A stretch of DNA of 64,000 nucleotides. Origin: Desulfurispirillum indicum S5. Lineage in GTDB: Bacteria > Chrysiogenota > Chrysiogenetes > Chrysiogenales > Chrysiogenaceae. Position 1 is the first letter of the stretch, and the number at the start of each line of letters is the position of its first letter. This document shows positions 1 through 64,000 of this stretch, one piece after another. The notes beneath the pieces were generated by a model that worked only from the letters and a program-made list of their open reading frames with translations, was not told the origin of the DNA and did not search any database. Both the position numbers and the translations under genes were made by a program. The stretch is taken from the NCBI RefSeq assembly GCF_000177635.2, contig NC_014836.1, positions 1,438,001 through 1,502,000 of the forward strand, in the 5' to 3' direction.

Positions 1-375
1 TTGCAGGAACTCCGACTGAGCTTCTGAGTTCACATACTGCGGGAGTTTATCCTGTGGAGACCTGCGGGGAAAAGAGAGTTTCGTGGTTGGATTGGCGTGG
101 GTTATCTCTTCGCGTACCGTAAAGCGGAAGAAGGACTTCAGGGTCGCAAGCACTGTGGAGAACGTGTGTTTTGAGAGATTGCCGGCTCGCTGATAGAGAT
201 ATGCCCGCAGTTCCAGGTGCGTAACCTCCTGCCAGTCATGGATACCCTGCTCGTACAGATGTTCCGCAAGCCTTCCCAGCTCCTGGGAATATTTTGAAAT
301 GGTTCCCGGGGAACAACCCTTCTCCATGCGCATATAGCTGCAAAAATTTTTTATGATCCTCTGCATGGAATTCAT
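1..375 (-). CDS. Xer-type tyrosine recombinase, N-terminal part (runs off window)
   Basis: The minus strand from 375 to the window edge is open for 125 codons and reads as the SAM-like core-binding domain of XerC/XerD-type recombinases: an N-terminal FCSYMRMEKGCSPGTISKYS segment, then a helix rich in Leu/Glu and the RAGNLSKHTFSTVLATLKSF segment that in this family grips the recombination half-site. The catalytic domain (Arg, Lys, His-x-x-Arg, Tyr) lies beyond the window. An alternative start is the ATG at 366. It is the second recombinase of this type in the window (compare 11955-12839), and both have an AATGAAAT-type palindrome upstream. Whether it is chromosomal XerC/XerD or an element-borne integrase cannot be decided here. 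Confidence 0.85.
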   Translation of the reverse strand, partial: MNSMQRIIKNFCSYMRMEKGCSPGTISKYSQELGRLAEHLYEQGIHDWQEVTHLELRAYLYQRAGNLSKHTFSTVLATLKSFFRFTVREEITHANPTTKLSFPRRSPQDKLPQYVNSEAQSEFLQ

Positions 376-827
376 GGTTTCATTACCCCTGTGTTTTCAC
401 ACTATGAGACCAGGTGGCCCATTTTTAGTTTACTCATGCGCTGCATTTTGTAAGACATTTATGCGGAACACGTTACCATTGCAATGGAGTATTTGCAATC
501 ATATTTGTAATGAAATAATATATTTCATTACAAATATGCGAAAGATCAAACCCTATTAAATCTATCGGGAATTTTGCATATCACTGTCTATGGTGTAATT
601 GCCATGAATAGGAGGGAAATTCGCATTCGAAAAATGAAAATCAGGACACGAAATCCTCGCCGGGCATACCATGCCCCTCGCAGAAGGTGAAAGAAGGGAA
701 AAACGTTTAATTTGGCCCAGGAAGACATAAATGGGAATAAGGCGCATTCATCTTGCGGTTAATGGGAGGAATTGAGTACAACTAGGAGGTGCAAAGCATC
801 AGAAAGTGTCGCGAAGGACCAATCGCC
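376..827. other. Divergent intergenic region between Xer-type gene and ftsE
   Basis: This 452-bp spacer separates the minus-strand recombinase from the plus-strand ftsE operon. It is AT-richer than its neighbours up to about 560 and holds a TTTCATTAC motif right at the recombinase start (378-386), a 12-bp palindrome CCATTGCAATGG (476-487) and a long perfect inverted repeat (500-538). No strong -35/-10 pair for ftsE was found; TTGCAT at 574 with TAATTG at 596 is a weak candidate. No convincing gene is seen. Confidence 0.6.
500..538. repeat. Perfect inverted repeat, 18-bp arms, 3-bp centre
   Basis: The arms are CATATTTGTAATGAAATA and its exact reverse complement, separated by ATA. The inner core AATGAAAT-N5-ATTTCATT is the same as in the palindrome at 12868-12898, which also lies upstream of a Xer-type gene. 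There is no T-tract, and the position 125 bp upstream of the recombinase start argues against a terminator. It may be a regulator-binding site or the recombinase's own recombination site. Confidence 0.85.
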
Positions 828-1493
828 ATGATTCAATTTTACAATGTTACGAAAAGTTATGGGGATCACTTTGAACTTTCCGGTGTGAACATACGCATCG
901 CCAAGGGACAGTTCTGCTTTCTCTGTGGTCCCAGTGGCGCGGGGAAAACGACGATTATCAACCTGATCCTGGGCGAAGAGCACCCGAACCAGGGAAGCGT
1001 GCTGGTGAACCGCCGTAATGTGCCGGATCTGCGTGGCAATGAGCTGGCCAGGCATCGTCGCGACGTTGGTGTGGTCTTTCAGGACTATCGCCTTATTGAG
1101 CGTCTCAATGTTTACGATAACATCGCACTTGCGCTGCATATCTGTGGATTCACCGCTCGCAGGGAAATCGACCGCAGGGTGGAGGCAGTCTGTAAAATGC
1201 TGGGCCTGGTGAAGTACATTCACGCGCCTGTGATGCAGCTCTCTGGCGGTGAAAAGCAGCGCGTGGCAATAGCCCGCGCACTTATACACAATCCTCCCGT
1301 CATCATTGCCGATGAGCCGACCGGTAACCTTGACATGAAGCAATCCATCGATATCTTTCGTATTTTCAGGAAGATATGCGATATGGGCACCACGGTTTTT
1401 TTTGCAACCCACGACAATCACCTGGTGGAAGGCTCCGGCATTCCTGTCTATCGGGTGGATAACGGAATGATCAGCTATGATGTTTCACCTTAA
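828..1493 (+). CDS. ftsE: Cell-division ATP-binding protein FtsE
   Basis: FtsE is the cytoplasmic ATPase of the FtsEX complex, which is ABC-transporter-like but works as a mechanical switch that drives septal murein hydrolysis through EnvC-type partners. The 221-aa product has Walker A (GPSGAGKTT), the ABC signature LSGGEKQRV and Walker B (VIIADEPTGNLD), all typical of FtsE. The ATG at 828 is chosen because the protein then begins MIQFYNVTKSYG as in the family and a GAAGGA site lies upstream; an in-frame GTG at 789 would add 13 unconserved residues. It overlaps ftsX by 17 bp, the usual arrangement, so the two are co-translated. Confidence 0.96.
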   Translation: MIQFYNVTKSYGDHFELSGVNIRIAKGQFCFLCGPSGAGKTTIINLILGEEHPNQGSVLVNRRNVPDLRGNELARHRRDVGVVFQDYRLIERLNVYDNIALALHICGFTARREIDRRVEAVCKMLGLVKYIHAPVMQLSGGEKQRVAIARALIHNPPVIIADEPTGNLDMKQSIDIFRIFRKICDMGTTVFFATHDNHLVEGSGIPVYRVDNGMISYDVSP

Positions 1494-2328
1494 ACGAGCC
1501 TGGTTTAACATGCTGTCTACCCCACTGGTGACGCTGGTGGCCATTCTGACTATCTCCATAGCGTTGACCTGCCTGATTCTCTACCAGACTTTTCTTCATA
1601 ACCTTCGCAATTATATTGACTACCGCATAGACGGCAGTCGGATAGTCGTCTATATGCACGGAGATCGTGATGGGGATCTAGAGGCATTCCTGAAGCGCTA
1701 TAATCTCAACTTTCGGTTTATTGACCACAAGGAAGCACTGGTAATATTTTCGCAACGGTATCCAGATGAGTCCGATCTGTTGAGCGCCATGGAGGTCAAC
1801 CCTCTACCCCAGAGCTACCTGGTCAGCATGGATTCCCACAACATTCAGTACTTCCGTTCCATCATCAACGGCATCAAATCCTCTGGTGATTCGGTCCTGT
1901 CTGTCGAATACAGTTTCCATGAGATATCCGTTCTGCTTGAAGCCCTGGATCTGACGGAGAGGTTTCGTCTTATCATCGGTGCTTTTGTAGTCTTTGTCTG
2001 CGCCGTCATGGTGTCCAACACCATACGCATCTCCTATTACAAATATATGGACGACATCAGGATTCTGCGTATCCTGGGCGCATCCAGCATGTTCATCAAA
2101 GGTCCGTACTTCCTTGAGGCCTTTCTCATCGGCGTCTGCAGTATTGCCATTGCCATTGGCGCCTCACTTTACAGTGTCTATTTTCTGGCATCCGATACGT
2201 CCTTTCTCACTATACTCGGCAGCTACGCGCTGCACTACCCCACCATGGAACAGGTTGCCTTGAACTCTTCTATTGTGGCCCTGCTCTCTGTCATCGTCAG
2301 TATGTTTACCCTGCGTGGAGCCTCCTGA
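1477..2328 (+). CDS. ftsX: Cell-division permease-like protein FtsX
   Basis: This is the membrane partner of FtsE. The 283-aa protein has an N-terminal transmembrane helix after MMFHLKRAWFNML, a periplasmic domain (about residues 45-165) of the kind that binds EnvC-like coiled coils, then three more membrane helices (about 165-190, 210-245, 255-280), giving the standard four-helix FtsX plan with the large loop between helices 1 and 2. The ATG overlaps the end of ftsE, and its stop codon abuts the ATG of the next gene, indicating tight translational coupling. Confidence 0.95.
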   Translation: MMFHLKRAWFNMLSTPLVTLVAILTISIALTCLILYQTFLHNLRNYIDYRIDGSRIVVYMHGDRDGDLEAFLKRYNLNFRFIDHKEALVIFSQRYPDESDLLSAMEVNPLPQSYLVSMDSHNIQYFRSIINGIKSSGDSVLSVEYSFHEISVLLEALDLTERFRLIIGAFVVFVCAVMVSNTIRISYYKYMDDIRILRILGASSMFIKGPYFLEAFLIGVCSIAIAIGASLYSVYFLASDTSFLTILGSYALHYPTMEQVALNSSIVALLSVIVSMFTLRGAS

Positions 2329-3429
2329 ATGCCATGGACATCGCTGCGGAAATCCCTCACTGCCTCCTGCGCCACACTGATTCTGTTTGTGCTTACCGCT
2401 CCTGCAATGGCAGAGCCTCTGATGAGCCTACGCCAGATTGATCACTCAATCCAGGAAGTGAACCAGCAGATTTCCAGGGTTTCCACCCGTATCGGCGCCC
2501 TTGTGGCGGATATTGCCACTATCGTGGATGAGACTGAGGAACAGGAGCGCCTGCGGCTTGGGCTTCTGGCGGAGGTAAAAGCCATCGACATGGAGCTTCA
2601 GAATATGCGGAACCGTCTCAGGGAGGGGCAGACTCTCCTTGAAGAGCTTGATCGTGAAATCTCCATGATGGAGGCATCCATGAGCGAACGCCGTAACTCC
2701 CTTGAGCGTTCATCGAGGCTGCTTTATCGCGATATACATATCCCCCATGACGATACGCGCTATCTCCAGTCAGTGTTCATGGAAATCGGCACATTCCTGG
2801 AGGCTCTGTATCGTGATCTGCGTCAGTTGCAGGTGGCTCGCAATGACAATCATAAGAAGGTTCTTGAGCACCAGTCTATGATACAACGTTTTTCCAGCCG
2901 CTCCCATGGGCTCCTGGAAGAGATTGATGTCATCACCCGGAAGGTGCAGAGCTCTTTCGCCCTGACCCAGGAGAAAAAACGGATTCTGGATCACCTGCAT
3001 GAGGAGCAGCAGGATCTGCAGGAAATCTTTCGCAACCTCTTGAACCGTAAAGCGGATTTCTATGAAACCGTTAAGGACATCCAGCACTTCAAAGGCTATA
3101 TACCGCTGCCCGCTGATGGCCCGTACTTCGTGTCCCAGGACGACAATTCCCTTCTTATCGATATGAAAAATGATGCCCGCGTCTATTGTATCTTTGATGG
3201 AGAAGTTGTATATAGAGGGAACCTTTATCGTTTTGAAAACGTGATCATTATTGATCATGGCAACAATTATTATTCCGTGTACGGTGGCTTGGTTGATGTC
3301 ATCGTCAATGAAGGGGATCGCGTTTACGCCAATGAACTCCTGGGTTCAAGCCTCTATCTGTATTTTGAACTCAGACACCGATCGACGCCCCTCGACCCAC
3401 AAGAATGGATTTTTCTGGAGGAAATGTGA
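2329..3429 (+). CDS. EnvC-like murein hydrolase activator (degenerate LytM/M23)
   Basis: The 366-aa protein starts with a Sec signal peptide (cleavage likely after APAMA), followed by about 200 residues of Gln/Glu/Arg-rich coiled coil and a C-terminal M23/LytM-like domain. Active M23 enzymes carry a His/Asp pair and an HxH motif before FE-[IL]-R; here the corresponding text is YLYFELR and the first metal site is also absent. This matches EnvC, which activates amidases rather than cutting murein itself. Its position directly after ftsEX, with no spacer, supports a role as the periplasmic effector recruited by FtsX. Start and reading are secure; the name is by domain plan and context. Confidence 0.9.
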   Translation: MPWTSLRKSLTASCATLILFVLTAPAMAEPLMSLRQIDHSIQEVNQQISRVSTRIGALVADIATIVDETEEQERLRLGLLAEVKAIDMELQNMRNRLREGQTLLEELDREISMMEASMSERRNSLERSSRLLYRDIHIPHDDTRYLQSVFMEIGTFLEALYRDLRQLQVARNDNHKKVLEHQSMIQRFSSRSHGLLEEIDVITRKVQSSFALTQEKKRILDHLHEEQQDLQEIFRNLLNRKADFYETVKDIQHFKGYIPLPADGPYFVSQDDNSLLIDMKNDARVYCIFDGEVVYRGNLYRFENVIIIDHGNNYYSVYGGLVDVIVNEGDRVYANELLGSSLYLYFELRHRSTPLDPQEWIFLEEM

Positions 3430-4685
3430 AGAAGATACTTTTTGTTGTAGCCATATTTGCAACCATGGCAGCTACTGCTTTTGCCATAAACAACGACCTG
3501 CTTCGTCAGCAGCTCAAGCTTTTCAGCGAAACTCTGTCCTATATAAATGTCAACTATGTGGAAGTCCCTGACCAGAAAGAACTCATCTACGGTGCTATCC
3601 AGGGAATGCTCACCACTCTTGACCCCCATTCATCTTTTATGAAACCCGAGACCTATCAGGAGTTTAAAACTGATACGCGCGGGGAATTTGGTGGGCTTGG
3701 TATACAGATTGCCATTCGTGATCGGGTACTCACGGTCATTGCGCCCATTGAAGATACTCCGGCATGGAAGGCGGGCATTAAAAGCGGCGATCGTATCATC
3801 AGAATCGAAAACCAGGCCACCGAGGGCATGAGTGTGATGGACGCGGTGCGCATTCTGCGAGGTGAGCCCAACACGCCTGTCACCATTACCATCTGGCGTG
3901 AAGGCCAGAGCACGGGCAAGGATTTCACCATTGTCCGTGATATCATTAAAGTGAAAAGTGTGCGTCATGAGCGTTATGGAGATATTGGTTACGTACGCAT
4001 TACCAACTTCAACGAGAATACCTCAAGTGAGCTGCGCGACTCTCTGAAGGACCTTGAAAGCCAGCCTCTGAGTGGACTTGTTCTGGATATGCGCAACAAC
4101 CCGGGTGGATTATTGAATCAGGCAATTGATGTCACCAGTGCGTTCATCTCGCCGAACAAACTGGTCGTCTATACCGAAGGTCGTACCAGCAGTCGAACAG
4201 AGCTGCATTCCAAGGTTTTCGATAATAAACAACGTGAATATCCCATGGTGGTGCTCGTCAACGGTGGCAGTGCCTCCGCTTCGGAAATCGTCAGCGGTGC
4301 ACTGCAGGACTATAAACGCGCGATTATCATGGGCACGCAGACCTTCGGGAAAGCCTCGGTTCAGACGGTTATTCCCCTCTCAGATGGCAGTGGCATGCGA
4401 TTGACTACCGCGCGTTACTACACCCCTTTTGGCGGAGCCATACAGGGTGTCGGCATAACACCAGATGTTATCGTCGAGCAGGGGCGCATTGTGCGAGACG
4501 AAGGCACCGAGGGAATGCGTGAGGCAGATATTCCCGGCCATATTCGCGGCGAATTCGAAGGGATCCCTGCTGAGGACAACAGCACATCGGAAATGCCCTT
4601 GGATGACCTGCAGCTCCTCAGGGCCATTGATGTCCTCAGCGCCATTCACGTATTCGGTGGAAAACTGGATCTGAACAACAAGTAA
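3426..4685 (+). CDS. C-terminal processing peptidase (S41 family, PDZ domain)
   Basis: This is a periplasmic serine protease of the CtpA/Prc type. It has an N-terminal signal sequence or anchor (VKKILFVVAIFATMAATAFA), a short helical domain, a PDZ domain (about residues 75-165, with GGLGIQIAIRD) and the S41 catalytic core with the nucleophile in GGSASASEIVSGAL and the lysine in TFGKASVQTV. The GTG at 3426 is preferred because GGAGG lies just upstream and the signal peptide then begins at residue 1; an ATG at 3405 is the alternative. It overlaps the EnvC-like gene by 4 bp. Ctp proteases often sit in this FtsEX-EnvC cluster, where turnover of murein hydrolases or activators is a plausible job. 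Confidence 0.93.
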   Translation: MKKILFVVAIFATMAATAFAINNDLLRQQLKLFSETLSYINVNYVEVPDQKELIYGAIQGMLTTLDPHSSFMKPETYQEFKTDTRGEFGGLGIQIAIRDRVLTVIAPIEDTPAWKAGIKSGDRIIRIENQATEGMSVMDAVRILRGEPNTPVTITIWREGQSTGKDFTIVRDIIKVKSVRHERYGDIGYVRITNFNENTSSELRDSLKDLESQPLSGLVLDMRNNPGGLLNQAIDVTSAFISPNKLVVYTEGRTSSRTELHSKVFDNKQREYPMVVLVNGGSASASEIVSGALQDYKRAIIMGTQTFGKASVQTVIPLSDGSGMRLTTARYYTPFGGAIQGVGITPDVIVEQGRIVRDEGTEGMREADIPGHIRGEFEGIPAEDNSTSEMPLDDLQLLRAIDVLSAIHVFGGKLDLNNK

Positions 4686-4787
4686 TCCGCCAAAGAGTGC
4701 GCCAGCACGGCCTGGCATCTGATATTCGGATGTCTACGCAGCTGGCGTACCGCTACGCCTGAAGGGATGATAGACGGTTAATCACCT

Positions 4788-6068
4788 ATGCAGCGATACA
4801 CAACCTTTCTCTGGTCGATCTTGATTCTGGCTTCAATCCTGACGCTCGTTTTCGCCATTGGCGCTTACTCCCACGTAAACAGGGAGAAGCCGGTGCTGTT
4901 GGATTATACCCGCACCAGCACGGGCGTTGAAAACGCACTGCAGGCTGTTCTTCTCGAGCACGGCATCTCATCCGGTGATATCACCCATGAACAGATGCGA
5001 CTGGCCTCCCGCGATAATCAGCAGTGGAATTACTACTACCGCGAGATCAACGTCATGGGCGATGATGACCTCCTTGCCCTGGAACGTAAAATAATGAGAG
5101 CACTGGCCCCGTGGAAAGTGCGTCTTTCTTCTCGGGAAGCCGGTTCCCGGGACAACAAGGCGTACTACAAGATTCGGCTCTCTCTGCCCCAGGGGATCAC
5201 GACCCATTCGCTGCTCTTCTTCACACCGGAAATTGCCTATCATCCGGCAGAGCCTGAAGGGGTGCCCATGGATGAAATACCGGTTCCTCCTCGTCCAGGA
5301 ACACCTCTTGAACCCCTTCAGGTGGAAGAGCCGTGGGAGAAACCGGCGCGGATAGCCATTATCCTTGACGATGCCGGTGACAACTTTCAGCTGGCAAAAC
5401 AGGCGGTACAGATCCATCCGGCGGTTACCCTTTCCATACTTCCGAAACGTCCTTTCTCCCGCGAAATATCGCAGCTTCTTGACCGCATGGGACTGGAATA
5501 CATGCTTCATCAGCCCATGGAGGCGCAGAATCCCCTTATTAATCCCGGTTGGGCAGCGTTGCTGACTACCATGGACGAAGAAGAGATCCGCAGTACTTTC
5601 ACCGCTGCTTTGGAGTCACTTCCCGGAGTCGCAGGGATTAACAATCACATGGGCTCCAGGTTTACTCAGGACCCTGACCGGCTGCGCATTGTCATGGAGA
5701 TGATAGCGGAGCGGGACCTTTATTTTATCGACAGTTATACCACCAGCGACTCGCAAGCCTATGCCGTTGCCACAGAATTTCAGGTATCAAGCGGGTTCCG
5801 TGATGTGTTTATAGATAACGAAAGTGACGTGGAGGCCATCCTGCGACAGCTGGATATCCTGGTCCGTGATGCGCAGCGCTACGGTTCAGCCATCGGCATC
5901 GGTCATGTGCGCTCTCGCACCATTGAAGCACTGGAAGAATTTACTGGCCGGCTTGAAGAGATGAATGTTGAGCTGGTGACGCCTTCAGTCATTGTATCCC
6001 ACCGAAAACCTGCTCAGATCAGCGAGATCGTAAATGAAGACACACAATCAAGTCCTGATGAATTCTGA
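4788..6068 (+). CDS. Divergent polysaccharide deacetylase (YibQ family)
   Basis: The 426-aa protein has an N-terminal membrane helix (residues 5-25), a low-complexity middle region rich in Pro and Glu (about 155-185) and a C-terminal divergent polysaccharide-deacetylase domain with the family blocks IAIILDDAGDN, LHQPMEAQ and GINNHMGSRFTQD. Members are predicted periplasmic NodB-fold enzymes, but the substrate is unproven. The gene lies 102 bp after the protease and overlaps the following carboxypeptidase gene. The order EnvC, Ctp, YibQ-type is recurrent in proteobacteria, so an envelope-remodelling role is likely. Confidence 0.9.
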   Translation: MQRYTTFLWSILILASILTLVFAIGAYSHVNREKPVLLDYTRTSTGVENALQAVLLEHGISSGDITHEQMRLASRDNQQWNYYYREINVMGDDDLLALERKIMRALAPWKVRLSSREAGSRDNKAYYKIRLSLPQGITTHSLLFFTPEIAYHPAEPEGVPMDEIPVPPRPGTPLEPLQVEEPWEKPARIAIILDDAGDNFQLAKQAVQIHPAVTLSILPKRPFSREISQLLDRMGLEYMLHQPMEAQNPLINPGWAALLTTMDEEEIRSTFTAALESLPGVAGINNHMGSRFTQDPDRLRIVMEMIAERDLYFIDSYTTSDSQAYAVATEFQVSSGFRDVFIDNESDVEAILRQLDILVRDAQRYGSAIGIGHVRSRTIEALEEFTGRLEEMNVELVTPSVIVSHRKPAQISEIVNEDTQSSPDEF

Positions 6069-7059
6069 TCCTCTGGCCAGAAACGCCTTTATTCGAATTA
6101 TCACAGCGCCGAGACTGAACCAGGTTCTGCTCGGACTCTTCCCGTTTTTGTTCTTCTCCTATCTGCTGATCTCCTATTACAGTATGCGTCCGGAAGAACC
6201 GCGCGTGGGGCACCTGCAGATTCAGATGCGTGCAGCGACCCAGCAGATGCCCTTTGCGTTGCCGGAATTTCGTCTGAACCAACGTTCTTTTTTCTTTCCC
6301 GAGGCCTCGCAGCTTGGAGCCATAATAGTCGTTGACGCAAACCGGCAGGAGATCGTCTATGCCAAAAACCTGCACGAGGTTATGCCAATAGCTTCACTGA
6401 CAAAGGTGTTTCTGATGGAAGAGCTTCTTGACCGTATTCAGCAGGGGGCCCTCACTTTTGACAAAGAATTACGGGCCTCGACCAGGTCTTCGCTTATCGG
6501 GGGTTCGCGAGTGTATCTGCGCGAGCACGAAAATACCACCATAGAGCAACTTGCCAAGGCCACGATGATTCACTCCGCCAATGATGCTGCCTACCTGCTG
6601 GGAGAGGTCATTGGTGGAGGTGACGCGAACCATGCCGCCCAGCTACTGACGGCCAAGGCACAGACTCTGGGGCTGAAAAACACCAGGCTCTATAACGTCA
6701 ATGGTCTGCCGAACCGTGGAGGACCTGATAATATATCTACTCCCTATGAACTGGCACAGTTTACCTTTAAACTGATGGCGAGAAACCCGGAAATCTTTGA
6801 AATCGCCAGCACCGAAGTGGATTATTTCCGCCGTCCCGGAGGACAGGATTTTCTGCTGGTGAACCGCAATCGTCCTCTTGTGCGACTGGACTATGTCACT
6901 GGCCTGAAAACCGGTTATACCAACAGTGCAGGTTTCTGCGTGATCACCACATCGAACAAGAATAACCGTAATCTCATCACGGTGATTCTCAATGCGCCCA
7001 GCTCGCAGATCCGAGATCGCGCTGCCAAACGCCTCATTGATCACTTTTCAACGATCTGA
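6034..7059 (+). CDS. D-alanyl-D-alanine carboxypeptidase (S11, PBP5-like)
   Basis: This enzyme trims the terminal D-Ala from murein stem peptides. The 341-aa protein has a membrane-spanning segment at about residues 30-50 and the three S11 motifs in order: SLTK (in IASLTKVFLME), SAN (in IHSANDAAYL) and KTG (in TGLKTGYTNSAG). It lacks the extra C-terminal beta domain and amphipathic anchor of E. coli PBP5, so the N-terminal helix probably tethers it. The ORF overlaps the deacetylase gene by 35 bp; if the ATG at 6058 is used the overlap is 11 bp. Its 3' end overlaps the convergent dehydrogenase gene by 12 bp. Confidence 0.92.
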   Translation: MKTHNQVLMNSDPLARNAFIRIITAPRLNQVLLGLFPFLFFSYLLISYYSMRPEEPRVGHLQIQMRAATQQMPFALPEFRLNQRSFFFPEASQLGAIIVVDANRQEIVYAKNLHEVMPIASLTKVFLMEELLDRIQQGALTFDKELRASTRSSLIGGSRVYLREHENTTIEQLAKATMIHSANDAAYLLGEVIGGGDANHAAQLLTAKAQTLGLKNTRLYNVNGLPNRGGPDNISTPYELAQFTFKLMARNPEIFEIASTEVDYFRRPGGQDFLLVNRNRPLVRLDYVTGLKTGYTNSAGFCVITTSNKNNRNLITVILNAPSSQIRDRAAKRLIDHFSTI

Positions 7060-8016
7060 CGACCGCATCTCCGGATACCAGCTGATCAGAGCCGCGCGTT
7101 CGTGTTCCACGAGCTGCTCCAGCATTTCAAAAGTGTAACCGGCGATATGGGGAGTGCACAGCACCTGTGGATGTGAACGCATCCAGTGGTTCGCACCCAG
7201 AGGTTCATCCTGGAAGACATCCGCAGCATAACCCGCAAGGATCCCCCCATTCAGAGCCCTTTGCACCGCAGATTCATCGACCACTTTTCCCCGCGCAGTA
7301 TTGAGAAGGTATGATCCTGGTTGAAGGTGTGACAGTGCCTCGTCGTCGATCATATTCTGTGAAGATGTTGTCAGTGAACAGTGAAGACTGACCACTGAGC
7401 ATGAAGAGAGCAGGGTTTTCAGATCGCTATAGCGCTGCACAGCATGGTCATATACCTCATCTGCTGCGACAAAAGGATCATAGTATCCCAGGCTGCGCGG
7501 CTCGAAAGATTTCAGCATGCCACTGACCCTGCGGCCGATAACGCCGTAACCGATAATGCCGATATCCTTGCCATGGAGACGTCCCGTACCTCTGATCTGG
7601 TTGCGTACCCAGTGCCCTTGTTGCATGGATTGATAGATGGAGCTGGACTTCCTCAGAAGATCCAGCATCATCATGATCGTCGACTCGCTGACGTCAATAC
7701 TGCGTGGCACTGGAAGATGCTGCCAGCGAATTCTACGGTCTGCCACAGCCGCCATATCCACATGGTCATACCCGGAATTCGGTATCAGAATCCCCTCAAG
7801 GTTGGGGAAGTATGCCAGGACCTCGGCACTTATTGCATAGGAGGTATTGGGTATGATGACATGGGCGTCGCGTACCGCAGGGTGAGGTATTTCTCCCTTT
7901 TCATGATGCACGCATGTATAAGCAAATCCGGCACTTTCCAGGGTTTTCTGCTCAAATGGCACCAGCTGCTGGAACTGCCGGGGTGAGATGGTCAGACGGG
8001 CAACGCGCTTTCGCAT
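7048..8016 (-). CDS. D-isomer-specific 2-hydroxyacid dehydrogenase
   Basis: This is an NAD(P)-dependent oxidoreductase of the D-lactate/glycerate/phosphoglycerate dehydrogenase superfamily. The 322-aa protein has the Rossmann nucleotide loop GYGVIGRRV, the substrate arginine in LLNTARGKVVDES, the acid in AADVFQDEPLG and the catalytic histidine in CTPHIAGYT. It has no ACT or regulatory domain, so it is not a full-length PGDH. It stands alone between two plus-strand genes, giving no clue to substrate. The family call is firm and the substrate unknown. Confidence 0.92.
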   Translation of the reverse strand: MRKRVARLTISPRQFQQLVPFEQKTLESAGFAYTCVHHEKGEIPHPAVRDAHVIIPNTSYAISAEVLAYFPNLEGILIPNSGYDHVDMAAVADRRIRWQHLPVPRSIDVSESTIMMMLDLLRKSSSIYQSMQQGHWVRNQIRGTGRLHGKDIGIIGYGVIGRRVSGMLKSFEPRSLGYYDPFVAADEVYDHAVQRYSDLKTLLSSCSVVSLHCSLTTSSQNMIDDEALSHLQPGSYLLNTARGKVVDESAVQRALNGGILAGYAADVFQDEPLGANHWMRSHPQVLCTPHIAGYTFEMLEQLVEHERAALISWYPEMRSSDR

Positions 8017-8098
8017 ATACGAATCCTTTGCGGGAATTTTACTTGTCTTTTGTCGAGATCATGGCGATATTCTAACATACTAAAAAAGGGGGGCTGTA

Positions 8099-9427
8099 AT
8101 GATTACCATCGATTATACGCTGACCATGAAAGAGAACGTTGCTACCGGTCTGAACTCTGAAGTGCTTGAAGCCATTGACCTGCGTTTTCGCACGCAACTC
8201 CATCGGCAGCTTGAAGCCAGACTTGCCGACAGCACCTATGCCTTTCGTGCAGGCCTTTCCATAGCGCACGATGAGCTCCCTTCAATAAAACGATTTCTGC
8301 AGGAAAACCTTGGCGGGATGAGAAATTTCGTGGTTGTGGGCATCGGCGGTTCAAACCTCGGAAACCTCGTCCTCGACAGGGCATTTCGCGGAAATGGCAA
8401 GAGTATCTATTATCTTGACAATGTCGAGCCCGATAAGATTCACCGTCTTTTCCAGGAGATAAACCTGCAGGAGACAGTTTTTAACATTATCACCAAATCA
8501 GGGTCCACCTCTGAGACCCTTGCCAACTATATTGCCGTTCGCAATGTGCTGGAGCGCAAACGACTCCCCCTGCAAAAACATCTTATATTCACCACGGATC
8601 CGCAAAAAGGCTACCTGCAGGAAATACGGCAGCGCGATGGCATCCCTACTTTTCACATCCCCTCGCCACTGGGTGGACGATTCTCAGTTCTTTCAACCGT
8701 TGGACTTCTGAGCTCAGGATTCAAGGGTATAGACCTTGAGAGTCTGTTGCAGGGTGCCCATGCTGCTGCAAACGACTGTCTCTCTGATTCCCTGCGCACC
8801 AACAAAGGTCTGCTGCTGGCGGCACTTTATATCGCAAACTATCAGAAGGGACGCACCATCAATGTGCTCATGCCCTATTCCGACCGTTTGCACCCCTTTG
8901 GGCAGTGGTTCCGACAGCTCTGGGCCGAAAGTCTCGGGAAAATTAACCGCGATGGAAAGCCTGTTGGCCAGACTCCTGTGGATGCGCTTGGCACTGTTGA
9001 CCAGCATTCCCAAGTGCAACTCTACATGGAAGGCCCCGACGACAAGATTATCACTTTTATCGAAATTCTTCGCCACCAGAATGATATTTCACTGGATGGT
9101 GAAATCGACTACTTTAATGGACAGACCATGGCAAAACTCCTGCGTGCACAGCTGCACGCAACCCAGATTGCCCTGCTGCAGAAACAGCGCTGCAGCCTGC
9201 GAATTGAGATGGATGAACTCAACGAGTGGAACATGGGTTATCTTATGTATTTATATATGTATGCGACCGTTGCCGCAGGTGAGCTGCTCGGGGTGAACCC
9301 TATAGATCAGCCTGGCGTAGAGCAAGGAAAGGAATATACTTACGCACTGCTTGACCGCCCGGAGTACCATGAACAAAGAATCCAATACGAAAAATTATGC
9401 GCATCTTTGCGCAAATATTGCGTATAA
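8099..9427 (+). CDS. pgi: Glucose-6-phosphate isomerase
   Basis: This enzyme interconverts glucose-6-phosphate and fructose-6-phosphate in glycolysis and gluconeogenesis. The 442-aa product is the short bacterial form. Visible signatures are VVGIGGSNLGNL, the phosphate-binding KSGSTSET, the catalytic Glu in WAESLGK, and QPGVEQGKEY with the conserved lysine near the C-terminus. A GGGGGG-rich ribosome site lies upstream of the ATG. It is followed closely by the HU promoter, which lies just beyond its stop codon. Confidence 0.96.
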   Translation: MITIDYTLTMKENVATGLNSEVLEAIDLRFRTQLHRQLEARLADSTYAFRAGLSIAHDELPSIKRFLQENLGGMRNFVVVGIGGSNLGNLVLDRAFRGNGKSIYYLDNVEPDKIHRLFQEINLQETVFNIITKSGSTSETLANYIAVRNVLERKRLPLQKHLIFTTDPQKGYLQEIRQRDGIPTFHIPSPLGGRFSVLSTVGLLSSGFKGIDLESLLQGAHAAANDCLSDSLRTNKGLLLAALYIANYQKGRTINVLMPYSDRLHPFGQWFRQLWAESLGKINRDGKPVGQTPVDALGTVDQHSQVQLYMEGPDDKIITFIEILRHQNDISLDGEIDYFNGQTMAKLLRAQLHATQIALLQKQRCSLRIEMDELNEWNMGYLMYLYMYATVAAGELLGVNPIDQPGVEQGKEYTYALLDRPEYHEQRIQYEKLCASLRKYCV

Positions 9428-9431
9428 TTCG

Positions 9432-9460
9432 TTGACAAAGGGTTTTGCGATAAGTAATAT
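9432..9460 (+). promoter_or_regulatory. Sigma-70-type promoter of the HU gene
   Basis: TTGACA (9432-9437) and TAATAT (9455-9460) are separated by exactly 17 bp, about 50 bp upstream of the HU ATG. This is one of the best housekeeping promoters in the window. Confidence 0.85.
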
Positions 9461-9507
9461 TTTTTCAGAACATCCTAACGTACCAATGACCCATATAAGG
9501 AGGGGGC

Positions 9508-9783
9508 ATGACGAAGAAAGAATTGATCGGTAAGATGGCTGAGGCTTCTGGTATTACGAAGGTTCAGGCGGAGAAGGCTCTGAATGCATTTATCGATTCA
9601 GTGAGCTCTACACTCAAGTCCGGAGAGAAAGTAACGCTTGTTGGTTTTGGTACTTTCCAGGTTTCTGAGCGTGCAAAGCGCCAGGGCATCAATCCCCGCA
9701 CAAAAACACCCATCACCATCCCTGCTCGCAAGTCGCCCAAGTTTGTTCCCGGCAAGGCTCTGAAAGAGCTGGTGGACAAGTAA
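9508..9783 (+). CDS. hup: HU-family DNA-binding protein
   Basis: This is a small nucleoid protein that bends and compacts DNA. At 91 aa it has the normal HU length, begins [15 protein letters not shown], and carries the beta-arm region with the DNA-intercalating proline in [17 protein letters not shown] strong Shine-Dalgarno (AAGGAGGGGG) lies before the ATG. With its own promoter and terminator it is a monocistronic, probably highly expressed gene. IHF subunits are similar, but the sequence looks more like a homodimeric HU. Confidence 0.95.
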
Positions 9784-9802
9784 GTCTCATTTCCTTTATT
9801 TT

Positions 9803-9837
9803 AAAAGGCAGGCATGTTACGTGTCTGCCTTTTTTTA
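9803..9837 (+). terminator. Rho-independent terminator of HU
   Basis: AAAAGGCAGGCA pairs with TGTCTGCCTTTT (one G-U pair) across a 7-nt loop and runs straight into a T-tract. It begins 20 bp after the HU stop codon. Confidence 0.9.
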
Positions 9838-9863
9838 TTTCGCTCAAAAAGGATCGTTGCCCT

Positions 9864-11168
9864 ATGTTATGGAATGAGGAATTTGAAACCCTTCCCCGGG
9901 AAGCCCTTGAGGCCCTTCAACTGAAACGACTGCAAAATACATGCGCCCGTGTCTACGCCAACGTACCCTATTACCGCGCTGCATTCGACCAGGCAGGGAT
10001 AACGCCCGCTGATATCAAAAGCCTCAATGACCTGCACCGGTTGCCCTTCACGGGCAAGCAGGATCTGCGTGACAATTATCCCTATGGTATGTTCTGCACC
10101 CCCATGGAGCATGTGGTTCGCATACACGCTTCCAGCGGCACCACAGGCAAGCCTACAGTTGTAGGTTACACCAGACGTGATATTGACACCTGGTCGGAGC
10201 TCATGGCCCGTTGCTTTGCCGCCGCAGGTGTCACGCGGGGCGATATTGTCCACAACGCCTATGGATACGGCCTTTTTACCGGAGGACTTGGCGCTCATTA
10301 TGGCGCCGAGAAAGTTGGGGCATCCGTTATCCCCATGTCTGGTGGCAACAGCAAAAAACAGATTATGATCATGCAGGATTTCGGCTCAACGGTGCTGACG
10401 GCTACGCCATCCTACGCTCTGCATCTGGCAGAGGTTGCTCAGGAGGAAGGAATTCCCATGGAATCTCTCAAACTCAAAGTGGGTATTTTTGGCGCGGAGC
10501 CCTGGAGCGATGCCATGCGTCATGAGCTGGAGAGTAAACTGCATCTTGATGCCATCGACATCTATGGCCTGAGTGAAATCATGGGGCCAGGCGTCTCCAT
10601 TGAGTGCCGTGAGGCCAAGCATGGTATGCATATTATGGAAGATCACTTCATTCCGGAAATCATAGATCCGGACACCGGCGAGTCCCTTCCCCTTGGTGAA
10701 AAGGGCGAGCTGGTATTCACCACCATCACCAAGGAGGCCTTTCCCCTCATTCGCTATCGAACACGCGACATTACACGTCTCATCAGCGAACCCTGCCGCT
10801 GTGGGCGCACCTTCTATCGCATGGAAAAAGTATCCGGGCGCAGTGATGATATGCTGATTATCCGTGGCGTCAATGTCTTCCCTTCCCAGATTGAAGCTCT
10901 GCTCATCAATGTCAAGGGCATTGAGCCTCACTATCAGCTGATTGTCGACACACATGACCATATGGATACCCTGGAGGTTCAGGTTGAAGTCAACCAGCAG
11001 CTCTTCAGCGATGAGATCCGCCATTTACAGAACCTCAGCAAAAGTATCCAGAAGGATATCAAGGATCTGTACGGCATCTCCAGTAAAGTGTCCCTGGTTG
11101 AACCCAAAACCATTACCCGCTCCCAGGGCAAAGCAGTACGGGTAATCGATCGCAGAAAGGATAAATGA
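9864..11168 (+). CDS. paaK: Phenylacetate-CoA ligase
   Basis: This ANL-superfamily adenylate-forming enzyme activates phenylacetate (or a related aryl acid) to its CoA thioester with ATP. The 434-aa protein shows the phosphate-binding loop [16 protein letters not shown], the [12 protein letters not shown] motif and the C-terminal [20 protein letters not shown] hinge, all typical of PaaK. It is directly followed (1-bp gap) by an ACT-domain gene. In anaerobes this pair often accompanies aromatic amino acid fermentation through indolepyruvate:ferredoxin oxidoreductase, but those genes are not in this window, so the physiological substrate is open. Confidence 0.95.
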
Positions 11169-11169
11169 C

Positions 11170-11604
11170 ATGAAAGTGCAACAGATATCGATATTTATCG
11201 AGAATCAGGCTGGCAGGCTGGCCGAAGTAACACGCTGTCTGGCTGAAGGCAATATCAATATCAGAGCCTTGAGCCTGGCTGATACCCAGGACTTTGGCAT
11301 ACTCCGGCTGATTGTCAACGACGTGCAGGCCGCACGTAAACTCCTTGAAGAGAAGAGCTTCACCGTTGGCATCACGGATGTCGTTGCCATTAAGGTTCCC
11401 GATAAACCAGGGGGTATGGCGGCAATTCTGGCCATTCTCGATAACTGCAATATCAATGTGGAATACATGTATGCCTATGTGGACAGGGACTTTCAGGATA
11501 ATGCCGTGATTATCTTCCGCTTCGAAAATCTGGATGACGCCATCGCGTGTCTGACAGCCCAAGGAGTGGATATTGTCAAGGGAAGCGAGCTGTACGGCAT
11601 GTAA
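11170..11604 (+). CDS. ACT-domain protein (tandem ACT) paired with PaaK
   Basis: The 144-aa protein consists of two ACT-like modules, one starting QQISIFIENQAGRLAEVTRC and a second starting IKVPDKPGGMAAILAILDNC. ACT modules bind amino acids and usually regulate enzymes. A free-standing tandem-ACT gene immediately downstream of paaK is a common pairing, so amino-acid-dependent control of the ligase or its pathway is the natural guess. No catalytic domain is present. Confidence 0.9.
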   Translation: MKVQQISIFIENQAGRLAEVTRCLAEGNINIRALSLADTQDFGILRLIVNDVQAARKLLEEKSFTVGITDVVAIKVPDKPGGMAAILAILDNCNINVEYMYAYVDRDFQDNAVIIFRFENLDDAIACLTAQGVDIVKGSELYGM

Positions 11605-11738
11605 CTCAGGCTTCGCGCTGTTTTCCTTGCCGCTTTGGACCTGCCAAAGTGGCTGGGAGGCGGCACAGTGCTGATTTTTCAGCTCTCAGCGTACCTGGAA
11701 CTCCTGTTGGCTTTTCATTGCCTGCACGTTGCCGGTAC

Positions 11739-11763
11739 AATCAAATGAAAGAATTCAGCGAAG
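11739..11763. repeat. Direct repeat, left copy (possible integration site)
   Basis: AATCAAATGAAA is repeated exactly at 12960, and the next 13 positions agree at 9 places (21 of 25 overall). The two copies flank the tRNA-Leu and the Xer-type integrase gene. A TTTTCATTG half-motif lies 19 bp to the left of this copy. Confidence 0.6.
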
Positions 11764-11770
11764 AGTGTAC

Positions 11771-11801
11771 AAAAAAAAGCCCGCAGCAAAAGCTGTGGGC
11801 T
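11771..11801 (-). terminator. Rho-independent terminator downstream of tRNA-Leu
   Basis: On the minus strand AGCCCACAGC-TTTT-GCTGCGGGCT (one mismatch) is followed by eight T residues, 13 bp past the tRNA 3' end. Confidence 0.88.
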
Positions 11802-11813
11802 GATTCTGTAAGA

Positions 11814-11900
11814 TGGTGCAGAAGGGGGGACTTGAACCCCCACGGCCTTACGACCACTACCCCCTCAAGATAGCGCGTCTACCAGTTCCGCCACTCCTGC
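11814..11900 (-). tRNA. tRNA-Leu (anticodon GAG)
   Basis: Reading the minus strand, the acceptor stem GCAGGAG/CTTCTGC (one G-U), the D-arm GCGGAACTGGTAGACGC, the anticodon stem CTATC/GGTAG with loop TTGAGGG (anticodon GAG), a long class II variable arm and the T-arm GGGGGTTCAAGTCCCCC are all present. The CCA end is encoded. It lies 54 bp downstream of the integrase gene, with its own promoter in between. Confidence 0.95.
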
Positions 11901-11912
11901 AAACAAGCCGGC

Positions 11913-11941
11913 AAATTACAGAAATAATGGTTCGGCGTCAA
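11913..11941 (-). promoter_or_regulatory. Promoter of tRNA-Leu
   Basis: On the minus strand TTGACG (11936-11941) and TAATTT (11913-11918) are 17 bp apart, and the tRNA begins 12 bp after the -10 element. Confidence 0.7.
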
Positions 11942-11954
11942 GTCTTTTTTCTCC

Positions 11955-12839
11955 TCAATCGAGAACACTGACGGCGCTGCGCAGGCCTTCCGGCGACGTA
12001 TGGGTATAAATTTCTGTCACCGCCACGTGGGAGTGCCCAAGCAGACGCTGTATTTCAATGAGGTTTACACCCTTGCGCACCAGATTCGTGGCAAAGGTGT
12101 GACGCAACAGGTGTGCCCCGCGCTTGCGAGGAAGGTCAATGCCCGCCGCTTTGATATGCAGGCTGGTACGCTGCCAGATAATGTAGGGTGTCAGTGGTTT
12201 GCCGTTGGTGCGGCAGAAAAAAAAGTCAGAGTCAATGGAGTCCATGTGCTCGTACCAGTAAAACTGCAGGATTTCCATTAAAGCGTCCGCAATGGGCAGA
12301 ATTTGCTCCTTCTGGCCCTTTCGGGTTATCTGGAAGGCCTTGCCCTGGCGATGGAAGTTTCTGCGGGTTAACTGGCAGATTTCGGAGGCCCGCATGCCGG
12401 TGTACAGAACACACAGCATGACCGCTGTGTCGCGGTCATTGTGAAAGTTGCGCTCCAGCCCGTTCAGATAGGCCCGCAGGCGCTTCTGTTCATCGTCTTT
12501 GAGGAAAACCGGCATCTCATTTTTATAGGCTCCTTTGGGGCTCTTGAGATCCCTGGCGGGATTCTCTTCGAGAAACCCTTCATATTGCAGCCAGTTAAAG
12601 ATCGCCCGCACATAACACAAGACGTTGGCATAGGTTGACTTGCTCTTCCCCATGGCCTTGTGGGTCAGGTACATGCGCAATTCTCGCGGCCCTGCGGTTT
12701 CCACAGTGAGTTCTTCCTGTTGAAGGAATTCAAGAAACCTGCGCATTTCAAAGAGATAGCGGTCTATTGTCTGTTGTGACAGACCACACTCGTATTTCAG
12801 ATACCGCTGATAGTGTTTTTCCATATCCCTGGTGTTCAT
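11955..12839 (-). CDS. Xer-type tyrosine recombinase/integrase
   Basis: The 294-aa protein cuts and rejoins DNA through a tyrosine nucleophile. The N-terminal core-binding domain (residues 1-85) is followed by a catalytic domain with the pentad: Arg in TGMRASEICQL, Lys in the beta hairpin ITRKGQKEQILP, HLLRHTFAT, the GHSHVAVTEIY stretch and Tyr in IYTHTS. The ATG at 12839 is chosen because upstream in-frame sequence (to 12965) runs through the palindrome and repeats and is unlike the family. Size and motifs match XerC/XerD, but its place beside a tRNA gene and between direct repeats is more like an element integrase. No other mobile gene accompanies it. Confidence 0.9.
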   Translation of the reverse strand: MNTRDMEKHYQRYLKYECGLSQQTIDRYLFEMRRFLEFLQQEELTVETAGPRELRMYLTHKAMGKSKSTYANVLCYVRAIFNWLQYEGFLEENPARDLKSPKGAYKNEMPVFLKDDEQKRLRAYLNGLERNFHNDRDTAVMLCVLYTGMRASEICQLTRRNFHRQGKAFQITRKGQKEQILPIADALMEILQFYWYEHMDSIDSDFFFCRTNGKPLTPYIIWQRTSLHIKAAGIDLPRKRGAHLLRHTFATNLVRKGVNLIEIQRLLGHSHVAVTEIYTHTSPEGLRSAVSVLD

Positions 12840-12867
12840 GGAGGCAGGATACCACACCCGACGGGCA

Positions 12868-12898
12868 TATCCAATGAAATTATTTATTTCATTGGATA
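12868..12898. repeat. Palindrome upstream of integrase, 13-bp arms, 5-bp centre
   Basis: TATCCAATGAAAT-TATTT-ATTTCATTGGATA is a perfect inverted repeat 28 bp upstream of the integrase start. Its core AATGAAAT-N5-ATTTCATT equals that of the palindrome at 500-538. Further TTTCATT/AATGAAAT half-motifs follow at 12914, 12955 and 12965, making a cluster between integrase and ubiB. It is either an operator or a crossover site. Confidence 0.8.
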
Positions 12899-12959
12899 AG
12901 AACGGGTGAATTGTTTCATTATGGTTATTTTTCGTGAAATGGTGCATTTTCCGCAATGA

Positions 12960-12984
12960 AATCAAATGAAATATCTCAGCGCAG
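12960..12984. repeat. Direct repeat, right copy, overlapping the end of ubiB
   Basis: This is the partner of the repeat at 11739-11763 (21 of 25 positions identical, 12 consecutive). It covers the ubiB stop codon at 12976-12978 and its last two codons, the geometry expected when an element integrates at the 3' end of a gene and rebuilds it. Confidence 0.6.
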
Positions 12985-14619
12985 GCGCAGCGCCTTCAAA
13001 ATGCCCGCAAGCATGAGGAGTACACCTGCCGGGAGGGCGTGGCGCAGAGATGAGTCCAGCACGAAAAGGCCACTGACAATAAGGATCACCGAAATAAGCA
13101 TCTGCCGAAGGTAGGATTTCACCGCATCCAGCAGTTGAAGTTTATCCTCTCTGTTAAGGCGCACGGTGAATTCGTCATCGTACATCTGATCGACGATCTT
13201 CTGCACTTTCAGAAGGGTCATGGGAAACTGCCGACCCTCTTTCAGCAGCTTTCCCACAACGTTTTCCTTCTCCAGGGCACGGGAAAGATTCTGCTTCAGA
13301 ATGGGCAGGATATCCTTAATGCCATTGAAATTTTCAATATAGGTTGTTCCCAGCCCTTCGACGATGGCGCTGGCGCGCATGATGTAAATGGTTTCCTGGG
13401 GGAGTTTAAAGGGCATCTGCTTCATGGAGCCAAGCAGGTCAGTGGCCAGTTGCTGCATACTGCTGGCATTCAGGGAGTTATCATCGAAGATATCGAAAAT
13501 CTGCTCTGCCAGATCCTGCAGTTCGTCGGCCGGGGCGTCTTCCGTGATAATACCCAGCTTGCGGGCCGCTGAAACGAGGTTTTCGTAATTGCGCTCGTAC
13601 GCTGATTTCACCAGTTGAATGGTTGCTATTCGTATGCGTCGTGGTATGCGCGTCACCATGCCGAAATCCAGCAGTATCAGTTCACCTTGACGGTTGACGA
13701 GGAGATTTCCCGGATGAGGGTCGGCGTGAAAGTAGCCTTTGACGAGCATCTGCTCTGTATAGAACATCACCAGTTTCTCCATGAGGTCATGAAAAGAGAT
13801 GTCAAGCTTCTGCAGGTGCGCGCGATCATCAAAACGATACCCCTCCTCAAAGCTCATAACCAGAGCGTCTGCACATGAGTACTCCGGGTAGGGTACGGGG
13901 AAACGCACCTGAGTCGTGGCATAGACTCCACGGAAGTGTTCAAGATTCTCCAGTTCCCGTGCCATATCGACTTCCTGCAGGATCATGGTGGCGAAGGCCT
14001 CAAGCACGGATTCCACGGAATTGCGGGTGTAGTCGGAAAACAGCGGGCGGAAGAGGTGGTGGAAAAAGCTGAGAATGCGAATATCCTGCGTTACCATAAA
14101 GGCTATGGCATTGCGGCGAAGCTTCACCGCCACCTGCTGGTTATCGACCGCCAGGGTGGCCCGGTGCACCTGCCCGATGGAGGCGCTGGCCATGGCCTCG
14201 TGCTCAAACTCAACAAAGATGGCGCCATTGCCAAAAGCCCTCTTGAAGACCGTCTGAAAGTCTTTGGGGCTCATTTGGGGTATCTGGTCGTGTAACTTTC
14301 GTAATTCATGGATATACGCAGCATCAAAGAAATCCGTACGGGTGGCAAGCACCTGGGAGAGTTTTATAAAACTGGTTCCAAGCTGCTGGATGATACCCAG
14401 GAGCATTGGTGGTGACAGCGGACGTACGCCGAGAAAATGCTCTTTGCGCTTGATAAGCAGGAAAATAGTCAGGAGAAAACGAAAGACGCCGTAAATCCTC
14501 AGCGGATTATACAGCCGGAAAAAAAGGGCTATGTGGGTCGACAAAGGTAATCCTTCAGCTGGCTGCCGAGAAAACGCCTTCTGCAGTGTTGCCCGCTGTC
14601 GCAGATCGGTGCAGCGCAC
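12976..14619 (-). CDS. ubiB: ABC1/UbiB (AarF) family atypical kinase
   Basis: UbiB proteins are membrane-associated, protein-kinase-like ATPases required for ubiquinone (or related quinone) synthesis. The 547-aa product shows the KxGQ-type segment LGTSFIKLSQVLATRTD, the Ala-rich loop ASASIGQVHRA that replaces the Gly-rich loop, VAVKLRR, the HADPHPGNLL catalytic block and LLDFGMV. Two hydrophobic segments form the C-terminus (residues 500-545), as expected. The first ATG (14619) is used and may be slightly early. A phasin-like gene lies upstream on the same strand, separated by a terminator. Confidence 0.92.
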   Translation of the reverse strand: MRCTDLRQRATLQKAFSRQPAEGLPLSTHIALFFRLYNPLRIYGVFRFLLTIFLLIKRKEHFLGVRPLSPPMLLGIIQQLGTSFIKLSQVLATRTDFFDAAYIHELRKLHDQIPQMSPKDFQTVFKRAFGNGAIFVEFEHEAMASASIGQVHRATLAVDNQQVAVKLRRNAIAFMVTQDIRILSFFHHLFRPLFSDYTRNSVESVLEAFATMILQEVDMARELENLEHFRGVYATTQVRFPVPYPEYSCADALVMSFEEGYRFDDRAHLQKLDISFHDLMEKLVMFYTEQMLVKGYFHADPHPGNLLVNRQGELILLDFGMVTRIPRRIRIATIQLVKSAYERNYENLVSAARKLGIITEDAPADELQDLAEQIFDIFDDNSLNASSMQQLATDLLGSMKQMPFKLPQETIYIMRASAIVEGLGTTYIENFNGIKDILPILKQNLSRALEKENVVGKLLKEGRQFPMTLLKVQKIVDQMYDDEFTVRLNREDKLQLLDAVKSYLRQMLISVILIVSGLFVLDSSLRHALPAGVLLMLAGILKALRLR

Positions 14620-14712
14620 TGTATGTCCACGTCACTCCTCGATCTGCAAGCTTCTGGCGCCTGGCGTTCTTCATTTGCCTGCCTGATTTCTGGTATTTCA
14701 GCAAACCGTTAC

Positions 14713-14741
14713 AAAAAAAGCGTATCCACACATGGATACGC
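14713..14741 (-). terminator. Rho-independent terminator after the phasin-like gene
   Basis: On the minus strand GCGTATCCA-TGTG-TGGATACGC is a perfect 9-bp stem followed by seven T residues. It ends transcription 9 bp after the phasin-like stop and before ubiB. Confidence 0.92.
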
Positions 14742-14749
14742 CTGGGAGT

Positions 14750-15031
14750 TTACTCTTTCCGGGTGAGTTCATCGCGGAGCTTTTCCAGATCCTCCCTGGT
14801 AACCAGGTCCAGTTCGTGCACCACATCCTTGATGATCTGCCGAAGTCTGGTTTCCAGTTGCTCGCCTTCGGATTTTCCCTTGGCGATGGTCTCATCAACA
14901 AAACTCCTGGCTTCTTCACGACTCATCTTCCCGTGCCGCGCGAATTCGTCAACCAGGGATTCAATTTTCTCCCTGGTCATCAGGGCGCTTCCGAGACCAA
15001 AGAGGATCAGATCTTTTATCCTGTTCTCCAT
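14750..15031 (-). CDS. Phasin-like small helical protein
   Basis: The 93-aa acidic/basic helical protein has a short hydrophobic start (ILFGLGSALMTREKIES) and then an amphipathic helix with repeated E-E-A-R and K-S-E-G-E patterns. It resembles the PHA-synthesis-regulator/phasin-type small proteins that frequently neighbour ubiB-like kinases. A GGAGG site sits 8 bp before the ATG. No polyhydroxyalkanoate genes are in the window, so a granule role is not supported here; an alternative is a general membrane- or protein-binding helix. Confidence 0.75.
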   Translation of the reverse strand: MENRIKDLILFGLGSALMTREKIESLVDEFARHGKMSREEARSFVDETIAKGKSEGEQLETRLRQIIKDVVHELDLVTREDLEKLRDELTRKE

Positions 15032-15060
15032 GACAAACCTCCATACGTGTTGTCACGTTT

Positions 15061-15089
15061 AAGGTAAGCAAAAGATATCGCGGTTTCAA
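15061..15089 (-). promoter_or_regulatory. Candidate promoter of the phasin-like gene
   Basis: On the minus strand TTGAAA (15084-15089) and TACCTT (15061-15066) are 17 bp apart, about 30 bp upstream of the ATG. The -10 match is weak. Confidence 0.35.
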
Positions 15090-15122
15090 GGGAATTCGTG
15101 CATGGGGTCTCTGCCTGCGCTC

Positions 15123-16664
15123 TCAGTTCCAGCGGCGCAGGATTGCCAGGGCCGTGTTGACCCCATCGACGGCGGCGCTGACGATGCCACCAGCATAGCC
15201 GGCACCTTCGCCACAGGGGTATACCTGAGGCCAGACACTGCTGGACAGGGTTTCACGTTCACGGGGGATGCGCACTGGGCTGGACGTTCTGGTTTCCGGA
15301 GCAATCAGCAGCCCGTGTTCAATAAAACCGGGCATCTTGCGCTCAAATTCCCGCAAGCCGTGTCCCAGTGCCATGGTCACTGGTTGTGGCAGCAGGTGGT
15401 GGAGATTCGCCTCAACGGGTGCAGGTGAGCTGCTTGAGCCAGGCAATTGCCCCTGTGGCGTACCCCACAGGAAGTCGGTCGCGGTCATGGCTGGCGGGCG
15501 GTAGCTCTGGCTGTAACGGTAACAGGCGGATTCGATGGAGCGTTGATAGGCCAGGCCTGCCAGGGGATCAGTGCTGCCGAAATCACGCTGATCGACGGTG
15601 ACCACCAGGGCGCTGTTGGAGTATTTCGCGTTGCGACTCTGGTAACTCATGCCGTTGACAGCGATATGATCCACCTCAGAGCTGGCATTCACCACCAGCC
15701 CCCCTGGACACATGCAGAAGGTGTAGACTCCGCGTTCCGCACACTGTGCGCTGAAATGGTACTCTGCCGCCGGCATGTTCAGGTGCCAGTGGCCATACTG
15801 ACTGCGATCCACCAGGTCACGGGGATGCTCTATGCGTACTCCCACCGCCAGGGGTTTTGATTGCAGCTGCAGTTTGCGGCTGAGACGCTCGAAGGTATCG
15901 CGGGCGCTGTTGCCCACAGCCAGTACCAGCGCGTCACCATAATAACTTTGCCCAGTGGTCAGCGCGTCAACCCCGGAACCATGGGGACGAAGGTCAACCA
16001 CTTTCTCGCCGAAATGCAGTGAGACGCTGTGCATTTCAAGTTGCTCACGGAAGCGACGCAGCACCTGCTGCAACTGATCGGTACCCACATGGGGTTTCGC
16101 GTCCCAGAGTATGGCTCGACTGGCTCCCAGACTCACCAGCAGGTGCAGCACAAAATCACGATGGGGACTTTTTATGCGCGTGGTGAGTTTCCCGTCGCTG
16201 AAGGTGCCAGCTCCACCCTCCCCAAACTGTACATTGGACATGGGATCCAGGTTTGCGTTTCTCCAGAACTCATAGACGTCGCGTTTGCGTTCGTCTACCT
16301 GGCGGCCCTGCTCAATCAGCCGAACGCGCACCCCGGCAACCGCCAATGCGTAGGCACAGAACAACCCCGCAGGACCACTGCCTACGACGGTGACCTGTCG
16401 GTTTTGCACCTTTGGGAAGCGGCGCAGGGTGCCCATGGTGGATGTATTCTCCAGGGAGTATTCCGGCAGTTTCTCCCCGGTGAGCGCATACTCGACCTGC
16501 AGGAGTTCATAGATAACCTGTCGCTTCTGCCGGGCATCTATACTGCGTCTGATGATGCGTATATCGCTGATCTCCTCGTGACTTGAGAGTCCAAGATGCC
16601 GCTGAAGGTGGATTTGCAGATTCTCACCATAGGGAAGGCGCAGCTGGGCCTGACGGGAACTCAT
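15123..16664 (-). CDS. FAD-dependent dehydrogenase, COG2509 type
   Basis: The 513-aa flavoprotein has an N-terminal non-flavin domain (residues 1-90), then the dinucleotide-binding motif VVGSGPAGLFCAYALAVAG and the family hallmark QFGEGGAGTFSDGKLTTR. Near the C-terminus PCGEGAGYAGGIVSAAVDG completes the FAD site. Members are soluble oxidoreductases of unknown substrate, widespread in bacteria. The ATG overlaps the stop codon of the upstream gene by one base (TGATG), so the two are translationally coupled. Confidence 0.9.
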   Translation of the reverse strand: MSSRQAQLRLPYGENLQIHLQRHLGLSSHEEISDIRIIRRSIDARQKRQVIYELLQVEYALTGEKLPEYSLENTSTMGTLRRFPKVQNRQVTVVGSGPAGLFCAYALAVAGVRVRLIEQGRQVDERKRDVYEFWRNANLDPMSNVQFGEGGAGTFSDGKLTTRIKSPHRDFVLHLLVSLGASRAILWDAKPHVGTDQLQQVLRRFREQLEMHSVSLHFGEKVVDLRPHGSGVDALTTGQSYYGDALVLAVGNSARDTFERLSRKLQLQSKPLAVGVRIEHPRDLVDRSQYGHWHLNMPAAEYHFSAQCAERGVYTFCMCPGGLVVNASSEVDHIAVNGMSYQSRNAKYSNSALVVTVDQRDFGSTDPLAGLAYQRSIESACYRYSQSYRPPAMTATDFLWGTPQGQLPGSSSSPAPVEANLHHLLPQPVTMALGHGLREFERKMPGFIEHGLLIAPETRTSSPVRIPRERETLSSSVWPQVYPCGEGAGYAGGIVSAAVDGVNTALAILRRWN

Positions 16665-17710
16665 CAGGGATCCCTGCGCACAGGCATATAGGCTACGGGA
16701 ATGCCGGGTGGCAAAAGGCGCTCCAGGGCGTGTACCTCAGCAGGGGAGATAGCTTCACCGGTGCGGAAGTCTTCGGTCTGAATCTTCGGCAGAATCCGGT
16801 GATGGCCTACAATCCGGGCAATGTTCTCGACAATCAGCGCGGCCTGGTAAATTGAGCCTTCGCGACTGAGGCCCAGCTCATCTCCGATCTGACGGTGATA
16901 GCTCATTATGGAAAAACGGTAAACCGGCAGCTGCGCGAGAAGCTGCAGATCCTGAGCGAGCCACAGAAGTGCATGGTCGGGATTGGTTCCATGTTCATAG
17001 TAGATATTCAGGAGTATCCTGCAGTCGTTATGGTGGTGATGCACCTCTTCAATGATCCCCGCAAGGGTTCCAGCAATCACCCGTGCACGCTGCTGTGCCA
17101 CCTCGTGGTATTCACGGGTATAGCCCGAGGGATTTCGAACGATGATACCGGTGGGTAACTCATCCTCTGTGCGATAGATAAGGTCATCCTGAATGAGAAT
17201 GCCGTGTACGCCACTGCGTGCCAGATCGGCGTAGAGGGCACGCAGATATGGGAGACTCTGCTGATGGAACAGGGATATCCGATTGGTGCGTGGGTCTTTC
17301 AGGGGGTGATCGGGCGCCAGCCAGTCCGCACGCCTGGTACCAAGCCATCCGTAGAGCTGCAGGCCGTGTCTGTTTGCCAGGGCCAGGGCTGGTGTCAGGA
17401 CGTCCTCTATAACCGGTGCGTGCGTGGTTGGAAAGTACACTCCACTGGGAGGTCTGTCAGGGGAACGGTTCCCAAGGCTCAGGTAACGGTCACCTTCATT
17501 ATGGAACAACCGCAGAATGACCGCACTGTACCCCTGGGCTTTCAGTCGTATGAAAAGCCGATCCAGATCGGCGTGTTCTCCCATCTGCACATAGGATATC
17601 TGGGCAACTCTGCCATGCAGAGCCCTGACCTCCTGTGCCTGTGCCGGCAGCAAAAGAAGTGCGGTCAACAGGCATGGATAAAGGAAGAGTCTTTGCAGGA
17701 ACGCAACCAT
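16664..17710 (-). CDS. Secreted putative glycoside hydrolase (PgaB C-terminal-like)
   Basis: The 348-aa product begins with a signal peptide ending in LLPAQAQE when read from the ATG at 17710 (the open frame reaches 17827 but the added residues are unlike a coding start). The rest resembles the TIM-barrel glycosidase-like domain found at the C-terminus of the poly-GlcNAc deacetylase PgaB: GYSAVILRLFHNEG, then HGLQLYGWLGTRR and SGVHGILIQDD with the paired acids expected at the active site. No deacetylase domain is present. It is coupled to the FAD protein downstream. The substrate is unknown; an exported sugar-polymer role is inferred. Confidence 0.7.
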   Translation of the reverse strand: MVAFLQRLFLYPCLLTALLLLPAQAQEVRALHGRVAQISYVQMGEHADLDRLFIRLKAQGYSAVILRLFHNEGDRYLSLGNRSPDRPPSGVYFPTTHAPVIEDVLTPALALANRHGLQLYGWLGTRRADWLAPDHPLKDPRTNRISLFHQQSLPYLRALYADLARSGVHGILIQDDLIYRTEDELPTGIIVRNPSGYTREYHEVAQQRARVIAGTLAGIIEEVHHHHNDCRILLNIYYEHGTNPDHALLWLAQDLQLLAQLPVYRFSIMSYHRQIGDELGLSREGSIYQAALIVENIARIVGHHRILPKIQTEDFRTGEAISPAEVHALERLLPPGIPVAYMPVRRDP

Positions 17711-17792
17711 ACGATGGGAAATTTCCTTTGAGTTTTCAATGTTTATTGTATACTGTACGAATGTTTTTGTTCTCTGTAAAGGTGGAATACCC

Positions 17793-19556
17793 ATGAAGTG
17801 CCTGCGCACATGCATACTGATTCTCATAAGCCTCCTGCTGGCTGGCTGCGCCGAAAAGAAGACCAGTGTGGGAATGTTCCCCCTTGATGATCACCCTCTG
17901 GTGGACTTTTACGTCCCTTCAGAAGCGGAAAGCACATACCACTACCTTCTCTATACCATGTATCGCCTCCACGGCGATGACCAGAAAGCCCTGGAACACT
18001 TCCAGATGAGTATCGGAGCTTCGCCGTCACCCAGCGCAGAGCTTCTGATGGAGCTTTCAGCTATCTACTCTCTGCAGCACGATCAGGAACGAGCCATATC
18101 TGTCCTGGAGCAGGCTGTGGCGCTGAATCCCTATGACCCCAACCTCTATAAGCTCCTCAGTCTCTACTACTACCAGGAGTACGATTTCCTGCGGGCCCGC
18201 GACGCTATCACCCGTGCCATTGATCTTGGGCAGACCAGTGGAGAAGACTTTCTCTTTCTCGCAGATGTCCTGGAGAAAATCGGCGACTATGAGTCCATGG
18301 TGCAGGTTCTGCACCAGCTCACCCTGGAACACACCGATAATTATGTGGCCCACTACTCACTTGGCGTTGCCTTTTATCGACAACAGCGCTATGACGATGC
18401 CGCCCGCAGTATCAGAACTGCCATGGAAATTCGCGGAGGGGATACTCTCTCCTACCGTTTCATGCTCGGAAAGCTGCGACTGGAACAAGGCTATCTTGAT
18501 CAGGCCCTGGATATCTACGAGGAGATTTACCGCAGCTCGCTTCCCATGGACACACAAATAGCCACCGGCTATTCCATGCGCATCATGGAAACGCTTCATG
18601 AATATGGTCACTACGATCTTTCCATAAAGCTCGCAAAGCGCATGCTGCAGGACAATCCCAGCTGGATATGGACAGTGGACTACTGCACTCTCGGCCTCTA
18701 TGCCATGCAGACAAATGCGGTACCGGACGAGTGCAATGGTAACATCAGCCTTCCAGCGGGATCAGGGCACGCTTTCACCCGTTTGCTCTTTCAGTATCTT
18801 GACACCTCCACCCCTGAAGACAGGGCGCAGATCCTGCATCTGCTTAATGATAGCCAGTCACAGGGTATACTGGTGCAATCCATGCGCCCTTTTCTGGATA
18901 TCGACAAACGCTTTGGGCGATCACAAGGCCCCAAAATGCTGCTGGAACTTTTGCAAAGCCTTGCGGAAAGCCCCCGTGAAGCCCTTGCCATGGGGATTAC
19001 CATCGCCGATATGATCGACAATACCGAGCTCCAGCTGACCTACGCTGCAGATCTCTACGAACAGTATCCGGATTCCGTCTCAGCACTTCAGCTTGCCTGG
19101 GCGCATTATGACTCAGGCAACCTTCAGCAGGCCATCAGCATAGCTGAACCCTATGCGAAGAAGAAAGATGCGCCTGCAGAACTCCTGAACTTCCTTGGCT
19201 ATATCATGGTCGATCATCATATGCAGATCACCGTCGGTGGCAACTACATCCGGCGCGCGGTGGAGCAGGAGAGCAATAACCCTTACTACATTGACAGCCT
19301 GGCCTGGTATTACTACCGAACCCGCGACTACACCAATGCCCGCATCTACATAGAGCGATCCATCATGCTGCTGCAGGAGCGAGATCCTGAGCCCGACGAT
19401 GCCATTATCTTTGAGCACACCGGCGATATACTCCAACGCCTCGGAGACCAATACCGTGCCTTCGCGTATTACGCACGTTCCTATGCCTTTCGCGATGAAC
19501 CCAGAGTATTCAATAAAATGCAGGCCATTCGGCATTCTGTCGACGCTCAGCGTTGA
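17793..19556 (+). CDS. TPR-repeat lipoprotein
   Basis: The 587-aa protein starts at the ATG at 17793, giving a lipoprotein signal with lipobox LLAGC; the longer frame from 17739 would bury this. From about residue 55 to the end it is built of degenerate tetratricopeptide repeats (for example YSLQHDQERAISVLEQAVAL and YLDQALDIYEEIYRSS), a scaffold for protein binding. It is followed by a LolB-like lipoprotein gene and ispE. The order TPR protein, lolB, ispE is also known from Pseudomonas, which suggests a role near lipoprotein or outer-membrane biogenesis. Confidence 0.85.
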   Translation: MKCLRTCILILISLLLAGCAEKKTSVGMFPLDDHPLVDFYVPSEAESTYHYLLYTMYRLHGDDQKALEHFQMSIGASPSPSAELLMELSAIYSLQHDQERAISVLEQAVALNPYDPNLYKLLSLYYYQEYDFLRARDAITRAIDLGQTSGEDFLFLADVLEKIGDYESMVQVLHQLTLEHTDNYVAHYSLGVAFYRQQRYDDAARSIRTAMEIRGGDTLSYRFMLGKLRLEQGYLDQALDIYEEIYRSSLPMDTQIATGYSMRIMETLHEYGHYDLSIKLAKRMLQDNPSWIWTVDYCTLGLYAMQTNAVPDECNGNISLPAGSGHAFTRLLFQYLDTSTPEDRAQILHLLNDSQSQGILVQSMRPFLDIDKRFGRSQGPKMLLELLQSLAESPREALAMGITIADMIDNTELQLTYAADLYEQYPDSVSALQLAWAHYDSGNLQQAISIAEPYAKKKDAPAELLNFLGYIMVDHHMQITVGGNYIRRAVEQESNNPYYIDSLAWYYYRTRDYTNARIYIERSIMLLQERDPEPDDAIIFEHTGDILQRLGDQYRAFAYYARSYAFRDEPRVFNKMQAIRHSVDAQR

Positions 19557-19574
19557 GATGGCGTGGTACCCCTG

Positions 19575-20165
19575 ATGCTCCGCGTGCTCTCCACCTTCGC
19601 AGTCACCTGCCTGATGTTTTCAGTGCTCTTGCTCAGCAGCTGTGCAGTGAAAATTCCTGCGGTTCTGCATCCAGCTGTTGATTGTGAGTATATTGAAGGG
19701 GCGGCGCGACTGCGCATTGAAGACAACACATCCCTGCGGATGGACTTTGTCGTGACACGTCCTGATACCGTGGCAACAGTGCATTTTACCGGCGCTTTTG
19801 CCCAGCGTTATGCCACACTGGTTCTCACAGGGAATCACGTTTCTTTGTTCAATCATCCCCAGCGCAGCTATTCGGTCGCCAGTTATGATGAACTCTGCTT
19901 CCAGCAGGACATCTGTTTTGGTGGCGAGGATTTCATATACCTGCTGGCAGGAGACTTCAGCCGCCAAAGACAGTTCAGCCTCGATTCATACCAGTGTCAA
20001 ACTGAGCACTTACCGGAAAGTGAGATCTACACCTGTCGGCACGCCATGCTCGCTGATATGAATCTGCGCATTCTCAGCAGGCAGTGCGTAAGCGTACCGC
20101 CACACGAATACACTATACCGGATCACTATGAAGCATTACCCTTATCACGCCAAAAGCTACGCTAA
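19575..20165 (+). CDS. Putative outer-membrane lipoprotein, LolB-like by context
   Basis: The 196-aa product (ATG at 19575; a GTG at 19563 adds four residues) has a lipoprotein signal with lipobox LLSSC. The mature part alternates short hydrophobic beta strands (MDFVVTRPDT, TVHFTGAFAQRYATLVLTGN) and contains six further cysteines. LolB inserts lipoproteins into the outer membrane and has this size and an all-beta fold. Sequence alone does not prove LolB; its place between a TPR lipoprotein and ispE is the stronger argument. It overlaps ispE by 38 bp. The extra cysteines are unusual for LolB. Confidence 0.55.
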   Translation: MLRVLSTFAVTCLMFSVLLLSSCAVKIPAVLHPAVDCEYIEGAARLRIEDNTSLRMDFVVTRPDTVATVHFTGAFAQRYATLVLTGNHVSLFNHPQRSYSVASYDELCFQQDICFGGEDFIYLLAGDFSRQRQFSLDSYQCQTEHLPESEIYTCRHAMLADMNLRILSRQCVSVPPHEYTIPDHYEALPLSRQKLR

Positions 20166-21003
20166 AATCAACCTGACCCTGCACATCACCGGTAAACGAG
20201 CCGATGGTTATCACCTGCTGGAAAGTCTGATGGTGCCCGTCTCCCTCAGCGATACGCTGAAGTTTGCCCCTTCCCATGAGTTCAGCTATTGCGGGCCGGG
20301 ATCGCTTACGAACAAGGAAAACCTTATCTATCGTGCCTGGAGTGAGTTGCGTCAACGCTACCCTGTAGGGGGCGTTGACGTGGTGCACCAGAAACACATT
20401 CCCATGGGCGGCGGACTTGGGGGGGGCAGCTCCAATGCAGCAGTGACTCTGACAGCGCTCTCTCAGCTTTATCGCCTTGATATCGGCTATGCAGAGCTCA
20501 GTGCCATAGCGCTCACGCTCGGAGCCGATGTTCCTTTTTTTCTGCGCTGCACTCCGGCGCTGGCACGTGGAATCGGGGAAGTTCTCGACGATGTCATCGT
20601 TGCGCCCCTGCATATTTTACTGATAAGTCCAGACCGAGGGCTCTCTACCCCCCAGGTATACCGCAACCTGGATTACAGGGGCGATCCTCCTGCATCAGGA
20701 GGATCCAGCATTGCTCCCGGACAAGTCTGGAAATATGACGATATCATCAGAGTCTGCCACAACGACCTTGAGAAAGGGGCACGCCCGCTGTTCCCTGAAA
20801 TGGATACCATAAAATCAGATCTGATCTCCTGTGGCGCGGGTGCGGCATGTCTGAGCGGCAGCGGTTCCACAGTCTTTGGCATCTTCCCGGATCAGGACTG
20901 TCTGCAGTCAGCATGCACTTTCTTGCAGCAGAAATATCCCAAATACCGTATATTCCCTGTAAAAACGCTGCCGAACCTGTCAGAGAGTACAGGATACGTT
21001 TGA
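20128..21003 (+). CDS. ispE: 4-diphosphocytidyl-2-C-methyl-D-erythritol kinase
   Basis: IspE phosphorylates CDP-methylerythritol in the MEP isoprenoid pathway. The 291-aa GHMP kinase opens with the family block SYAKINLTLHITGKRADGYH, has the ATP loop PMGGGLGGGSSNAAVTL and the C-terminal glycine motif SGSGSTVFGIF. Length is normal. It overlaps the preceding lipoprotein gene and is probably co-transcribed with it. A second MEP gene, ispG, is at 52611-53693, so the pathway is used by this organism. Confidence 0.95.
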   Translation: MKHYPYHAKSYAKINLTLHITGKRADGYHLLESLMVPVSLSDTLKFAPSHEFSYCGPGSLTNKENLIYRAWSELRQRYPVGGVDVVHQKHIPMGGGLGGGSSNAAVTLTALSQLYRLDIGYAELSAIALTLGADVPFFLRCTPALARGIGEVLDDVIVAPLHILLISPDRGLSTPQVYRNLDYRGDPPASGGSSIAPGQVWKYDDIIRVCHNDLEKGARPLFPEMDTIKSDLISCGAGAACLSGSGSTVFGIFPDQDCLQSACTFLQQKYPKYRIFPVKTLPNLSESTGYV

Positions 21004-21030
21004 TACCAGCCTCAGTACGCAGAGGAGAGA

Positions 21031-21795
21031 ATGGAAAGGTTGAGCATGAAAAACAAAGAAAACCAGGACGCAAACCAGCAGCTCCCGGATCAGGATAAAG
21101 TCCAGGAGATGTTCCAGGAAATTGCGCCGAAATACGACTTCCTGAACCGTCTGCTCAGTGGCAGGCGCGACGTCGCATGGCGACGCAAAGCCGTTTCATA
21201 TCTTAAATGGGGTGACAGGTCACGGATCCTTGATATTGCCACGGGCACTGCCGATGTCGCCCTGGAAATCGCCCGCCAGACCAAGGAGACCGTCAAAATC
21301 ACCGGTGTCGACTTCAGCGAGAACATGCTCGCAATCGGCAAAAGCAAGGTCAGTGCCTCCAAGTACTCCCACCGTATAGACCTGCAAATTGCGGACGCGC
21401 AGGATTTACCCTTTGACGAGGATATTTTCGACTCGTGTATCATTGCCTTCGGCATCCGCAACATCCCGGATCGCGCCAAGGCACTGCGCGAAATGGCCAG
21501 GGTGGTACGCCCCGGCGGCACAGTGGTTATCCTGGAATTCACCACTCCCGATATTCCCCTGTTGCGCACACTCTACCACTACTACTTCTTCCGACTGCTG
21601 CCCTTTATCGGCGGCTTAATCTCCGGACAGCGCGATGCCTACACCTACCTGCCGGAGTCTGTCAGTCGCTTCCCTTCACGGGATGAATTCTGCCAGCTCA
21701 TGAGCCTCTCAGGGCTGCGCGATGTCTACTGTCGCAATCTTACCTTTGGGGTCGCCTGTATCCATATAGGTACCGTTCCCGAGGCGCAGGAATAA
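21031..21795 (+). CDS. ubiE: UbiE/MenG quinone C-methyltransferase
   Basis: This SAM-dependent enzyme methylates the demethylated quinone ring in menaquinone (or ubiquinone) synthesis. Motifs include KYDFLNRLLSGRRDVAWRRK, the SAM-binding ILDIATGTADVALEIA and GIRNIPDRAKALREMARVV, all diagnostic of UbiE. The 254-aa length is normal. The ATG at 21031 follows AGGAG closely; an ATG at 21046 preceded by AAAGG is an alternative. A clear terminator follows. As an anaerobe-like genome it is more likely to act on menaquinone, but the sequence does not distinguish. Confidence 0.93.
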   Translation: MERLSMKNKENQDANQQLPDQDKVQEMFQEIAPKYDFLNRLLSGRRDVAWRRKAVSYLKWGDRSRILDIATGTADVALEIARQTKETVKITGVDFSENMLAIGKSKVSASKYSHRIDLQIADAQDLPFDEDIFDSCIIAFGIRNIPDRAKALREMARVVRPGGTVVILEFTTPDIPLLRTLYHYYFFRLLPFIGGLISGQRDAYTYLPESVSRFPSRDEFCQLMSLSGLRDVYCRNLTFGVACIHIGTVPEAQE

Positions 21796-21801
21796 ACGCA
21801 A

Positions 21802-21834
21802 AAAACCCTGGAACCGCTTATGGTCCAGGGTTTT
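21802..21834 (+). terminator. Terminator after ubiE
   Basis: AAAACCCTGGA pairs perfectly with TCCAGGGTTTT across an 11-nt loop, followed by a mixed T-rich run. It starts 7 bp after the stop codon and closes the TPR-ispE-ubiE unit. Confidence 0.8.
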
Positions 21835-22019
21835 CTTCTATCCGGAGGAGGAGAATTTAAGGATACCCGGCTGTGAAGGCAGATTTTTCAAGGGCACCTG
21901 AACGCGCGTTTCTCCGGCTTGTCTGCTCAGGATATCCGGCAGCTGGCTGCTCAAAGAGCCCCATCTGCTGCGTTGGCTGACATCTGGTTAAGTGTCACGC
22001 AGTGCGATATATGAGTATA

Positions 22020-22097
22020 TGGTGGCCCTACCAGGACTCGAACCTGGGCTAACCCGGTTTAGGAAACCGGTGCTCTATCCACCTGAGCTATAGGGCC
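22020..22097 (-). tRNA. tRNA-Arg (anticodon CCT)
   Basis: On the minus strand the acceptor stem GGCCCTA/TAGGGCC, D-arm, anticodon stem CCGGT/ACCGG with loop TTCCTAA (anticodon CCT) and T-arm with GGTTCGAGTCC are all intact, and the CCA end is encoded. Confidence 0.95.
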
Positions 22098-22106
22098 AGG
22101 CGAAAA

Positions 22107-22135
22107 AATCTAGTGAATTCGCGGTGAAATTGCAA
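22107..22135 (-). promoter_or_regulatory. Promoter of tRNA-Arg
   Basis: On the minus strand TTGCAA (22130-22135) and TAGATT (22107-22112) are 17 bp apart, ending 9 bp before the tRNA 5' end. Confidence 0.6.
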
Positions 22136-22188
22136 GCAAAAACCCGGCACGCCGCCGTGAAGCGCTGCTATGAGGGAGGGGAAATACC

Positions 22189-24420
22189 ATGGGACAACTC
22201 TCATTAAAGCATGTTCTCAACATACTGTCGCGGCGCAATGCCAGCACTTTTCTGGCGGGGGTCCTCTTCAGCCTGGTGATGGCAGCGCTGTATATCTACA
22301 TGCCCCCCTTTCTGCGCATCATGGACCACAAAGTATACGATACCATTCTGAAAGCGAACCACGCCACTGAGTTGTCGGATGCCGTGATTATCGTGGACCT
22401 TGACGAAAAGAGTCTGGCCAGCTACGGACAATGGCCATGGCCCCGCTATCGGGTAGCCCTGTTGCTCGAACAGCTGCGCCGTGGTGGCGCACTGGCCGTG
22501 GGGCTTGATATTCTCTTTGCGGAAGAAGATCGCACTTCGCCCCGCATACTGCAGCAGCAGTTGCAACGCGAGCTGGGGGTCAGTATTCACTTTGAAGGGC
22601 TTCCGCCAGCCCTTGAGGACAATGACGCCGTACTGGCCTCCATACTTGAGCAGGGCCCCTATACCCTGGGCTACTTCTTTGATTTTTCCGGCGAAACGGT
22701 CATGGAAGAGCATACTCCCTGCAAACCGCACCCTTTTCAGGTGGTGACCCTCCGGGAAAGCGGTGCCGCAGAACCCGCAGAAATTCTGCTGAATGCCCCC
22801 TATGTGCTCTGTAATATCGATATCATAAGCAACGCAGCCACTTCTTCCGGTTATTACAATGTCGCCCCGGACGCCGACGGCATCATTCGCCGGACGCCAC
22901 TGGTCATCTATCACGATGGCGAGATCTATCCAAGCCTTGGACTTTCCACCCTGGCCCAGGCCCTGGGCACCCGACAGGTGCTGCTGAAGCTGACGGCGGG
23001 AGGCGTGGAATCTCTTGTCTTCGAAGGCACAGAAATACCGCTTGATCACCGTGGCCAGATGCTGCTGCACTATCGCGGGCCGGGGAAGACCTTCACCTAT
23101 TACTCCGCTGCCGACGTTCTTGATGGCAGCGTTCCCCAGGGCGCCTTTGACGGGCGCATGGTTCTGATCGGCACTTCGGCCGCAGGCCTGAAGGATCTGC
23201 GCAGCACACCCTTTGATACCGTCTACCCGGGAGTAGAAGCCCACGCAACCGTTGCTGACACCATCCTTCAGGGCGACTTTCTGGCGCGCCCTGACTGGGT
23301 GCCAGGCCTTGAGCTGCTTCTCGTGCTGGCCCTGGGAGTTGTCTCGACCGTGGCCATTACCTGGACGCGCAGCTACTGGCTCCTTATACCACTACTGTTG
23401 TGTCTGGCGGCAGCCTGGTTTGGCTCCACATACCTTTTCACGCACCAGGGAATCTATGTCTCCCCCATGATGCCCATGCTGACCCTGGCGGCAAACTTCA
23501 GTCTGCTGACGCTCCTGAAATTCTGGAGTGAAGAGAAGAGCCGCGAACAGATTCATGGAGCGTTTCAGCACTATCTCAGCCCGGCTTTCATCAGCGAACT
23601 GCTCAAGGATCCCGATCGACTGCAGCTGGGAGGAGAGCAACGTGAGCTGACGGTGTTATTCAGTGATATCCGCAGCTTTACAACCATCTCCGAGGGCATG
23701 AGCCCTGCTGAACTCGTGACTTTCATCAACGAATATCTTACCGCCATGACCGATATTGTCATGCAGAGGGGTGGTACTCTGGACAAGTACCTGGGTGACG
23801 CCATAATGGCCTTTTTCGGTGCTCCTCTGCCCCAGGATGACCATGCGTTGCGGGGTTGCCGAGTAGCGCTGGAAATGATCCACAGGCTCGACTCTCTGAG
23901 GGATCAGTGGGTGTCGCAGGGGTATCCGCCAATGCATATTGGCGTCGGGGTGAACACCGGACAGATGGTTGTGGGCAATATGGGTTCGCAGAGCCGTTTT
24001 GACTACACGGTTATGGGTGATAATGTCAATCTGGGCTCCCGCCTGGAAGGTCTCACCAAAAGCTATGGTGTCAGTATCCTGATCAGTCAGAGCACCTTTG
24101 AATTGGTGAAAGACACACTATTATGTCGCGAAATCGACCTGGTACAGGTCAAGGGCAAGCATCTGCCAGTTGCTATTTTCGAACCGCTGGGGGAACGAAG
24201 CGACTTCAACCGCATACCTCCCTGGATCACCAGCTTCGAGGAAGGGCTTCAGCTCTATCGTGCTCAGCAATGGCAGGAAGCGATGGAGGCTTTTGAGAGG
24301 GCACGGGAGTTCAATGCTGCGGATCGTGCCTCAGAGGTGTTTGCGCAGCGCTGCCGCCACCTGCAGGAGAACCCGCCCCATGGGGAGTGGAACGGTGTCT
24401 GGGTGATGACAACCAAGTAG
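22189..24420 (+). CDS. CHASE2-domain adenylate/guanylate cyclase
   Basis: The 743-aa membrane protein has an N-terminal helix (residues 20-40), an extracytoplasmic CHASE2 sensor (about 50-370, opening with IVDLDEKSLASYGQWPWPRY), three transmembrane helices (about 375-455), and a class III cyclase domain (about 485-660). Both metal-binding aspartates are visible, in VLFSDIRSFTT and in KYLGDAIMAFFG, so the enzyme is probably active. A short C-terminal helical tail resembles a single TPR. The ligand and the nucleotide product (cAMP or cGMP) cannot be told from sequence. It is preceded by a strong GAGGGAGGGG ribosome site and stands alone. Confidence 0.93.
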   Translation: MGQLSLKHVLNILSRRNASTFLAGVLFSLVMAALYIYMPPFLRIMDHKVYDTILKANHATELSDAVIIVDLDEKSLASYGQWPWPRYRVALLLEQLRRGGALAVGLDILFAEEDRTSPRILQQQLQRELGVSIHFEGLPPALEDNDAVLASILEQGPYTLGYFFDFSGETVMEEHTPCKPHPFQVVTLRESGAAEPAEILLNAPYVLCNIDIISNAATSSGYYNVAPDADGIIRRTPLVIYHDGEIYPSLGLSTLAQALGTRQVLLKLTAGGVESLVFEGTEIPLDHRGQMLLHYRGPGKTFTYYSAADVLDGSVPQGAFDGRMVLIGTSAAGLKDLRSTPFDTVYPGVEAHATVADTILQGDFLARPDWVPGLELLLVLALGVVSTVAITWTRSYWLLIPLLLCLAAAWFGSTYLFTHQGIYVSPMMPMLTLAANFSLLTLLKFWSEEKSREQIHGAFQHYLSPAFISELLKDPDRLQLGGEQRELTVLFSDIRSFTTISEGMSPAELVTFINEYLTAMTDIVMQRGGTLDKYLGDAIMAFFGAPLPQDDHALRGCRVALEMIHRLDSLRDQWVSQGYPPMHIGVGVNTGQMVVGNMGSQSRFDYTVMGDNVNLGSRLEGLTKSYGVSILISQSTFELVKDTLLCREIDLVQVKGKHLPVAIFEPLGERSDFNRIPPWITSFEEGLQLYRAQQWQEAMEAFERAREFNAADRASEVFAQRCRHLQENPPHGEWNGVWVMTTK

Positions 24421-24429
24421 GGATTTGCG

Positions 24430-24458
24430 TTGAACTCCATTCATTTCGAGGTTAGTAT
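24430..24458 (+). promoter_or_regulatory. Promoter of the ferritin-like/DUF1847 pair
   Basis: TTGAAC (24430-24435) and TAGTAT (24453-24458) lie 17 bp apart in the 76-bp gap before the ferritin-like gene. Confidence 0.6.
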
Positions 24459-24496
24459 AGGAGAATCCATCACATCCCGTACCAAGGTGAAATGCC

Positions 24497-24913
24497 ATGT
24501 CTGACATGCTTCTGTCATACCTGAACAAACAACTGCACTCAGAATACAAGGCCATGTACACCTATATGTACTACGCTGCCAGAGAGAATCATCCCCGAAT
24601 CAAATCTGCCCTCAAGAAATTTTATGACGAAGAGCAACAGCATGCAGTCATGCTGATGGAGTTTATCTTCCGCATGGGGGGAACCCCCGAGCTGCCGGAC
24701 AGTATTCCCATCGAGATTCATGATGATATTCTTCCCGCCCTGGTGCTCAGCGTGGCGGAAGAAGAGTCGGCAGTCCAGATGTACAAGATGATACGCAGTC
24801 TCATGAGCAGCGACGAAGAGCGTTCCATTATAGATATCACCATCGCTCAGGAGCAGAAACACCATGAGGTGCTGGGAAGCATTCTTACGCTGGCAAAATC
24901 AGAGCTTCTCTGA
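24497..24913 (+). CDS. Ferritin-like diiron protein
   Basis: The 138-aa protein has the four-helix ferritin-like pattern with metal ligands spaced as in rubrerythrin/bacterioferritin relatives: Glu in LHSEYKAMYTY, the DEEQQHAV E-x-x-H block, Glu in AEEESAVQMY and the AQEQKHHEVL E-x-x-H block. There is no rubredoxin domain or haem-ligand methionine. It is 32 bp upstream of a DUF1847 metal-binding protein gene and shares its promoter. Iron storage, peroxide reduction or another oxidoreductase role are all possible. Confidence 0.85.
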   Translation: MSDMLLSYLNKQLHSEYKAMYTYMYYAARENHPRIKSALKKFYDEEQQHAVMLMEFIFRMGGTPELPDSIPIEIHDDILPALVLSVAEEESAVQMYKMIRSLMSSDEERSIIDITIAQEQKHHEVLGSILTLAKSELL

Positions 24914-24945
24914 TCAGCGGCTCAACATCATCACAAGGAGGCAAT

Positions 24946-25590
24946 ATGCAGCAACTGACCTGCACCGAGTGTTCCGCACTTCACTGCTACAAGCGGAATT
25001 CGCAGTATCCTGAATTCTGTCCAACCACGGAACTTGATCCGCAGATACTGGAAAATTCTCTTGCAGCGTATCGTTTGGATCCATTTGTTGAGAAAGCCTT
25101 CAAAGCGGCGGCGGAAGTGGAAGGCCATTTCTATGGAAAACTCACCCGGGTTGAGGAGATCGCGGAATTTGCCAAGCGTATAGATGCTCACCACATAGGC
25201 ATCGCCACCTGTATCGGGATGGTCCGGGAATCTCGCCTGCTGGCAAAGTTCCTGCAGATACGCGGTTTTACAACGACCGGCTTCTCGTGCAAACTGGGAT
25301 CCAAAGACAAGACAGACGTTGGTGTCCCCGAGGAAGATAAAATCACACCAGGAAATTTTGAAGCCATGTGTAACCCCGTACTGCAGGCGCAGCTGCTGGA
25401 ACGGGAAAAAACGGATCTTAACGTGATCATGGGACTGTGTGTAGGCCATGACACCCTGTTCATCAAGTACTCTGCTGCACCGGTAACCTATGGCGTCGTC
25501 AAGGATCGCGTCCTGGCCCATAACCCGGCTGCAGCCCTGTACACCAGTGATTTCTACTTTAAAAGGCTCTTTGAAAAACCCAATAGCTGA
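24946..25590 (+). CDS. DUF1847 putative metal-binding protein
   Basis: The 214-aa protein matches the DUF1847 family: an N-terminal cysteine cluster (CTECSALHCYKRNSQYPEFC), a central DAHHIGIATCIGMVRESRLL segment, conserved Cys in TGFSCKLGSKDK, and the histidine-containing CVGHDTLFIKYSAAPVT. Family members occur mainly in anaerobes and have no assigned reaction. The conserved cysteines and histidine suggest metal or cluster binding. A GGAGG site precedes the ATG, and the gene follows the ferritin-like gene as a two-gene operon. Confidence 0.85.
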   Translation: MQQLTCTECSALHCYKRNSQYPEFCPTTELDPQILENSLAAYRLDPFVEKAFKAAAEVEGHFYGKLTRVEEIAEFAKRIDAHHIGIATCIGMVRESRLLAKFLQIRGFTTTGFSCKLGSKDKTDVGVPEEDKITPGNFEAMCNPVLQAQLLEREKTDLNVIMGLCVGHDTLFIKYSAAPVTYGVVKDRVLAHNPAAALYTSDFYFKRLFEKPNS

Positions 25591-25621
25591 GCTTTCCAGA
25601 AGCTGTAACAGGTGCCGGCGA

Positions 25622-26500
25622 TCACCATGTGACTCCTGCTTCCGCCTTCCTCCTGGCATACTGACGACAGAGGGTGAGAAAGTCACTGACCTGTGGAGGC
25701 TGTGCGTCGCCAGTCCAGTGGTGTATGATGCTGGTCGCCAGTGCCGGGGGAGCCGCAATGCCATGTTCCACGAGTGGCTGCTGTCCCATCTTCTGTACAA
25801 TTCCCTTTGGCAGAAGCGTGTAGCCCATACCTGCAGCGGCACACGCCAAGAGAGTCTCCAGGGACCCAAATTCCAGGATTTTACCTACAGTCACCTGGTT
25901 CTGGAGGAGGTGCTGCTCAAGAAACTCCCGATATGAGCAGCCTCGGCGGAAAGCAAGCACTGTGATGCCTCCCTTTGTGTCCGCTTCCTTCTGCTTCCCC
26001 ACGATACACATGGGCTCCATCAGGAATATCTCGGTATGCAAAGCCTTTGCATCGGATCCTCTGGCATTGACAAAAGCGCAGTCGAGTTTCTGCCCTGCTG
26101 TCTGTTGCTGCATTTCTGCTGTTGTGCCGGTGACCAGTTCCAGTCGAACCTGGGGATGCTGCTGGTGAAAGGCCAAAAGAATTGATGAAAGGTGCAAGGC
26201 GGCACAGGATTCTGTTGAACCGATAGTAAGCTTCTGCTCAAAACGGCTCTGTTGAATATGCGACCGAGCTTCAGCCTGAAGCTCGAGGATTTTCAGTGCA
26301 TAGGGCAAAAGGGCTTGACCGGCTTCCGTGATGGTCATTCTGCGATTCTTACGCCAGAACAGTGGCTTCCCCAGGCTCTCTTCCAGCCTGCGTATGCGTG
26401 TGGTCACATTGGACTGCACGCATCCAAGCTCAGACGCCGCCCTGGTAACACTTCCAGTCTTTGCTACCGTGATAAAGGTTTCCAGCAGATAGTGCTCCAT
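25622..26500 (-). CDS. LysR-family transcriptional regulator
   Basis: The 292-aa protein has the LysR winged helix at residues 1-60 (FITVAKTGSVTRAASELGCV with VTTRIRRLEESLGKPLF) and a periplasmic-binding-like effector domain. The ATG at 26500 is preferred over 26518 because GGAGGG lies 3-8 bp upstream. It is divergently transcribed from the MFS gene across a 108-bp spacer with an inverted repeat, so it probably controls that transporter. The effector is unknown. Confidence 0.92.
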   Translation of the reverse strand: MEHYLLETFITVAKTGSVTRAASELGCVQSNVTTRIRRLEESLGKPLFWRKNRRMTITEAGQALLPYALKILELQAEARSHIQQSRFEQKLTIGSTESCAALHLSSILLAFHQQHPQVRLELVTGTTAEMQQQTAGQKLDCAFVNARGSDAKALHTEIFLMEPMCIVGKQKEADTKGGITVLAFRRGCSYREFLEQHLLQNQVTVGKILEFGSLETLLACAAAGMGYTLLPKGIVQKMGQQPLVEHGIAAPPALATSIIHHWTGDAQPPQVSDFLTLCRQYARRKAEAGVTW

Positions 26501-26550
26501 ACCCCCTCCGTGAATCATTACTTATGATAGAATTCATCTAAACATTTCAT

Positions 26551-26569
26551 TTGACTGAACGAAAGTCAA
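26551..26569. promoter_or_regulatory. Inverted repeat in the lysR-MFS spacer (possible operator)
   Basis: TTGACT-N7-AGTCAA is a perfect inverted repeat with the T-N-A spacing seen in LysR boxes, centred between the two divergent genes. TTGACT could also serve as a -35 element. Confidence 0.5.
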
Positions 26570-26608
26570 GGGGTAGCTTACGGTGAGTGACACCAGAGAG
26601 GAAAGAGC

Positions 26609-27778
26609 ATGGCCCCCTTAACTTCATTTTATAACAGTGCTTTATGGGTCATTCTTGGCGGTATTGCCAGCCTGTCCCTGGCCATAGGGGTTGGGCGCTT
26701 CGCCTTTACCCCCATACTGCCCATCATGCAGGAGGCGGTTGGCTTCGGCACGGACTTTGCCGGCATGCTGGCCTCCGCCAACTACGCAGGCTATCTGGTT
26801 GGAGCTATCGCCTTTGGCTATGTGTCGCCAGCCAGACGGCTGCTCTGTTTTCGCATCAGCCTGCTGTTGTGCGTGCTCCTGACAGGCCTGATGGGAGTAA
26901 GCGACACCCATGGAATCTGGTTTGTCCTGCGGGCCATCACTGGCCTGGCCAGCGCTGGGGTATTTGTGCTCGGCTCTGTTCTGGTGTTGGATCGACTGAA
27001 CACCATGGGCTACACCAATGCTGGTGGCCAGATATTCGGCGGTGTCGGAGTGGGTATCGTCCTGACAGGACTGGCCGTACCGGCCCTGGATTTGCTTCTT
27101 GGCTGGCAGGGCGCGTGGATAGGTACAGCCTTCCTCAGTCTCGTGCCGCTGCTGCTGGCATGGGTGTTTGTGCAGCCCCAGGCTCTTTCTGCCGTTCCTG
27201 TCACCAAAACCCTGAGCCGTTCTTACAGGCTCACCGCTGGCGGCGCTCCCATGATGCGCCTCTGGGCCGCCTATTTCTGTGAAGGGTTTGGCTATATCAT
27301 TTCGGCTACATTTCTGGTAGCTATCCTTCAGCAAAAGACAGGATCAGCCTTTGTCAGCCAGTCGGCATGGGTACTGGTGGGAACCGCTGCCGCCGTGTCC
27401 ACCCTGTTCTGGCCACGCTTTGGTGCCCGTTTTGGGTTTGTTAAAACACTGATCGTCGCACACGGCGTTCAGGCTGTGGGTATAATTCTGCCCGTATTTT
27501 TCAGCCATGCCTGGGCAGCGTATGTCGGCGCACTCTGTTTTGGCGGCACCTTCATGGGGATCGTGGGCATGTCACTGATCTATGGGCGCACCCTGGCCAG
27601 CGGTGGACAGGTGGTGGGCTGGCTGACGGGCCTGTTCAGCCTAGGACAGATTATCGCCCCTGTGATTGCCGGATTTATGGCGGCCAGCAGAGGGAACTTC
27701 GATGGCCCACTGATCATGGCTGCCCTGGTTGTTGCAGCAGGTACCATCCTTCTGTGGCCCGACAGAAATCGTGCCTGA
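26609..27778 (+). CDS. MFS transporter, YbfB/YjiJ family
   Basis: The 389-aa integral membrane protein has twelve hydrophobic segments and the N-terminal block GVGRFAFTPILPIMQEAVGF typical of YbfB/YjiJ-type major facilitator permeases. It is regulated, by inference, by the divergent LysR gene, and is followed 56 bp later by a small tautomerase gene. The substrate is unknown. Base composition is somewhat GC-richer than the neighbours, which would fit acquisition but is not proof. Confidence 0.9.
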   Translation: MAPLTSFYNSALWVILGGIASLSLAIGVGRFAFTPILPIMQEAVGFGTDFAGMLASANYAGYLVGAIAFGYVSPARRLLCFRISLLLCVLLTGLMGVSDTHGIWFVLRAITGLASAGVFVLGSVLVLDRLNTMGYTNAGGQIFGGVGVGIVLTGLAVPALDLLLGWQGAWIGTAFLSLVPLLLAWVFVQPQALSAVPVTKTLSRSYRLTAGGAPMMRLWAAYFCEGFGYIISATFLVAILQQKTGSAFVSQSAWVLVGTAAAVSTLFWPRFGARFGFVKTLIVAHGVQAVGIILPVFFSHAWAAYVGALCFGGTFMGIVGMSLIYGRTLASGGQVVGWLTGLFSLGQIIAPVIAGFMAASRGNFDGPLIMAALVVAAGTILLWPDRNRA

Positions 27779-27834
27779 ACACCTGACTTTTCCAGTAGCT
27801 GATTCAGCTATTCACTCTTTTTTGAGGAGGCCAT

Positions 27835-28035
27835 ATGCCATTTGTCAACATCCGCATCACCAGAGAAGGCGCGACCAGGGAACAAAAAGAACAACTCATT
27901 GAGGGGGTTACCAACCTGCTGGTTGACGTGCTGGGCAAAAATCCCAAGACCACCTTTGTCATCATCGATGAAGTGGAAACGGATAACTGGGGGGTTGGTG
28001 GGGAGTCGGTCACGACGTTGCGTGCCAGAACTTAG
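27835..28035 (+). CDS. 4-oxalocrotonate tautomerase family protein
   Basis: The 66-aa protein begins Met-Pro, and Pro-1 after Met removal is the catalytic base of this superfamily. The body (VNIRITREGATREQKEQLIE, then VIIDEVETDNWGVGG with the conserved Trp) matches small homohexameric tautomerases. A GAGGAGG site precedes the ATG. The downstream perfect terminator suggests it ends the MFS operon. The natural substrate cannot be inferred. Confidence 0.9.
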   Translation: MPFVNIRITREGATREQKEQLIEGVTNLLVDVLGKNPKTTFVIIDEVETDNWGVGGESVTTLRART

Positions 28036-28044
28036 TGTCAGACG

Positions 28045-28094
28045 ACAGAGGCCCCGTCACGAATCCGGCAGACGGGGCCTCTGTTGGTTTTTTA
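28045..28094 (+). terminator. Terminator after the tautomerase gene
   Basis: ACAGAGGCCCCGTC pairs perfectly with GACGGGGCCTCTGT across a 12-nt loop, followed by TGG and a T-tract. Confidence 0.92.
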
Positions 28095-28140
28095 CACTCA
28101 TTCTCGAGTTTTATTCTGTCAGGCGACTGAAACTCCAGTA

Positions 28141-29604
28141 TCACTCGATATGGATACCCAGTTCGCGATATTCTTTGATCTTGTTCAGCAGGGTGCGGCT
28201 GGTGATTCCCAGCATATCAGCCGCCTGCTTCCGATTCCCGCTGCACTTCTCCAGCGTTTGAAGAATCAGACGCTTCTCCATCTCATGGACACTGGTACCC
28301 ACCTCAATCAGCAGGGGGTCATCGTCGGCCAGCGCTGGCATACATCCTTCTTCCACGGACTGCGCCTGTTCCACGCAAACCGTTTGCCCCTCGTCTCCTG
28401 CGGTGGGTATATCCAGCAGGGTGCCGTGAAGAAAGAGGTTACCCGGTGTCAGTGTCTGAGTCCGACAGATGACCACAGCCCGTTCGATGATATTCTCCAG
28501 CTCACGCACATTGCCATGCCATTGATGATTCATCAGAGCGTTCATGCCTTCCGGGGTTACAGCGGTAATACTCTTGCTGTTCTTCCGGTTATATTTGGCG
28601 ATAAAGTGGTCAACCAGAAGCGCGATATCCTCCTTGCGCCTACGCAGCGGAGGGATATGCAGGGGGATAACGTTCAGGCGGTAGTAGAGATCTTCGCGGA
28701 AGGTCTTTTCCTTGATGCTCTCCTGAATATCGCGGTTCGTAGTGGCTACAATGCGCACATCCACATTGATGGGCTTTGAGCCACCCAGTCGATCAACTTC
28801 CCCTTCCTGGAGTACCCGCAAGAGCTTGGCCTGCAGGTGAAAGGGCATTTCCGTGATTTCATCCAGCAGCAGGGTTCCACCATCGGCCATTTCAAACTTG
28901 CCGATCTTGCGGTTGGCGGCTCCGGTAAAGGCACCCTTTTCGTAGCCGAACAGTTCACTTTCCAGCAAATTATCGGGGAGTGCTGCGCAGTTGACAGCCA
29001 CAAAAGGCTTATCCTGCCGATTGCCTGCGTAGTGGAGAAGACGTGCGAAGAGCTCTTTCCCGGTACCCGATTCGCCGTTCACCAGCACGTTGGCGGAAGA
29101 GCTGGCCACATCGGTGGCAAGATGAATGAGTTCTTCCATGCGTTTGCTGCGGGTGATGATGGTCGGTGCTTTATGGTTGGCGGCAGCTTCATTTTTCTGA
29201 GCTGGTGCTGGTGTGTTTTGCTCCAGGGCGCCGTGATACTGAAAAACCCTTTCCAGGGTGGACTCAATGACTTCAGGCGAAAACGGCTTCATGATATAGT
29301 CAAACGCGCCGGATTTCATGGCATCCACTGCGGTGTTTACCGTGGCGTACGCGGTCATCAGCACGATGGGCAAACCGGGTTTTTCCTGCAGTGCCTTTTG
29401 CAGAAACTCCATACCATCCATGACCGGCATGCGCAGGTCGGTTATAACGGCGTCAATGGAATTGTTCTGTAACTTGCTCAGGCCATTGTTGCCATCAAAG
29501 GCAGTTATGACTTCATAACCGGCACGGGTAAGGGTTTCACGCAAAGCGAGCCGCATCTGGTCTTCATCGTCCACCACAAGTACCGTTTTTATTGACTGGG
29601 TCAT
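28141..29604 (-). CDS. NtrC-type sigma-54-dependent response regulator
   Basis: The 487-aa regulator has a receiver domain (acid pair in VLVVDDEDQ, phospho-acceptor Asp in VITDLRMPVMDG), a sigma-54 AAA+ domain (Walker A NGESGTGKE, GAFTGA loop, Walker B GGTLLLDEI) and a C-terminal Fis-type helix-turn-helix (GNRKQAADMLGITSRTLLNK). The ATG at 29604 is chosen because it starts just before the receiver domain and follows GGAGAGAGG. No cognate kinase is adjacent. Flagellar regulators such as FlgR have this architecture, but the target genes are not shown by the sequence. Confidence 0.94.
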   Translation of the reverse strand: MTQSIKTVLVVDDEDQMRLALRETLTRAGYEVITAFDGNNGLSKLQNNSIDAVITDLRMPVMDGMEFLQKALQEKPGLPIVLMTAYATVNTAVDAMKSGAFDYIMKPFSPEVIESTLERVFQYHGALEQNTPAPAQKNEAAANHKAPTIITRSKRMEELIHLATDVASSSANVLVNGESGTGKELFARLLHYAGNRQDKPFVAVNCAALPDNLLESELFGYEKGAFTGAANRKIGKFEMADGGTLLLDEITEMPFHLQAKLLRVLQEGEVDRLGGSKPINVDVRIVATTNRDIQESIKEKTFREDLYYRLNVIPLHIPPLRRRKEDIALLVDHFIAKYNRKNSKSITAVTPEGMNALMNHQWHGNVRELENIIERAVVICRTQTLTPGNLFLHGTLLDIPTAGDEGQTVCVEQAQSVEEGCMPALADDDPLLIEVGTSVHEMEKRLILQTLEKCSGNRKQAADMLGITSRTLLNKIKEYRELGIHIE

Positions 29605-29654
29605 GCCTCTCTCCACTGCAATTTGTTTCAAGATAGCATATTTACAAACCTTTG

Positions 29655-29690
29655 CCAATAAAACGAGCCTGTCACAATGGCGACAGGCTC
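29655..29690 (-). terminator. Terminator after the second hsp20 gene
   Basis: On the minus strand GAGCCTGTC-N8-GACAGGCTC is a perfect 9-bp stem followed by GTTTTATT, separating the hsp20 genes from the response regulator gene. Confidence 0.8.
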
Positions 29691-29713
29691 ACCCTTTGAC
29701 CGCTTTGCGATCT

Positions 29714-30091
29714 TTACTGAATGGTCACTTTGCGGGCTTTTTCCTTTTCTGACTTTGGTACCCGCAGCCGCAGTTCACCATCTTCATAGACAGCGTGAAT
29801 CCGGGAAAGGTCGTATTTACGGCTCACACGGAACTGACGGGCATAGTTCTGAAGAAGAAATTCCTGATGACGGTATTCACGTTCGGCGCTGGAAATACCT
29901 GTGGTTGAGACGGAGAGCATGTCGCCTTCAGCATGAATATCCAACTGACTTCGCTTGACTCCTGGAAGCTGAAAGATCAGATGCAGGCTGTCATCATACT
30001 CCAGCACATCGACGTGTGGGGCTATGGTGTTGTCTGTTTTCAGTGAAGCCTCAAGCTCTCCCTGCTGATTGTGTTGTTCAATATTACTCAT
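29714..30091 (-). CDS. Hsp20 small heat-shock protein
   Basis: This is a 125-aa alpha-crystallin-type chaperone. The core has the usual beta-strand pattern (LHLIFQLPGVKRSQLDIHAE, then YEDGELRLRVPK in place of the GVL motif). It follows another hsp20 gene with a 31-bp gap, and the two proteins are diverged paralogues, a common two-subunit arrangement. They hold unfolding proteins for ATP-dependent refolding. Confidence 0.92.
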   Translation of the reverse strand: MSNIEQHNQQGELEASLKTDNTIAPHVDVLEYDDSLHLIFQLPGVKRSQLDIHAEGDMLSVSTTGISSAEREYRHQEFLLQNYARQFRVSRKYDLSRIHAVYEDGELRLRVPKSEKEKARKVTIQ

Positions 30092-30122
30092 GGGTCACCT
30101 CCTGGTGCGCGTTGTGCTGGAT

Positions 30123-30548
30123 TCAGGCAGAAATTTCGATCTTGCGTGGTTTCGCGTGTGCTGCTTTAGGAATAGCTATGGAGAGAATGCCATCCTCATA
30201 GGAGGCTGCTATGGCATCTATTTCCACATCGGCCTTCAGGGCAACATTGCGCTTGAATTTCCCGTAGCGGCTTTCAATACGACTGTACTCCAAACTGTCT
30301 CCCTGGAGCTGCTTGCGCTCGAACTCCAATGTCAGCATGTTCTGGTTTACAGAAATATCAATGTCCTCCTTGCGCACTCCGGGACACGCCACATCCACAT
30401 GGAAACTGTTGCTGTCCTCCCAGATATTCAGGGCAGGATACCCGTGTGGTGAGCCGCTGCGCCTGCTGGCTGGAACTGCCATGGGAGTAAGGTTCCCAAA
30501 ACCGCGCATCAGGTTGTCCATTTCATCAAAGATATCCACATAACGCAT
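30123..30548 (-). CDS. Hsp20 small heat-shock protein
   Basis: This 141-aa alpha-crystallin-domain protein is first in the hsp20 pair. It has an N-terminal segment MDNLMRGFGNLTP, the core VDVACPGVRKEDIDISVNQN and YEDGILSIAIPK with the family IxI-like end. A GAGGAGG site lies 6 bp before the ATG. A possible heat-shock promoter overlaps the terminator of the upstream lipoprotein gene. Confidence 0.93.
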   Translation of the reverse strand: MRYVDIFDEMDNLMRGFGNLTPMAVPASRRSGSPHGYPALNIWEDSNSFHVDVACPGVRKEDIDISVNQNMLTLEFERKQLQGDSLEYSRIESRYGKFKRNVALKADVEIDAIAASYEDGILSIAIPKAAHAKPRKIEISA

Positions 30549-30573
30549 AAGGTCCTCCTCTAAGGATATTTGC

Positions 30574-30601
30574 AGATGGCAAAAAAAAACAGTTCTGCAA
30601 G
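30574..30601 (-). promoter_or_regulatory. Possible sigma-32-like promoter for hsp20
   Basis: On the minus strand CTTGCAG (30595-30601) and TGCCATCT (30574-30581) lie 13 bp apart, resembling CTTGAAA and CCCCATNT with five of seven and six of eight matches. It overlaps the upstream terminator hairpin. The call is tentative. Confidence 0.3.
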
Positions 30602-30620
30602 CCTGATCTGCAGAACTGTT
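30580..30620 (-). terminator. Terminator after the small lipoprotein gene
   Basis: On the minus strand AACAGTTCTGCA pairs perfectly with TGCAGAACTGTT across a 9-nt loop, followed by nine T residues. Confidence 0.85.
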
Positions 30621-30722
30621 GCCAGATTATTATCCCTTTGAAAAAAGCGTGGTTACAGCAAAACCGTCTGCGCCTGCCACGGAAATGCTACGTTGCAGCC
30701 AGTGGCAGGCGTTGCATTCACA

Positions 30723-31037
30723 TCAGCGCGGGTGTGCTTCTGTGGTGTTATAGGTATAGGAACGTACACGATTGTCAGCGCCAAACCGAACCACCAGATC
30801 TGAAGTGGAGGAATCGCCCAGAAGGCGATACTGATACCGTCCATAGGTCCATGTGCGATAACCGTCTTCCACTCCGGTACGCCAGGGCGTGCCAAACATT
30901 TCCAGAATCTCACCCTGGGAGGTCTGACCGATAATAATGTCGTTGACCCGCTCCTGGGGCCATGGTTTTCCGACCGTGGCACATCCTCCTGCAAAAAGAA
31001 TCAGCGCCATAAGAGCTACAAGAAGCCGAGATTTCAT
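30723..31037 (-). CDS. Small lipoprotein, SmpA/OmlA (BamE)-like fold
   Basis: The 104-aa product starts at the ATG at 31037, giving a lipoprotein signal with lipobox FAGGC. The mature part, with IIIGQTSQGEILEMFGTPWR followed by a tyrosine-rich YRTWTYGRYQYRLL strand and a final VRFGADNRVRSY strand, matches the alpha-alpha-beta-beta-beta plan of SmpA/OmlA-type domains. BamE itself belongs to this fold, but so do many unrelated lipoproteins, so participation in the Bam complex is not claimed. It is divergent from the thioesterase gene. Confidence 0.75.
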   Translation of the reverse strand: MKSRLLVALMALILFAGGCATVGKPWPQERVNDIIIGQTSQGEILEMFGTPWRTGVEDGYRTWTYGRYQYRLLGDSSTSDLVVRFGADNRVRSYTYNTTEAHPR

Positions 31038-31163
31038 GATTATTCCTCCTGAACAGTAATTTGCAGCCTGCGTCAACAGGTAATGCAGGCAAAGCTTTTA
31101 TTCTATGGTATGCTCTAGACAGAAAAAATTCCCGTGAAATTTTACGATATCCGGAGGGCTGCC

Positions 31164-31592
31164 ATGCCATCTTCAACATTTTCCATTATTCTGACTGTGC
31201 GTGATTATGAATGCGACTTTCAGGGCATCGTCAACAATGCGGTGTACATGAATTACCTGGAGCACGCGCGCCATGAATTTGTCAAAAGTCGGGGGCTCGA
31301 TGTGGTGAAACTGGCTCAGGAAAACATCAATCTGGTGCTGGTGAAAGCGGAAATCGAATATCGCGCATCCCTGCGCAGTGGAGATACCTTTCGGGTCAGC
31401 GTTCACATGGAGCCGATTTCACGCGTACGCTTTCTCTTTGTCCAGCAGATCCACCGGCAAAGCGATGGCAAGCTGATCATCGATGCCTGTATGACCGGAG
31501 CCTCCATTGACGAATACGGCAAACCCAAGGCATTTGATGAAATCACAGCTTTGTTGGTCAGGGATTCCTGTCAGCCTGACCCGGAAGCCTAA
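31164..31592 (+). CDS. Hot-dog acyl-CoA thioesterase (4HBT/YbgC family)
   Basis: The 142-aa protein has the hot-dog helix and active-site block ECDFQGIVNNAVYMNYLEHA with the catalytic aspartate, typical of the 4-hydroxybenzoyl-CoA thioesterase/YbgC branch. The ATG at 31164 follows GGAGGG with good spacing; the longer frame from 31134 is rejected. The acyl substrate is unknown. It lies 76 bp upstream of a DUF1015 gene on the same strand and may be co-transcribed. Confidence 0.9.
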   Translation: MPSSTFSIILTVRDYECDFQGIVNNAVYMNYLEHARHEFVKSRGLDVVKLAQENINLVLVKAEIEYRASLRSGDTFRVSVHMEPISRVRFLFVQQIHRQSDGKLIIDACMTGASIDEYGKPKAFDEITALLVRDSCQPDPEA

Positions 31593-31668
31593 TTTCCGGT
31601 TTTTTTCCGGGGCAAGCTTTGCTAGTATCCAAAGGTTTGCTCCTAAAGTCTCTGATAAAGGTGTCTGT

Positions 31669-32988
31669 ATGAACTTTAACTCCATAGCTCTGCAAGCTCC
31701 CCAGTTCCTGTTGCCAAACCAGAACATCGACCTGTGTCGCTGGACAGTCATAGCCTGCGATCAATATACGTCTGAACCGGAATACTGGGAGACCGTGAAC
31801 CAGTATGTCGGTGAACATCCATCAACCCTGCACATCACCCTGCCCGAAATATATCTGGATAAAGCCGCAGAGATGACACCCCGCATCCAGGACAGGATGG
31901 AGCAGTATCTCAGGGAAGAGGTTCTTCAACCCTGGGGACCGGGTTGGATACTCCTGCAACGCCAGCTTAAATGCGGGCGCAAGCGCCACGGACTTCTGGT
32001 GGCCCTGGACCTGGAGCAGTATAATTTCAGCCCCACCAGCACCAGTCTGATCCGTCCCACGGAAGGCACCATTGCCCACCGTCTCCCCCCTCGCATGGAT
32101 ATCCGCCGCCAGGCTCCCCTGGAAGTCTCCCACATCATGGTGCTCATCGACGACCCCCGAAATACTGTCATCGAACCTCTTTGCCATAACCAGCGCACGC
32201 CATTATACGACTTTGACCTCATGCTGGACAGCGGCCGTGTCAGCGCCTTTGGCGTCAATGATCGCCTGGAAATGCAGTCCGTGGCAGACGCTCTGGCCAG
32301 GCTCACTCACCGTGACAGCCAGGGAAGTGCACTGCTCTATGCCGTCGGTGATGGCAATCACTCCCTGGCGACAGCCAAAGCGCTGTGGGAAGAGGTGAAA
32401 AACAGCACCCATGATCTTGAGTCGATTCAGGAGCATCCAGCCCGCTTTGCCATGGTAGAGCTGGTGAATCTCCACGACACCTCACTGGTGTTTGAGGCCA
32501 TCCACCGCGTGCTCTTCGGAGTCGACCCTCACCATCTGCTCAAGGCCATGGAAACTTATTTCGGCCGCAAGAATATCGACGCTCACTTCATCAACCAGGA
32601 CTTCCCCCAGGATATCAGTGAAAAGTCCATGGCGATGCTTGCCTCCAGTTCACCGCAGTGCCATCGGATTCCTGTCATCTGGCAGAACTCCTCTGGCATT
32701 ATCGAGATAACGCCACCGGACACCAAACTGGCCACGGCATCGCTGCAGAACTTCCTGGACGACTATCTTGAGCGTGAACTGAATATTGATCTGGACTATG
32801 TCCATGGCGCGGAGGCTGTAGCCACCATCGGCAGCCGACCTGGCAACATGGGATTTTTCCTGCCGCCCATCGACAAACAGAGCTTCTTCCCTTCGATCCT
32901 TCAGGATGGTCCTTTTCCCCGCAAAACATTTTCCATGGGAGAGTCCCATGAAAAGCGTTTCTATCTGGAGTGCCGCCGGATACGCTGA
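31669..32988 (+). CDS. DUF1015 family protein
   Basis: The 439-aa protein matches DUF1015 in overall plan: WTVIACDQYTSEPEYWE near the N-terminus, LIRPTEGTIAHRLPPRMDIR, LLYAVGDGNHSLATAKALWE in the centre and ATIGSRPGNMGFFLPP near the end. Family proteins are cytoplasmic, sometimes called SerC-like or HTH-containing, and have no settled function. The ATG at 31669 with AAAGGTG upstream is chosen; the open frame extends to 31507 inside the thioesterase gene. The conserved acidic and histidine residues (GDGNHS) look catalytic, but this is inference. Confidence 0.88.
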   Translation: MNFNSIALQAPQFLLPNQNIDLCRWTVIACDQYTSEPEYWETVNQYVGEHPSTLHITLPEIYLDKAAEMTPRIQDRMEQYLREEVLQPWGPGWILLQRQLKCGRKRHGLLVALDLEQYNFSPTSTSLIRPTEGTIAHRLPPRMDIRRQAPLEVSHIMVLIDDPRNTVIEPLCHNQRTPLYDFDLMLDSGRVSAFGVNDRLEMQSVADALARLTHRDSQGSALLYAVGDGNHSLATAKALWEEVKNSTHDLESIQEHPARFAMVELVNLHDTSLVFEAIHRVLFGVDPHHLLKAMETYFGRKNIDAHFINQDFPQDISEKSMAMLASSSPQCHRIPVIWQNSSGIIEITPPDTKLATASLQNFLDDYLERELNIDLDYVHGAEAVATIGSRPGNMGFFLPPIDKQSFFPSILQDGPFPRKTFSMGESHEKRFYLECRRIR

Positions 32989-33064
32989 GCGTATCCGGCA
33001 AAACACAGAAGTGGTTGAAACCACTGATAAGAGCATCGCTTGAAAAATTTCTCATAATCCCCCT

Positions 33065-33091
33065 TAAGTTTCCTCCCGGCGTTTCCGAAAA
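33065..33091 (+). promoter_or_regulatory. Sigma-28-like promoter upstream of flagellin 1
   Basis: TAAG (33065-33068), a 15-bp spacer and TCCGAAAA (33084-33091) resemble the flagellar sigma-28 consensus TAAA-N15-GCCGATAA and lie 51 bp before the flagellin ATG. Confidence 0.5.
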
Positions 33092-33121
33092 GCTTCCCAA
33101 AGGCAAGGATGCCAAACGAAA

Positions 33122-33139
33122 ACTATCAGGGAGGATAGT
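33122..33139 (+). promoter_or_regulatory. Hairpin presenting the flagellin 1 ribosome-binding site
   Basis: ACTATC and GATAGT form a 6-bp stem whose loop AGGGAG holds most of the Shine-Dalgarno; the last G of GGGAGG pairs in the stem. The ATG follows 3 bp later. A second small stem, GGCA-AGGA-TGCC, is at 33102-33113. Confidence 0.5.
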
Positions 33140-33142
33140 GCC

Positions 33143-35665
33143 ATGTCGATGTCTGTACTGTATAACAACCTGCCGTCTCTCAATGCGCAGAATAATCTGC
33201 GCGTCAATTCCAGTGCCCTTTCCAACTCCATTGAACGACTCTCTTCCGGACTGCGCATTAACCGTGCATCCGACGACGCCTCGGGACTTGCCATCTCCGA
33301 GAAAATGCGTGGTCAGATCAGCGGTCTGAACCGTGCTGTCGCCAATGCTCAGGATGGTATTTCTCTGATTCAGACTGCTGAGGCTGCTCTGAACGAAACC
33401 ACTGCCATTCTGCAACGTATGCGTGAACTGGCTATTCAAGCCGGTAACGGAACCATGACGTCCGATGATCGCCAGCACATTCAGCGTGAAGTTGATCAGC
33501 TGAAGCACGAAATCGATCGTATCTCCACCTCAACCGAATTCAATACGAAAAAGCTGCTCAATGGCGATGCCACAGCACGCTGGAGTACCTCCAACCCCAA
33601 TCTGATGGAAGCCGTCATCCGTGACCGCGTGGTTTCCGGCAACTATCAGCTGGACGTCACCGCCAAGGTGGGCAAAAACCAGGTGCTCAAGTCCAACATC
33701 ATGGCCCTGCGCGAAGGCGCCTTTGCCGGGGATGTGCTGACGGCCAATGGCGTAGCCTTGACCGGCCAGACAAATTCTTCCGGCATTGCCGGCATCTATG
33801 CCGCCGAAGGCGTACGTACCGGTGGCATCAATGAGCGCACCTATGTGGTAAACGTACTTTCCAACCTTTCCGGTGGCGGTGCTAACGTCATCAGCGGTGT
33901 TTCCACTCTTGGCGGAACCGATGGCGTGAATACCCTCACCACCGGTGGTGTCGGAGTCAACGGTTTCTATCAACAGTCCGGCTCAAACTGGGGCATCGCA
34001 TCTACCGGTGGCTTTGGTCCCATGGGTAATGTTGATGGTATGAATCGATTTTCGTCCGCTGGTGCCTTTGTCGTATCCGGCTACCACGGTTACGTGGAGA
34101 TCGAGTTCATAAAGGACATGCACCTCTCAGCAGGCGCGAACGTCAGCGATGCTGCCCGCGTGCGCTTCATCGACGTCAAGACCGGAGAACCCACTGCCTG
34201 GACCACCATTGATATCGCTGGTGGCGAACTGGAGCTGGACTCAACAGCCATATTCGGCGCCGGTGCAAACTTCGCCCTTATCGATGGTTCCATGATCAAA
34301 ACCGGCGACAAGATGCTGTTGAGTGTCGACGCTGCCCGCAGCCTTACCGCAGCGACCGTATCCCTTGGAAATGGCGCTTTCAAAATTGACGAGCGATACC
34401 TGAATGAAGTGGGAACCGGATCCGTGGTACACAATCGCGGAGCTTACTACATCATCACCACTGGAACCACCACCGGCTCAGGCGATGGCCTTCAGAATGT
34501 TGTCATCAGTCAGGGGAACCTGACTCACGAGTACCACCTGGCACAACTTGATGCTTCAACGGGTGCTGTTACCATTGGCGCCATTAGCCTGGATTTCAAT
34601 GCGTCGGCTACAGGAACCCAGACCGATGACTCCCTGGCCATGGAAATCCGTGGAACCGGTGGTCTGGCTTCATCCTACACCAGGCTCAGGGATATTGAGG
34701 TATTTATCACCCCTGATGGCCCCAGTGTTTTTGAGACAGCCCAGAAGCTGACCATCTACGGAAATGGCAAATCTGCCGACGTGTACCTGGAAGGCAATGA
34801 TACCATAGCTCGCCTTGAAGAAAAGCTGACCAAAGCCATTACCCAGGATCTGGGGATCACCATGGGCAACGTCAGCACCGATAATCGCGTGGTGGATTTC
34901 ATCACGAAAGGTTCCGGTGTCGCAAACTCCGATGCCGCCGTTGACGGCACCATGGTCATTCGGTCCCTCTTTAATGGTGCCCAGGGCGAGCTGGCCTTCG
35001 TCGCCGACCAGAAACTGCTGGACGCTCTGAACCTGGCAGAAATTCAGGAAGCCGAAGAAAACCTCTACAGTGTCACCGTACGTGACGCGCACACCGGCAG
35101 ACCCGTCGGCAGTGATGTGGTAGGCGATGGCGTCATGAAAGACACCATCCAGGGTGTGGATGTGCACTTCAAGGGAAATATCGGCATAGGCGCTTCCTTC
35201 AACGAAACGCTGCAGAAATTTGACTTCACTGCCGACACAGATCCGGCAACCATGTATCTGCACCTGGTGGACTCTTCCATGAGCTTCCAGATTGGAGCCA
35301 ACGAAGGCCAGACCATGCGGGCCAACATTGCCCAGATCGATGTGAAATCACTCGGACTGGAGAATGTCTACCTTGTCAGCCAGGAGCTGGCCCAGGAGGC
35401 CGTAGGACGGATTGATAAGGCCATAACTCAGGTTTCCAGCGAACGGGCCAAAATGGGTGCCATCTCCAACCGACTGGACCATACCATCAACAGCCTCAGC
35501 ATTGCCGCAGAGAACCTGCAGGCTGCTGAATCCCGTATCCGTGACGTAAACGTGGCCAAGGAAATGTCCCAGTTCACCCTCAATCAGATGCTTACCCAGG
35601 CAGCCCAGAGCATGCTGGCCCAGGCCAACGCCATGCCTCAGGGAATCATGCAACTGCTGGCATAA
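33143..35665 (+). CDS. Flagellin 1 (very large, 840 aa)
   Basis: This is the structural protein of the flagellar filament. The conserved N-terminal D0/D1 region (residues 1-150, with [20 protein letters not shown] and [20 protein letters not shown]) and the C-terminal D1/D0 region (about 745-840, ending [18 protein letters not shown]) are canonical. The roughly 590-residue middle is a surface-exposed variable region, far longer than in most flagellins. It contains no cysteine and is rich in Gly, Ala, Thr and Asp. It is the first of two tandem paralogues whose ends are near-identical. An ATG two codons later (33149) is an alternative start. Confidence 0.96.
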   Translation: MSMSVLYNNLPSLNAQNNLRVNSSALSNSIERLSSGLRINRASDDASGLAISEKMRGQISGLNRAVANAQDGISLIQTAEAALNETTAILQRMRELAIQAGNGTMTSDDRQHIQREVDQLKHEIDRISTSTEFNTKKLLNGDATARWSTSNPNLMEAVIRDRVVSGNYQLDVTAKVGKNQVLKSNIMALREGAFAGDVLTANGVALTGQTNSSGIAGIYAAEGVRTGGINERTYVVNVLSNLSGGGANVISGVSTLGGTDGVNTLTTGGVGVNGFYQQSGSNWGIASTGGFGPMGNVDGMNRFSSAGAFVVSGYHGYVEIEFIKDMHLSAGANVSDAARVRFIDVKTGEPTAWTTIDIAGGELELDSTAIFGAGANFALIDGSMIKTGDKMLLSVDAARSLTAATVSLGNGAFKIDERYLNEVGTGSVVHNRGAYYIITTGTTTGSGDGLQNVVISQGNLTHEYHLAQLDASTGAVTIGAISLDFNASATGTQTDDSLAMEIRGTGGLASSYTRLRDIEVFITPDGPSVFETAQKLTIYGNGKSADVYLEGNDTIARLEEKLTKAITQDLGITMGNVSTDNRVVDFITKGSGVANSDAAVDGTMVIRSLFNGAQGELAFVADQKLLDALNLAEIQEAEENLYSVTVRDAHTGRPVGSDVVGDGVMKDTIQGVDVHFKGNIGIGASFNETLQKFDFTADTDPATMYLHLVDSSMSFQIGANEGQTMRANIAQIDVKSLGLENVYLVSQELAQEAVGRIDKAITQVSSERAKMGAISNRLDHTINSLSIAAENLQAAESRIRDVNVAKEMSQFTLNQMLTQAAQSMLAQANAMPQGIMQLLA

Positions 35666-36026
35666 CAGAGACAGACAGTACCATCGACCGGTGATCCGGG
35701 GAGTCGGCAGCTCCCCGGACCTCCCCGGGCGAGGAAAGAGTCTGTCCGCCAGGGCTTTTTTCCCAGAAAGCCCTGACCGCCGGACTCTTCGGCAGAAATC
35801 GCTAACCCGCAAGTCCTCTCAGCCTGGTTCCCAGGCGCGTTAAAGAGAGGCAGGATAACTGACAGGAGGTGTTGCAGACAGAGAATCAGGACAGATCTCG
35901 CAAAGGCCTGAACCAGTGGAGAGACGGCAAAAACCGCCCCACAGGCAAAGGCACATCACAGCTCTTCAAGGATGAAGAGCACACCAGGTGCTGGTACCAC
36001 CTGAACAAATCACGGAGGATATTGTC
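35666..36026 (+). other. Structured spacer between the two flagellin genes
   Basis: This 361-bp spacer has no gene. It holds a hairpin TCCGGGGAG-N7-CTCCCCGGA (35695-35719), a long imperfect stem from 35734 to 35789 (AGAGTC...AGGGCTTT pairing with AAAGCCCT...GACTCT) that may end or attenuate flagellin 1 transcription, and two perfect stems just before the flagellin 2 ribosome site: GCTCTTCA-AGGA-TGAAGAGC (35961-35980) and CAGGTG-N7-CACCTG (35985-36003). No sigma-28 or sigma-54 promoter was convincing. Confidence 0.6.
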
Positions 36027-38528
36027 ATGTCCAGTGTTATCTACAACAACATTCCGTCTATCAATGCGCAGAACAACCTGCGCGTCAATTCACAGAACCT
36101 TTCACAGTCCATTGAGCGCCTGTCTTCGGGTCTGCGCATCAACCGCGCTTCCGACGACGCCTCCGGTCTGGCCATCTCCGAGAAGATGCGCGGACAGATC
36201 CGCGGCCTTGACCGCGCTGTCGCCAACGCCCAGGACGGCATCTCCCTGATTCAGACCGCAGAAGGCGCTCTCAACGAGACCACCGCCATCCTGCAGCGTA
36301 TGCGTGAACTGAGTGTTCAGGCCGCCAACGGCACCCTGACCTCTGACGACCGCCAGCACATCCAGCGCGAAGTGGACCAGCTCAAGAGCGAGATCGACCG
36401 TATCTCCACCTCCACTGAGTTCAACACCAAGAAGCTGCTCAATGGTGACGCCACCGCACGCTGGAGCACTTCTGACAGTGACCTCATGGAAGCCATCATC
36501 CGCGATCAGGTCATCACCGGAAACTACAAAATCGATGTCACCGCCAAGGTGGGCAAAAACCAGGTGCTGAAGTCCAACATCATGACCCTGCGTGAAGGCG
36601 CCTTCGCCGGTGACGTGCTCACCCTGGCCGGTGTTTCGGTCAGCGCGTCCGTCAACTCCTCCGGTATTGCCGGCGTCTACGCCGCCGAGGGTGTGCGCAC
36701 CGGTGATATCACCGACCGCACCTACCTGGTCAATGTGGCCACCACATCGGAAATCGGCGCGTCCTTTAACGGTGATTCAATCTTAACTCTTGCCAGCATC
36801 AGCAGCGGAAGCATGGCCATCAATGGCACCTACCAGCAGGCAGGATCAAACTGGTCCGTTCTGAGCAATGGATCAGGAGAACTTGAAAACCATAATGGCA
36901 TGAATGTTTTCGCCACCCATGGGGGTGTCGTCACGGGATACCATGGCTATATGGAAATCGAGTTCCTGCAGGATGCCCACCTGACCACTGGTGGTTCCGA
37001 TGTCACCGGCGCTGCCCGCGTACGCTTTATCAGCGTCACTACCGGTGAAGCCGAAGCCTGGGCCACCGTCAACATCGTTGACAATGCCCTGAGCCTTGGT
37101 GGACTGGATCAGTTTGACGCCGGTGCCCAGCTGCTCTTCAACGACGGCGCCATGATCAAAACCGGTGATAAGATGCTGATGAGTATCAACGGTGAGGTGG
37201 ATGCCGCACGGATTGACGGCAGTGCAACCGGTGGTGCCGGCGGTGCTTTCAAAATCGACGAGCGCTACTACAATGAAGTGGGTTCCGGCTCTGTTGTACA
37301 GAATATGGGCGCCTACTACATCATCACAAACGGCACTTCTGATGCCGGTGGCATGCAGAACACCGTCCTCAGCGAAGGCCCCAAACAGCACCAGTACCAT
37401 ATGGCCCAGATGGACGCCAATACCGGCTCCGTCACCATCGGCTCCATCACCCTGGACTTTGCTGCCAACCAGACTGGCACGCAGCATGACGATCAGGTGA
37501 ACATGGAAGTGCGCGGTACGGGCGGACTGGCCTCTGCCTACACCAAGCTCAAGGACATCGATGCCTTCATCACTCCCGATGGCACCAATGTCTTCGACAC
37601 TTCCCAGAAGCTGACCATCTACGGTAACGGCAAGTCTGCCGATGTGTACCTGGAGGGCAATGACACTCTCGCCCGTCTGGAAGAGAAGCTGATCAAGGCC
37701 ATCACCAAGGATCTTGGCATCTCCATGGGTAACACCACCACTGACAACCGCGTGGTTGACTTTGTGGGCAAGGGTTCATCCGTTGAAAACAGTGACGCTG
37801 CCGTGGAAGGCACGCTGCTGATCCGCTCCCTCTTTAACGGTGCCCAGGGCGAGCTGGCCTTTGTTGGCGAGCAGAAGCTCATCGATGCCCTGAACCTCGA
37901 TCAGGTACAGGCATCCGAGGAGAATATCTACAACGTGCGGGTCACCAATGCCCACACTGGCCGCCCCGTCGGCAGTGACACCGTTGGAGACGGCGTGATG
38001 AAGAACATCATCCAGGGCGTGGATGTGGCCTTCAAGGGCAACATCGGCGTTGAAGCTTCCTTCGATGCAGCAAAAGCTCGCTTTGAGTTCACGGCCAAGA
38101 CCGATCCCGACACCATGAACCTGCACCTGGTGGATAACTCCATGAGCTTCCAGATTGGTGCCAACGCGGGTCAGACCATGAGCGCAAATATCGCCCAGAT
38201 CGATGTGAAGTCACTGGGCATCGAAAATGTCCTCGTGGTAAGCCAGGAGCTGGCCCAATCAGCCATCACCGACATTGATAAAGCACTGGGCATGGTTTCC
38301 ACCGAACGGGCCAAGATGGGTGCCATCTCCAACCGTCTGGATCACACCATCAACAGCCTCAGCGTCGCCTATGAAAACCTGCAGGCTGCAGAGTCCCGTA
38401 TCCGCGACGTGAACGTGGCCAAGGAAATGTCCCAGTTCACCCTCAACCAGATGCTGACTCAGGCTGCCCAGAGTATGCTGGCCCAGGCCAACGCCATACC
38501 TCAGGGCATCATGCAGCTCCTGCGATAA
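36027..38528 (+). CDS. Flagellin 2 (very large, 833 aa)
   Basis: This is the second filament protein, a paralogue of the preceding flagellin. The ATG at 36027 is used because it follows CGGAGG and gives the [20 protein letters not shown] start; the open frame extends back to 35988. N- and C-terminal D0/D1 regions are almost identical to flagellin 1 ([40 protein letters not shown]), while the middle shares long blocks such as [18 protein letters not shown] but diverges elsewhere. Codon use here looks more GC3-biased than in flagellin 1, as in a highly expressed gene, so this may be the major subunit. Confidence 0.96.
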
Positions 38529-38587
38529 ACCATGGACGGTTTCGCAGTCACACCACATCATTCGGACCAGGCAGGGTTCAACTGATG

Positions 38588-38620
38588 AAAGGCCGGGGAG
38601 TTCTCCCCGGCCTTTTTTTT
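38588..38620 (+). terminator. Terminator after flagellin 2
   Basis: AAAGGCCGGGGAG-TT-CTCCCCGGCCTTT is a near-perfect stem with a minimal loop and an eight-T tract, about 60 bp after the stop codon. Confidence 0.92.
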
Positions 38621-38648
38621 ATCTGATATCACAAAACGACTAGTTGAG

Positions 38649-39110
38649 TCATAAGGATAACCCGCAAGCGCCCCCGGGTTTTCCCTCCTGTTTCAGACGC
38701 GTAAGCTCCTGTCGCATTTGAATTTCCTCGGCCCAGCGCTCGGTTTCATCCCTGACTATGGCTCCAATCGCCTCAGGAGTACCGCACTCATTGCTAAGGA
38801 CCACTACCGTAAAAGCGATAGAGAGCGCACGACCTTTCTGATCAATGGCTGGTACCCGCAGTACTGTGGTGCCATACCGGGTAATCCCGGTAGCCATCGT
38901 CTGGTGATACCCTTCCCAATGGCGCTGGCGAAAGCGTTCTGGAATGATAATATCCAGAGATTGGCCCAGGGCTTCAGTTTCACTGAAACCGAAAATACGG
39001 CCAGCCGAAGCATTCCACAAGACAATATTTCCAGCGCGATCCGAGGCCAGGATGGCATCACCTGCCTGCTCGACAAGCTGTTGAAAGCGGTTGTCACGGC
39101 TCATGATCAT
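38649..39110 (-). CDS. Single PAS-domain protein
   Basis: The 153-aa cytoplasmic protein is essentially one PAS domain: FQQLVEQAGDAILASDRAGN, then WNASAGRIFGFSETEALGQS, then the PAC-like VRDETERWAEEIQMRQELTR end. No kinase, HTH or other output domain follows, so it would have to act through a partner. It lies 18 bp after the ettA gene in the opposite reading sense of the flagellins and may end an ettA transcript, or be read from its own start (ATG 39110 or 39104). The cofactor is not evident. Confidence 0.8.
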   Translation of the reverse strand: MIMSRDNRFQQLVEQAGDAILASDRAGNIVLWNASAGRIFGFSETEALGQSLDIIIPERFRQRHWEGYHQTMATGITRYGTTVLRVPAIDQKGRALSIAFTVVVLSNECGTPEAIGAIVRDETERWAEEIQMRQELTRLKQEGKPGGACGLSL

Positions 39111-39128
39111 ACTCTTGCGTGACGGTGT

Positions 39129-40808
39129 TTATCGCGTCAGCTGACGGTACTTGATGCGGTGTGGACGCTCAGCTTCCGGGCCCAGGCGCTTCTTGCGATC
39201 AGCTTCGTATTCACTGTAGTTGCCTTCAAACCAGATCACCTGACTGTCGCCTTCAAAGGCCAGGATATGGGTCGCAATGCGGTCCAGAAACCAGCGATCG
39301 TGGCTGATCACCACGGCACAGCCGGCAAAATTCTCCAGAGCTTCTTCCAGAGCGCGCATGGTGTTCACATCCAGGTCATTGGTGGGTTCGTCAAGGAGGA
39401 TGACGTTGGCACCTTCCTTCAGCATTTTTGCCAGGTGAACCCGGTTGCGTTCGCCTCCCGAAAGGTTGGCCACCTTCTTCTGCTGATCGGCCCCGGAAAA
39501 GTTGAAGCGGGCAACGTACGCCCGTGAATTCACCAGCTGATTGCCGAGTTTTATCTGTTCCTGTCCATCGCTGATGACATCCCAGATGCTCTTGTTGCCA
39601 TCCAGTTGGCGGCTCTGGTCCACATAGGCCAGCTTGACGGTTTCACCAATGCGGATGCTGCCGGTGTCAGGTTTTTCCTGTCCGCAGATCATGCGAAAAA
39701 GGGTCGACTTCCCCGCTCCATTGGGACCAATAACACCCACAATGCCACCGGGGGGCAGGGAGAAGGAGATGTTTTCCATGAGTATGCGGTCTTCGAAGGC
39801 TTTCGTAATGCGGTCTGCTTCGATGACTTTATCGCCCAGCCGTGGCCCAGGCGGTATGTAGAGCTCCAGATCCTTGGCTCTTTTTTCGCCTTCTTCGCTG
39901 AGCAGCTTTTCATAGGCGCTGATGCGTGCCTGGCTCTTGGCGTGACGGCCCTTGGGGGACATGCGTATCCACTCCAGTTCGCGTTCCAGGGTTTTCTGAC
40001 GATTCGATTCCGACTTTTCCTCAAGACGCAACCGCTCCTGTTTCTGCTCAAGCCAGGAAGAGTAGTTCCCTTTCCAGGGGATACCTTCGCCACGGTCCAG
40101 TTCAAGAATCCAGCCGGCCACGTTATCGAGGAAGTAGCGATCATGGGTTACGGCAATAATTGTCCCTTCGTATTGCTGCAGGTGATGTTCCAGCCAGGCG
40201 ACGGATTCCGCGTCAAGGTGGTTGGTGGGTTCATCCAGCAGAAGAATATCTGGTTTTTGCAGCAGGAGACGGCACATGGCGACCCGCCTTTTTTCTCCGC
40301 CGGAGAGGACACTGACAAGAGTATCAGGGGCGGGGCAGCGCAGGGCATCCATGGCCATTTCCAGGCGCGAGTCGAGATCCCAGGCGTTCAGGGCATCCAG
40401 CTTGTCCTGAACCACTGCCTGGCGATCACACAATTTGGTCATCTCGTCATCGCTCATGGGTTCAGCGAATTTGAGATTGATTGCTTCAAATTCCTTCAGC
40501 AGGTCCACCGTTTCCTGGGCTCCTTCCTCCACCACCTCGCGTACGGTTTTGGTGCTGTCGACCAGGGGCTCCTGTTCCAGAAGGCCAACGGTGTAGCCGG
40601 GAGCAAGAACGGTTTCGCCATTGAAGTCCTTGTCCACGCCTGCCAGTATACGCAGCAGGGTACTTTTTCCCGAGCCGTTCAGGCCCAGTACTCCGATTTT
40701 TGCGCCGTAAAAGTAAGAGAGGGAAATGTCCTTCAATACTGGTTTTTTATCGCGAAATTTACTGACCCGGATCATGGAATAAATGATTTTGTTCGCCTCT
40801 GTGCTCAT
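39129..40808 (-). CDS. ettA: Energy-dependent translational throttle protein EttA
   Basis: This soluble ABC-F protein binds the ribosomal E site and couples translation to ATP level. The 559-aa product has two ABC cassettes: Walker A GLNGSGKSTLLRIL and GPNGAGKSTLFRMI, signatures VLSGGEKRRV and NLSGGERNRV, and Walker B LLLDEPTNHLDA and ILLDEPTNDLDV. The arm region and the linker with ERELEWIRMSPKGRHAKSQA between the cassettes are typical of EttA. There are no membrane segments. Confidence 0.95.
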   Translation of the reverse strand: MSTEANKIIYSMIRVSKFRDKKPVLKDISLSYFYGAKIGVLGLNGSGKSTLLRILAGVDKDFNGETVLAPGYTVGLLEQEPLVDSTKTVREVVEEGAQETVDLLKEFEAINLKFAEPMSDDEMTKLCDRQAVVQDKLDALNAWDLDSRLEMAMDALRCPAPDTLVSVLSGGEKRRVAMCRLLLQKPDILLLDEPTNHLDAESVAWLEHHLQQYEGTIIAVTHDRYFLDNVAGWILELDRGEGIPWKGNYSSWLEQKQERLRLEEKSESNRQKTLERELEWIRMSPKGRHAKSQARISAYEKLLSEEGEKRAKDLELYIPPGPRLGDKVIEADRITKAFEDRILMENISFSLPPGGIVGVIGPNGAGKSTLFRMICGQEKPDTGSIRIGETVKLAYVDQSRQLDGNKSIWDVISDGQEQIKLGNQLVNSRAYVARFNFSGADQQKKVANLSGGERNRVHLAKMLKEGANVILLDEPTNDLDVNTMRALEEALENFAGCAVVISHDRWFLDRIATHILAFEGDSQVIWFEGNYSEYEADRKKRLGPEAERPHRIKYRQLTR

Positions 40809-40934
40809 GGTACGTCAGCCTCCAACAGAAAATTCAACATCATGCAGACACTTCAGGCATCATACCATTCCTGGCTCTTACTCCCGAGGGTATCTACAGG
40901 AATCAGGATAGCATGACCCAGGCGGCAGTCGCAA

Positions 40935-42923
40935 TCAGTGGCTTTTCCCTGAGCCCAGGAGCGGTGCTCGCGGGTTATCCTCTTCGCCAGTGCGGAACTG
41001 ACTGAGCATCTGCTGGACGTCGGAGGCCAGCTGCGAGAGTCCAAGGGATGCCTGGGAGATTTCGTTTGCCGAGCGGGCGGTTTGTTCAGAGGCAGCGGAA
41101 ACGGACTGAATATCGCCACTCATCTGGTCAGATACGGCAGACATCTGTTCCATGGCCGCCACATTCTGTTCTATGCGCTGCAGGAGGCTTTCCATGCTCA
41201 GCAACACCTGTTTGAATGAAGATTCAGTGCGCACCGCCAGGGTACTGCCAGTGCTCGCCTTTTCGCTGACGCTCTGCATGGCACCGGACATCTGGGAAAC
41301 CCCGCTTTGAATGCTCTGCACTATGGCGGTAATTTCTCCCGTGGATTGGCCACTGCGTTCTGCCAATTTACGCACTTCGTCTGCCACCACCGCAAAACCG
41401 CGTCCCACATCACCAGCTCTCGCCGCTTCGATGGCGGCATTCAGAGCCAGCAGGTTCGTCTGCTCAGAAATATCATTGATGGCGGCGATAATCTGCTCAA
41501 CCCGAGATGCCTTTTCTTCCAGGGCGCGGGAATACTGTTCCGCCTGACGCACATGCTCAAGGATGGTGTTCATTTCCCTGGTCGATTGACTGATCAGATC
41601 ACCACCACCGCGGGAGGCATCCACGGTGGTCTGCGCGTCCTGTTCAATAGCGCTGGTATTCTCCATGAGGCTGCGTACGGTTTGTGACATCTGTAGCGAT
41701 GCGGAAGCTATCTGTGAAATATTACCGGCATGATGGGCAATGCCATCGCTCATATGAGAGGAGGAACTGGAAAGCTCCTCACTGGATGAAGCCACATCTG
41801 AGGCGGCTTGACGTATCCCCTGAACCATCTGACGCAGATGATCGACCATGGCGTTGAGGGAGCGCGTCAGATCGCCGATTTCATCACTTCTCTGTAACTC
41901 CAGGTGTTCACTGAGATCTCCTTCGGCTACTCTGTGTACAAATTTTGCTGCTGTGTTCAGCGGTCGCACAATCATCACCGTGCTCACCAAAGCCAATGTC
42001 AATGCTGTCACTACAGCGAGAATGGCTCCAATAATCAGCATCCGGCCAGAGCGTGCCACCTCCAGTGCCATATAAATATCAGTCGCTGTCAGGGCAGCAT
42101 TGACGGAGGAATTCACTGCCTCCAGACTGGTACGGAACTGGCTCGCAGTTTCGCGTAATTCGTAAACCGCCTCAGTCCACATGTCCAGCGTATGGCGATA
42201 CTGCCGCATACGCTCTACTGCCTGGTCAAGCTGCTCTTGCAGTTCAACTCCGGTTCCATGAACCTGTGCCCAGGACTGGATGCTGTCCGCGACATGGAAA
42301 ATCTCCAGCAGCTGTTCCCACGCTTCATTGATATACTCTTCATCGAGGGTGTTTTCATAGGATTCCACATTGAGATTCACCAGGGCTATACGCTCAGCGA
42401 GGCTGGTCTCAAGGCGCACCATGGCCAGTGCTTCGGCAAAGGCACTGGTGCTCATCTCCCGGTTTCGGCTCCGCAGAAGATCAGCCAGGGCATCGCCGGT
42501 ATATCGCACATTGTCACGCAGCTGCGCTGCCAGCACATCCATTTGCCCTGTGGCATCCTGTTTCTGGCCCACCAGCTCGCGATAGTGACGGAATTGCTCG
42601 GATACCTGACGAAGGGTTTGTTGAGAATCCGCAAGATGCTGCCGAATCTCTCCATCAACACCGGTAAGAAGTGTCTGAACCTGCTGAGCAGAAGTGCTCA
42701 GACCCGTAAGTGCAGATGCGAAGTCCTGCGGTTCCTCGCTGGCGATATATCGTTGAATCTCTTCCATGGCGCGGGAGGTTTCCGTGGCGATCTGATTCAT
42801 GGCAAGCCCTGTTGCTGAACTGCTGTGGACGCGCCCCATTGCGTTATAGCCAATAATAACGGTCCCAAGCGTAATGAGAATGACGGCGCCAAAAGCGCTT
42901 CCCAGTTTTAATCCGATTTTCAT
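40935..42923 (-). CDS. Methyl-accepting chemotaxis protein
   Basis: The 662-aa receptor has a transmembrane helix near residues 10-27, a long helical periplasmic sensor (30-290), a second membrane helix (about 292-316), a HAMP domain (about 318-370) and a cytoplasmic signalling domain. The tip hairpin [20 protein letters not shown] and [20 protein letters not shown], which contact CheA and CheW, are intact. The sensor resembles helical-bundle ligand domains, but the ligand is unknown. No CheW gene is adjacent. Confidence 0.95.
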
Positions 42924-43121
42924 AAATCACCTGCCCAGTTCTCTGCAAATCCCATGTCAATGAATGCATATGTTGAAATCACCGGAAGCATACCACTTGT
43001 GAAAGAAAATTCAAGTGATTGTGTAACGCTTGTAAACTTTCCTGAGAAGGCATTTCCCAACCAGTATCGAAACATTTTGCGCCATGTTAGTACTGCCACA
43101 CATAATCAGGAATTTCTCCTG

Positions 43122-43150
43122 TTGACACAATTGCTCGCAGAAGATAAGAA
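43122..43150 (+). promoter_or_regulatory. Promoter of the reverse rubrerythrin gene
   Basis: TTGACA (43122-43127) and TAAGAA (43145-43150) are 17 bp apart, 35 bp before the ATG. Confidence 0.55.
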
Positions 43151-43185
43151 GGCTTCTCGTTAAACACATTCAATCTGGAGATGAC

Positions 43186-43734
43186 ATGAAAAAATTTATC
43201 TGTACCGTATGTGGTTATGTTGCTGAAGGCGAACAGGCTCCCGAAATCTGCCCAACCTGCAAGGCACCCGCCAGCAAGTTCAATGAGCAGGTGGCCGGAG
43301 AACGCAACTGGGCGGATGAGCACCGCATTGGTGTCGCCAGGGATATCGATCCGACCATCATTGAAGATCTGCGCATGAACTTCACCGGTGAGTGCACCGA
43401 GGTGGGCATGTACCTGGCCATGAGCCGCCAGGCTGACCGCGAAGGCTATCCGGAAATTGCCGAAGCCTATAAACGCATCGCCTGGGAAGAAGCTGAGCAC
43501 GCCGCAAAATTCGCTGAGTTACTGGGAGAGGTTGTGGTTGCCGACACCAAAACCAATCTCCAGATGCGCGTTGACGCGGAATTTGGCGCCTGCTCCGGCA
43601 AGAAGGATCTTGCCACCCGCGCCAAGCAGCAGAATCTTGATGCTATCCACGATACCGTACATGAAATGTGTAAAGATGAAGCCCGCCATGGTGCGGCTTT
43701 TGCGGGATTGCTCAAGCGTCATTTCGGAGTATGA
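43186..43734 (+). CDS. Reverse rubrerythrin (N-terminal rubredoxin domain)
   Basis: The 182-aa non-haem iron protein reduces peroxide in anaerobes. Here the rubredoxin-type domain comes first ([20 protein letters not shown], four cysteines), followed by the ferritin-like diiron domain with Glu in [27 protein letters not shown] and [11 protein letters not shown]. In classic rubrerythrins the order is the opposite, so this is the reverse form. With desulfoferrodoxin at 49817-50191 it forms the superoxide/peroxide defence of the window. It has its own promoter. Confidence 0.93.
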
Positions 43735-43743
43735 TTCGTCTGC

Positions 43744-43767
43744 GGCCCCTCCCGCGAGGGGCCTTTC
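43744..43767 (+). terminator. Short hairpin after the reverse rubrerythrin gene
   Basis: GGCCCCTC-CCGC-GAGGGGCC is a perfect 8-bp stem followed by only three T residues, 10 bp after the stop codon. It is probably a terminator, though weak in its T-tract. Confidence 0.6.
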
Positions 43768-43831
43768 CGGTTGCATGGACGGTGCCGCTGAAGTGTGTTA
43801 GGCTGTATGCATTCTGTACGAGGATGCTCAT

Positions 43832-44749
43832 GTGAACACGCTTCCCACTCCTCAGATCCTGGAGCCCTTTGGTCTTTTCCCACTCAGCGCACTGCTGCGT
43901 ATGCTGGTGCGGAAGTCACACCATACCCCTTCCCCGACATCGGGCACCCTTCTTCACCAGCAGAATTCCCTTACACTGACTGATACCTCTATTTTCAAGG
44001 AACTGCTCAGCCCACAGACACGATCAGAATACTTTCTGCATGGCTACAGCGGCCTCTACGCCCTTTCCTTCTCCCTGCGCCATACCATCACCCAGGGTGC
44101 CGCCCTGCTCCATATGTACGGCACCAATGGCAGCACGTGCAGAGAGCACCAGGAGCTCTCTGCGCTTTTCGATCTGGATGTCCCGCAACAGCTGCGCGAA
44201 CTCCAGGGGCTCTTCAGGGAACTCACCAGAGGAGATCTTTTGCCGGTGCTGGGCTTTTCCGCCCTCGGCTGCCACCTGAGCTGGCAAAAGAACGGCATGT
44301 GTCGCGCCTATGACCCTTACCACAACACCTGTTGTTCATCGACAACAGCGGCGGATTCGCCCTTTTGCCACGTTCACCAGCCCTGTGCCTGGTGGAATAT
44401 GCCACAGGATATGGCCGACGCGCAGACCATCATGTTCGCCTTCTATGGCTGGAAGGAGCATCTGTTCGCCTACACCGAAGAGCAGCTGCGCGAAGAGGTG
44501 GGGAAATTCTGGCACAGAATCGGCATGCAACAGCGTATCGCGCCACACCTGGATGACGGGGCACTGGAGGTTCTGCAGATTGAAAGCCGTGAAACCCTGT
44601 CTGCCCTGGGTCCCAAGGGCCTGCGCCGACACTTCCTCCGGCTGGCCAGGCGCACCCATCCCGATAATGGTGGCGATCATGAAAGCTTTCTTCGCCTGCA
44701 GCAGGCCTATGGCTCCGCGCTGGCTTTTTTGCACGCACCATCACCCTGA
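43832..44749 (+). CDS. J-domain protein with C-terminal J domain and Cys/His cluster
   Basis: The 305-aa protein ends with a DnaJ-type J domain (residues about 250-300), shown by LRRHFLRLARRTHPDNGGDH with the essential HPD tripeptide. The N-terminal 240 residues are not recognised. They carry a cysteine/histidine cluster (CRAYDPYHNTCC followed by FCHVHQPCAWW, residues about 155-190) that could bind metal. The GTG at 43832 follows GAGG with 8-bp spacing. J domains stimulate Hsp70 ATPases, and a C-terminal placement leaves the front half to choose the client. It sits between the reverse rubrerythrin and DAHP synthase genes, which gives no direct clue. Confidence 0.75.
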   Translation: MNTLPTPQILEPFGLFPLSALLRMLVRKSHHTPSPTSGTLLHQQNSLTLTDTSIFKELLSPQTRSEYFLHGYSGLYALSFSLRHTITQGAALLHMYGTNGSTCREHQELSALFDLDVPQQLRELQGLFRELTRGDLLPVLGFSALGCHLSWQKNGMCRAYDPYHNTCCSSTTAADSPFCHVHQPCAWWNMPQDMADAQTIMFAFYGWKEHLFAYTEEQLREEVGKFWHRIGMQQRIAPHLDDGALEVLQIESRETLSALGPKGLRRHFLRLARRTHPDNGGDHESFLRLQQAYGSALAFLHAPSP

Positions 44750-44817
44750 TCATGTATACTGTAGGTTATCCAAAGGAAACCGCCTCAATACCCTCTGTGC
44801 AGCAGTAAAGGAAAAAC

Positions 44818-46173
44818 ATGAGCCACAGCACCTGGACCCCTACCAGCTGGAAACATTTCCCTGCCCATCAACAACCCCCTTATCCCGACATGCAGGCTCT
44901 CAGCCATATAACGAACGCGCTTTCCGTCCTGCCGCCCCTGGTCTATCCGGCGGAAGTTGAACGCCTGAAAAGCAGTATCGCTGCCGCTGCCAGGGGTGGA
45001 GGTTTTATACTGCAAGGTGGTGACTGTGCGGAGCGCTTCACAGACTGCAACGAGCAGAATATCACCAATAAGATGAAAATCCTGCTGCAGATGAGCCTGA
45101 TTCTCACCTATGGCGCCCGCAAACCAGTGGTTCGCCTTGGACGTATTGCCGGGCAGTATGCCAAACCCCGCTCGCAAGCGCAGGAAACCATTGAAGGCAT
45201 CAGCTATCCCAGCTACCGTGGCGATTCGGTCAATGACCTTGCCCCGGACCAGGCCAGGCGGGTTCCTGACCCGGAAAGACTCACCACAGCCTATACCTGC
45301 TCAGCTCTGACCCTGAACTATATTCGCGCCATGATCAGTGGCGGTTTTGCCGATCTTCGCCACGCTTTTGAATGGAACCTGCATTCCATTGAAAAGGCCG
45401 AGAAATGGAAGGACTATCGCGATATGGTGGAAACCATACTGGATGCCATTCATTTCATGGAGTCCTGCGGTGTCAACTCTCACCTGCTGGACACCATCGA
45501 CTTCTTCACATCCCACGAAGGGCTGCTGCTGGAGTACGAGTCGGCCCTGACCCGCAAGGATCCCGCGTCTGGTCGTTTCTACAACCTCGGAGCCCACATG
45601 CTGTGGATCGGCGAGCGAACCCGTCAGCTCGACGGTGCCCACGTGGAGTACTTCCGTGGCCTGGCGAACCCCGTCGGAGTCAAAATAGGGTCGAATGCCG
45701 ATCCCGAAGAAGTGACAGACCTGATTCACCGCCTGAATCCCACCAATGAGGCGGGTCGCGTCACCATCATTACCCGCATGGGCATGGATCGCGTCGAAAA
45801 AGCCCTGCCGCCTCTGGTCTGCGCAGTAAAGCGCAGTGGAATGCCTGTCGCCTGGAGCTGTGATCCCATGCACGGCAATACCCGTGTGGTGGGGGAGAAC
45901 ATCAAAACCCGTGCCTTCGCGCACATAGAAGCGGAACTGGAGTCATGCTTCCGTATCCATCGTCACCATGGCACCATCCTGGCGGGAGTTCATTTCGAAC
46001 TGACCGGCGAAGATGTCACCGAATGCACAGGTGGTGCCGCCAACCTGCAGGATACTGACCTGGGCAAGAACTATGTCAGCTCCTGTGATCCCCGCCTGAA
46101 CTACTCCCAAAGCCTTGAAATGGCCTTTCTCATCTCACGACTCATCCGTCAGTACAGCCTGCAGGAGCGCTGA
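44818..46173 (+). CDS. Class II DAHP synthase (3-deoxy-7-phosphoheptulonate synthase)
   Basis: This enzyme condenses PEP and erythrose-4-phosphate in the first step of the shikimate pathway. The 451-aa product is the plant/actinobacterial (type II) form, with LQGGDCAERFTDC, KPVVRLGRIAGQYAKPRS, IGERTRQLDGAHVEYFRG and WSCDPMHGNTR containing conserved substrate and metal ligands. An AAGGA site precedes the ATG. The next gene starts inside its stop codon, so they are co-translated. Confidence 0.95.
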   Translation: MSHSTWTPTSWKHFPAHQQPPYPDMQALSHITNALSVLPPLVYPAEVERLKSSIAAAARGGGFILQGGDCAERFTDCNEQNITNKMKILLQMSLILTYGARKPVVRLGRIAGQYAKPRSQAQETIEGISYPSYRGDSVNDLAPDQARRVPDPERLTTAYTCSALTLNYIRAMISGGFADLRHAFEWNLHSIEKAEKWKDYRDMVETILDAIHFMESCGVNSHLLDTIDFFTSHEGLLLEYESALTRKDPASGRFYNLGAHMLWIGERTRQLDGAHVEYFRGLANPVGVKIGSNADPEEVTDLIHRLNPTNEAGRVTIITRMGMDRVEKALPPLVCAVKRSGMPVAWSCDPMHGNTRVVGENIKTRAFAHIEAELESCFRIHRHHGTILAGVHFELTGEDVTECTGGAANLQDTDLGKNYVSSCDPRLNYSQSLEMAFLISRLIRQYSLQER

Positions 46174-46646
46174 TGAACGCCTATATCGCCTCACCCCTCG
46201 GCTTCAGTGAGGCCGGGCGCCACTACTATCACGGGATTCTGATTCCTGCATTGCGGGAGAGTTCCCTGAACATCGTCGACCCCTGGCAGCTGACACCGCA
46301 GCATCTTATCCAGAGTGCAGCCAGTCTGCCCACAGGTCCCGAGCGAATTGAACGTTGGCGCGAGGTCAATGCCTTGATCGCCCGCAATAATGCTGAGGCC
46401 ATCCGCCAGTGTGATATCCTGATCGCCATACTTGACGGCACCGATGTCGACAGTGGAACAGCTGCGGAAGTCGGCTACGCCTTCGCCCTGGACAAAAAGA
46501 TCTTCGGCTACCGTGGTGATTTTCGCCTCAGCGCGGACAACGAAGGCAGCATCGTCAATCTGCAGGTGGAGTACTTCATTCTCGCCAGCGGTGGCACCAT
46601 CCACCGCTCTTTGGCGGAACTCACACAAGCGCTCAGAACGCTGTAA
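46173..46646 (+). CDS. Nucleoside 2-deoxyribosyltransferase-like protein
   Basis: The 157-aa protein matches the nucleoside 2-deoxyribosyltransferase family: AYIASPLGFSEAGRHYY at the start, CDILIAILDGTDVDSGTAAE with the catalytic glutamate, and GYAFALDKKIFGYRGDFR. Members transfer deoxyribose between bases or hydrolyse nucleotides in salvage or clean-up. The ATG overlaps the TGA of the DAHP synthase gene (TGATG). Pairing with an aromatic pathway enzyme is not explained by known biochemistry, so co-transcription may be incidental. Confidence 0.88.
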   Translation: MNAYIASPLGFSEAGRHYYHGILIPALRESSLNIVDPWQLTPQHLIQSAASLPTGPERIERWREVNALIARNNAEAIRQCDILIAILDGTDVDSGTAAEVGYAFALDKKIFGYRGDFRLSADNEGSIVNLQVEYFILASGGTIHRSLAELTQALRTL

Positions 46647-46667
46647 TCAACAGAGGCAGACAACTCC

Positions 46668-49499
46668 ATGTCCAGAATCCGGCCTGCCCTTGTGTTCCTG
46701 CTGATTTTCACCATATTACGGCCCGATGCAGGAGCTGCGATTACGCCAGACCCCTGGGTTTCCTGGCAGACCCTCCGTACCGCCCATTTCACCATCCACC
46801 ACGCGCCAGAGACCGAAACATTCGCCCGGCAGACAGCTGCACTGGCCGAAGAGATTCACCTGCGTCTTACCCCGTTTTTCAACTGGCAACCCACTCGACC
46901 CACGGAAGTTGTCATCACCGATTCCACCGATTTTCCCAATGGTTTTGCGTCGGTATTTCCCTCCAATCGCATTGTCATTTACATGGCGCCGCCTGACGCC
47001 ATCGATGGGCTGGAGAATTCTGGAAACTGGCTGGAGACCCTGCTTCTGCATGAATACACCCATATACTCCATATGGATAAGGTGCGCGGCCTGCCCCAGG
47101 GTCTCAGACAGGTATTCGGCAGAAATTTCCTGCTCTTTCCAGCCTATCTGCAACCGCTATGGGTGTTGGAAGGACTGGCCATTCACCACGAGTCCGATCA
47201 CATGCTTCGTACGGGGCGGGTTTTCAGCAGCTACTCCCACATGCAGATGCGTCTGGAAACCATGGCCGGCATCAAGGATCTTCACCAGGTTAACCAGCCC
47301 ATGGTCCAGTGGCCCGGGGCCGCCACACCATACCTCTACGGCACCCACTTCTTCCGGTTTCTTCACGAGACCCGGGGTGAGGATTCCATCAGAGCCTATG
47401 TGGAAGATTACAGTGGGCAGATTTTGGATATCACCCGACTGCAGGGAGCGGCGCGTCGTGCCTATGGCCAGAGTATGAGCCACTTGTGGCAGGAGTTCGA
47501 CCTGTGGCTGCAAGAACAGTATACGGAGCAACTGGCGTCCCTGGAGGCCCGTGGCCTTCGCGAGGGGAATCGCATCAGCCATTTCGGTTACTTCACCGGC
47601 GGAACCGCCTCCCTCCAGGATGAGGTTTACTTTGTTCGGCACGATGGACACCAGCGCCAACAGCTTATGGCCTATGATGTCAAACGCGCACAGTTGCGTT
47701 CGGTGGCACCGGTGCGCAGCAGCCGTTTCAGTCTCCATCCAAAATTCGGCATTCTGATCACACAGCCTGCAATCTGTAATAACCGCAACTGGTATATGGA
47801 TATTTATCATATTGATCCCGACAGTGGACATTCAACGCGCCTGACCAAGTGCCAGCGCTACCGGTATGCCACCCTGACTCCCGATGCAGAACATATCATT
47901 GCCGTGCAGCACCAGGCTGGCCAGAGCAGCCTGCACCTCCTGAACCGCGATGGGGTACTGCTTCGGGAGCTGTGGCAGGGAGAACCTGGCGAAGTTCCCG
48001 CCCACATGGTACACCATCCCCACGAAGACTGGCTGCTCATCTCCATGTGGCGCCAGCAGCAGGGCTGGAATCTGGAGCGGTTTGATCTGCGAACCGCCCA
48101 GTGGACTCCCCTTATCCGCAGGGCAGGCATTCAGGCTCATCCGCACTTTGATCACGACGGCTCCCATATCCTATTTTCCAGCGATAGTGATGGTATTTAC
48201 AACATCCACCAGTATTCCCTCGAAAGCGGAGAAACCACTGTATTGACTAACGTTCGCGGTGGTGCTTTTCATCCGGCGCGTACCGACGCAGGCCTCTTCT
48301 ATATCGGCTTCCATTCCGGTGGCGCCGATCTCTACCACATCGCCGATCCCTCGCCACAACGACATCATTCGGAAGCAACTCCTGAACGACCTCTGCCAAG
48401 GAGTCAACCCGATCCTCATCAAGGCAGCGTGTCTGCCTATAGTCCCTGGCAGGGGCTGCAGCCGCGCTGGTGGTTCCCCGTGGCACTTTTCGATGATGAT
48501 CACTCCGAACTTGGCTTCATCACTTCTGGTGAAGACGCCCTTGGCCGTCACCGCTACGCACTGCAGGGGTCCTATGACTTTGAGCAGGAGTGGCTGCTTG
48601 GCCGGGCGGAATATGAGTATCGGCGCTTCTGGCCGCATTTCTCCCTGGGCATTGACCGTTCGGCAAGCCTGCGCCGCAATAATGATGGTGATGTGATCGC
48701 TGCCCGTAAAAGCCAGCATGTGCAGGCAGAAACAATGTTTCCTTTCCTGCGCACAGATTGGCGCAGCAGTGTCCACCTTGGAGTCAGTCGCAAGGATTTC
48801 CACGAACGCTCCCGCCATGCGCTTTACCCCTCATCGCCAGATCGCGTCGATGAAAGTATTGGCCTGGCCCTGCACTCCAGCAATGCGCAACAGCATTTCC
48901 GTCAGATACTTCCATCACAGGGGCGCACACTGCTGGTGGTCGCTGAGGACAGTTCCGCATTCTCCGGTGACTTTCGCGGCAGAACCTACACTGCCAGCTG
49001 GAAAGAGTATCTCGCCCTGACGCCATCGCATCGACAGACCCTGCATATCAAAGGATATGTGGGCTGGGGTGATGATGACTCGGTCCCGTTTCAGCTCGGT
49101 GGCAGTACCGGCAGCAGTGGCAGTCTGCTGGGTTCTTCGGTATTCCTTCGACGGGGATACCCTTTACGGGGATACCCCGAGGGACTGCAGCACCTGCATG
49201 GCCGTCGTATGGTCCTGGGCAGCCTGGAGTGGAACTTCCCCCTCGCGACCATTGAGCGGGGCTTTATTACGCCACCGCTTGGCGCTGGCCAGGTATGGGG
49301 AACTCTTTTCGCGGAGCAGGGTGCTGCCTGGAATACCGGCAGCTCGCCACAACAGTACTCCCGCAGTATTGGCGCGGAAATTCATGGTGACCTGTTCGTT
49401 TATTATCACCTGGGAATACGTGCCACCCTTGGTGTCGCCAGGGGGCTGGATGAGGGGGGAGAAGATCGCGTCTATCTCAGAGCGGGGCTTGGATTCTGA
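46668..49499 (+). CDS. Large secreted HExxH protein with propeller-like and barrel-like regions
   Basis: The 943-aa protein has a signal peptide (cleavage near DAGAA), then a gluzincin-type metalloprotease-like domain with HEYTHILHMD and a downstream acid in VLEGLAIHHES. Residues about 310-590 look like TolB/WD40-type beta-propeller repeats (DGSHILFSSDSDGIYNIHQY is one blade). The last 350 residues, rich in aromatic strands and ending in ..YLRAGLGF, resemble a D15/surface-antigen outer-membrane barrel with a C-terminal phenylalanine. If so, the protease and propeller would be held at the outer membrane. It lies 21 bp after the deoxyribosyltransferase-like gene. Substrates are unknown. Confidence 0.75.
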   Translation: MSRIRPALVFLLIFTILRPDAGAAITPDPWVSWQTLRTAHFTIHHAPETETFARQTAALAEEIHLRLTPFFNWQPTRPTEVVITDSTDFPNGFASVFPSNRIVIYMAPPDAIDGLENSGNWLETLLLHEYTHILHMDKVRGLPQGLRQVFGRNFLLFPAYLQPLWVLEGLAIHHESDHMLRTGRVFSSYSHMQMRLETMAGIKDLHQVNQPMVQWPGAATPYLYGTHFFRFLHETRGEDSIRAYVEDYSGQILDITRLQGAARRAYGQSMSHLWQEFDLWLQEQYTEQLASLEARGLREGNRISHFGYFTGGTASLQDEVYFVRHDGHQRQQLMAYDVKRAQLRSVAPVRSSRFSLHPKFGILITQPAICNNRNWYMDIYHIDPDSGHSTRLTKCQRYRYATLTPDAEHIIAVQHQAGQSSLHLLNRDGVLLRELWQGEPGEVPAHMVHHPHEDWLLISMWRQQQGWNLERFDLRTAQWTPLIRRAGIQAHPHFDHDGSHILFSSDSDGIYNIHQYSLESGETTVLTNVRGGAFHPARTDAGLFYIGFHSGGADLYHIADPSPQRHHSEATPERPLPRSQPDPHQGSVSAYSPWQGLQPRWWFPVALFDDDHSELGFITSGEDALGRHRYALQGSYDFEQEWLLGRAEYEYRRFWPHFSLGIDRSASLRRNNDGDVIAARKSQHVQAETMFPFLRTDWRSSVHLGVSRKDFHERSRHALYPSSPDRVDESIGLALHSSNAQQHFRQILPSQGRTLLVVAEDSSAFSGDFRGRTYTASWKEYLALTPSHRQTLHIKGYVGWGDDDSVPFQLGGSTGSSGSLLGSSVFLRRGYPLRGYPEGLQHLHGRRMVLGSLEWNFPLATIERGFITPPLGAGQVWGTLFAEQGAAWNTGSSPQQYSRSIGAEIHGDLFVYYHLGIRATLGVARGLDEGGEDRVYLRAGLGF

Positions 49500-49598
49500 A
49501 AGATGAAGGTTCCTGGCGAAATGCGTTGCCTTGGCCTGTGTCTTTACGGGCTTTACGTAAGGAGCTCTGACGCTCTCGCTCTCATGTGCAGAAAGAAG

Positions 49599-49625
49599 AA
49601 AAGCGGTGGGATTCCCACCGCTTTT
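49599..49625 (+). terminator. Terminator hairpin after the HExxH protein gene
   Basis: AAAAGCGGTGGG-ATT-CCCACCGCTTTT is a perfect 12-bp stem with a T-rich run on the plus side. The minus side reads similarly, so it may serve both convergent genes. Confidence 0.85.
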
Positions 49626-49691
49626 CTTTCGTATTCTTTCTTTACGAGAATCGTAACCATTCACAGCTACCCTGCGTTTGTTTCAGCAGGA

Positions 49692-49783
49692 GCGCCAGTA
49701 TTCCGAGAGCGAGCCCGGATGGCGAGCGGCAGAGACCTTGGTCCTCGGACGAAAGTGAGCGTCTCTGGGAGGAATGCTGGCGC
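49692..49783. repeat. Nested inverted repeat in the spacer
   Basis: GCGCCAGTATTCC (49692-49704) pairs with GGAATGCTGGCGC (49771-49783) at 12 of 13 positions, and inside it CAGAGAC (49730-49736) pairs with GTCTCTG (49761-49767). The shape suggests a folded RNA or a REP-type palindromic unit. Confidence 0.5.
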
Positions 49784-49816
49784 GAGTACCAACACACCGT
49801 AAAGAGTTCCCGAGAA

Positions 49817-50191
49817 TCAGGCTTTCCAGAGACCGTGCAGGTTGCAGTACTCCCTCACGATAATATTGTCATCGGTAATGGGGAAGGTGGCCTCGGGTTT
49901 CTGACCGGGTTTCAGGAACTGAACGTAGAAGGTGTCGCCCGCGATAACCTCTATCCACTCTATGTAATGCTTGTCTTCCATAGGGTGCTCAACACTGCCC
50001 ACGCTGACCTTGATGCCGCCGTCAACCTTTTCCACCACAGGTACATGTTTTTCCTTGGCGGCATCAACGGTATTTTCCACCATCAGGACCATGGGCTGCC
50101 CACAGCAGGCAAGCGGGCCGTTCGATGCGTGAAAAACCTGGGTGATATTGCCGCACACTTCACACTTGTACACTTCAAATCGCTTTGCCAT
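49817..50191 (-). CDS. dfx: Desulfoferrodoxin (superoxide reductase, class I)
   Basis: This enzyme reduces superoxide to peroxide without making oxygen, as anaerobes do. The 124-aa product (ATG at 50191 after GGAGG) has both iron centres: the N-terminal desulforedoxin-type FeCys4 site (YKCEVCGNI and LACCGQPM) and the catalytic FeHis4Cys site ([23 protein letters not shown] and [11 protein letters not shown]). Both being intact makes it class I (2Fe). The reverse rubrerythrin elsewhere in the window would remove the peroxide formed. Confidence 0.96.
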
Positions 50192-50319
50192 ATAAGCCTC
50201 CATGAGGGTTTGTGGTTACTGAAGTCTCTTCACTGGGCAGAATTATCGGAGCTGTTTGTGCAAAATGCAAGGACTTCTTGGTAAGCCCTGAAGGGGCTTC
50301 TGCTTATGAAGCCCTCACC

Positions 50320-51816
50320 TCAGATATGCTCAGGGCGCATATGGGGGAAGAGTATGACATCACGTATCGTCTGTGCATTCGTCATCAGCATCACCAGTCT
50401 GTCGATACCCATGCCTTCGCCGGCCGTGGGCGGCAACCCGTATTCCAGGGCGCGGATATAGTCCAGATCCATGTCGGTGGCTTCTTCATCGCCAGACTGC
50501 TTCGCTTCGACCTGCTTCAGGAATCGCTCATACTGATCCACCGGGTCATTGAGCTCTGTGAACCCGTTACACAGCTCCCAGCCAGCCACAAAGAGTTCAA
50601 ATCGCTCGGTGATATCGGGATTGTCCTGATGCGATTTCGCCAGCGGACTGATCTCCTTGGGGAAGTCCACGATAAACGTCGGCTGAATCAGTTTACTCTC
50701 CACAAGTTCTTCGAACAGGGCAAAGAGAATGCGCTCATGGGACATATGCTCCCCGTCGACACCCAATTCCTTGAGCAGCCGCTGGAGGCTCTGTACATCC
50801 TCAAGTTCTGCCTCCGTGAGGTGGGAATACTGCAACAGGGCCTGGCGAATGGTCAGCCGGGGAAAGGGCGCCTGCAGGCGAATCTGGTGTTCACCGTATG
50901 TGATGGTGTCGCTGCCAAGCAACTGCCGGGCCATGGTACAGAGCATGTCTTCGGTCAGATCCATGAGGTCGTGGTAAGTGGCGTAGGCCTGATACCACTC
51001 GATCATGGTGAACTCTGGATTATGTTTCGGCGATATGCCTTCATTGCGGAAGTTTCGATTAATTTCAAATACCCGATCAAAACCCCCTACCACCAGGCGC
51101 TTCAGATAAAGTTCCGGCGCGATGCGCAGATAGAGATCCATATCCAGGGTATTGTGATGGGTCACAAAGGGTTTGGCAGCAGCTCCGCCCAGGAGAGGAT
51201 GCATCATGGGTGTTTCCACTTCCAGATAGTCACGGGCGGTGAAGTAGTCGCGGATAAACTTCACGATGCGCCCGCGCATGAGAAAACGCTCCCGTGACTC
51301 CTCGTTCACCATAAGATCCACATAGCGCTGCCGGTAACAGGTTTCCCGATCCTTCAGCCCGTGCCATTTCTCCGGCAGTGGTCGCACGGCCTTGACGAGC
51401 AGACGACATGTGGTGGCATGCAGCGACAGTTCATCGGTCTTCGTGCGAAAGGGAAAGCCACAGACTTCGATGATATCGCCCACTTCAATTTTCTTGAACT
51501 GTCCAAAGGCGTCACTGCCGATATCATCTCGGGCCACATAGGCCTGTACCGAACCGGTACGGTCGCGCAGTTTCACAAAAGCGGCCTTACCGAAACTCCG
51601 CAAAGCCATTATCCTGCCGGCAATGGTATAGCGAGGCAGACTCTCCCTGGTATCTTCGAGCTGCTGTCTGTCCTGTTCACCATGGGCATGGTGGATGGTG
51701 ACAATATCCGTATTACGCTCACTGCGACCACTGTAGGGGTTAACACCCATCTCCTGCAGCTGGCTCAGCTTCAGTTTGCGCTGTTCTATCTGTTCATTGG
51801 AATCCTGTTCCATCAT
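50320..51816 (-). CDS. lysS: Lysyl-tRNA synthetase (class II)
   Basis: This enzyme charges tRNA-Lys. The 498-aa product has the N-terminal OB-fold anticodon-binding domain (residues 55-150, with IAGRIMALRSFGKAAFVKLR) and the class II core: motif 1 region VETPMMHPLLGGAAAKPFVT, motif 2 FEINRNFRNEGISPKHNPEF and motif 3 GEGMGIDRLVMLMTN. Length is normal. Two ATGs start the frame (51816 and 51813). No T-box or other leader element was seen upstream. Confidence 0.96.
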   Translation of the reverse strand: MMEQDSNEQIEQRKLKLSQLQEMGVNPYSGRSERNTDIVTIHHAHGEQDRQQLEDTRESLPRYTIAGRIMALRSFGKAAFVKLRDRTGSVQAYVARDDIGSDAFGQFKKIEVGDIIEVCGFPFRTKTDELSLHATTCRLLVKAVRPLPEKWHGLKDRETCYRQRYVDLMVNEESRERFLMRGRIVKFIRDYFTARDYLEVETPMMHPLLGGAAAKPFVTHHNTLDMDLYLRIAPELYLKRLVVGGFDRVFEINRNFRNEGISPKHNPEFTMIEWYQAYATYHDLMDLTEDMLCTMARQLLGSDTITYGEHQIRLQAPFPRLTIRQALLQYSHLTEAELEDVQSLQRLLKELGVDGEHMSHERILFALFEELVESKLIQPTFIVDFPKEISPLAKSHQDNPDITERFELFVAGWELCNGFTELNDPVDQYERFLKQVEAKQSGDEEATDMDLDYIRALEYGLPPTAGEGMGIDRLVMLMTNAQTIRDVILFPHMRPEHI

Positions 51817-51891
51817 GTGTCCGGTACTCCTTCTCTGGCTGTTTCATAGGGGCATACTATCGCAAAAATGAGGGAAAATCACCCTTTGAAA

Positions 51892-52518
51892 TCAGGGGGC
51901 GACCACCTGCTCCTTCACCGTCTGACGACGCAAGGCAACAGGGAGCAATGACTGCAGACCCATGGCACTGCGGGTGGCACCATGGGGTAAGCCGCTTTCA
52001 CTGACAAAACGCAGATCTTCTATGGTGTAACAGGCCCGAGGGTTAAACGTCTTGATGATTTCAAGTACCCGGGGCAGTTCACGTCTGCGTATGGTCGTGA
52101 AGATGACCTTGACATCGCCGAGCTCTCCTTCAGCGTCCACATGGGTGACATGATAGCGGGACTCCTTCAGGTAGTGCACCAGTTCTGTGGCATCGCGCCG
52201 GGTGATGACACGCACCAGGCTGTACCCCAGGCTGATACGCTCCTCAATGATAATGCCAAGGTAGTTTCCCACAGTAAAGCCAATGGCGTAGGCCACATAG
52301 TTGGCGATATTTCCCATGTTCGACATGACCTGAGTGATGGCGGCCAGCCAGATAATGACCTCGATAAACCCCACCAGTGGAGCCAGGTATTTCATTCCCC
52401 GGGAGACGAACATGATACGGATGGTCCCTACGGCTACCTCCACAACTTTCGCAATCATGATAAGCAGTGGCAGAAGCAGTGTCGAAAACCAGGAAAAGGT
52501 GAAGGAGAGTTCGTCCAT
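51892..52518 (-). CDS. DUF2179/UPF0316 family membrane protein
   Basis: The 208-aa protein has three N-terminal membrane helices (about residues 10-30, 42-62 and 68-90, the first two around VAVGTIRIMFVSRG) and a cytoplasmic DUF2179 domain (about 95-175, VRVITRRDATELVHYLKESR and DVKVIFTTIRRRELPRVLEI). The family is predicted to sense a small ligand through the C-terminal domain, but function is unknown. It stands between lysS and ispG on the same strand, 92 bp from ispG. Confidence 0.88.
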   Translation of the reverse strand: MDELSFTFSWFSTLLLPLLIMIAKVVEVAVGTIRIMFVSRGMKYLAPLVGFIEVIIWLAAITQVMSNMGNIANYVAYAIGFTVGNYLGIIIEERISLGYSLVRVITRRDATELVHYLKESRYHVTHVDAEGELGDVKVIFTTIRRRELPRVLEIIKTFNPRACYTIEDLRFVSESGLPHGATRSAMGLQSLLPVALRRQTVKEQVVAP

Positions 52519-52610
52519 GGAGGTGCCCCCGGCAGGGAAAATCCCAAGGGTTTAGTACCACCACCCAAGGGTTTGAGATTGGACGATATATGGCTTTTCG
52601 CTCTGAAAAA

Positions 52611-53693
52611 TCAAGCAAAATCGGAGGGGGCGGGGAAATCCTTATGAATCAATGCCAAGAGGGTTTCTACCAGCTGATCCTCGGGAAACCAGCCCACCAC
52701 CTCACCATGGTGCATGACCAGCCCCCGGCCCTTGCCCCCGGCAATGCCATAATCGGCTTCACGGGCTTCACCGGGGCCATTGACCGGACAGCCCATCACC
52801 GCGACGGTAATGGGGTGGGGGATATGCTGCAGCGCTTCTTCCACACGGTTTGCCAGGCTGACCAGATCAACCTCGACCCGACCGCAGGTCGGGCAGGAGA
52901 CAAAGTTGACCCCCTCTCTGCGCAGACCCAGGGATTGCAGGATCTTCCGGGCCACACGGATTTCGCGGACGGGGTCAGCAGTCAGTGAGACGCGGATGGT
53001 ATCGCCGATACCTTCAGACAGCAGGCCACCGATGCCAATGGCGCTTTTGACAGTACCGCCGAATTCCGTGCCGGCTTCGGTGACTCCCAGGTGGAGGGGA
53101 TAGGGAACCTTTGACGCTATCAGCCGATATGCCTGCATGGTGGTGTAGACATCACTGGCTTTGAGGGAAATCTTCATATTGCGGTAGTTGAGCTTTTCCA
53201 GCAGCGCGATATGGCGCAGACCACTCTCCACCATGGCTTCTGGGCCAGGGTGCCCGTGGCGCTGCAGGATATCCTTCTCAAGGCTCCCCGCATTGACGCC
53301 AATGCGAATCGGCACATTGCGGCTGCGCGCCTTTTCCACAACACTGGCAATGCGCTCCGCAGAACCGATATTTCCAGGGTTGATGCGTAACCCGTGCACT
53401 CCAGCATCAAGCGCGCGCAGGGCAAAGGTATGGTTAAAGTGGATATCGGCAACTACGGGGAGAGGCGAAAGGGGAACCAGCTCCGCCAGACTGTGAGAGG
53501 ACGCCTCGTCGGGAACGGCGACGCGTACGATATCGCAGCCGGCAGTGGCCAGCTCGCTGATCTGTGCCACTGTTGCACGGATATCCGTGGTCCTGGTTGT
53601 GGTCATACTTTGAATGGAAACGGGGGCAGAGCCCCCGACCTCAACCTTGCCGATCCACAGTGATGGTGTCTGACGTCTCTGAATCGACATCAT
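52611..53693 (-). CDS. ispG: 4-hydroxy-3-methylbut-2-enyl-diphosphate synthase
   Basis: IspG converts MEcPP to HMBPP in the MEP pathway with a 4Fe-4S cluster. The 360-aa bacterial form has the TIM barrel starting VGGSAPVSIQSMTTTRTTDI and the cluster cysteines in SCPTCGR and GCPVNGPGEARE. The ATG overlaps the purH stop codon by one base (TGATG), so it is translationally coupled to purH. A second in-frame ATG follows directly. Confidence 0.96.
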   Translation of the reverse strand: MMSIQRRQTPSLWIGKVEVGGSAPVSIQSMTTTRTTDIRATVAQISELATAGCDIVRVAVPDEASSHSLAELVPLSPLPVVADIHFNHTFALRALDAGVHGLRINPGNIGSAERIASVVEKARSRNVPIRIGVNAGSLEKDILQRHGHPGPEAMVESGLRHIALLEKLNYRNMKISLKASDVYTTMQAYRLIASKVPYPLHLGVTEAGTEFGGTVKSAIGIGGLLSEGIGDTIRVSLTADPVREIRVARKILQSLGLRREGVNFVSCPTCGRVEVDLVSLANRVEEALQHIPHPITVAVMGCPVNGPGEAREADYGIAGGKGRGLVMHHGEVVGWFPEDQLVETLLALIHKDFPAPSDFA

Positions 53694-55246
53694 CAGTGCC
53701 GGAAGTGACGCATGCCAGTCAAAACCATGGCGATGCCATGCTCATTGCAGGCAGCAATAACTTCTTCGTCCCTGACCGAGCCACCTGGTTGAATGATGGC
53801 CTTCACGCCAACAGCGGCTGCGGCGTCAATGCTGTCACGGAAGGGAAAAAAGGCGTCAGATGCCATCACCGTATCTTCGATCGGCATCTGCGCGCGCTGC
53901 ACTCCCAGGCGGCTTGAGTCGACCCGGCTCATCTGGCCAGCGCCCACGCCGACCAGTTGACCATCATTGGCGTAGACAATGGCGTTGGACTTGACGTGTT
54001 TACACACTTTCCAGGCAAAGATGAGAGCGCGGTACTGCTCGGCCGTCGGCTTGATTTCAGTGGCGACCCGACAGGTTTCAATATTGTCGATCATGCCGAG
54101 GTCGCGATCCTGCACCAGGAATCCGCCGGTAACCTTGCGCACGAATTTCTCACGATCACGTTTCGCGTCAAGGGTGCCAGTCTCCAGCAGACGGATGTTT
54201 TTCTTGCGAGTGAGTATTTCCAGAGCCTGCGGGGTAAAGGAAGGGGCGATAATAATCTCCACAAAGAGCTGAGCCATTTCGCCGGCAGCTGCCTCGTCTA
54301 TGGGGCGATTGGCGGCGATCACACCGCCAAAGGCGCTGACGGGGTCAGTTGCGAGGGCTTTCGTATAGGCTTGCGCGATAGTCTCAGCGGAAGCGACACC
54401 GCTGGGGTTGGTGTGTTTGATAATGACGACAGTGGGCAGTTGGAACTCTTTAACCAGTTCCAGAGCCGCGTCAGCGTCAATGATGTTATTGTAGCTGAGT
54501 TCCTTGCCATGCAGCTGCCTGGCGGTCGCCACACTGGCCTCACTACGGAAGGGGTCGCCATAAAAAGCGGCCTGCTGGTGTGGATTTTCGCCATAACGCA
54601 GGTCCTGCAGTTTCGCCCCACTCATTACCCAGGTGTCTGGAAAGTCCACAGACTGCTCTTCATTGAAATATCCGCTGATGATGGCGTCATAGCTGGCAGT
54701 GTGCAGGTAGACCTTACGGGCAAGATTCCTGCGCGTATCAAAGCTTACCACTCCGGTGGATTCAACTTCAGCCTGCAGGGCAGTATAGTCGCTTGGGTCC
54801 ACCACGACTACCACATCCTGATGATTCTTGGCGGCACTGCGCAGCATGGTCGGCCCACCGATGTCGATGTTTTCAACGGCTTCCTCGTAGGTGCAGCCCT
54901 TTCTGACTGTCTGTTCAAAGGGATACAGATTGACCACCACCAGGTCGATGGGGTCGATGCCGTAGTCCTTCATCTGCTGACGATGCTCAGCGTTATCGCG
55001 CATGCCCAGAATGCCGCCATGTACCTTCGGATGAAGGGTTTTCACACGACCATCAAGCATTTCACGGGTTCCGGTATAATCGCCAACTTCCACCACGGGA
55101 ATTTCGCTCTGCTGCAGCAGTCTGGCAGTGCCGCCTGTGGAAAGTATCTGTACTCCTCGACTATGGAGAAACCGGGCCAGCTCAACAATGCCGGTTTTGT
55201 CGGAGACACTGATGAGGGCACGGGAAATCTGAACATTTTTCTGCAT
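53693..55246 (-). CDS. purH: Bifunctional AICAR transformylase/IMP cyclohydrolase
   Basis: PurH performs the last two steps of IMP synthesis. The 517-aa product starts at the ATG at 55246 (CAGGAG upstream; the open frame extends to 55315). The IMP cyclohydrolase MGS-like domain comes first (ALISVSDKTGIVELARFL, ILSTGGTARLL), then the AICAR transformylase domain with the diagnostic IKHTNPSGVASAE and the C-terminal DAFFPFRDSIDAAAAVGV. Length is normal. It heads a purH-ispG pair. Confidence 0.96.
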   Translation of the reverse strand: MQKNVQISRALISVSDKTGIVELARFLHSRGVQILSTGGTARLLQQSEIPVVEVGDYTGTREMLDGRVKTLHPKVHGGILGMRDNAEHRQQMKDYGIDPIDLVVVNLYPFEQTVRKGCTYEEAVENIDIGGPTMLRSAAKNHQDVVVVVDPSDYTALQAEVESTGVVSFDTRRNLARKVYLHTASYDAIISGYFNEEQSVDFPDTWVMSGAKLQDLRYGENPHQQAAFYGDPFRSEASVATARQLHGKELSYNNIIDADAALELVKEFQLPTVVIIKHTNPSGVASAETIAQAYTKALATDPVSAFGGVIAANRPIDEAAAGEMAQLFVEIIIAPSFTPQALEILTRKKNIRLLETGTLDAKRDREKFVRKVTGGFLVQDRDLGMIDNIETCRVATEIKPTAEQYRALIFAWKVCKHVKSNAIVYANDGQLVGVGAGQMSRVDSSRLGVQRAQMPIEDTVMASDAFFPFRDSIDAAAAVGVKAIIQPGGSVRDEEVIAACNEHGIAMVLTGMRHFRH

Positions 55247-55282
55247 TGCGTTTCTACTCCTGAATTTTTCTATGGGGAGACC

Positions 55283-55311
55283 TTGCGGCCCTGATATGCC
55301 TATGGTATGTT
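55283..55311 (+). promoter_or_regulatory. Promoter of the SRP RNA gene
   Basis: TTGCGG (55283-55288) and TATGTT (55306-55311) are 17 bp apart, and the RNA begins about 8 bp later. It lies inside the 5' leader of purH on the other strand. Confidence 0.6.
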
Positions 55312-55318
55312 GCACGCG

Positions 55319-55428
55319 ACCTGTAGGGAAGATCCCCTGCGGCGCAAGACTCTGAACCTCGTCAGGTCCGGGAGGAAGCAGCGATAAGGGGTAATTTGCG
55401 GGTGCCAGGGGTCAATCTTCCCTCAGGT
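55319..55428 (+). ncRNA. ffs: Bacterial small SRP RNA (4.5S)
   Basis: The roughly 110-nt RNA of the signal recognition particle folds into one long hairpin: ACCTG...AGGGAAGAT at the 5' end pairs with ATCTTCCCTCAGGT at the 3' end. The apex has the near-universal motif GTCCGGGAGGAAGCAGC with a GGGA tetraloop of the GNRA type, which binds Ffh. It is convergent with and just touches the coiled-coil protein gene at 55428. Confidence 0.93.
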
Positions 55429-55745
55429 CACTGCTGTTTTGAGCCACCAGGGCCCAGAAATTCGTTAAGACGACTGTCAAATGTCCCGTAGTCATCCTGA
55501 AAACGGAACTCACCATCGGGGCTCTCCTGTGACTCCACCACCGTGGAAAGTTCCTGCAGTTTTTTTTCTATTTCCGCGCTCAGACGTGAAGCCAACTCCA
55601 GGTAGTCTGCGCTCATATTGAGCTTTCTGCCAACCTTGATGTCACCATCCCTAAGCTGCTCACGCAGATTCTGGGACTCATCACGGAGAAAAACTACTGT
55701 CTGCAGCAGTCCATGGATCTGTTTCTGGAGTTCTGCACGGGTCAT
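55428..55745 (-). CDS. Small coiled-coil protein, unrecognised
   Basis: The 105-aa hydrophilic protein is mostly helical (LQKQIHGLLQTVVFLRDESQ, then LELASRLSAEIEKKLQELST), with a Gly/Ser-rich tail. It has no signal peptide or membrane segment. Its ATG overlaps the end of the upstream Mrr-like gene by 4 bp, so it is translationally coupled to it. It is the last gene of the cheY-to-55428 minus-strand run. No known family was recognised. Confidence 0.7.
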   Translation of the reverse strand: MTRAELQKQIHGLLQTVVFLRDESQNLREQLRDGDIKVGRKLNMSADYLELASRLSAEIEKKLQELSTVVESQESPDGEFRFQDDYGTFDSRLNEFLGPGGSKQQ

Positions 55746-56722
55746 GTCTTGGACACCAGTATGGCCATCAGCAGCAGGATCCCCACCACATAGCCCACCA
55801 GGACGATATTGCGGAACTTTTCCCGACGCTTGACTTCCTTTTCCTTCTCTTCCAGGTACTCCACCAGCTCCTTGTTCACCGCCGTCAGCTCATTATCAAG
55901 TTTCGTGATATTGGCACGATAGTCTTCAATGTCCTCCAAGGGTTCCTCGTAGAGCGTTCCCGTGACCAGCAGGATGACGTTTTCCAGTACCCGTTCCGCC
56001 ATATCACGACTGAGTTGCGCCACATCGGGCACCTTGTACTTCATGAGGTCGAAGTAGAGGCCTTCAAGTTTTGTGGTCAGGGACTTCAGGCGCTCGGAAT
56101 CATTCTTGTCCACGGATTCCGGGTCGATTTTCAGGGCGGTGGCCAGAATAACTTCGATTTCCGACTTGATGCGCAGCCAGACATTGAGCCATTCCTTCAC
56201 TGTAACCGGTGCGAGATCAATAGTGTATTCGGTTTCAAGTTTAAGTATCAGGGTGCGTCCATAGGGCACATTTGGGCGCTTGCGGCGCTTCTTGATGCTT
56301 TCCTGCTCTTTTTTGCGCCTTTCATCTTCTTCGGCGATCTCATTGGCGAGTCGAACGATTTCATCGGCTCCTATCAGTTCGACTTCCGAGTTATCGGCGT
56401 GAAACTGCAGTTCTTCCGAGAAGTTACAGTTACTGACAATAAGAACCTTGTTGGTGGCTTCGCGGATCGTCCAATGGGATGTCCCGTTCAGGAACTCCAT
56501 ATCGAGAACGTCATCTTCCCCGGTATTGCGCTTGTACCGTATGACAAACTTCCCCATATAGGGTTTTTTGCGTCCCTGGGCGATGTAGATCCGCTCGTTG
56601 TTGCCAAAATCAAGGCTTTCATTGATGGAAAAGCCGATATGTCGCAGCAGACGACTGATCAGGAACTCAAATTCGCCTTCGCTCATCATTATCAGGCTGT
56701 CAGAGGTTACGCGCTTAACCAT
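55742..56722 (-). CDS. Tail-anchored protein with Mrr-like (PD-(D/E)XK) N-terminal domain
   Basis: Residues about 12-125 of this 326-aa protein follow the pattern of Mrr-type restriction-endonuclease-like domains: FEFLISRLLRHIGFSI, then an acid near DFGNNERIYIAQ, the strand FVIRYKRNTG in place of the usual VQCKR, and KVLIVSNCNFSEELQFHA ending in VELIGADEIVRL. The Gln/Glu expected two residues before the lysine is Arg here, so nuclease activity is doubtful. A basic region (KKRRKRP), a helical middle, a coiled coil (about 270-300) and a C-terminal membrane helix (residues 306-322) follow. The sequence lies 12 bp after a secreted-protein gene. Function is unknown. Confidence 0.65.
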   Translation of the reverse strand: MVKRVTSDSLIMMSEGEFEFLISRLLRHIGFSINESLDFGNNERIYIAQGRKKPYMGKFVIRYKRNTGEDDVLDMEFLNGTSHWTIREATNKVLIVSNCNFSEELQFHADNSEVELIGADEIVRLANEIAEEDERRKKEQESIKKRRKRPNVPYGRTLILKLETEYTIDLAPVTVKEWLNVWLRIKSEIEVILATALKIDPESVDKNDSERLKSLTTKLEGLYFDLMKYKVPDVAQLSRDMAERVLENVILLVTGTLYEEPLEDIEDYRANITKLDNELTAVNKELVEYLEEKEKEVKRREKFRNIVLVGYVVGILLLMAILVSKT

Positions 56723-56734
56723 GAGTGCTCCATG

Positions 56735-57121
56735 TTACCGATACCATTGTCGATCCTTGGCCAATCTGCCTTTGCCTCGATTTTGCGCTTGCCCGGGATC
56801 AAGGGGAAGGTAATTGGCCGGGCCGAGGCCCTCTTGCTCCACCAGTTGCTGAAAGGTTGACAGGTTATTGTTGGGAGCCTGGATCGAGTAAAGAGGGTAT
56901 ACATTGATAAAGGTGCTTTCACCACCATAATGATGAAAGTATGACATGGGAGGAAGGTGTGAGAGAGTGCGAAAGGGTACGCCCTCCACCGGATAAACTT
57001 CCAGAAGAAAATATTTCGTGGTTCGATAGGCACTGGCTTCGTGAAAGCTGCCGCCGCCAACCAGAAGCACGGCCAGGACAGCACAGAGCTTCAGCATGCC
57101 ACGGCGCTTCAGCGATGTCAT
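56735..57121 (-). CDS. Secreted protein of unknown function, coupled to cheA
   Basis: The 128-aa protein has a clear signal peptide (about residues 9-31, cleavage near EASA). The mature part is tyrosine-rich with no recognised domain (YRTTKYFLLEVYPVEGVPFR, then GGESTFINVYPLYSIQAPNN) and a basic tail. Its ATG overlaps the cheA stop codon (ATGA), so it is part of the chemotaxis transcript. A secreted protein in this position is unexpected and no family was recognised. Confidence 0.7.
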   Translation of the reverse strand: MTSLKRRGMLKLCAVLAVLLVGGGSFHEASAYRTTKYFLLEVYPVEGVPFRTLSHLPPMSYFHHYGGESTFINVYPLYSIQAPNNNLSTFQQLVEQEGLGPANYLPLDPGQAQNRGKGRLAKDRQWYR

Positions 57122-58935
57122 GATGCGGCACCCTCCGCTGCCATCTCAATCATGGAGGCCACATCGACGATGAGATTCACCCTTCCATCACCCATGATGG
57201 TAGCACCGGTTATGCCAGGGGTCCCCTTGAGATAGTCGCCAAGGGTCTTAATGACGATTTCCTCCTGCCCCAGCAGTGTATCGACAATCAAACCAATACG
57301 CCGCTCCGCGAGCCCGAGGATGACAATATAGACGTCGTTTTTTTCTTCTGTAGGCACATCGAAAATGCCGGACAGCTTTACCAGGGGGACCACTTCATCA
57401 CGTAATCGCAGCACTTGTTTACGTTCGATGGTTTTAATTTCTCCTCTGGTGACTTTGACCGTTTCAACCACCGACACCAGGGGAATCGCATAGCTTTCGT
57501 CGGATACACCCACCAGAAGCACTTGAATGATGGCCAGGGTAAGGGGGATTTTGATCGTAAAGGTGGAGCCTTTGCCAAGGTCTGTATCGATGACAATCAG
57601 ACCATTGAGTTTTTCAATATTGGTACGCACCACATCCATACCAACACCGCGTCCACTGACATCTGTAACCTTGGCGGCGGTAGAGAAACCCGGCGCAAAG
57701 ATCAGGTTCAGCGCCTCGGTCTTGCCCATGCGACTGGCTTCGGCTTCGGTGATGACGCCTTTTTCAACAGCCTTGGCCTTGATGACATCGGCATCTATAC
57801 CCTTGCCATCATCCTTGATTTCGATGACGATATGGTTCCCTTCATGGAAAGCTGAAAGGTGTACTTTCCCCGTTGCGGGTTTGCCAACCGCCTTGCGCTC
57901 TTCCGGTGTTTCCACCCCATGGTCGCAGGAGTTGCGGATCAGGTGAACCAGAGGGTCTCCGATCTCTTCAACCACAGACTTGTCAAGTTCGGTATCTTCG
58001 CCAGTGATGATGAGTTCGATGTCTTTTTTCAATTCGCGGGAGAGATCGCGCACCATCCGCGGAAACCGATTGAACACTTTACCAACAGGCAGCATGCGTG
58101 TCTTCATGACCGCCATCTGAAGCTCGGTGGTGATCAGGCTCAACTGGGCACTGGTCTCACTGAGGGCTTCCACATGCTCGTTATCACGATCAGACTCCAT
58201 CTGGCTGGTAAGCTGAAGTATGCGGTTACGTCCAAGAACCAGCTCTCCAACCAGATTCATAAGCGCGTCCAGGCGGTCTACATCGACACGGATCGTCTGT
58301 TCACCTTTTTTTCGATCATCGGCAGCTGCCTGCTTGGGAGCGTTCTTGGCAGCGGGAGCCGGGGGTGAAGTTTTTTTGGTGGGTTCAGACGCTGGGGCAA
58401 TGGGGTGGGGATCAGCGACCGGAGCAGTTGCGGCAACTGCCGCGGCAGGGCGGGGCGACACAGCGGGCGGAACTGCAGCCGTTTCTTCGGCTGGCAGAGG
58501 CTGGGGCGCTGGCGGCGTCTCATGGTCCAGAACGACTTCGCCTTCTTTGCCTTCGGTAATCAGGTGCAATCGCTCGACAACCCCGCTGATATCCTGCTGG
58601 GAGTCGCCACGGCCAGAGCGAATATCCTCAGTGATGCTCTTCACCAGATCAAAGGCTTCCAGCAGAATATCCATGGTATGGGGATTCATGACAAGATCGC
58701 CCTTGCGCAGTTTATTCAAAACATCTTCAGCATGGTGAGTCAGCTCCGCCATGGTGGTAAAACCCAGAAATCCGCTGGTGCCCTTTACCGTATGGGCGCA
58801 GCGGAAAATGGCGTTCAGGAGGTCGTAATTATCCGGACTGTTTTCAAGCTCGATAAGATCCTGGTCAAGCTTTTCCAGCAGTTCGTCTGTCTCGACCAGA
58901 AAGTCCTCGATAATTTCTGTATCTTCGTGTCCCAT
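57118..58935 (-). CDS. cheA: Chemotaxis histidine kinase CheA (no P2 domain)
   Basis: CheA autophosphorylates and passes phosphate to CheY and CheB. The 605-aa product has an Hpt domain (P1, residues 1-110, phospho-His in CAHTVKGTSGFLGF), a Pro/Ala-rich linker (about 135-215), the dimerisation domain (P3, about 215-280, LMNLVGELVLGRNRI), the HATPase domain (P4, N-box LIRNSCDHGVETP and G boxes) and a CheW-like C-terminal domain (P5). The CheY/CheB docking domain P2 is not seen; the linker takes its place. It follows cheZ by 11 bp. Confidence 0.95.
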   Translation of the reverse strand: MGHEDTEIIEDFLVETDELLEKLDQDLIELENSPDNYDLLNAIFRCAHTVKGTSGFLGFTTMAELTHHAEDVLNKLRKGDLVMNPHTMDILLEAFDLVKSITEDIRSGRGDSQQDISGVVERLHLITEGKEGEVVLDHETPPAPQPLPAEETAAVPPAVSPRPAAAVAATAPVADPHPIAPASEPTKKTSPPAPAAKNAPKQAAADDRKKGEQTIRVDVDRLDALMNLVGELVLGRNRILQLTSQMESDRDNEHVEALSETSAQLSLITTELQMAVMKTRMLPVGKVFNRFPRMVRDLSRELKKDIELIITGEDTELDKSVVEEIGDPLVHLIRNSCDHGVETPEERKAVGKPATGKVHLSAFHEGNHIVIEIKDDGKGIDADVIKAKAVEKGVITEAEASRMGKTEALNLIFAPGFSTAAKVTDVSGRGVGMDVVRTNIEKLNGLIVIDTDLGKGSTFTIKIPLTLAIIQVLLVGVSDESYAIPLVSVVETVKVTRGEIKTIERKQVLRLRDEVVPLVKLSGIFDVPTEEKNDVYIVILGLAERRIGLIVDTLLGQEEIVIKTLGDYLKGTPGITGATIMGDGRVNLIVDVASMIEMAAEGAAS

Positions 58936-58946
58936 TGCTCCCCCTG

Positions 58947-59561
58947 TCAGAGTCCGAATTCAGCGAGAAGTTTATCGACCAACCCCTGGTCATCTGCTGA
59001 TGTTTCTTCTTCACGTTTCAACAGTTGAGGTGCAGCCCCATGGCTTTGCCTCAACGAAAGTACGGCTGCCAGCTCGTCAACACGGGTCTGCATGTCACCG
59101 ACAAGTTTGCTGAGCCTGTCAACCTTCTGATGAGTAATATCCTGGAATTCCAGGGAACTCATCATGTCATATATTTCGTCCTGATTCTGCTGGTTCAGTT
59201 CCTCTATTTTCTGAAAATGAATACCATAATCACTTTCAGAAGCCACCGTCCGTTCCAGCAGATCCTTGACGCTGTTAAAGCGATCAAGCAATTGCTCACT
59301 GGATGACATAAGGTGCACTACAGAGTCTTCCGTGATGGAAACGATCTCTTCAAGGGATTTCTCCATCACTGGTATATCGTGTAAACAGGATGACATCACC
59401 GGCGCTATAGGGTTGAGCTTCTGACAAAGCCTGTTCAGCTTCTCAACTATGTGTGGCTGCAGGTGGGTGGTGTCCCTGGTGACGTGTTTCAAGTCTCCAT
59501 CAACCATCCGTTGCAGAATAGACACCAGCTCCCGTCGTGTTTCGCTATCCATGGGAGGCAT
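58947..59561 (-). CDS. cheZ: CheY-P phosphatase CheZ
   Basis: CheZ dephosphorylates CheY-P to end the motor signal. The 204-aa product carries the phosphatase block DEIYDMMSSLEFQDITHQKV with the catalytic Asp and Gln of the family (EFQDIT-x-QK), a long helix before it, and a C-terminal LVDKLLAEFGL that matches the CheY-binding tail of CheZ. The gene lies between cheY and cheA on the same strand. CheZ is common in proteobacteria and rarer elsewhere, a useful clue to lineage. Confidence 0.93.
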   Translation of the reverse strand: MPPMDSETRRELVSILQRMVDGDLKHVTRDTTHLQPHIVEKLNRLCQKLNPIAPVMSSCLHDIPVMEKSLEEIVSITEDSVVHLMSSSEQLLDRFNSVKDLLERTVASESDYGIHFQKIEELNQQNQDEIYDMMSSLEFQDITHQKVDRLSKLVGDMQTRVDELAAVLSLRQSHGAAPQLLKREEETSADDQGLVDKLLAEFGL

Positions 59562-59578
59562 CCTGAACGTGGGTCATT

Positions 59579-59959
59579 TTACAGTCCCAGTACCTTGGAT
59601 ATTTTCTCTTCCAGGGTCTCAGGAGTAAAGGGTTTGACAATGTAATTATTCACGCCTGAGCGCAGAGCTTCGAGAATATCTTCCTTGGCGGCTTCCGTCG
59701 TGATCATAAGAATAGGCAGGTGTTTGTACTCTTCATTGGTACGGATCGCCTTGACAAACTGAAGCCCGTCCATTTCCGGCATATTCCAGTCGGTAATCAC
59801 GAGATCCACCTTGTTTTCGCCCAGTGCTGCAAGGCCAGTCACACCATTGTCAGCTTCAATGATATCCTTGAAGCCAAGGCGGGTAAGCGTATTCTTGATG
59901 ATACGCCTCATAGTGGAAGAATCATCTACGGTGATGATCTTTATATCCTTGCGATCCAT
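59579..59959 (-). CDS. cheY: Chemotaxis response regulator CheY
   Basis: Phosphorylated CheY binds the flagellar switch. The 126-aa single receiver domain has the acid pocket IITVDDSST, the phospho-acceptor Asp in VITDWNMPEMDG, the threonine in MITTEAAKED and lysine in IVKPFTPETL. It leads cheZ and cheA on the same strand, and a sigma-70-type promoter overlaps the end of the upstream hsp70 gene. Confidence 0.96.
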   Translation of the reverse strand: MDRKDIKIITVDDSSTMRRIIKNTLTRLGFKDIIEADNGVTGLAALGENKVDLVITDWNMPEMDGLQFVKAIRTNEEYKHLPILMITTEAAKEDILEALRSGVNNYIVKPFTPETLEEKISKVLGL

Positions 59960-60014
59960 CTAATCCTCCATTACTATAATTTCGAAACATTTTGATGCAT
60001 TTTTTTAAGAGGAT

Positions 60015-60043
60015 ACTATAATAAACTCTTCAGAAAAAGGCAA
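60015..60043 (-). promoter_or_regulatory. Sigma-70-type promoter of cheY-cheZ-cheA
   Basis: On the minus strand TTGCCT (60038-60043) and TATAGT (60015-60020) are 17 bp apart, starting right at the hsp70 stop codon and 56 bp before the cheY ATG. The chemotaxis genes can therefore be read separately from the fli genes. Confidence 0.7.
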
Positions 60044-61543
60044 TTATTGTGCATTTCGCAGCACCTTTTTTTCTATGAAACGGACCTGTGATCGCATCTG
60101 AATCTCAGATATCCGATTAAAATCCTTGATGTTAATCTCCTGCCGGTTGCGCGTATCCAGATCTATGGCGGAAACAGACACGATACCGTCGACATCGATA
60201 TTAAAGGTCACTTCAATGCGAGGCTCCCCCTTGGCTGCCATGCGTATGCCTGTCAGTTGAAATTTTCCCAGGGAGATATTATTGGAGGCACGTTCACTTT
60301 CACCCTGCAGAATATGCACCTCCACCACATTCTGATTATCGCTGATGGTAGTGAAGACTTTGGAGTTTGAGCAGGGAAGAGCGGTATTGCGGTTGATGAT
60401 GGGGATAAATCTGTCACCCTCGGTTTCAATCCCCAGGGTCAGCGGAGTGATATCAACCAGTATAAGATCCTTGACATCACCTTCTATGATACCTGCCTGC
60501 ACCGCAGCGCCCAATGCAACGCACTCGACGGGGTTGACATTTTTTGAGACAGGCTTCCCGGTAAATTTTTCTATGGTTTTCTGCACCAGTGGCACGCGCG
60601 TGGTACCTCCGACCAGTAATGCCCGCGAAATATCTTCGGGTTTGAGACCAGCATCATTGAGAGCCGCTTCGGCGGGAGGGATGAGCTGCGCCACGATGGG
60701 TTTGATGATCTCATCAAACTGTGCCCTGTTTATGGTGACTTCCAGGTGCTTCGGTCCGGTATTGTCAGCAGTGATAAAGGGTATGTTAATAGTGACTTCC
60801 GAAACTTCCGAGAGCATGATTTTTGCTTTTTCAGCGTCCTCGCGAAGTTTCTGCATGGCCATTTTATCCTCGGTGAGGTCAATGGAGTGCTGACGATAAA
60901 ACTGCTGTGCGATGTGCTGTATCAGGGCGCTGTCCAGATCATCACCACCAAGGTGATTGTTTCCGGAGGTGGCCAGCACTTCCACAACACCATCGCACAC
61001 TTCAAGGATAGAAATATCGTATGTTCCTCCACCGAGGTCAAAAACAGCGATGATTTCATGGTTCCCACGATCAATACCGTAGGCCAGTGCTGCCGCTGTA
61101 GGCTCGTTAATAATACGCGCCACTTCCAGCCCGGCAAGGCGTCCGGCATCCTTCACCGATTGCCGCTGCTGATCACTGAAGTAGGCGGGGACGGTAATGA
61201 CAGCGCGCTGAATTGGCATACCAAGGGCTTCTTCCGCTTCACTGCGCAGTTGGCGTATGATCATGGCGGCTATCATCTCAGGACGATAGCGTATGCCATC
61301 TATGGTTGAAGTGAAGCTTGTCCCCATATGGCGTTTGATGGAGAGAAAGGTTCGTTCACTGTTGATCACGGCCTGATTTTTTGCAGTATTGCCGATCAGA
61401 GCACTGCCATCTTTCTGAAATGCCACAGCACTCGGGGTCAGGGCCTCCCCGGAACTGTTGGGGATAACCACTGGTCTGCCACTGTCTATATAGGCCACCA
61501 CCGAGTTGGTCGTGCCAAAATCTATGCCGATAATTTTTGACAT
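60044..61543 (-). CDS. Short Hsp70 (DnaK-like) without lid domain
   Basis: The 499-aa protein has a complete ATPase domain (residues 1-370: IGIDFGTTNSVVAY, VPAYFSDQQRQSVKDAGRLA, IAVFDLGGGTYDIS, ALLVGGTTRVPLV) and the substrate-binding beta domain (about 375-480, VDITPLTLGIETEGDR). It stops about 130 residues short of a normal DnaK, so the helical lid is missing. The gene lies between the flagellar switch gene and cheY, 12 bp after fliY/N. No DnaJ or GrpE is adjacent, though a J-domain protein is at 43832-44749. A motility-linked chaperone role is suggested by position only. Confidence 0.93.
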   Translation of the reverse strand: MSKIIGIDFGTTNSVVAYIDSGRPVVIPNSSGEALTPSAVAFQKDGSALIGNTAKNQAVINSERTFLSIKRHMGTSFTSTIDGIRYRPEMIAAMIIRQLRSEAEEALGMPIQRAVITVPAYFSDQQRQSVKDAGRLAGLEVARIINEPTAAALAYGIDRGNHEIIAVFDLGGGTYDISILEVCDGVVEVLATSGNNHLGGDDLDSALIQHIAQQFYRQHSIDLTEDKMAMQKLREDAEKAKIMLSEVSEVTINIPFITADNTGPKHLEVTINRAQFDEIIKPIVAQLIPPAEAALNDAGLKPEDISRALLVGGTTRVPLVQKTIEKFTGKPVSKNVNPVECVALGAAVQAGIIEGDVKDLILVDITPLTLGIETEGDRFIPIINRNTALPCSNSKVFTTISDNQNVVEVHILQGESERASNNISLGKFQLTGIRMAAKGEPRIEVTFNIDVDGIVSVSAIDLDTRNRQEINIKDFNRISEIQMRSQVRFIEKKVLRNAQ

Positions 61544-61555
61544 CAGTATTCCCCG

Positions 61556-62587
61556 CTAGCCCCGCAAACTTTCCAGTCGATCACGCTTGCTGAGAATCTC
61601 GTTGATGCGCAGGCCGAAATTCGCGTCGATGACCACCACTTCCCCGCGGGCAATGACTTTCTTGTTTACGACAAGTTCCACGGGATCACCCGCTTTTTTA
61701 TCCAGTTCCACAATAGAGCCGGAGCCCAGTTTCAGCAGGTCTTTCAGGTATATCTTGGTTGAACCGATGCGAATGATAACTGCCAGATCAATATCCAGCA
61801 GCATTTCGATGTTCCGCATCTGCTCCTTGTTGAGGCTGGAGGAACCGGCGCCTCCACCACCGCCACCACTGTCAAAACCACCGAAATCAGCTGAACTGTC
61901 ATCTGCAGCCAGATTCTCCAGGTCCACATCACTGAAGTCAAACAGATCATCACCATCACTGGCGCTTTCCTGCTCGCTAAATGCGGATGAAATTTCTTGG
62001 GCCAGAGTCTGGGGTATCAAAAGCTGCAGAGTACCATCCACTTTGCCGGGAGCATTCACACTAATCTCCAGGCGATACAGACTCTCATCCCCGAGTGCGC
62101 TGGCAAGTGAGTCCTGGTCAAAGACCGACGAACTCACTGAGGCAAAACGGAACTTTACCCCCTGAGCTGCTTCATTCAGAGGGACAACACAACTGGAAAA
62201 GGACGTATTAAGCAGATCACTGTAGGCATCAAGATCATCCTCCTCCATGCTGTCCTTCGCCGTGCCCTCACCCATCATCATGAGATCGACAAAGATACTG
62301 GCCATGGAAATCGGTGCCACGAGGAACATGGTTCCAGTGGCTCCCTCTTCAAAGGGAACTCGTGACAGTATCACCTGTGGTTCAGCTCCCAGCGCATCAC
62401 CACTTACCATGCCTTCACCGGCAACCTGCATCTCCAAAGGATTGTTGATACTGGTACCCATGGACGACGACAGATTACTCACCACAATGCGGGAGAAATC
62501 GCTCAGATCAGGCCCATCATCTTCACTGTCTCCAACCATATTAAGCATCGCGTTAATTTCTTCTTGACTCAATCCTTCTGGTGTCAT
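61556..62587 (-). CDS. fliY: Flagellar motor switch protein FliY/FliN
   Basis: This is part of the C-ring on the cytoplasmic side of the motor. The 343-aa product begins with a FliM-like CheY-binding peptide (LSQEEINAMLNMVG), has a central CheC-like domain (about residues 30-215), an acidic linker with a glycine run (GGGGGGAGSSS) and a C-terminal SpoA/FliN domain (about 265-340, ending LRINEILSKRDRLESL). This architecture is FliY-like rather than short FliN. The ATG lies 2 bp after the fliM stop codon. Confidence 0.9.
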   Translation of the reverse strand: MTPEGLSQEEINAMLNMVGDSEDDGPDLSDFSRIVVSNLSSSMGTSINNPLEMQVAGEGMVSGDALGAEPQVILSRVPFEEGATGTMFLVAPISMASIFVDLMMMGEGTAKDSMEEDDLDAYSDLLNTSFSSCVVPLNEAAQGVKFRFASVSSSVFDQDSLASALGDESLYRLEISVNAPGKVDGTLQLLIPQTLAQEISSAFSEQESASDGDDLFDFSDVDLENLAADDSSADFGGFDSGGGGGGAGSSSLNKEQMRNIEMLLDIDLAVIIRIGSTKIYLKDLLKLGSGSIVELDKKAGDPVELVVNKKVIARGEVVVIDANFGLRINEILSKRDRLESLRG

Positions 62588-62589
62588 GG

Positions 62590-63579
62590 CTACACATCTT
62601 CTTTCACAATTTTACGGTGGATTTTGAATGCCTTGTTATTGTCGATGATGCCGATTTCGCCGTAATACTTCTTCATATCGCCAACCTGCAGAACCATGGG
62701 ATCTCGAACTTTGGTGCTTAACGTCAGTATGTCGCCAATTTCAAGGTCAAGAATTTCACGCAGCGTCATGGTGGATTCCCCCAGTACCGCCTGCAGATTC
62801 GTCCTGGATTTTGACACGATACTGGTAATCTGCTGAACATTGGCCGTGGCATGCATTTTCTTTGCGCCGATAAGCCAGTCCTGCGAGTCGATTTTCTGCA
62901 TGATCGGCTCAAGGACAATGGCAGGGATGCAGATATTCATCATACCACTGACATCACCAACTTTAATTTCAAAAACAAGCAGAATAACCACTTCGTTCTG
63001 GCTGACAATCTGGATGACATGGGGGCTGGTTTCACGAAGCTCTATCTTGAAGCGGATATTTATGATGGGTTGCCAGACCTCTGCCAGCTCACGCAAAGCG
63101 ATGGCCAGCACGCCACCGATGACGTTCTGCTCAATATCAGTGATTTCTCGCACTTCATCTATGGGCTCGCCCTGCCCCCCCAGAAGTTTGTCGATAATTG
63201 GAAAAACCAGAGACGGGTTGACCTCAAGGACAGCATTGCCATCCAGGGGTAACATGCTGATGATATTGAAGCTGGTGGGGTTGGGAAGGCTCATCAGAAA
63301 CTCACCATAGGTCATCTGATCGACACTGATGAGGTTCATGTCGGTAATGGAACGCAGGTACCCTGAGAGGCTGGAAGAAAAGTTGCGGGCGAACTTGTCG
63401 TGCAGGTTCTTGATAGACCGCATCTGATCTTTGCTGACCCGATCAGGGCGCTTGAAATCATAGAGGGAAACCTTCTTCTTGGTAACCGTAAGGGTTTCTA
63501 CGGCTGCCTCCGGCTCATCATCGGCACTGACCGATGAGAGCAGCTGGTCTATTTCCTCCTGGGAGAGAATATCAGCCAT
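62590..63579 (-). CDS. fliM: Flagellar motor switch protein FliM
   Basis: FliM binds CheY-P and sets the direction of rotation. The 329-aa product has the N-terminal CheY-P docking peptide ILSQEEIDQLLSSV, a CheC-like middle domain (GEFLMSLPNPTSFNIISM, LLGGQGEPIDEVREITDIEQ) and a C-terminal SpoA domain (about 250-320, TLREILDLEIGDILTLSTKV). Length is normal. A GGGAGAA-type site precedes the ATG. Confidence 0.95.
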   Translation of the reverse strand: MADILSQEEIDQLLSSVSADDEPEAAVETLTVTKKKVSLYDFKRPDRVSKDQMRSIKNLHDKFARNFSSSLSGYLRSITDMNLISVDQMTYGEFLMSLPNPTSFNIISMLPLDGNAVLEVNPSLVFPIIDKLLGGQGEPIDEVREITDIEQNVIGGVLAIALRELAEVWQPIINIRFKIELRETSPHVIQIVSQNEVVILLVFEIKVGDVSGMMNICIPAIVLEPIMQKIDSQDWLIGAKKMHATANVQQITSIVSKSRTNLQAVLGESTMTLREILDLEIGDILTLSTKVRDPMVLQVGDMKKYYGEIGIIDNNKAFKIHRKIVKEDV

Positions 63580-63643
63580 GGTGTTCTCCCTTCTCCTTCT
63601 CTAGAGTGATATACATACTCTTCGACCGTTCTCGATATCTTCA

Positions 63644-64000
63644 TTACCAGTAGGTCTGTATTCGCGCGGCAATGTCCTGGAGATCTGCAATTTCCGTGTA
63701 AACACCATGTTCCACGACGGCCCTTGGCATGCCATATACCACGCAGGTTTCAGCGCTCTGGGCGATAACCGATCCACCCATTTCATAGAGCATCCTGAAT
63801 GCCTGCAACCCATCATTACCCATTCCCGTCATGATCACCCCAAGAGTCGAGGCGCCAAACTCCTGACACACACTCTGTGCCATAACATCAACACTTGGCT
63901 TATGCAAGGTATTGTCAGGCAGGTCAGAAAGCTGAATGCGACCTGCCTTGATTGTCATATGCTTTGCTCCGGGGGCCAGCAGAGCCAGCCCAGGTTGCAA
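63644..64000 (-). CDS. cheB: Chemotaxis methylesterase CheB, C-terminal part (runs off window)
   Basis: The 118 residues visible are the end of a CheB catalytic domain: LLAPGAKHMTIKAGRIQLSD, then VIMTGMGNDGLQAFRMLYEM with the conserved aspartate, and VYGMPRAVVEHG. CheB removes methyl groups from chemoreceptors for adaptation. The receiver domain and start lie beyond the window; the reading frame is open at 64000. A 64-bp gap separates it from fliM. Confidence 0.92.
   Translation of the reverse strand: MQPGLALLAPGAKHMTIKAGRIQLSDLPDNTLHKPSVDVMAQSVCQEFGASTLGVIMTGMGNDGLQAFRMLYEMGGSVIAQSAETCVVYGMPRAVVEHGVYTEIADLQDIAARIQTYW

Follow-up and report, generated by a model that had tools for sequence, protein, structure and literature searches.

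We identified what is probably the chromosomal dif site of Desulfurispirillum indicum S5, a perfect palindrome denoted P1, together with Xer1, the tyrosine recombinase that most likely acts on it. A second palindrome, P2, and the paralogous recombinase Xer2 probably represent a duplicated module with a changed flank. This assignment comes from computed features, namely the anatomy of the sites, their exclusivity, their conservation and terminus location, the catalytic residues of the recombinases, and the missing FtsK motor and canonical dif. More tentatively, the Xer system of the Chrysiogenaceae might work free of any FtsK translocase and comprise two Xer/palindrome modules, insulated from each other, at one terminus, with a single one in the third genus. 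Unless stated otherwise, positions refer to the window, i.e. the whole stretch of 64,000 nucleotides that was analysed.

P1 (500-538) is a 39-bp palindrome with perfect arms of 18 bp and a 3-bp centre, and P2 (12868-12898) is a 31-bp palindrome with perfect arms of 13 bp and a 5-bp spacer. An initial annotation of this DNA had proposed that both Xer-type genes are preceded by a common 8+8-bp core around a 5-bp centre. This core, AATGAAAT-N5-ATTTCATT, indeed has exact matches at 509-529 in P1, with the spacer AATAT, and at 12873-12893 in P2, with the spacer TATTT; none of these features is assigned a strand. Beyond the core, the outer flanks are TTTGT at P1 versus ATCC at P2. The arms of P1 contain only 4 G or C in 32 bases, and the site is non-coding, palindromic, low in G+C and variable at its centre, like dif sites. 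With up to three mismatches, the window holds three core matches, a number reached in none of 100 shuffles, for 0.26 expected.

The core could have turned out to be a dispersed motif, with many copies unlinked to recombinases. In the whole D. indicum chromosome (2,928,377 bases, one contig), however, the only two copies with zero or one mismatch are P1 and P2, and one additional, unrelated copy appears at two mismatches. Similarly, among the AT-rich palindromes in the 400 kb around the terminus, no more than three have perfect arms of at least 13 bp, and P1 and P2 are two of them. The cluster of half-motifs described next to P2 (12914-12972, no strand) was also recovered, with TTTCATT at 12914 and AATGAAAT at 12955 and 12965. 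It is dense relative to the genome average of the AATGAAAT 8-mer (0.038 per kb over 761 kb of the D. indicum genome), and its position is not kept in the relative. The two AATGAAAT copies form a tandem pair 10 bp apart (12955-12972) upstream of P2 and might be extra half-sites.

P1 and P2 each lie directly upstream of one of the only two Xer-type genes of D. indicum, both on the minus strand. The gene xer1 runs past the edge of the window and was taken whole from the chromosome (1437464-1438375, its 5' part being 1-375 of the window). It codes for a protein of 303 residues, and its start codon is 125 bp from P1. The gene xer2 (11955-12839) codes for 294 residues from the ATG at 12839, with P2 sitting 28 bp upstream of that codon. 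The two proteins are paralogues with 41% identity. Both belong to the tyrosine recombinases (PF00589) and have the complete R-K-H-R-H-Y set, as all six catalytic residues of Escherichia coli XerD (R148, K172, H244, R247, H270 and Y279) are identical in the two. Of the other four recombinase matches of D. indicum, one is an IntI1-like integrase, one has an IS91-like neighbour, one is an integrase of the P4 type and the last is degenerate or mobile. Judging from their sequences and neighbours, these appear to be of integron, transposon or phage type.

Xer1 and Xer2 score well short of the curated cut-offs for XerC, XerD, XerS and archaeal XerA, and no protein of the three Chrysiogenaceae genomes compared below passes those for XerC or XerD. 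On the XerC and XerD models they score 153-204 bits, with best scores of 204 against a cut-off of 335 for XerC and of 190 against 330 for XerD. They reach 82-97 on the XerS model (cut-off 267) and 142-166 bits on the archaeal XerA model (cut-off 220). Their closest solved structure is that of XerD. A phylogenetic tree groups Xer1 and Xer2 in a single supported clade (98/98), separate from the XerC and XerD proteins of the phylum, and places their duplication before the genera of the Chrysiogenaceae; XerH sits on a very long, separate branch whose position is uncertain. A profile of Xer1 and Xer2 gave at least 500 bits in the Chrysiogenaceae, on which it had been trained, and never more than 166 bits in the 48 genomes from the rest of the phylum; no scores fell in between. 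A wider search of genome contigs for relatives of these proteins yielded only segments of 21-54% identity from unrelated taxa. The residues of XerD that contact FtsK-gamma are uninformative here, as even the XerC/XerD-type proteins from other families of the phylum do not conserve them.

The association between site and recombinase was compared in three Chrysiogenaceae genomes, a small sample, each from a different genus. In D. indicum and the other two (G001 and G002), xer1 is preceded by TATTTGTAATGAAATA-NNN-TATTTCATTACAAATA, with 32 of 32 arm bases identical and three different centres (ATA, GAT and CAC). Between genera the Xer1 proteins share only 55-67% identity, despite the invariant P1 arms. 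In D. indicum and G001, xer2 is preceded by P2 in the form ATC(C)AATGAAAT-N5-ATTTCATTGGAT. G002 has no xer2, with xer1 and P1 as its sole Xer-type gene and site, and no palindrome remains in the 20 kb around its ubiB gene. The outer flanks track the paralogue, xer1 or xer2, across genera, and the spacers of P1 and P2 match neither in D. indicum (AATAT and TATTT) nor in G001 (AGATT and GTTAT). In other families, the 3-kb loci that were checked around core matches with one mismatch contain no Xer gene.

The cumulative GC-skew maximum of D. indicum, taken as the estimate of the replication terminus, is at position 1266 of the window (1439266 of the chromosome), 0.75 kb from P1. The sampled skew is mostly positive ahead of this maximum and mostly negative past it. 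A gene that we named dnaA by eye is at base 86 of the chromosome, so that P1, 49.1% of the way round, is nearly diametrically opposite. The distances between the skew maximum and P1 are 2.9 and 5.5 kb in G001 and G002, which are draft genomes, so that these maxima are single-contig values. P1 is thus close to the skew extremum in all three genomes, as a dif site would be. The polarity of the KOPS-like motif GGGNAGGG is weak and uninformative. In G001 the xer1 and xer2 modules are both near the skew maximum, with 9.8 kb between them, although the genes that neighbour xer2 in D. indicum map approximately 270 kb away. This suggests that it is the position at the terminus, and not passive linkage, that holds the modules there. 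Taken together, exclusive linkage, conservation in three genera and terminus location lend good support to the initial proposal of a possible undescribed family of Xer proteins and sites. Nevertheless, two points count against the dif assignment: the distance from P2 to the skew maximum is 11.6 kb, and it is unusual for one chromosome to carry two dif-like sites.

The location of the sites just 5' of a gene also resembles that of an autoregulatory operator, a further point against dif. The palindromes might accordingly be operators of xer1 and xer2 rather than crossover sites, bound by a regulator or by the recombinase as a self-repressor. In every genome they precede the start codon of the recombinase, and conserved arms around a free centre would also suit a dimeric repressor. 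However, they lie anywhere between 10 and 125 bp from the start codon, the genome offers a regulator no other copy of the site, and 16-bp arms around an odd, asymmetric centre suit the core site of a tyrosine recombinase. A terminus location in three genomes would also be unexpected for operators. We therefore regard this explanation as improbable; autoregulation by bound Xer could nevertheless coexist with recombination.

Still less probably, Xer1 and Xer2 could be mobile-element integrases, with the palindromes as their attachment sites. Both proteins fall in the tyrosine recombinase superfamily, and a tRNA-Leu gene (11814-11900), a common integration target, adjoins xer2. Nevertheless, the surrounding genes have housekeeping functions (ftsE, ftsX, ctp and ubiB, for example), and neither palindrome has a second flanking copy. 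Xer1 was inherited vertically in all three genera, its gene neighbourhood being syntenic in G002, and the extended P1 site occurs in none of the viral contigs searched. Lastly, the palindromes fold at -16 to -25 kcal/mol, but it is hardly credible that they act as RNA hairpins, i.e. terminators or attenuators, as they are AU-rich, P1 has no T-run behind it, and its arms show no compensatory changes and are the same in all genera, indicating that the sequence and not only the pairing has been kept.

The three Chrysiogenaceae genomes lack the motor domain (PF01580) and the gamma domain (PF09397) of FtsK, both of which are present in three outgroup genomes from the phylum. In the former, a full-length FtsK query finds only a protein of 248-270 residues that matches FtsK_4TM alone and is encoded near an RNase-J-like gene (named by eye), whereas the outgroups have full-length FtsK. 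In D. indicum this FtsK reduced to its 4TM membrane domain is at 1051671-1052138 of the chromosome (locus L188), and its counterparts are in loci L187 and L189. The sampled relatives in the other families of the phylum retain full FtsK as well as XerC/XerD-type recombinases. E. coli FtsK acts in division through its N-terminal membrane domain and in Xer recombination through its C-terminal motor (PMC3870252). As FtsK_4TM alone remains, the Chrysiogenaceae appear to have retained the division half of FtsK and lost the Xer half. Loss of the motor could alternatively mean that dimer resolution has been given up.

Searches with the E. coli, B. subtilis, consensus and archaeal dif sequences returned nothing above the shuffled level in the 400-kb terminus region, and no canonical dif was found in the three Chrysiogenaceae genomes with up to two mismatches. 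Within the same limits, none of them has a 28-bp dif with the conserved XerD arm TTATGTTAAAT. In other families of the phylum (genomes G004, G006, G008, G011, G013, G014 and G020), we noted a recurrent sequence, (G/T)ATAAGATATATTATGTTAAAT, which is likely to be their canonical dif; with up to two mismatches allowed, it has no match in the three Chrysiogenaceae genomes. Each of the genomes G000 (D. indicum), G001, G002, G006, G014 and G022 encodes a single PF00521 (GyrA/ParC) protein. Topoisomerase IV thus seems to be missing from them, a trait that is not specific to the Chrysiogenaceae, as outgroups are among them.

The Xer1/P1 module can be compared with several known systems. XerS/difSL of streptococci and lactococci and XerH/difH of Helicobacter and Campylobacter similarly consist of one recombinase and an AT-rich palindromic site at the terminus, linked to the recombinase gene as a module (PMC2731167, PMC5357621). 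P1 and xer1 share this linkage near the terminus. However, XerS and XerH proteins have 354-362 residues and those of the Chrysiogenaceae 294-306 residues, with scores far below the XerS cut-off, which places the latter outside that lineage. Moreover, the XerS and XerH sites are imperfect repeats and their systems use FtsK, whereas P1 and P2 are perfect, the motor is missing and there are two modules per chromosome. XerL/dif of Legionellales is also a single-recombinase system, with uninterrupted inverted-repeat arms of 10 and 12 bp, but the xerL gene of L. pneumophila lies >400 kb away from dif, and that species has an FtsK homologue (PMC9765430). Archaeal XerA/dif likewise provides Xer recombination at the terminus with no FtsK (PMC2958812), but its site is dif-like, 28 bp long and unique in the chromosome, and Xer1 and Xer2 fall below the XerA cut-off. 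XerCD/dif/FtsK, the system of most bacteria including the other families of the phylum, also comprises two paralogous recombinases with an identical catalytic set. Unlike it, the Chrysiogenaceae lack the asymmetric 28-bp dif and the motor and gamma domains of FtsK, and each of their symmetric sites is paired with one recombinase gene.

On the simplest reading, Xer1/P1 would function as a single-recombinase module analogous to XerS/difSL and XerH/difH. Two Xer1 subunits would bind the symmetric arms of each P1. After an odd number of crossovers has joined the sister chromosomes into a dimer, four Xer1 subunits would pair the two P1 copies, cut beside the short asymmetric centre and exchange strands, thereby restoring monomers. 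The odd, non-palindromic centre of P1 would set the direction of the site. With only the 4TM membrane domain left, FtsK could neither pump DNA nor activate Xer, and synapsis would thus have to be independent of the FtsK motor, as proposed for archaeal XerA.

Xer2/P2 would be an old duplicate of Xer1/P1 with an altered outer flank, which stayed near the terminus but disappeared from one genus. A common inner core of 8 bp with differing outer flanks is what one would expect of two recombinases that arose from one ancestor and then diverged in specificity, and between which the labour might be split. The initial annotation had invoked a common crossover site or a common regulator. The core is shared, but as the flanks differ and follow the paralogue, and the spacers also differ, each palindrome probably has its own recombinase, and the two are unlikely to be a single crossover site used in common; a transcription regulator common to both is also less likely. 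The spacer mismatch should prevent recombination between P1 and P2 and spare the 12 kb between them from deletion.

In the literature searched, no paper joins Chrysiogenetes with 'dif site', and Chrysiogenetes and FtsK occur together only in a paper on type IV filaments. A natural bacterial Xer system free of the FtsK motor, with two palindromic modules linked to the terminus, appears to be undescribed in this literature. According to standard teaching, FtsK controls Xer recombination in bacteria. The Chrysiogenaceae, which apparently kept the FtsK membrane domain and lost the motor, and have a divergent Xer and a perfect palindrome at the terminus, allow a direct test of whether bacterial dimers can be resolved without a septal DNA pump, and of what then orders and times the process. 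Their two paralogous modules, with a common core and different flanks, represent a natural experiment on how recombinase specificity diverges.

Elsewhere in the D. indicum chromosome, within 15 kb of oriC, we noticed by eye a class-1-integron-like block (positions 4000-16300, locus L052). It contains an IntI1-like integrase, genes resembling aadA and sul1, transposases of the IS6-like and ISL3-like types, and a pair of almost identical cation-efflux genes.
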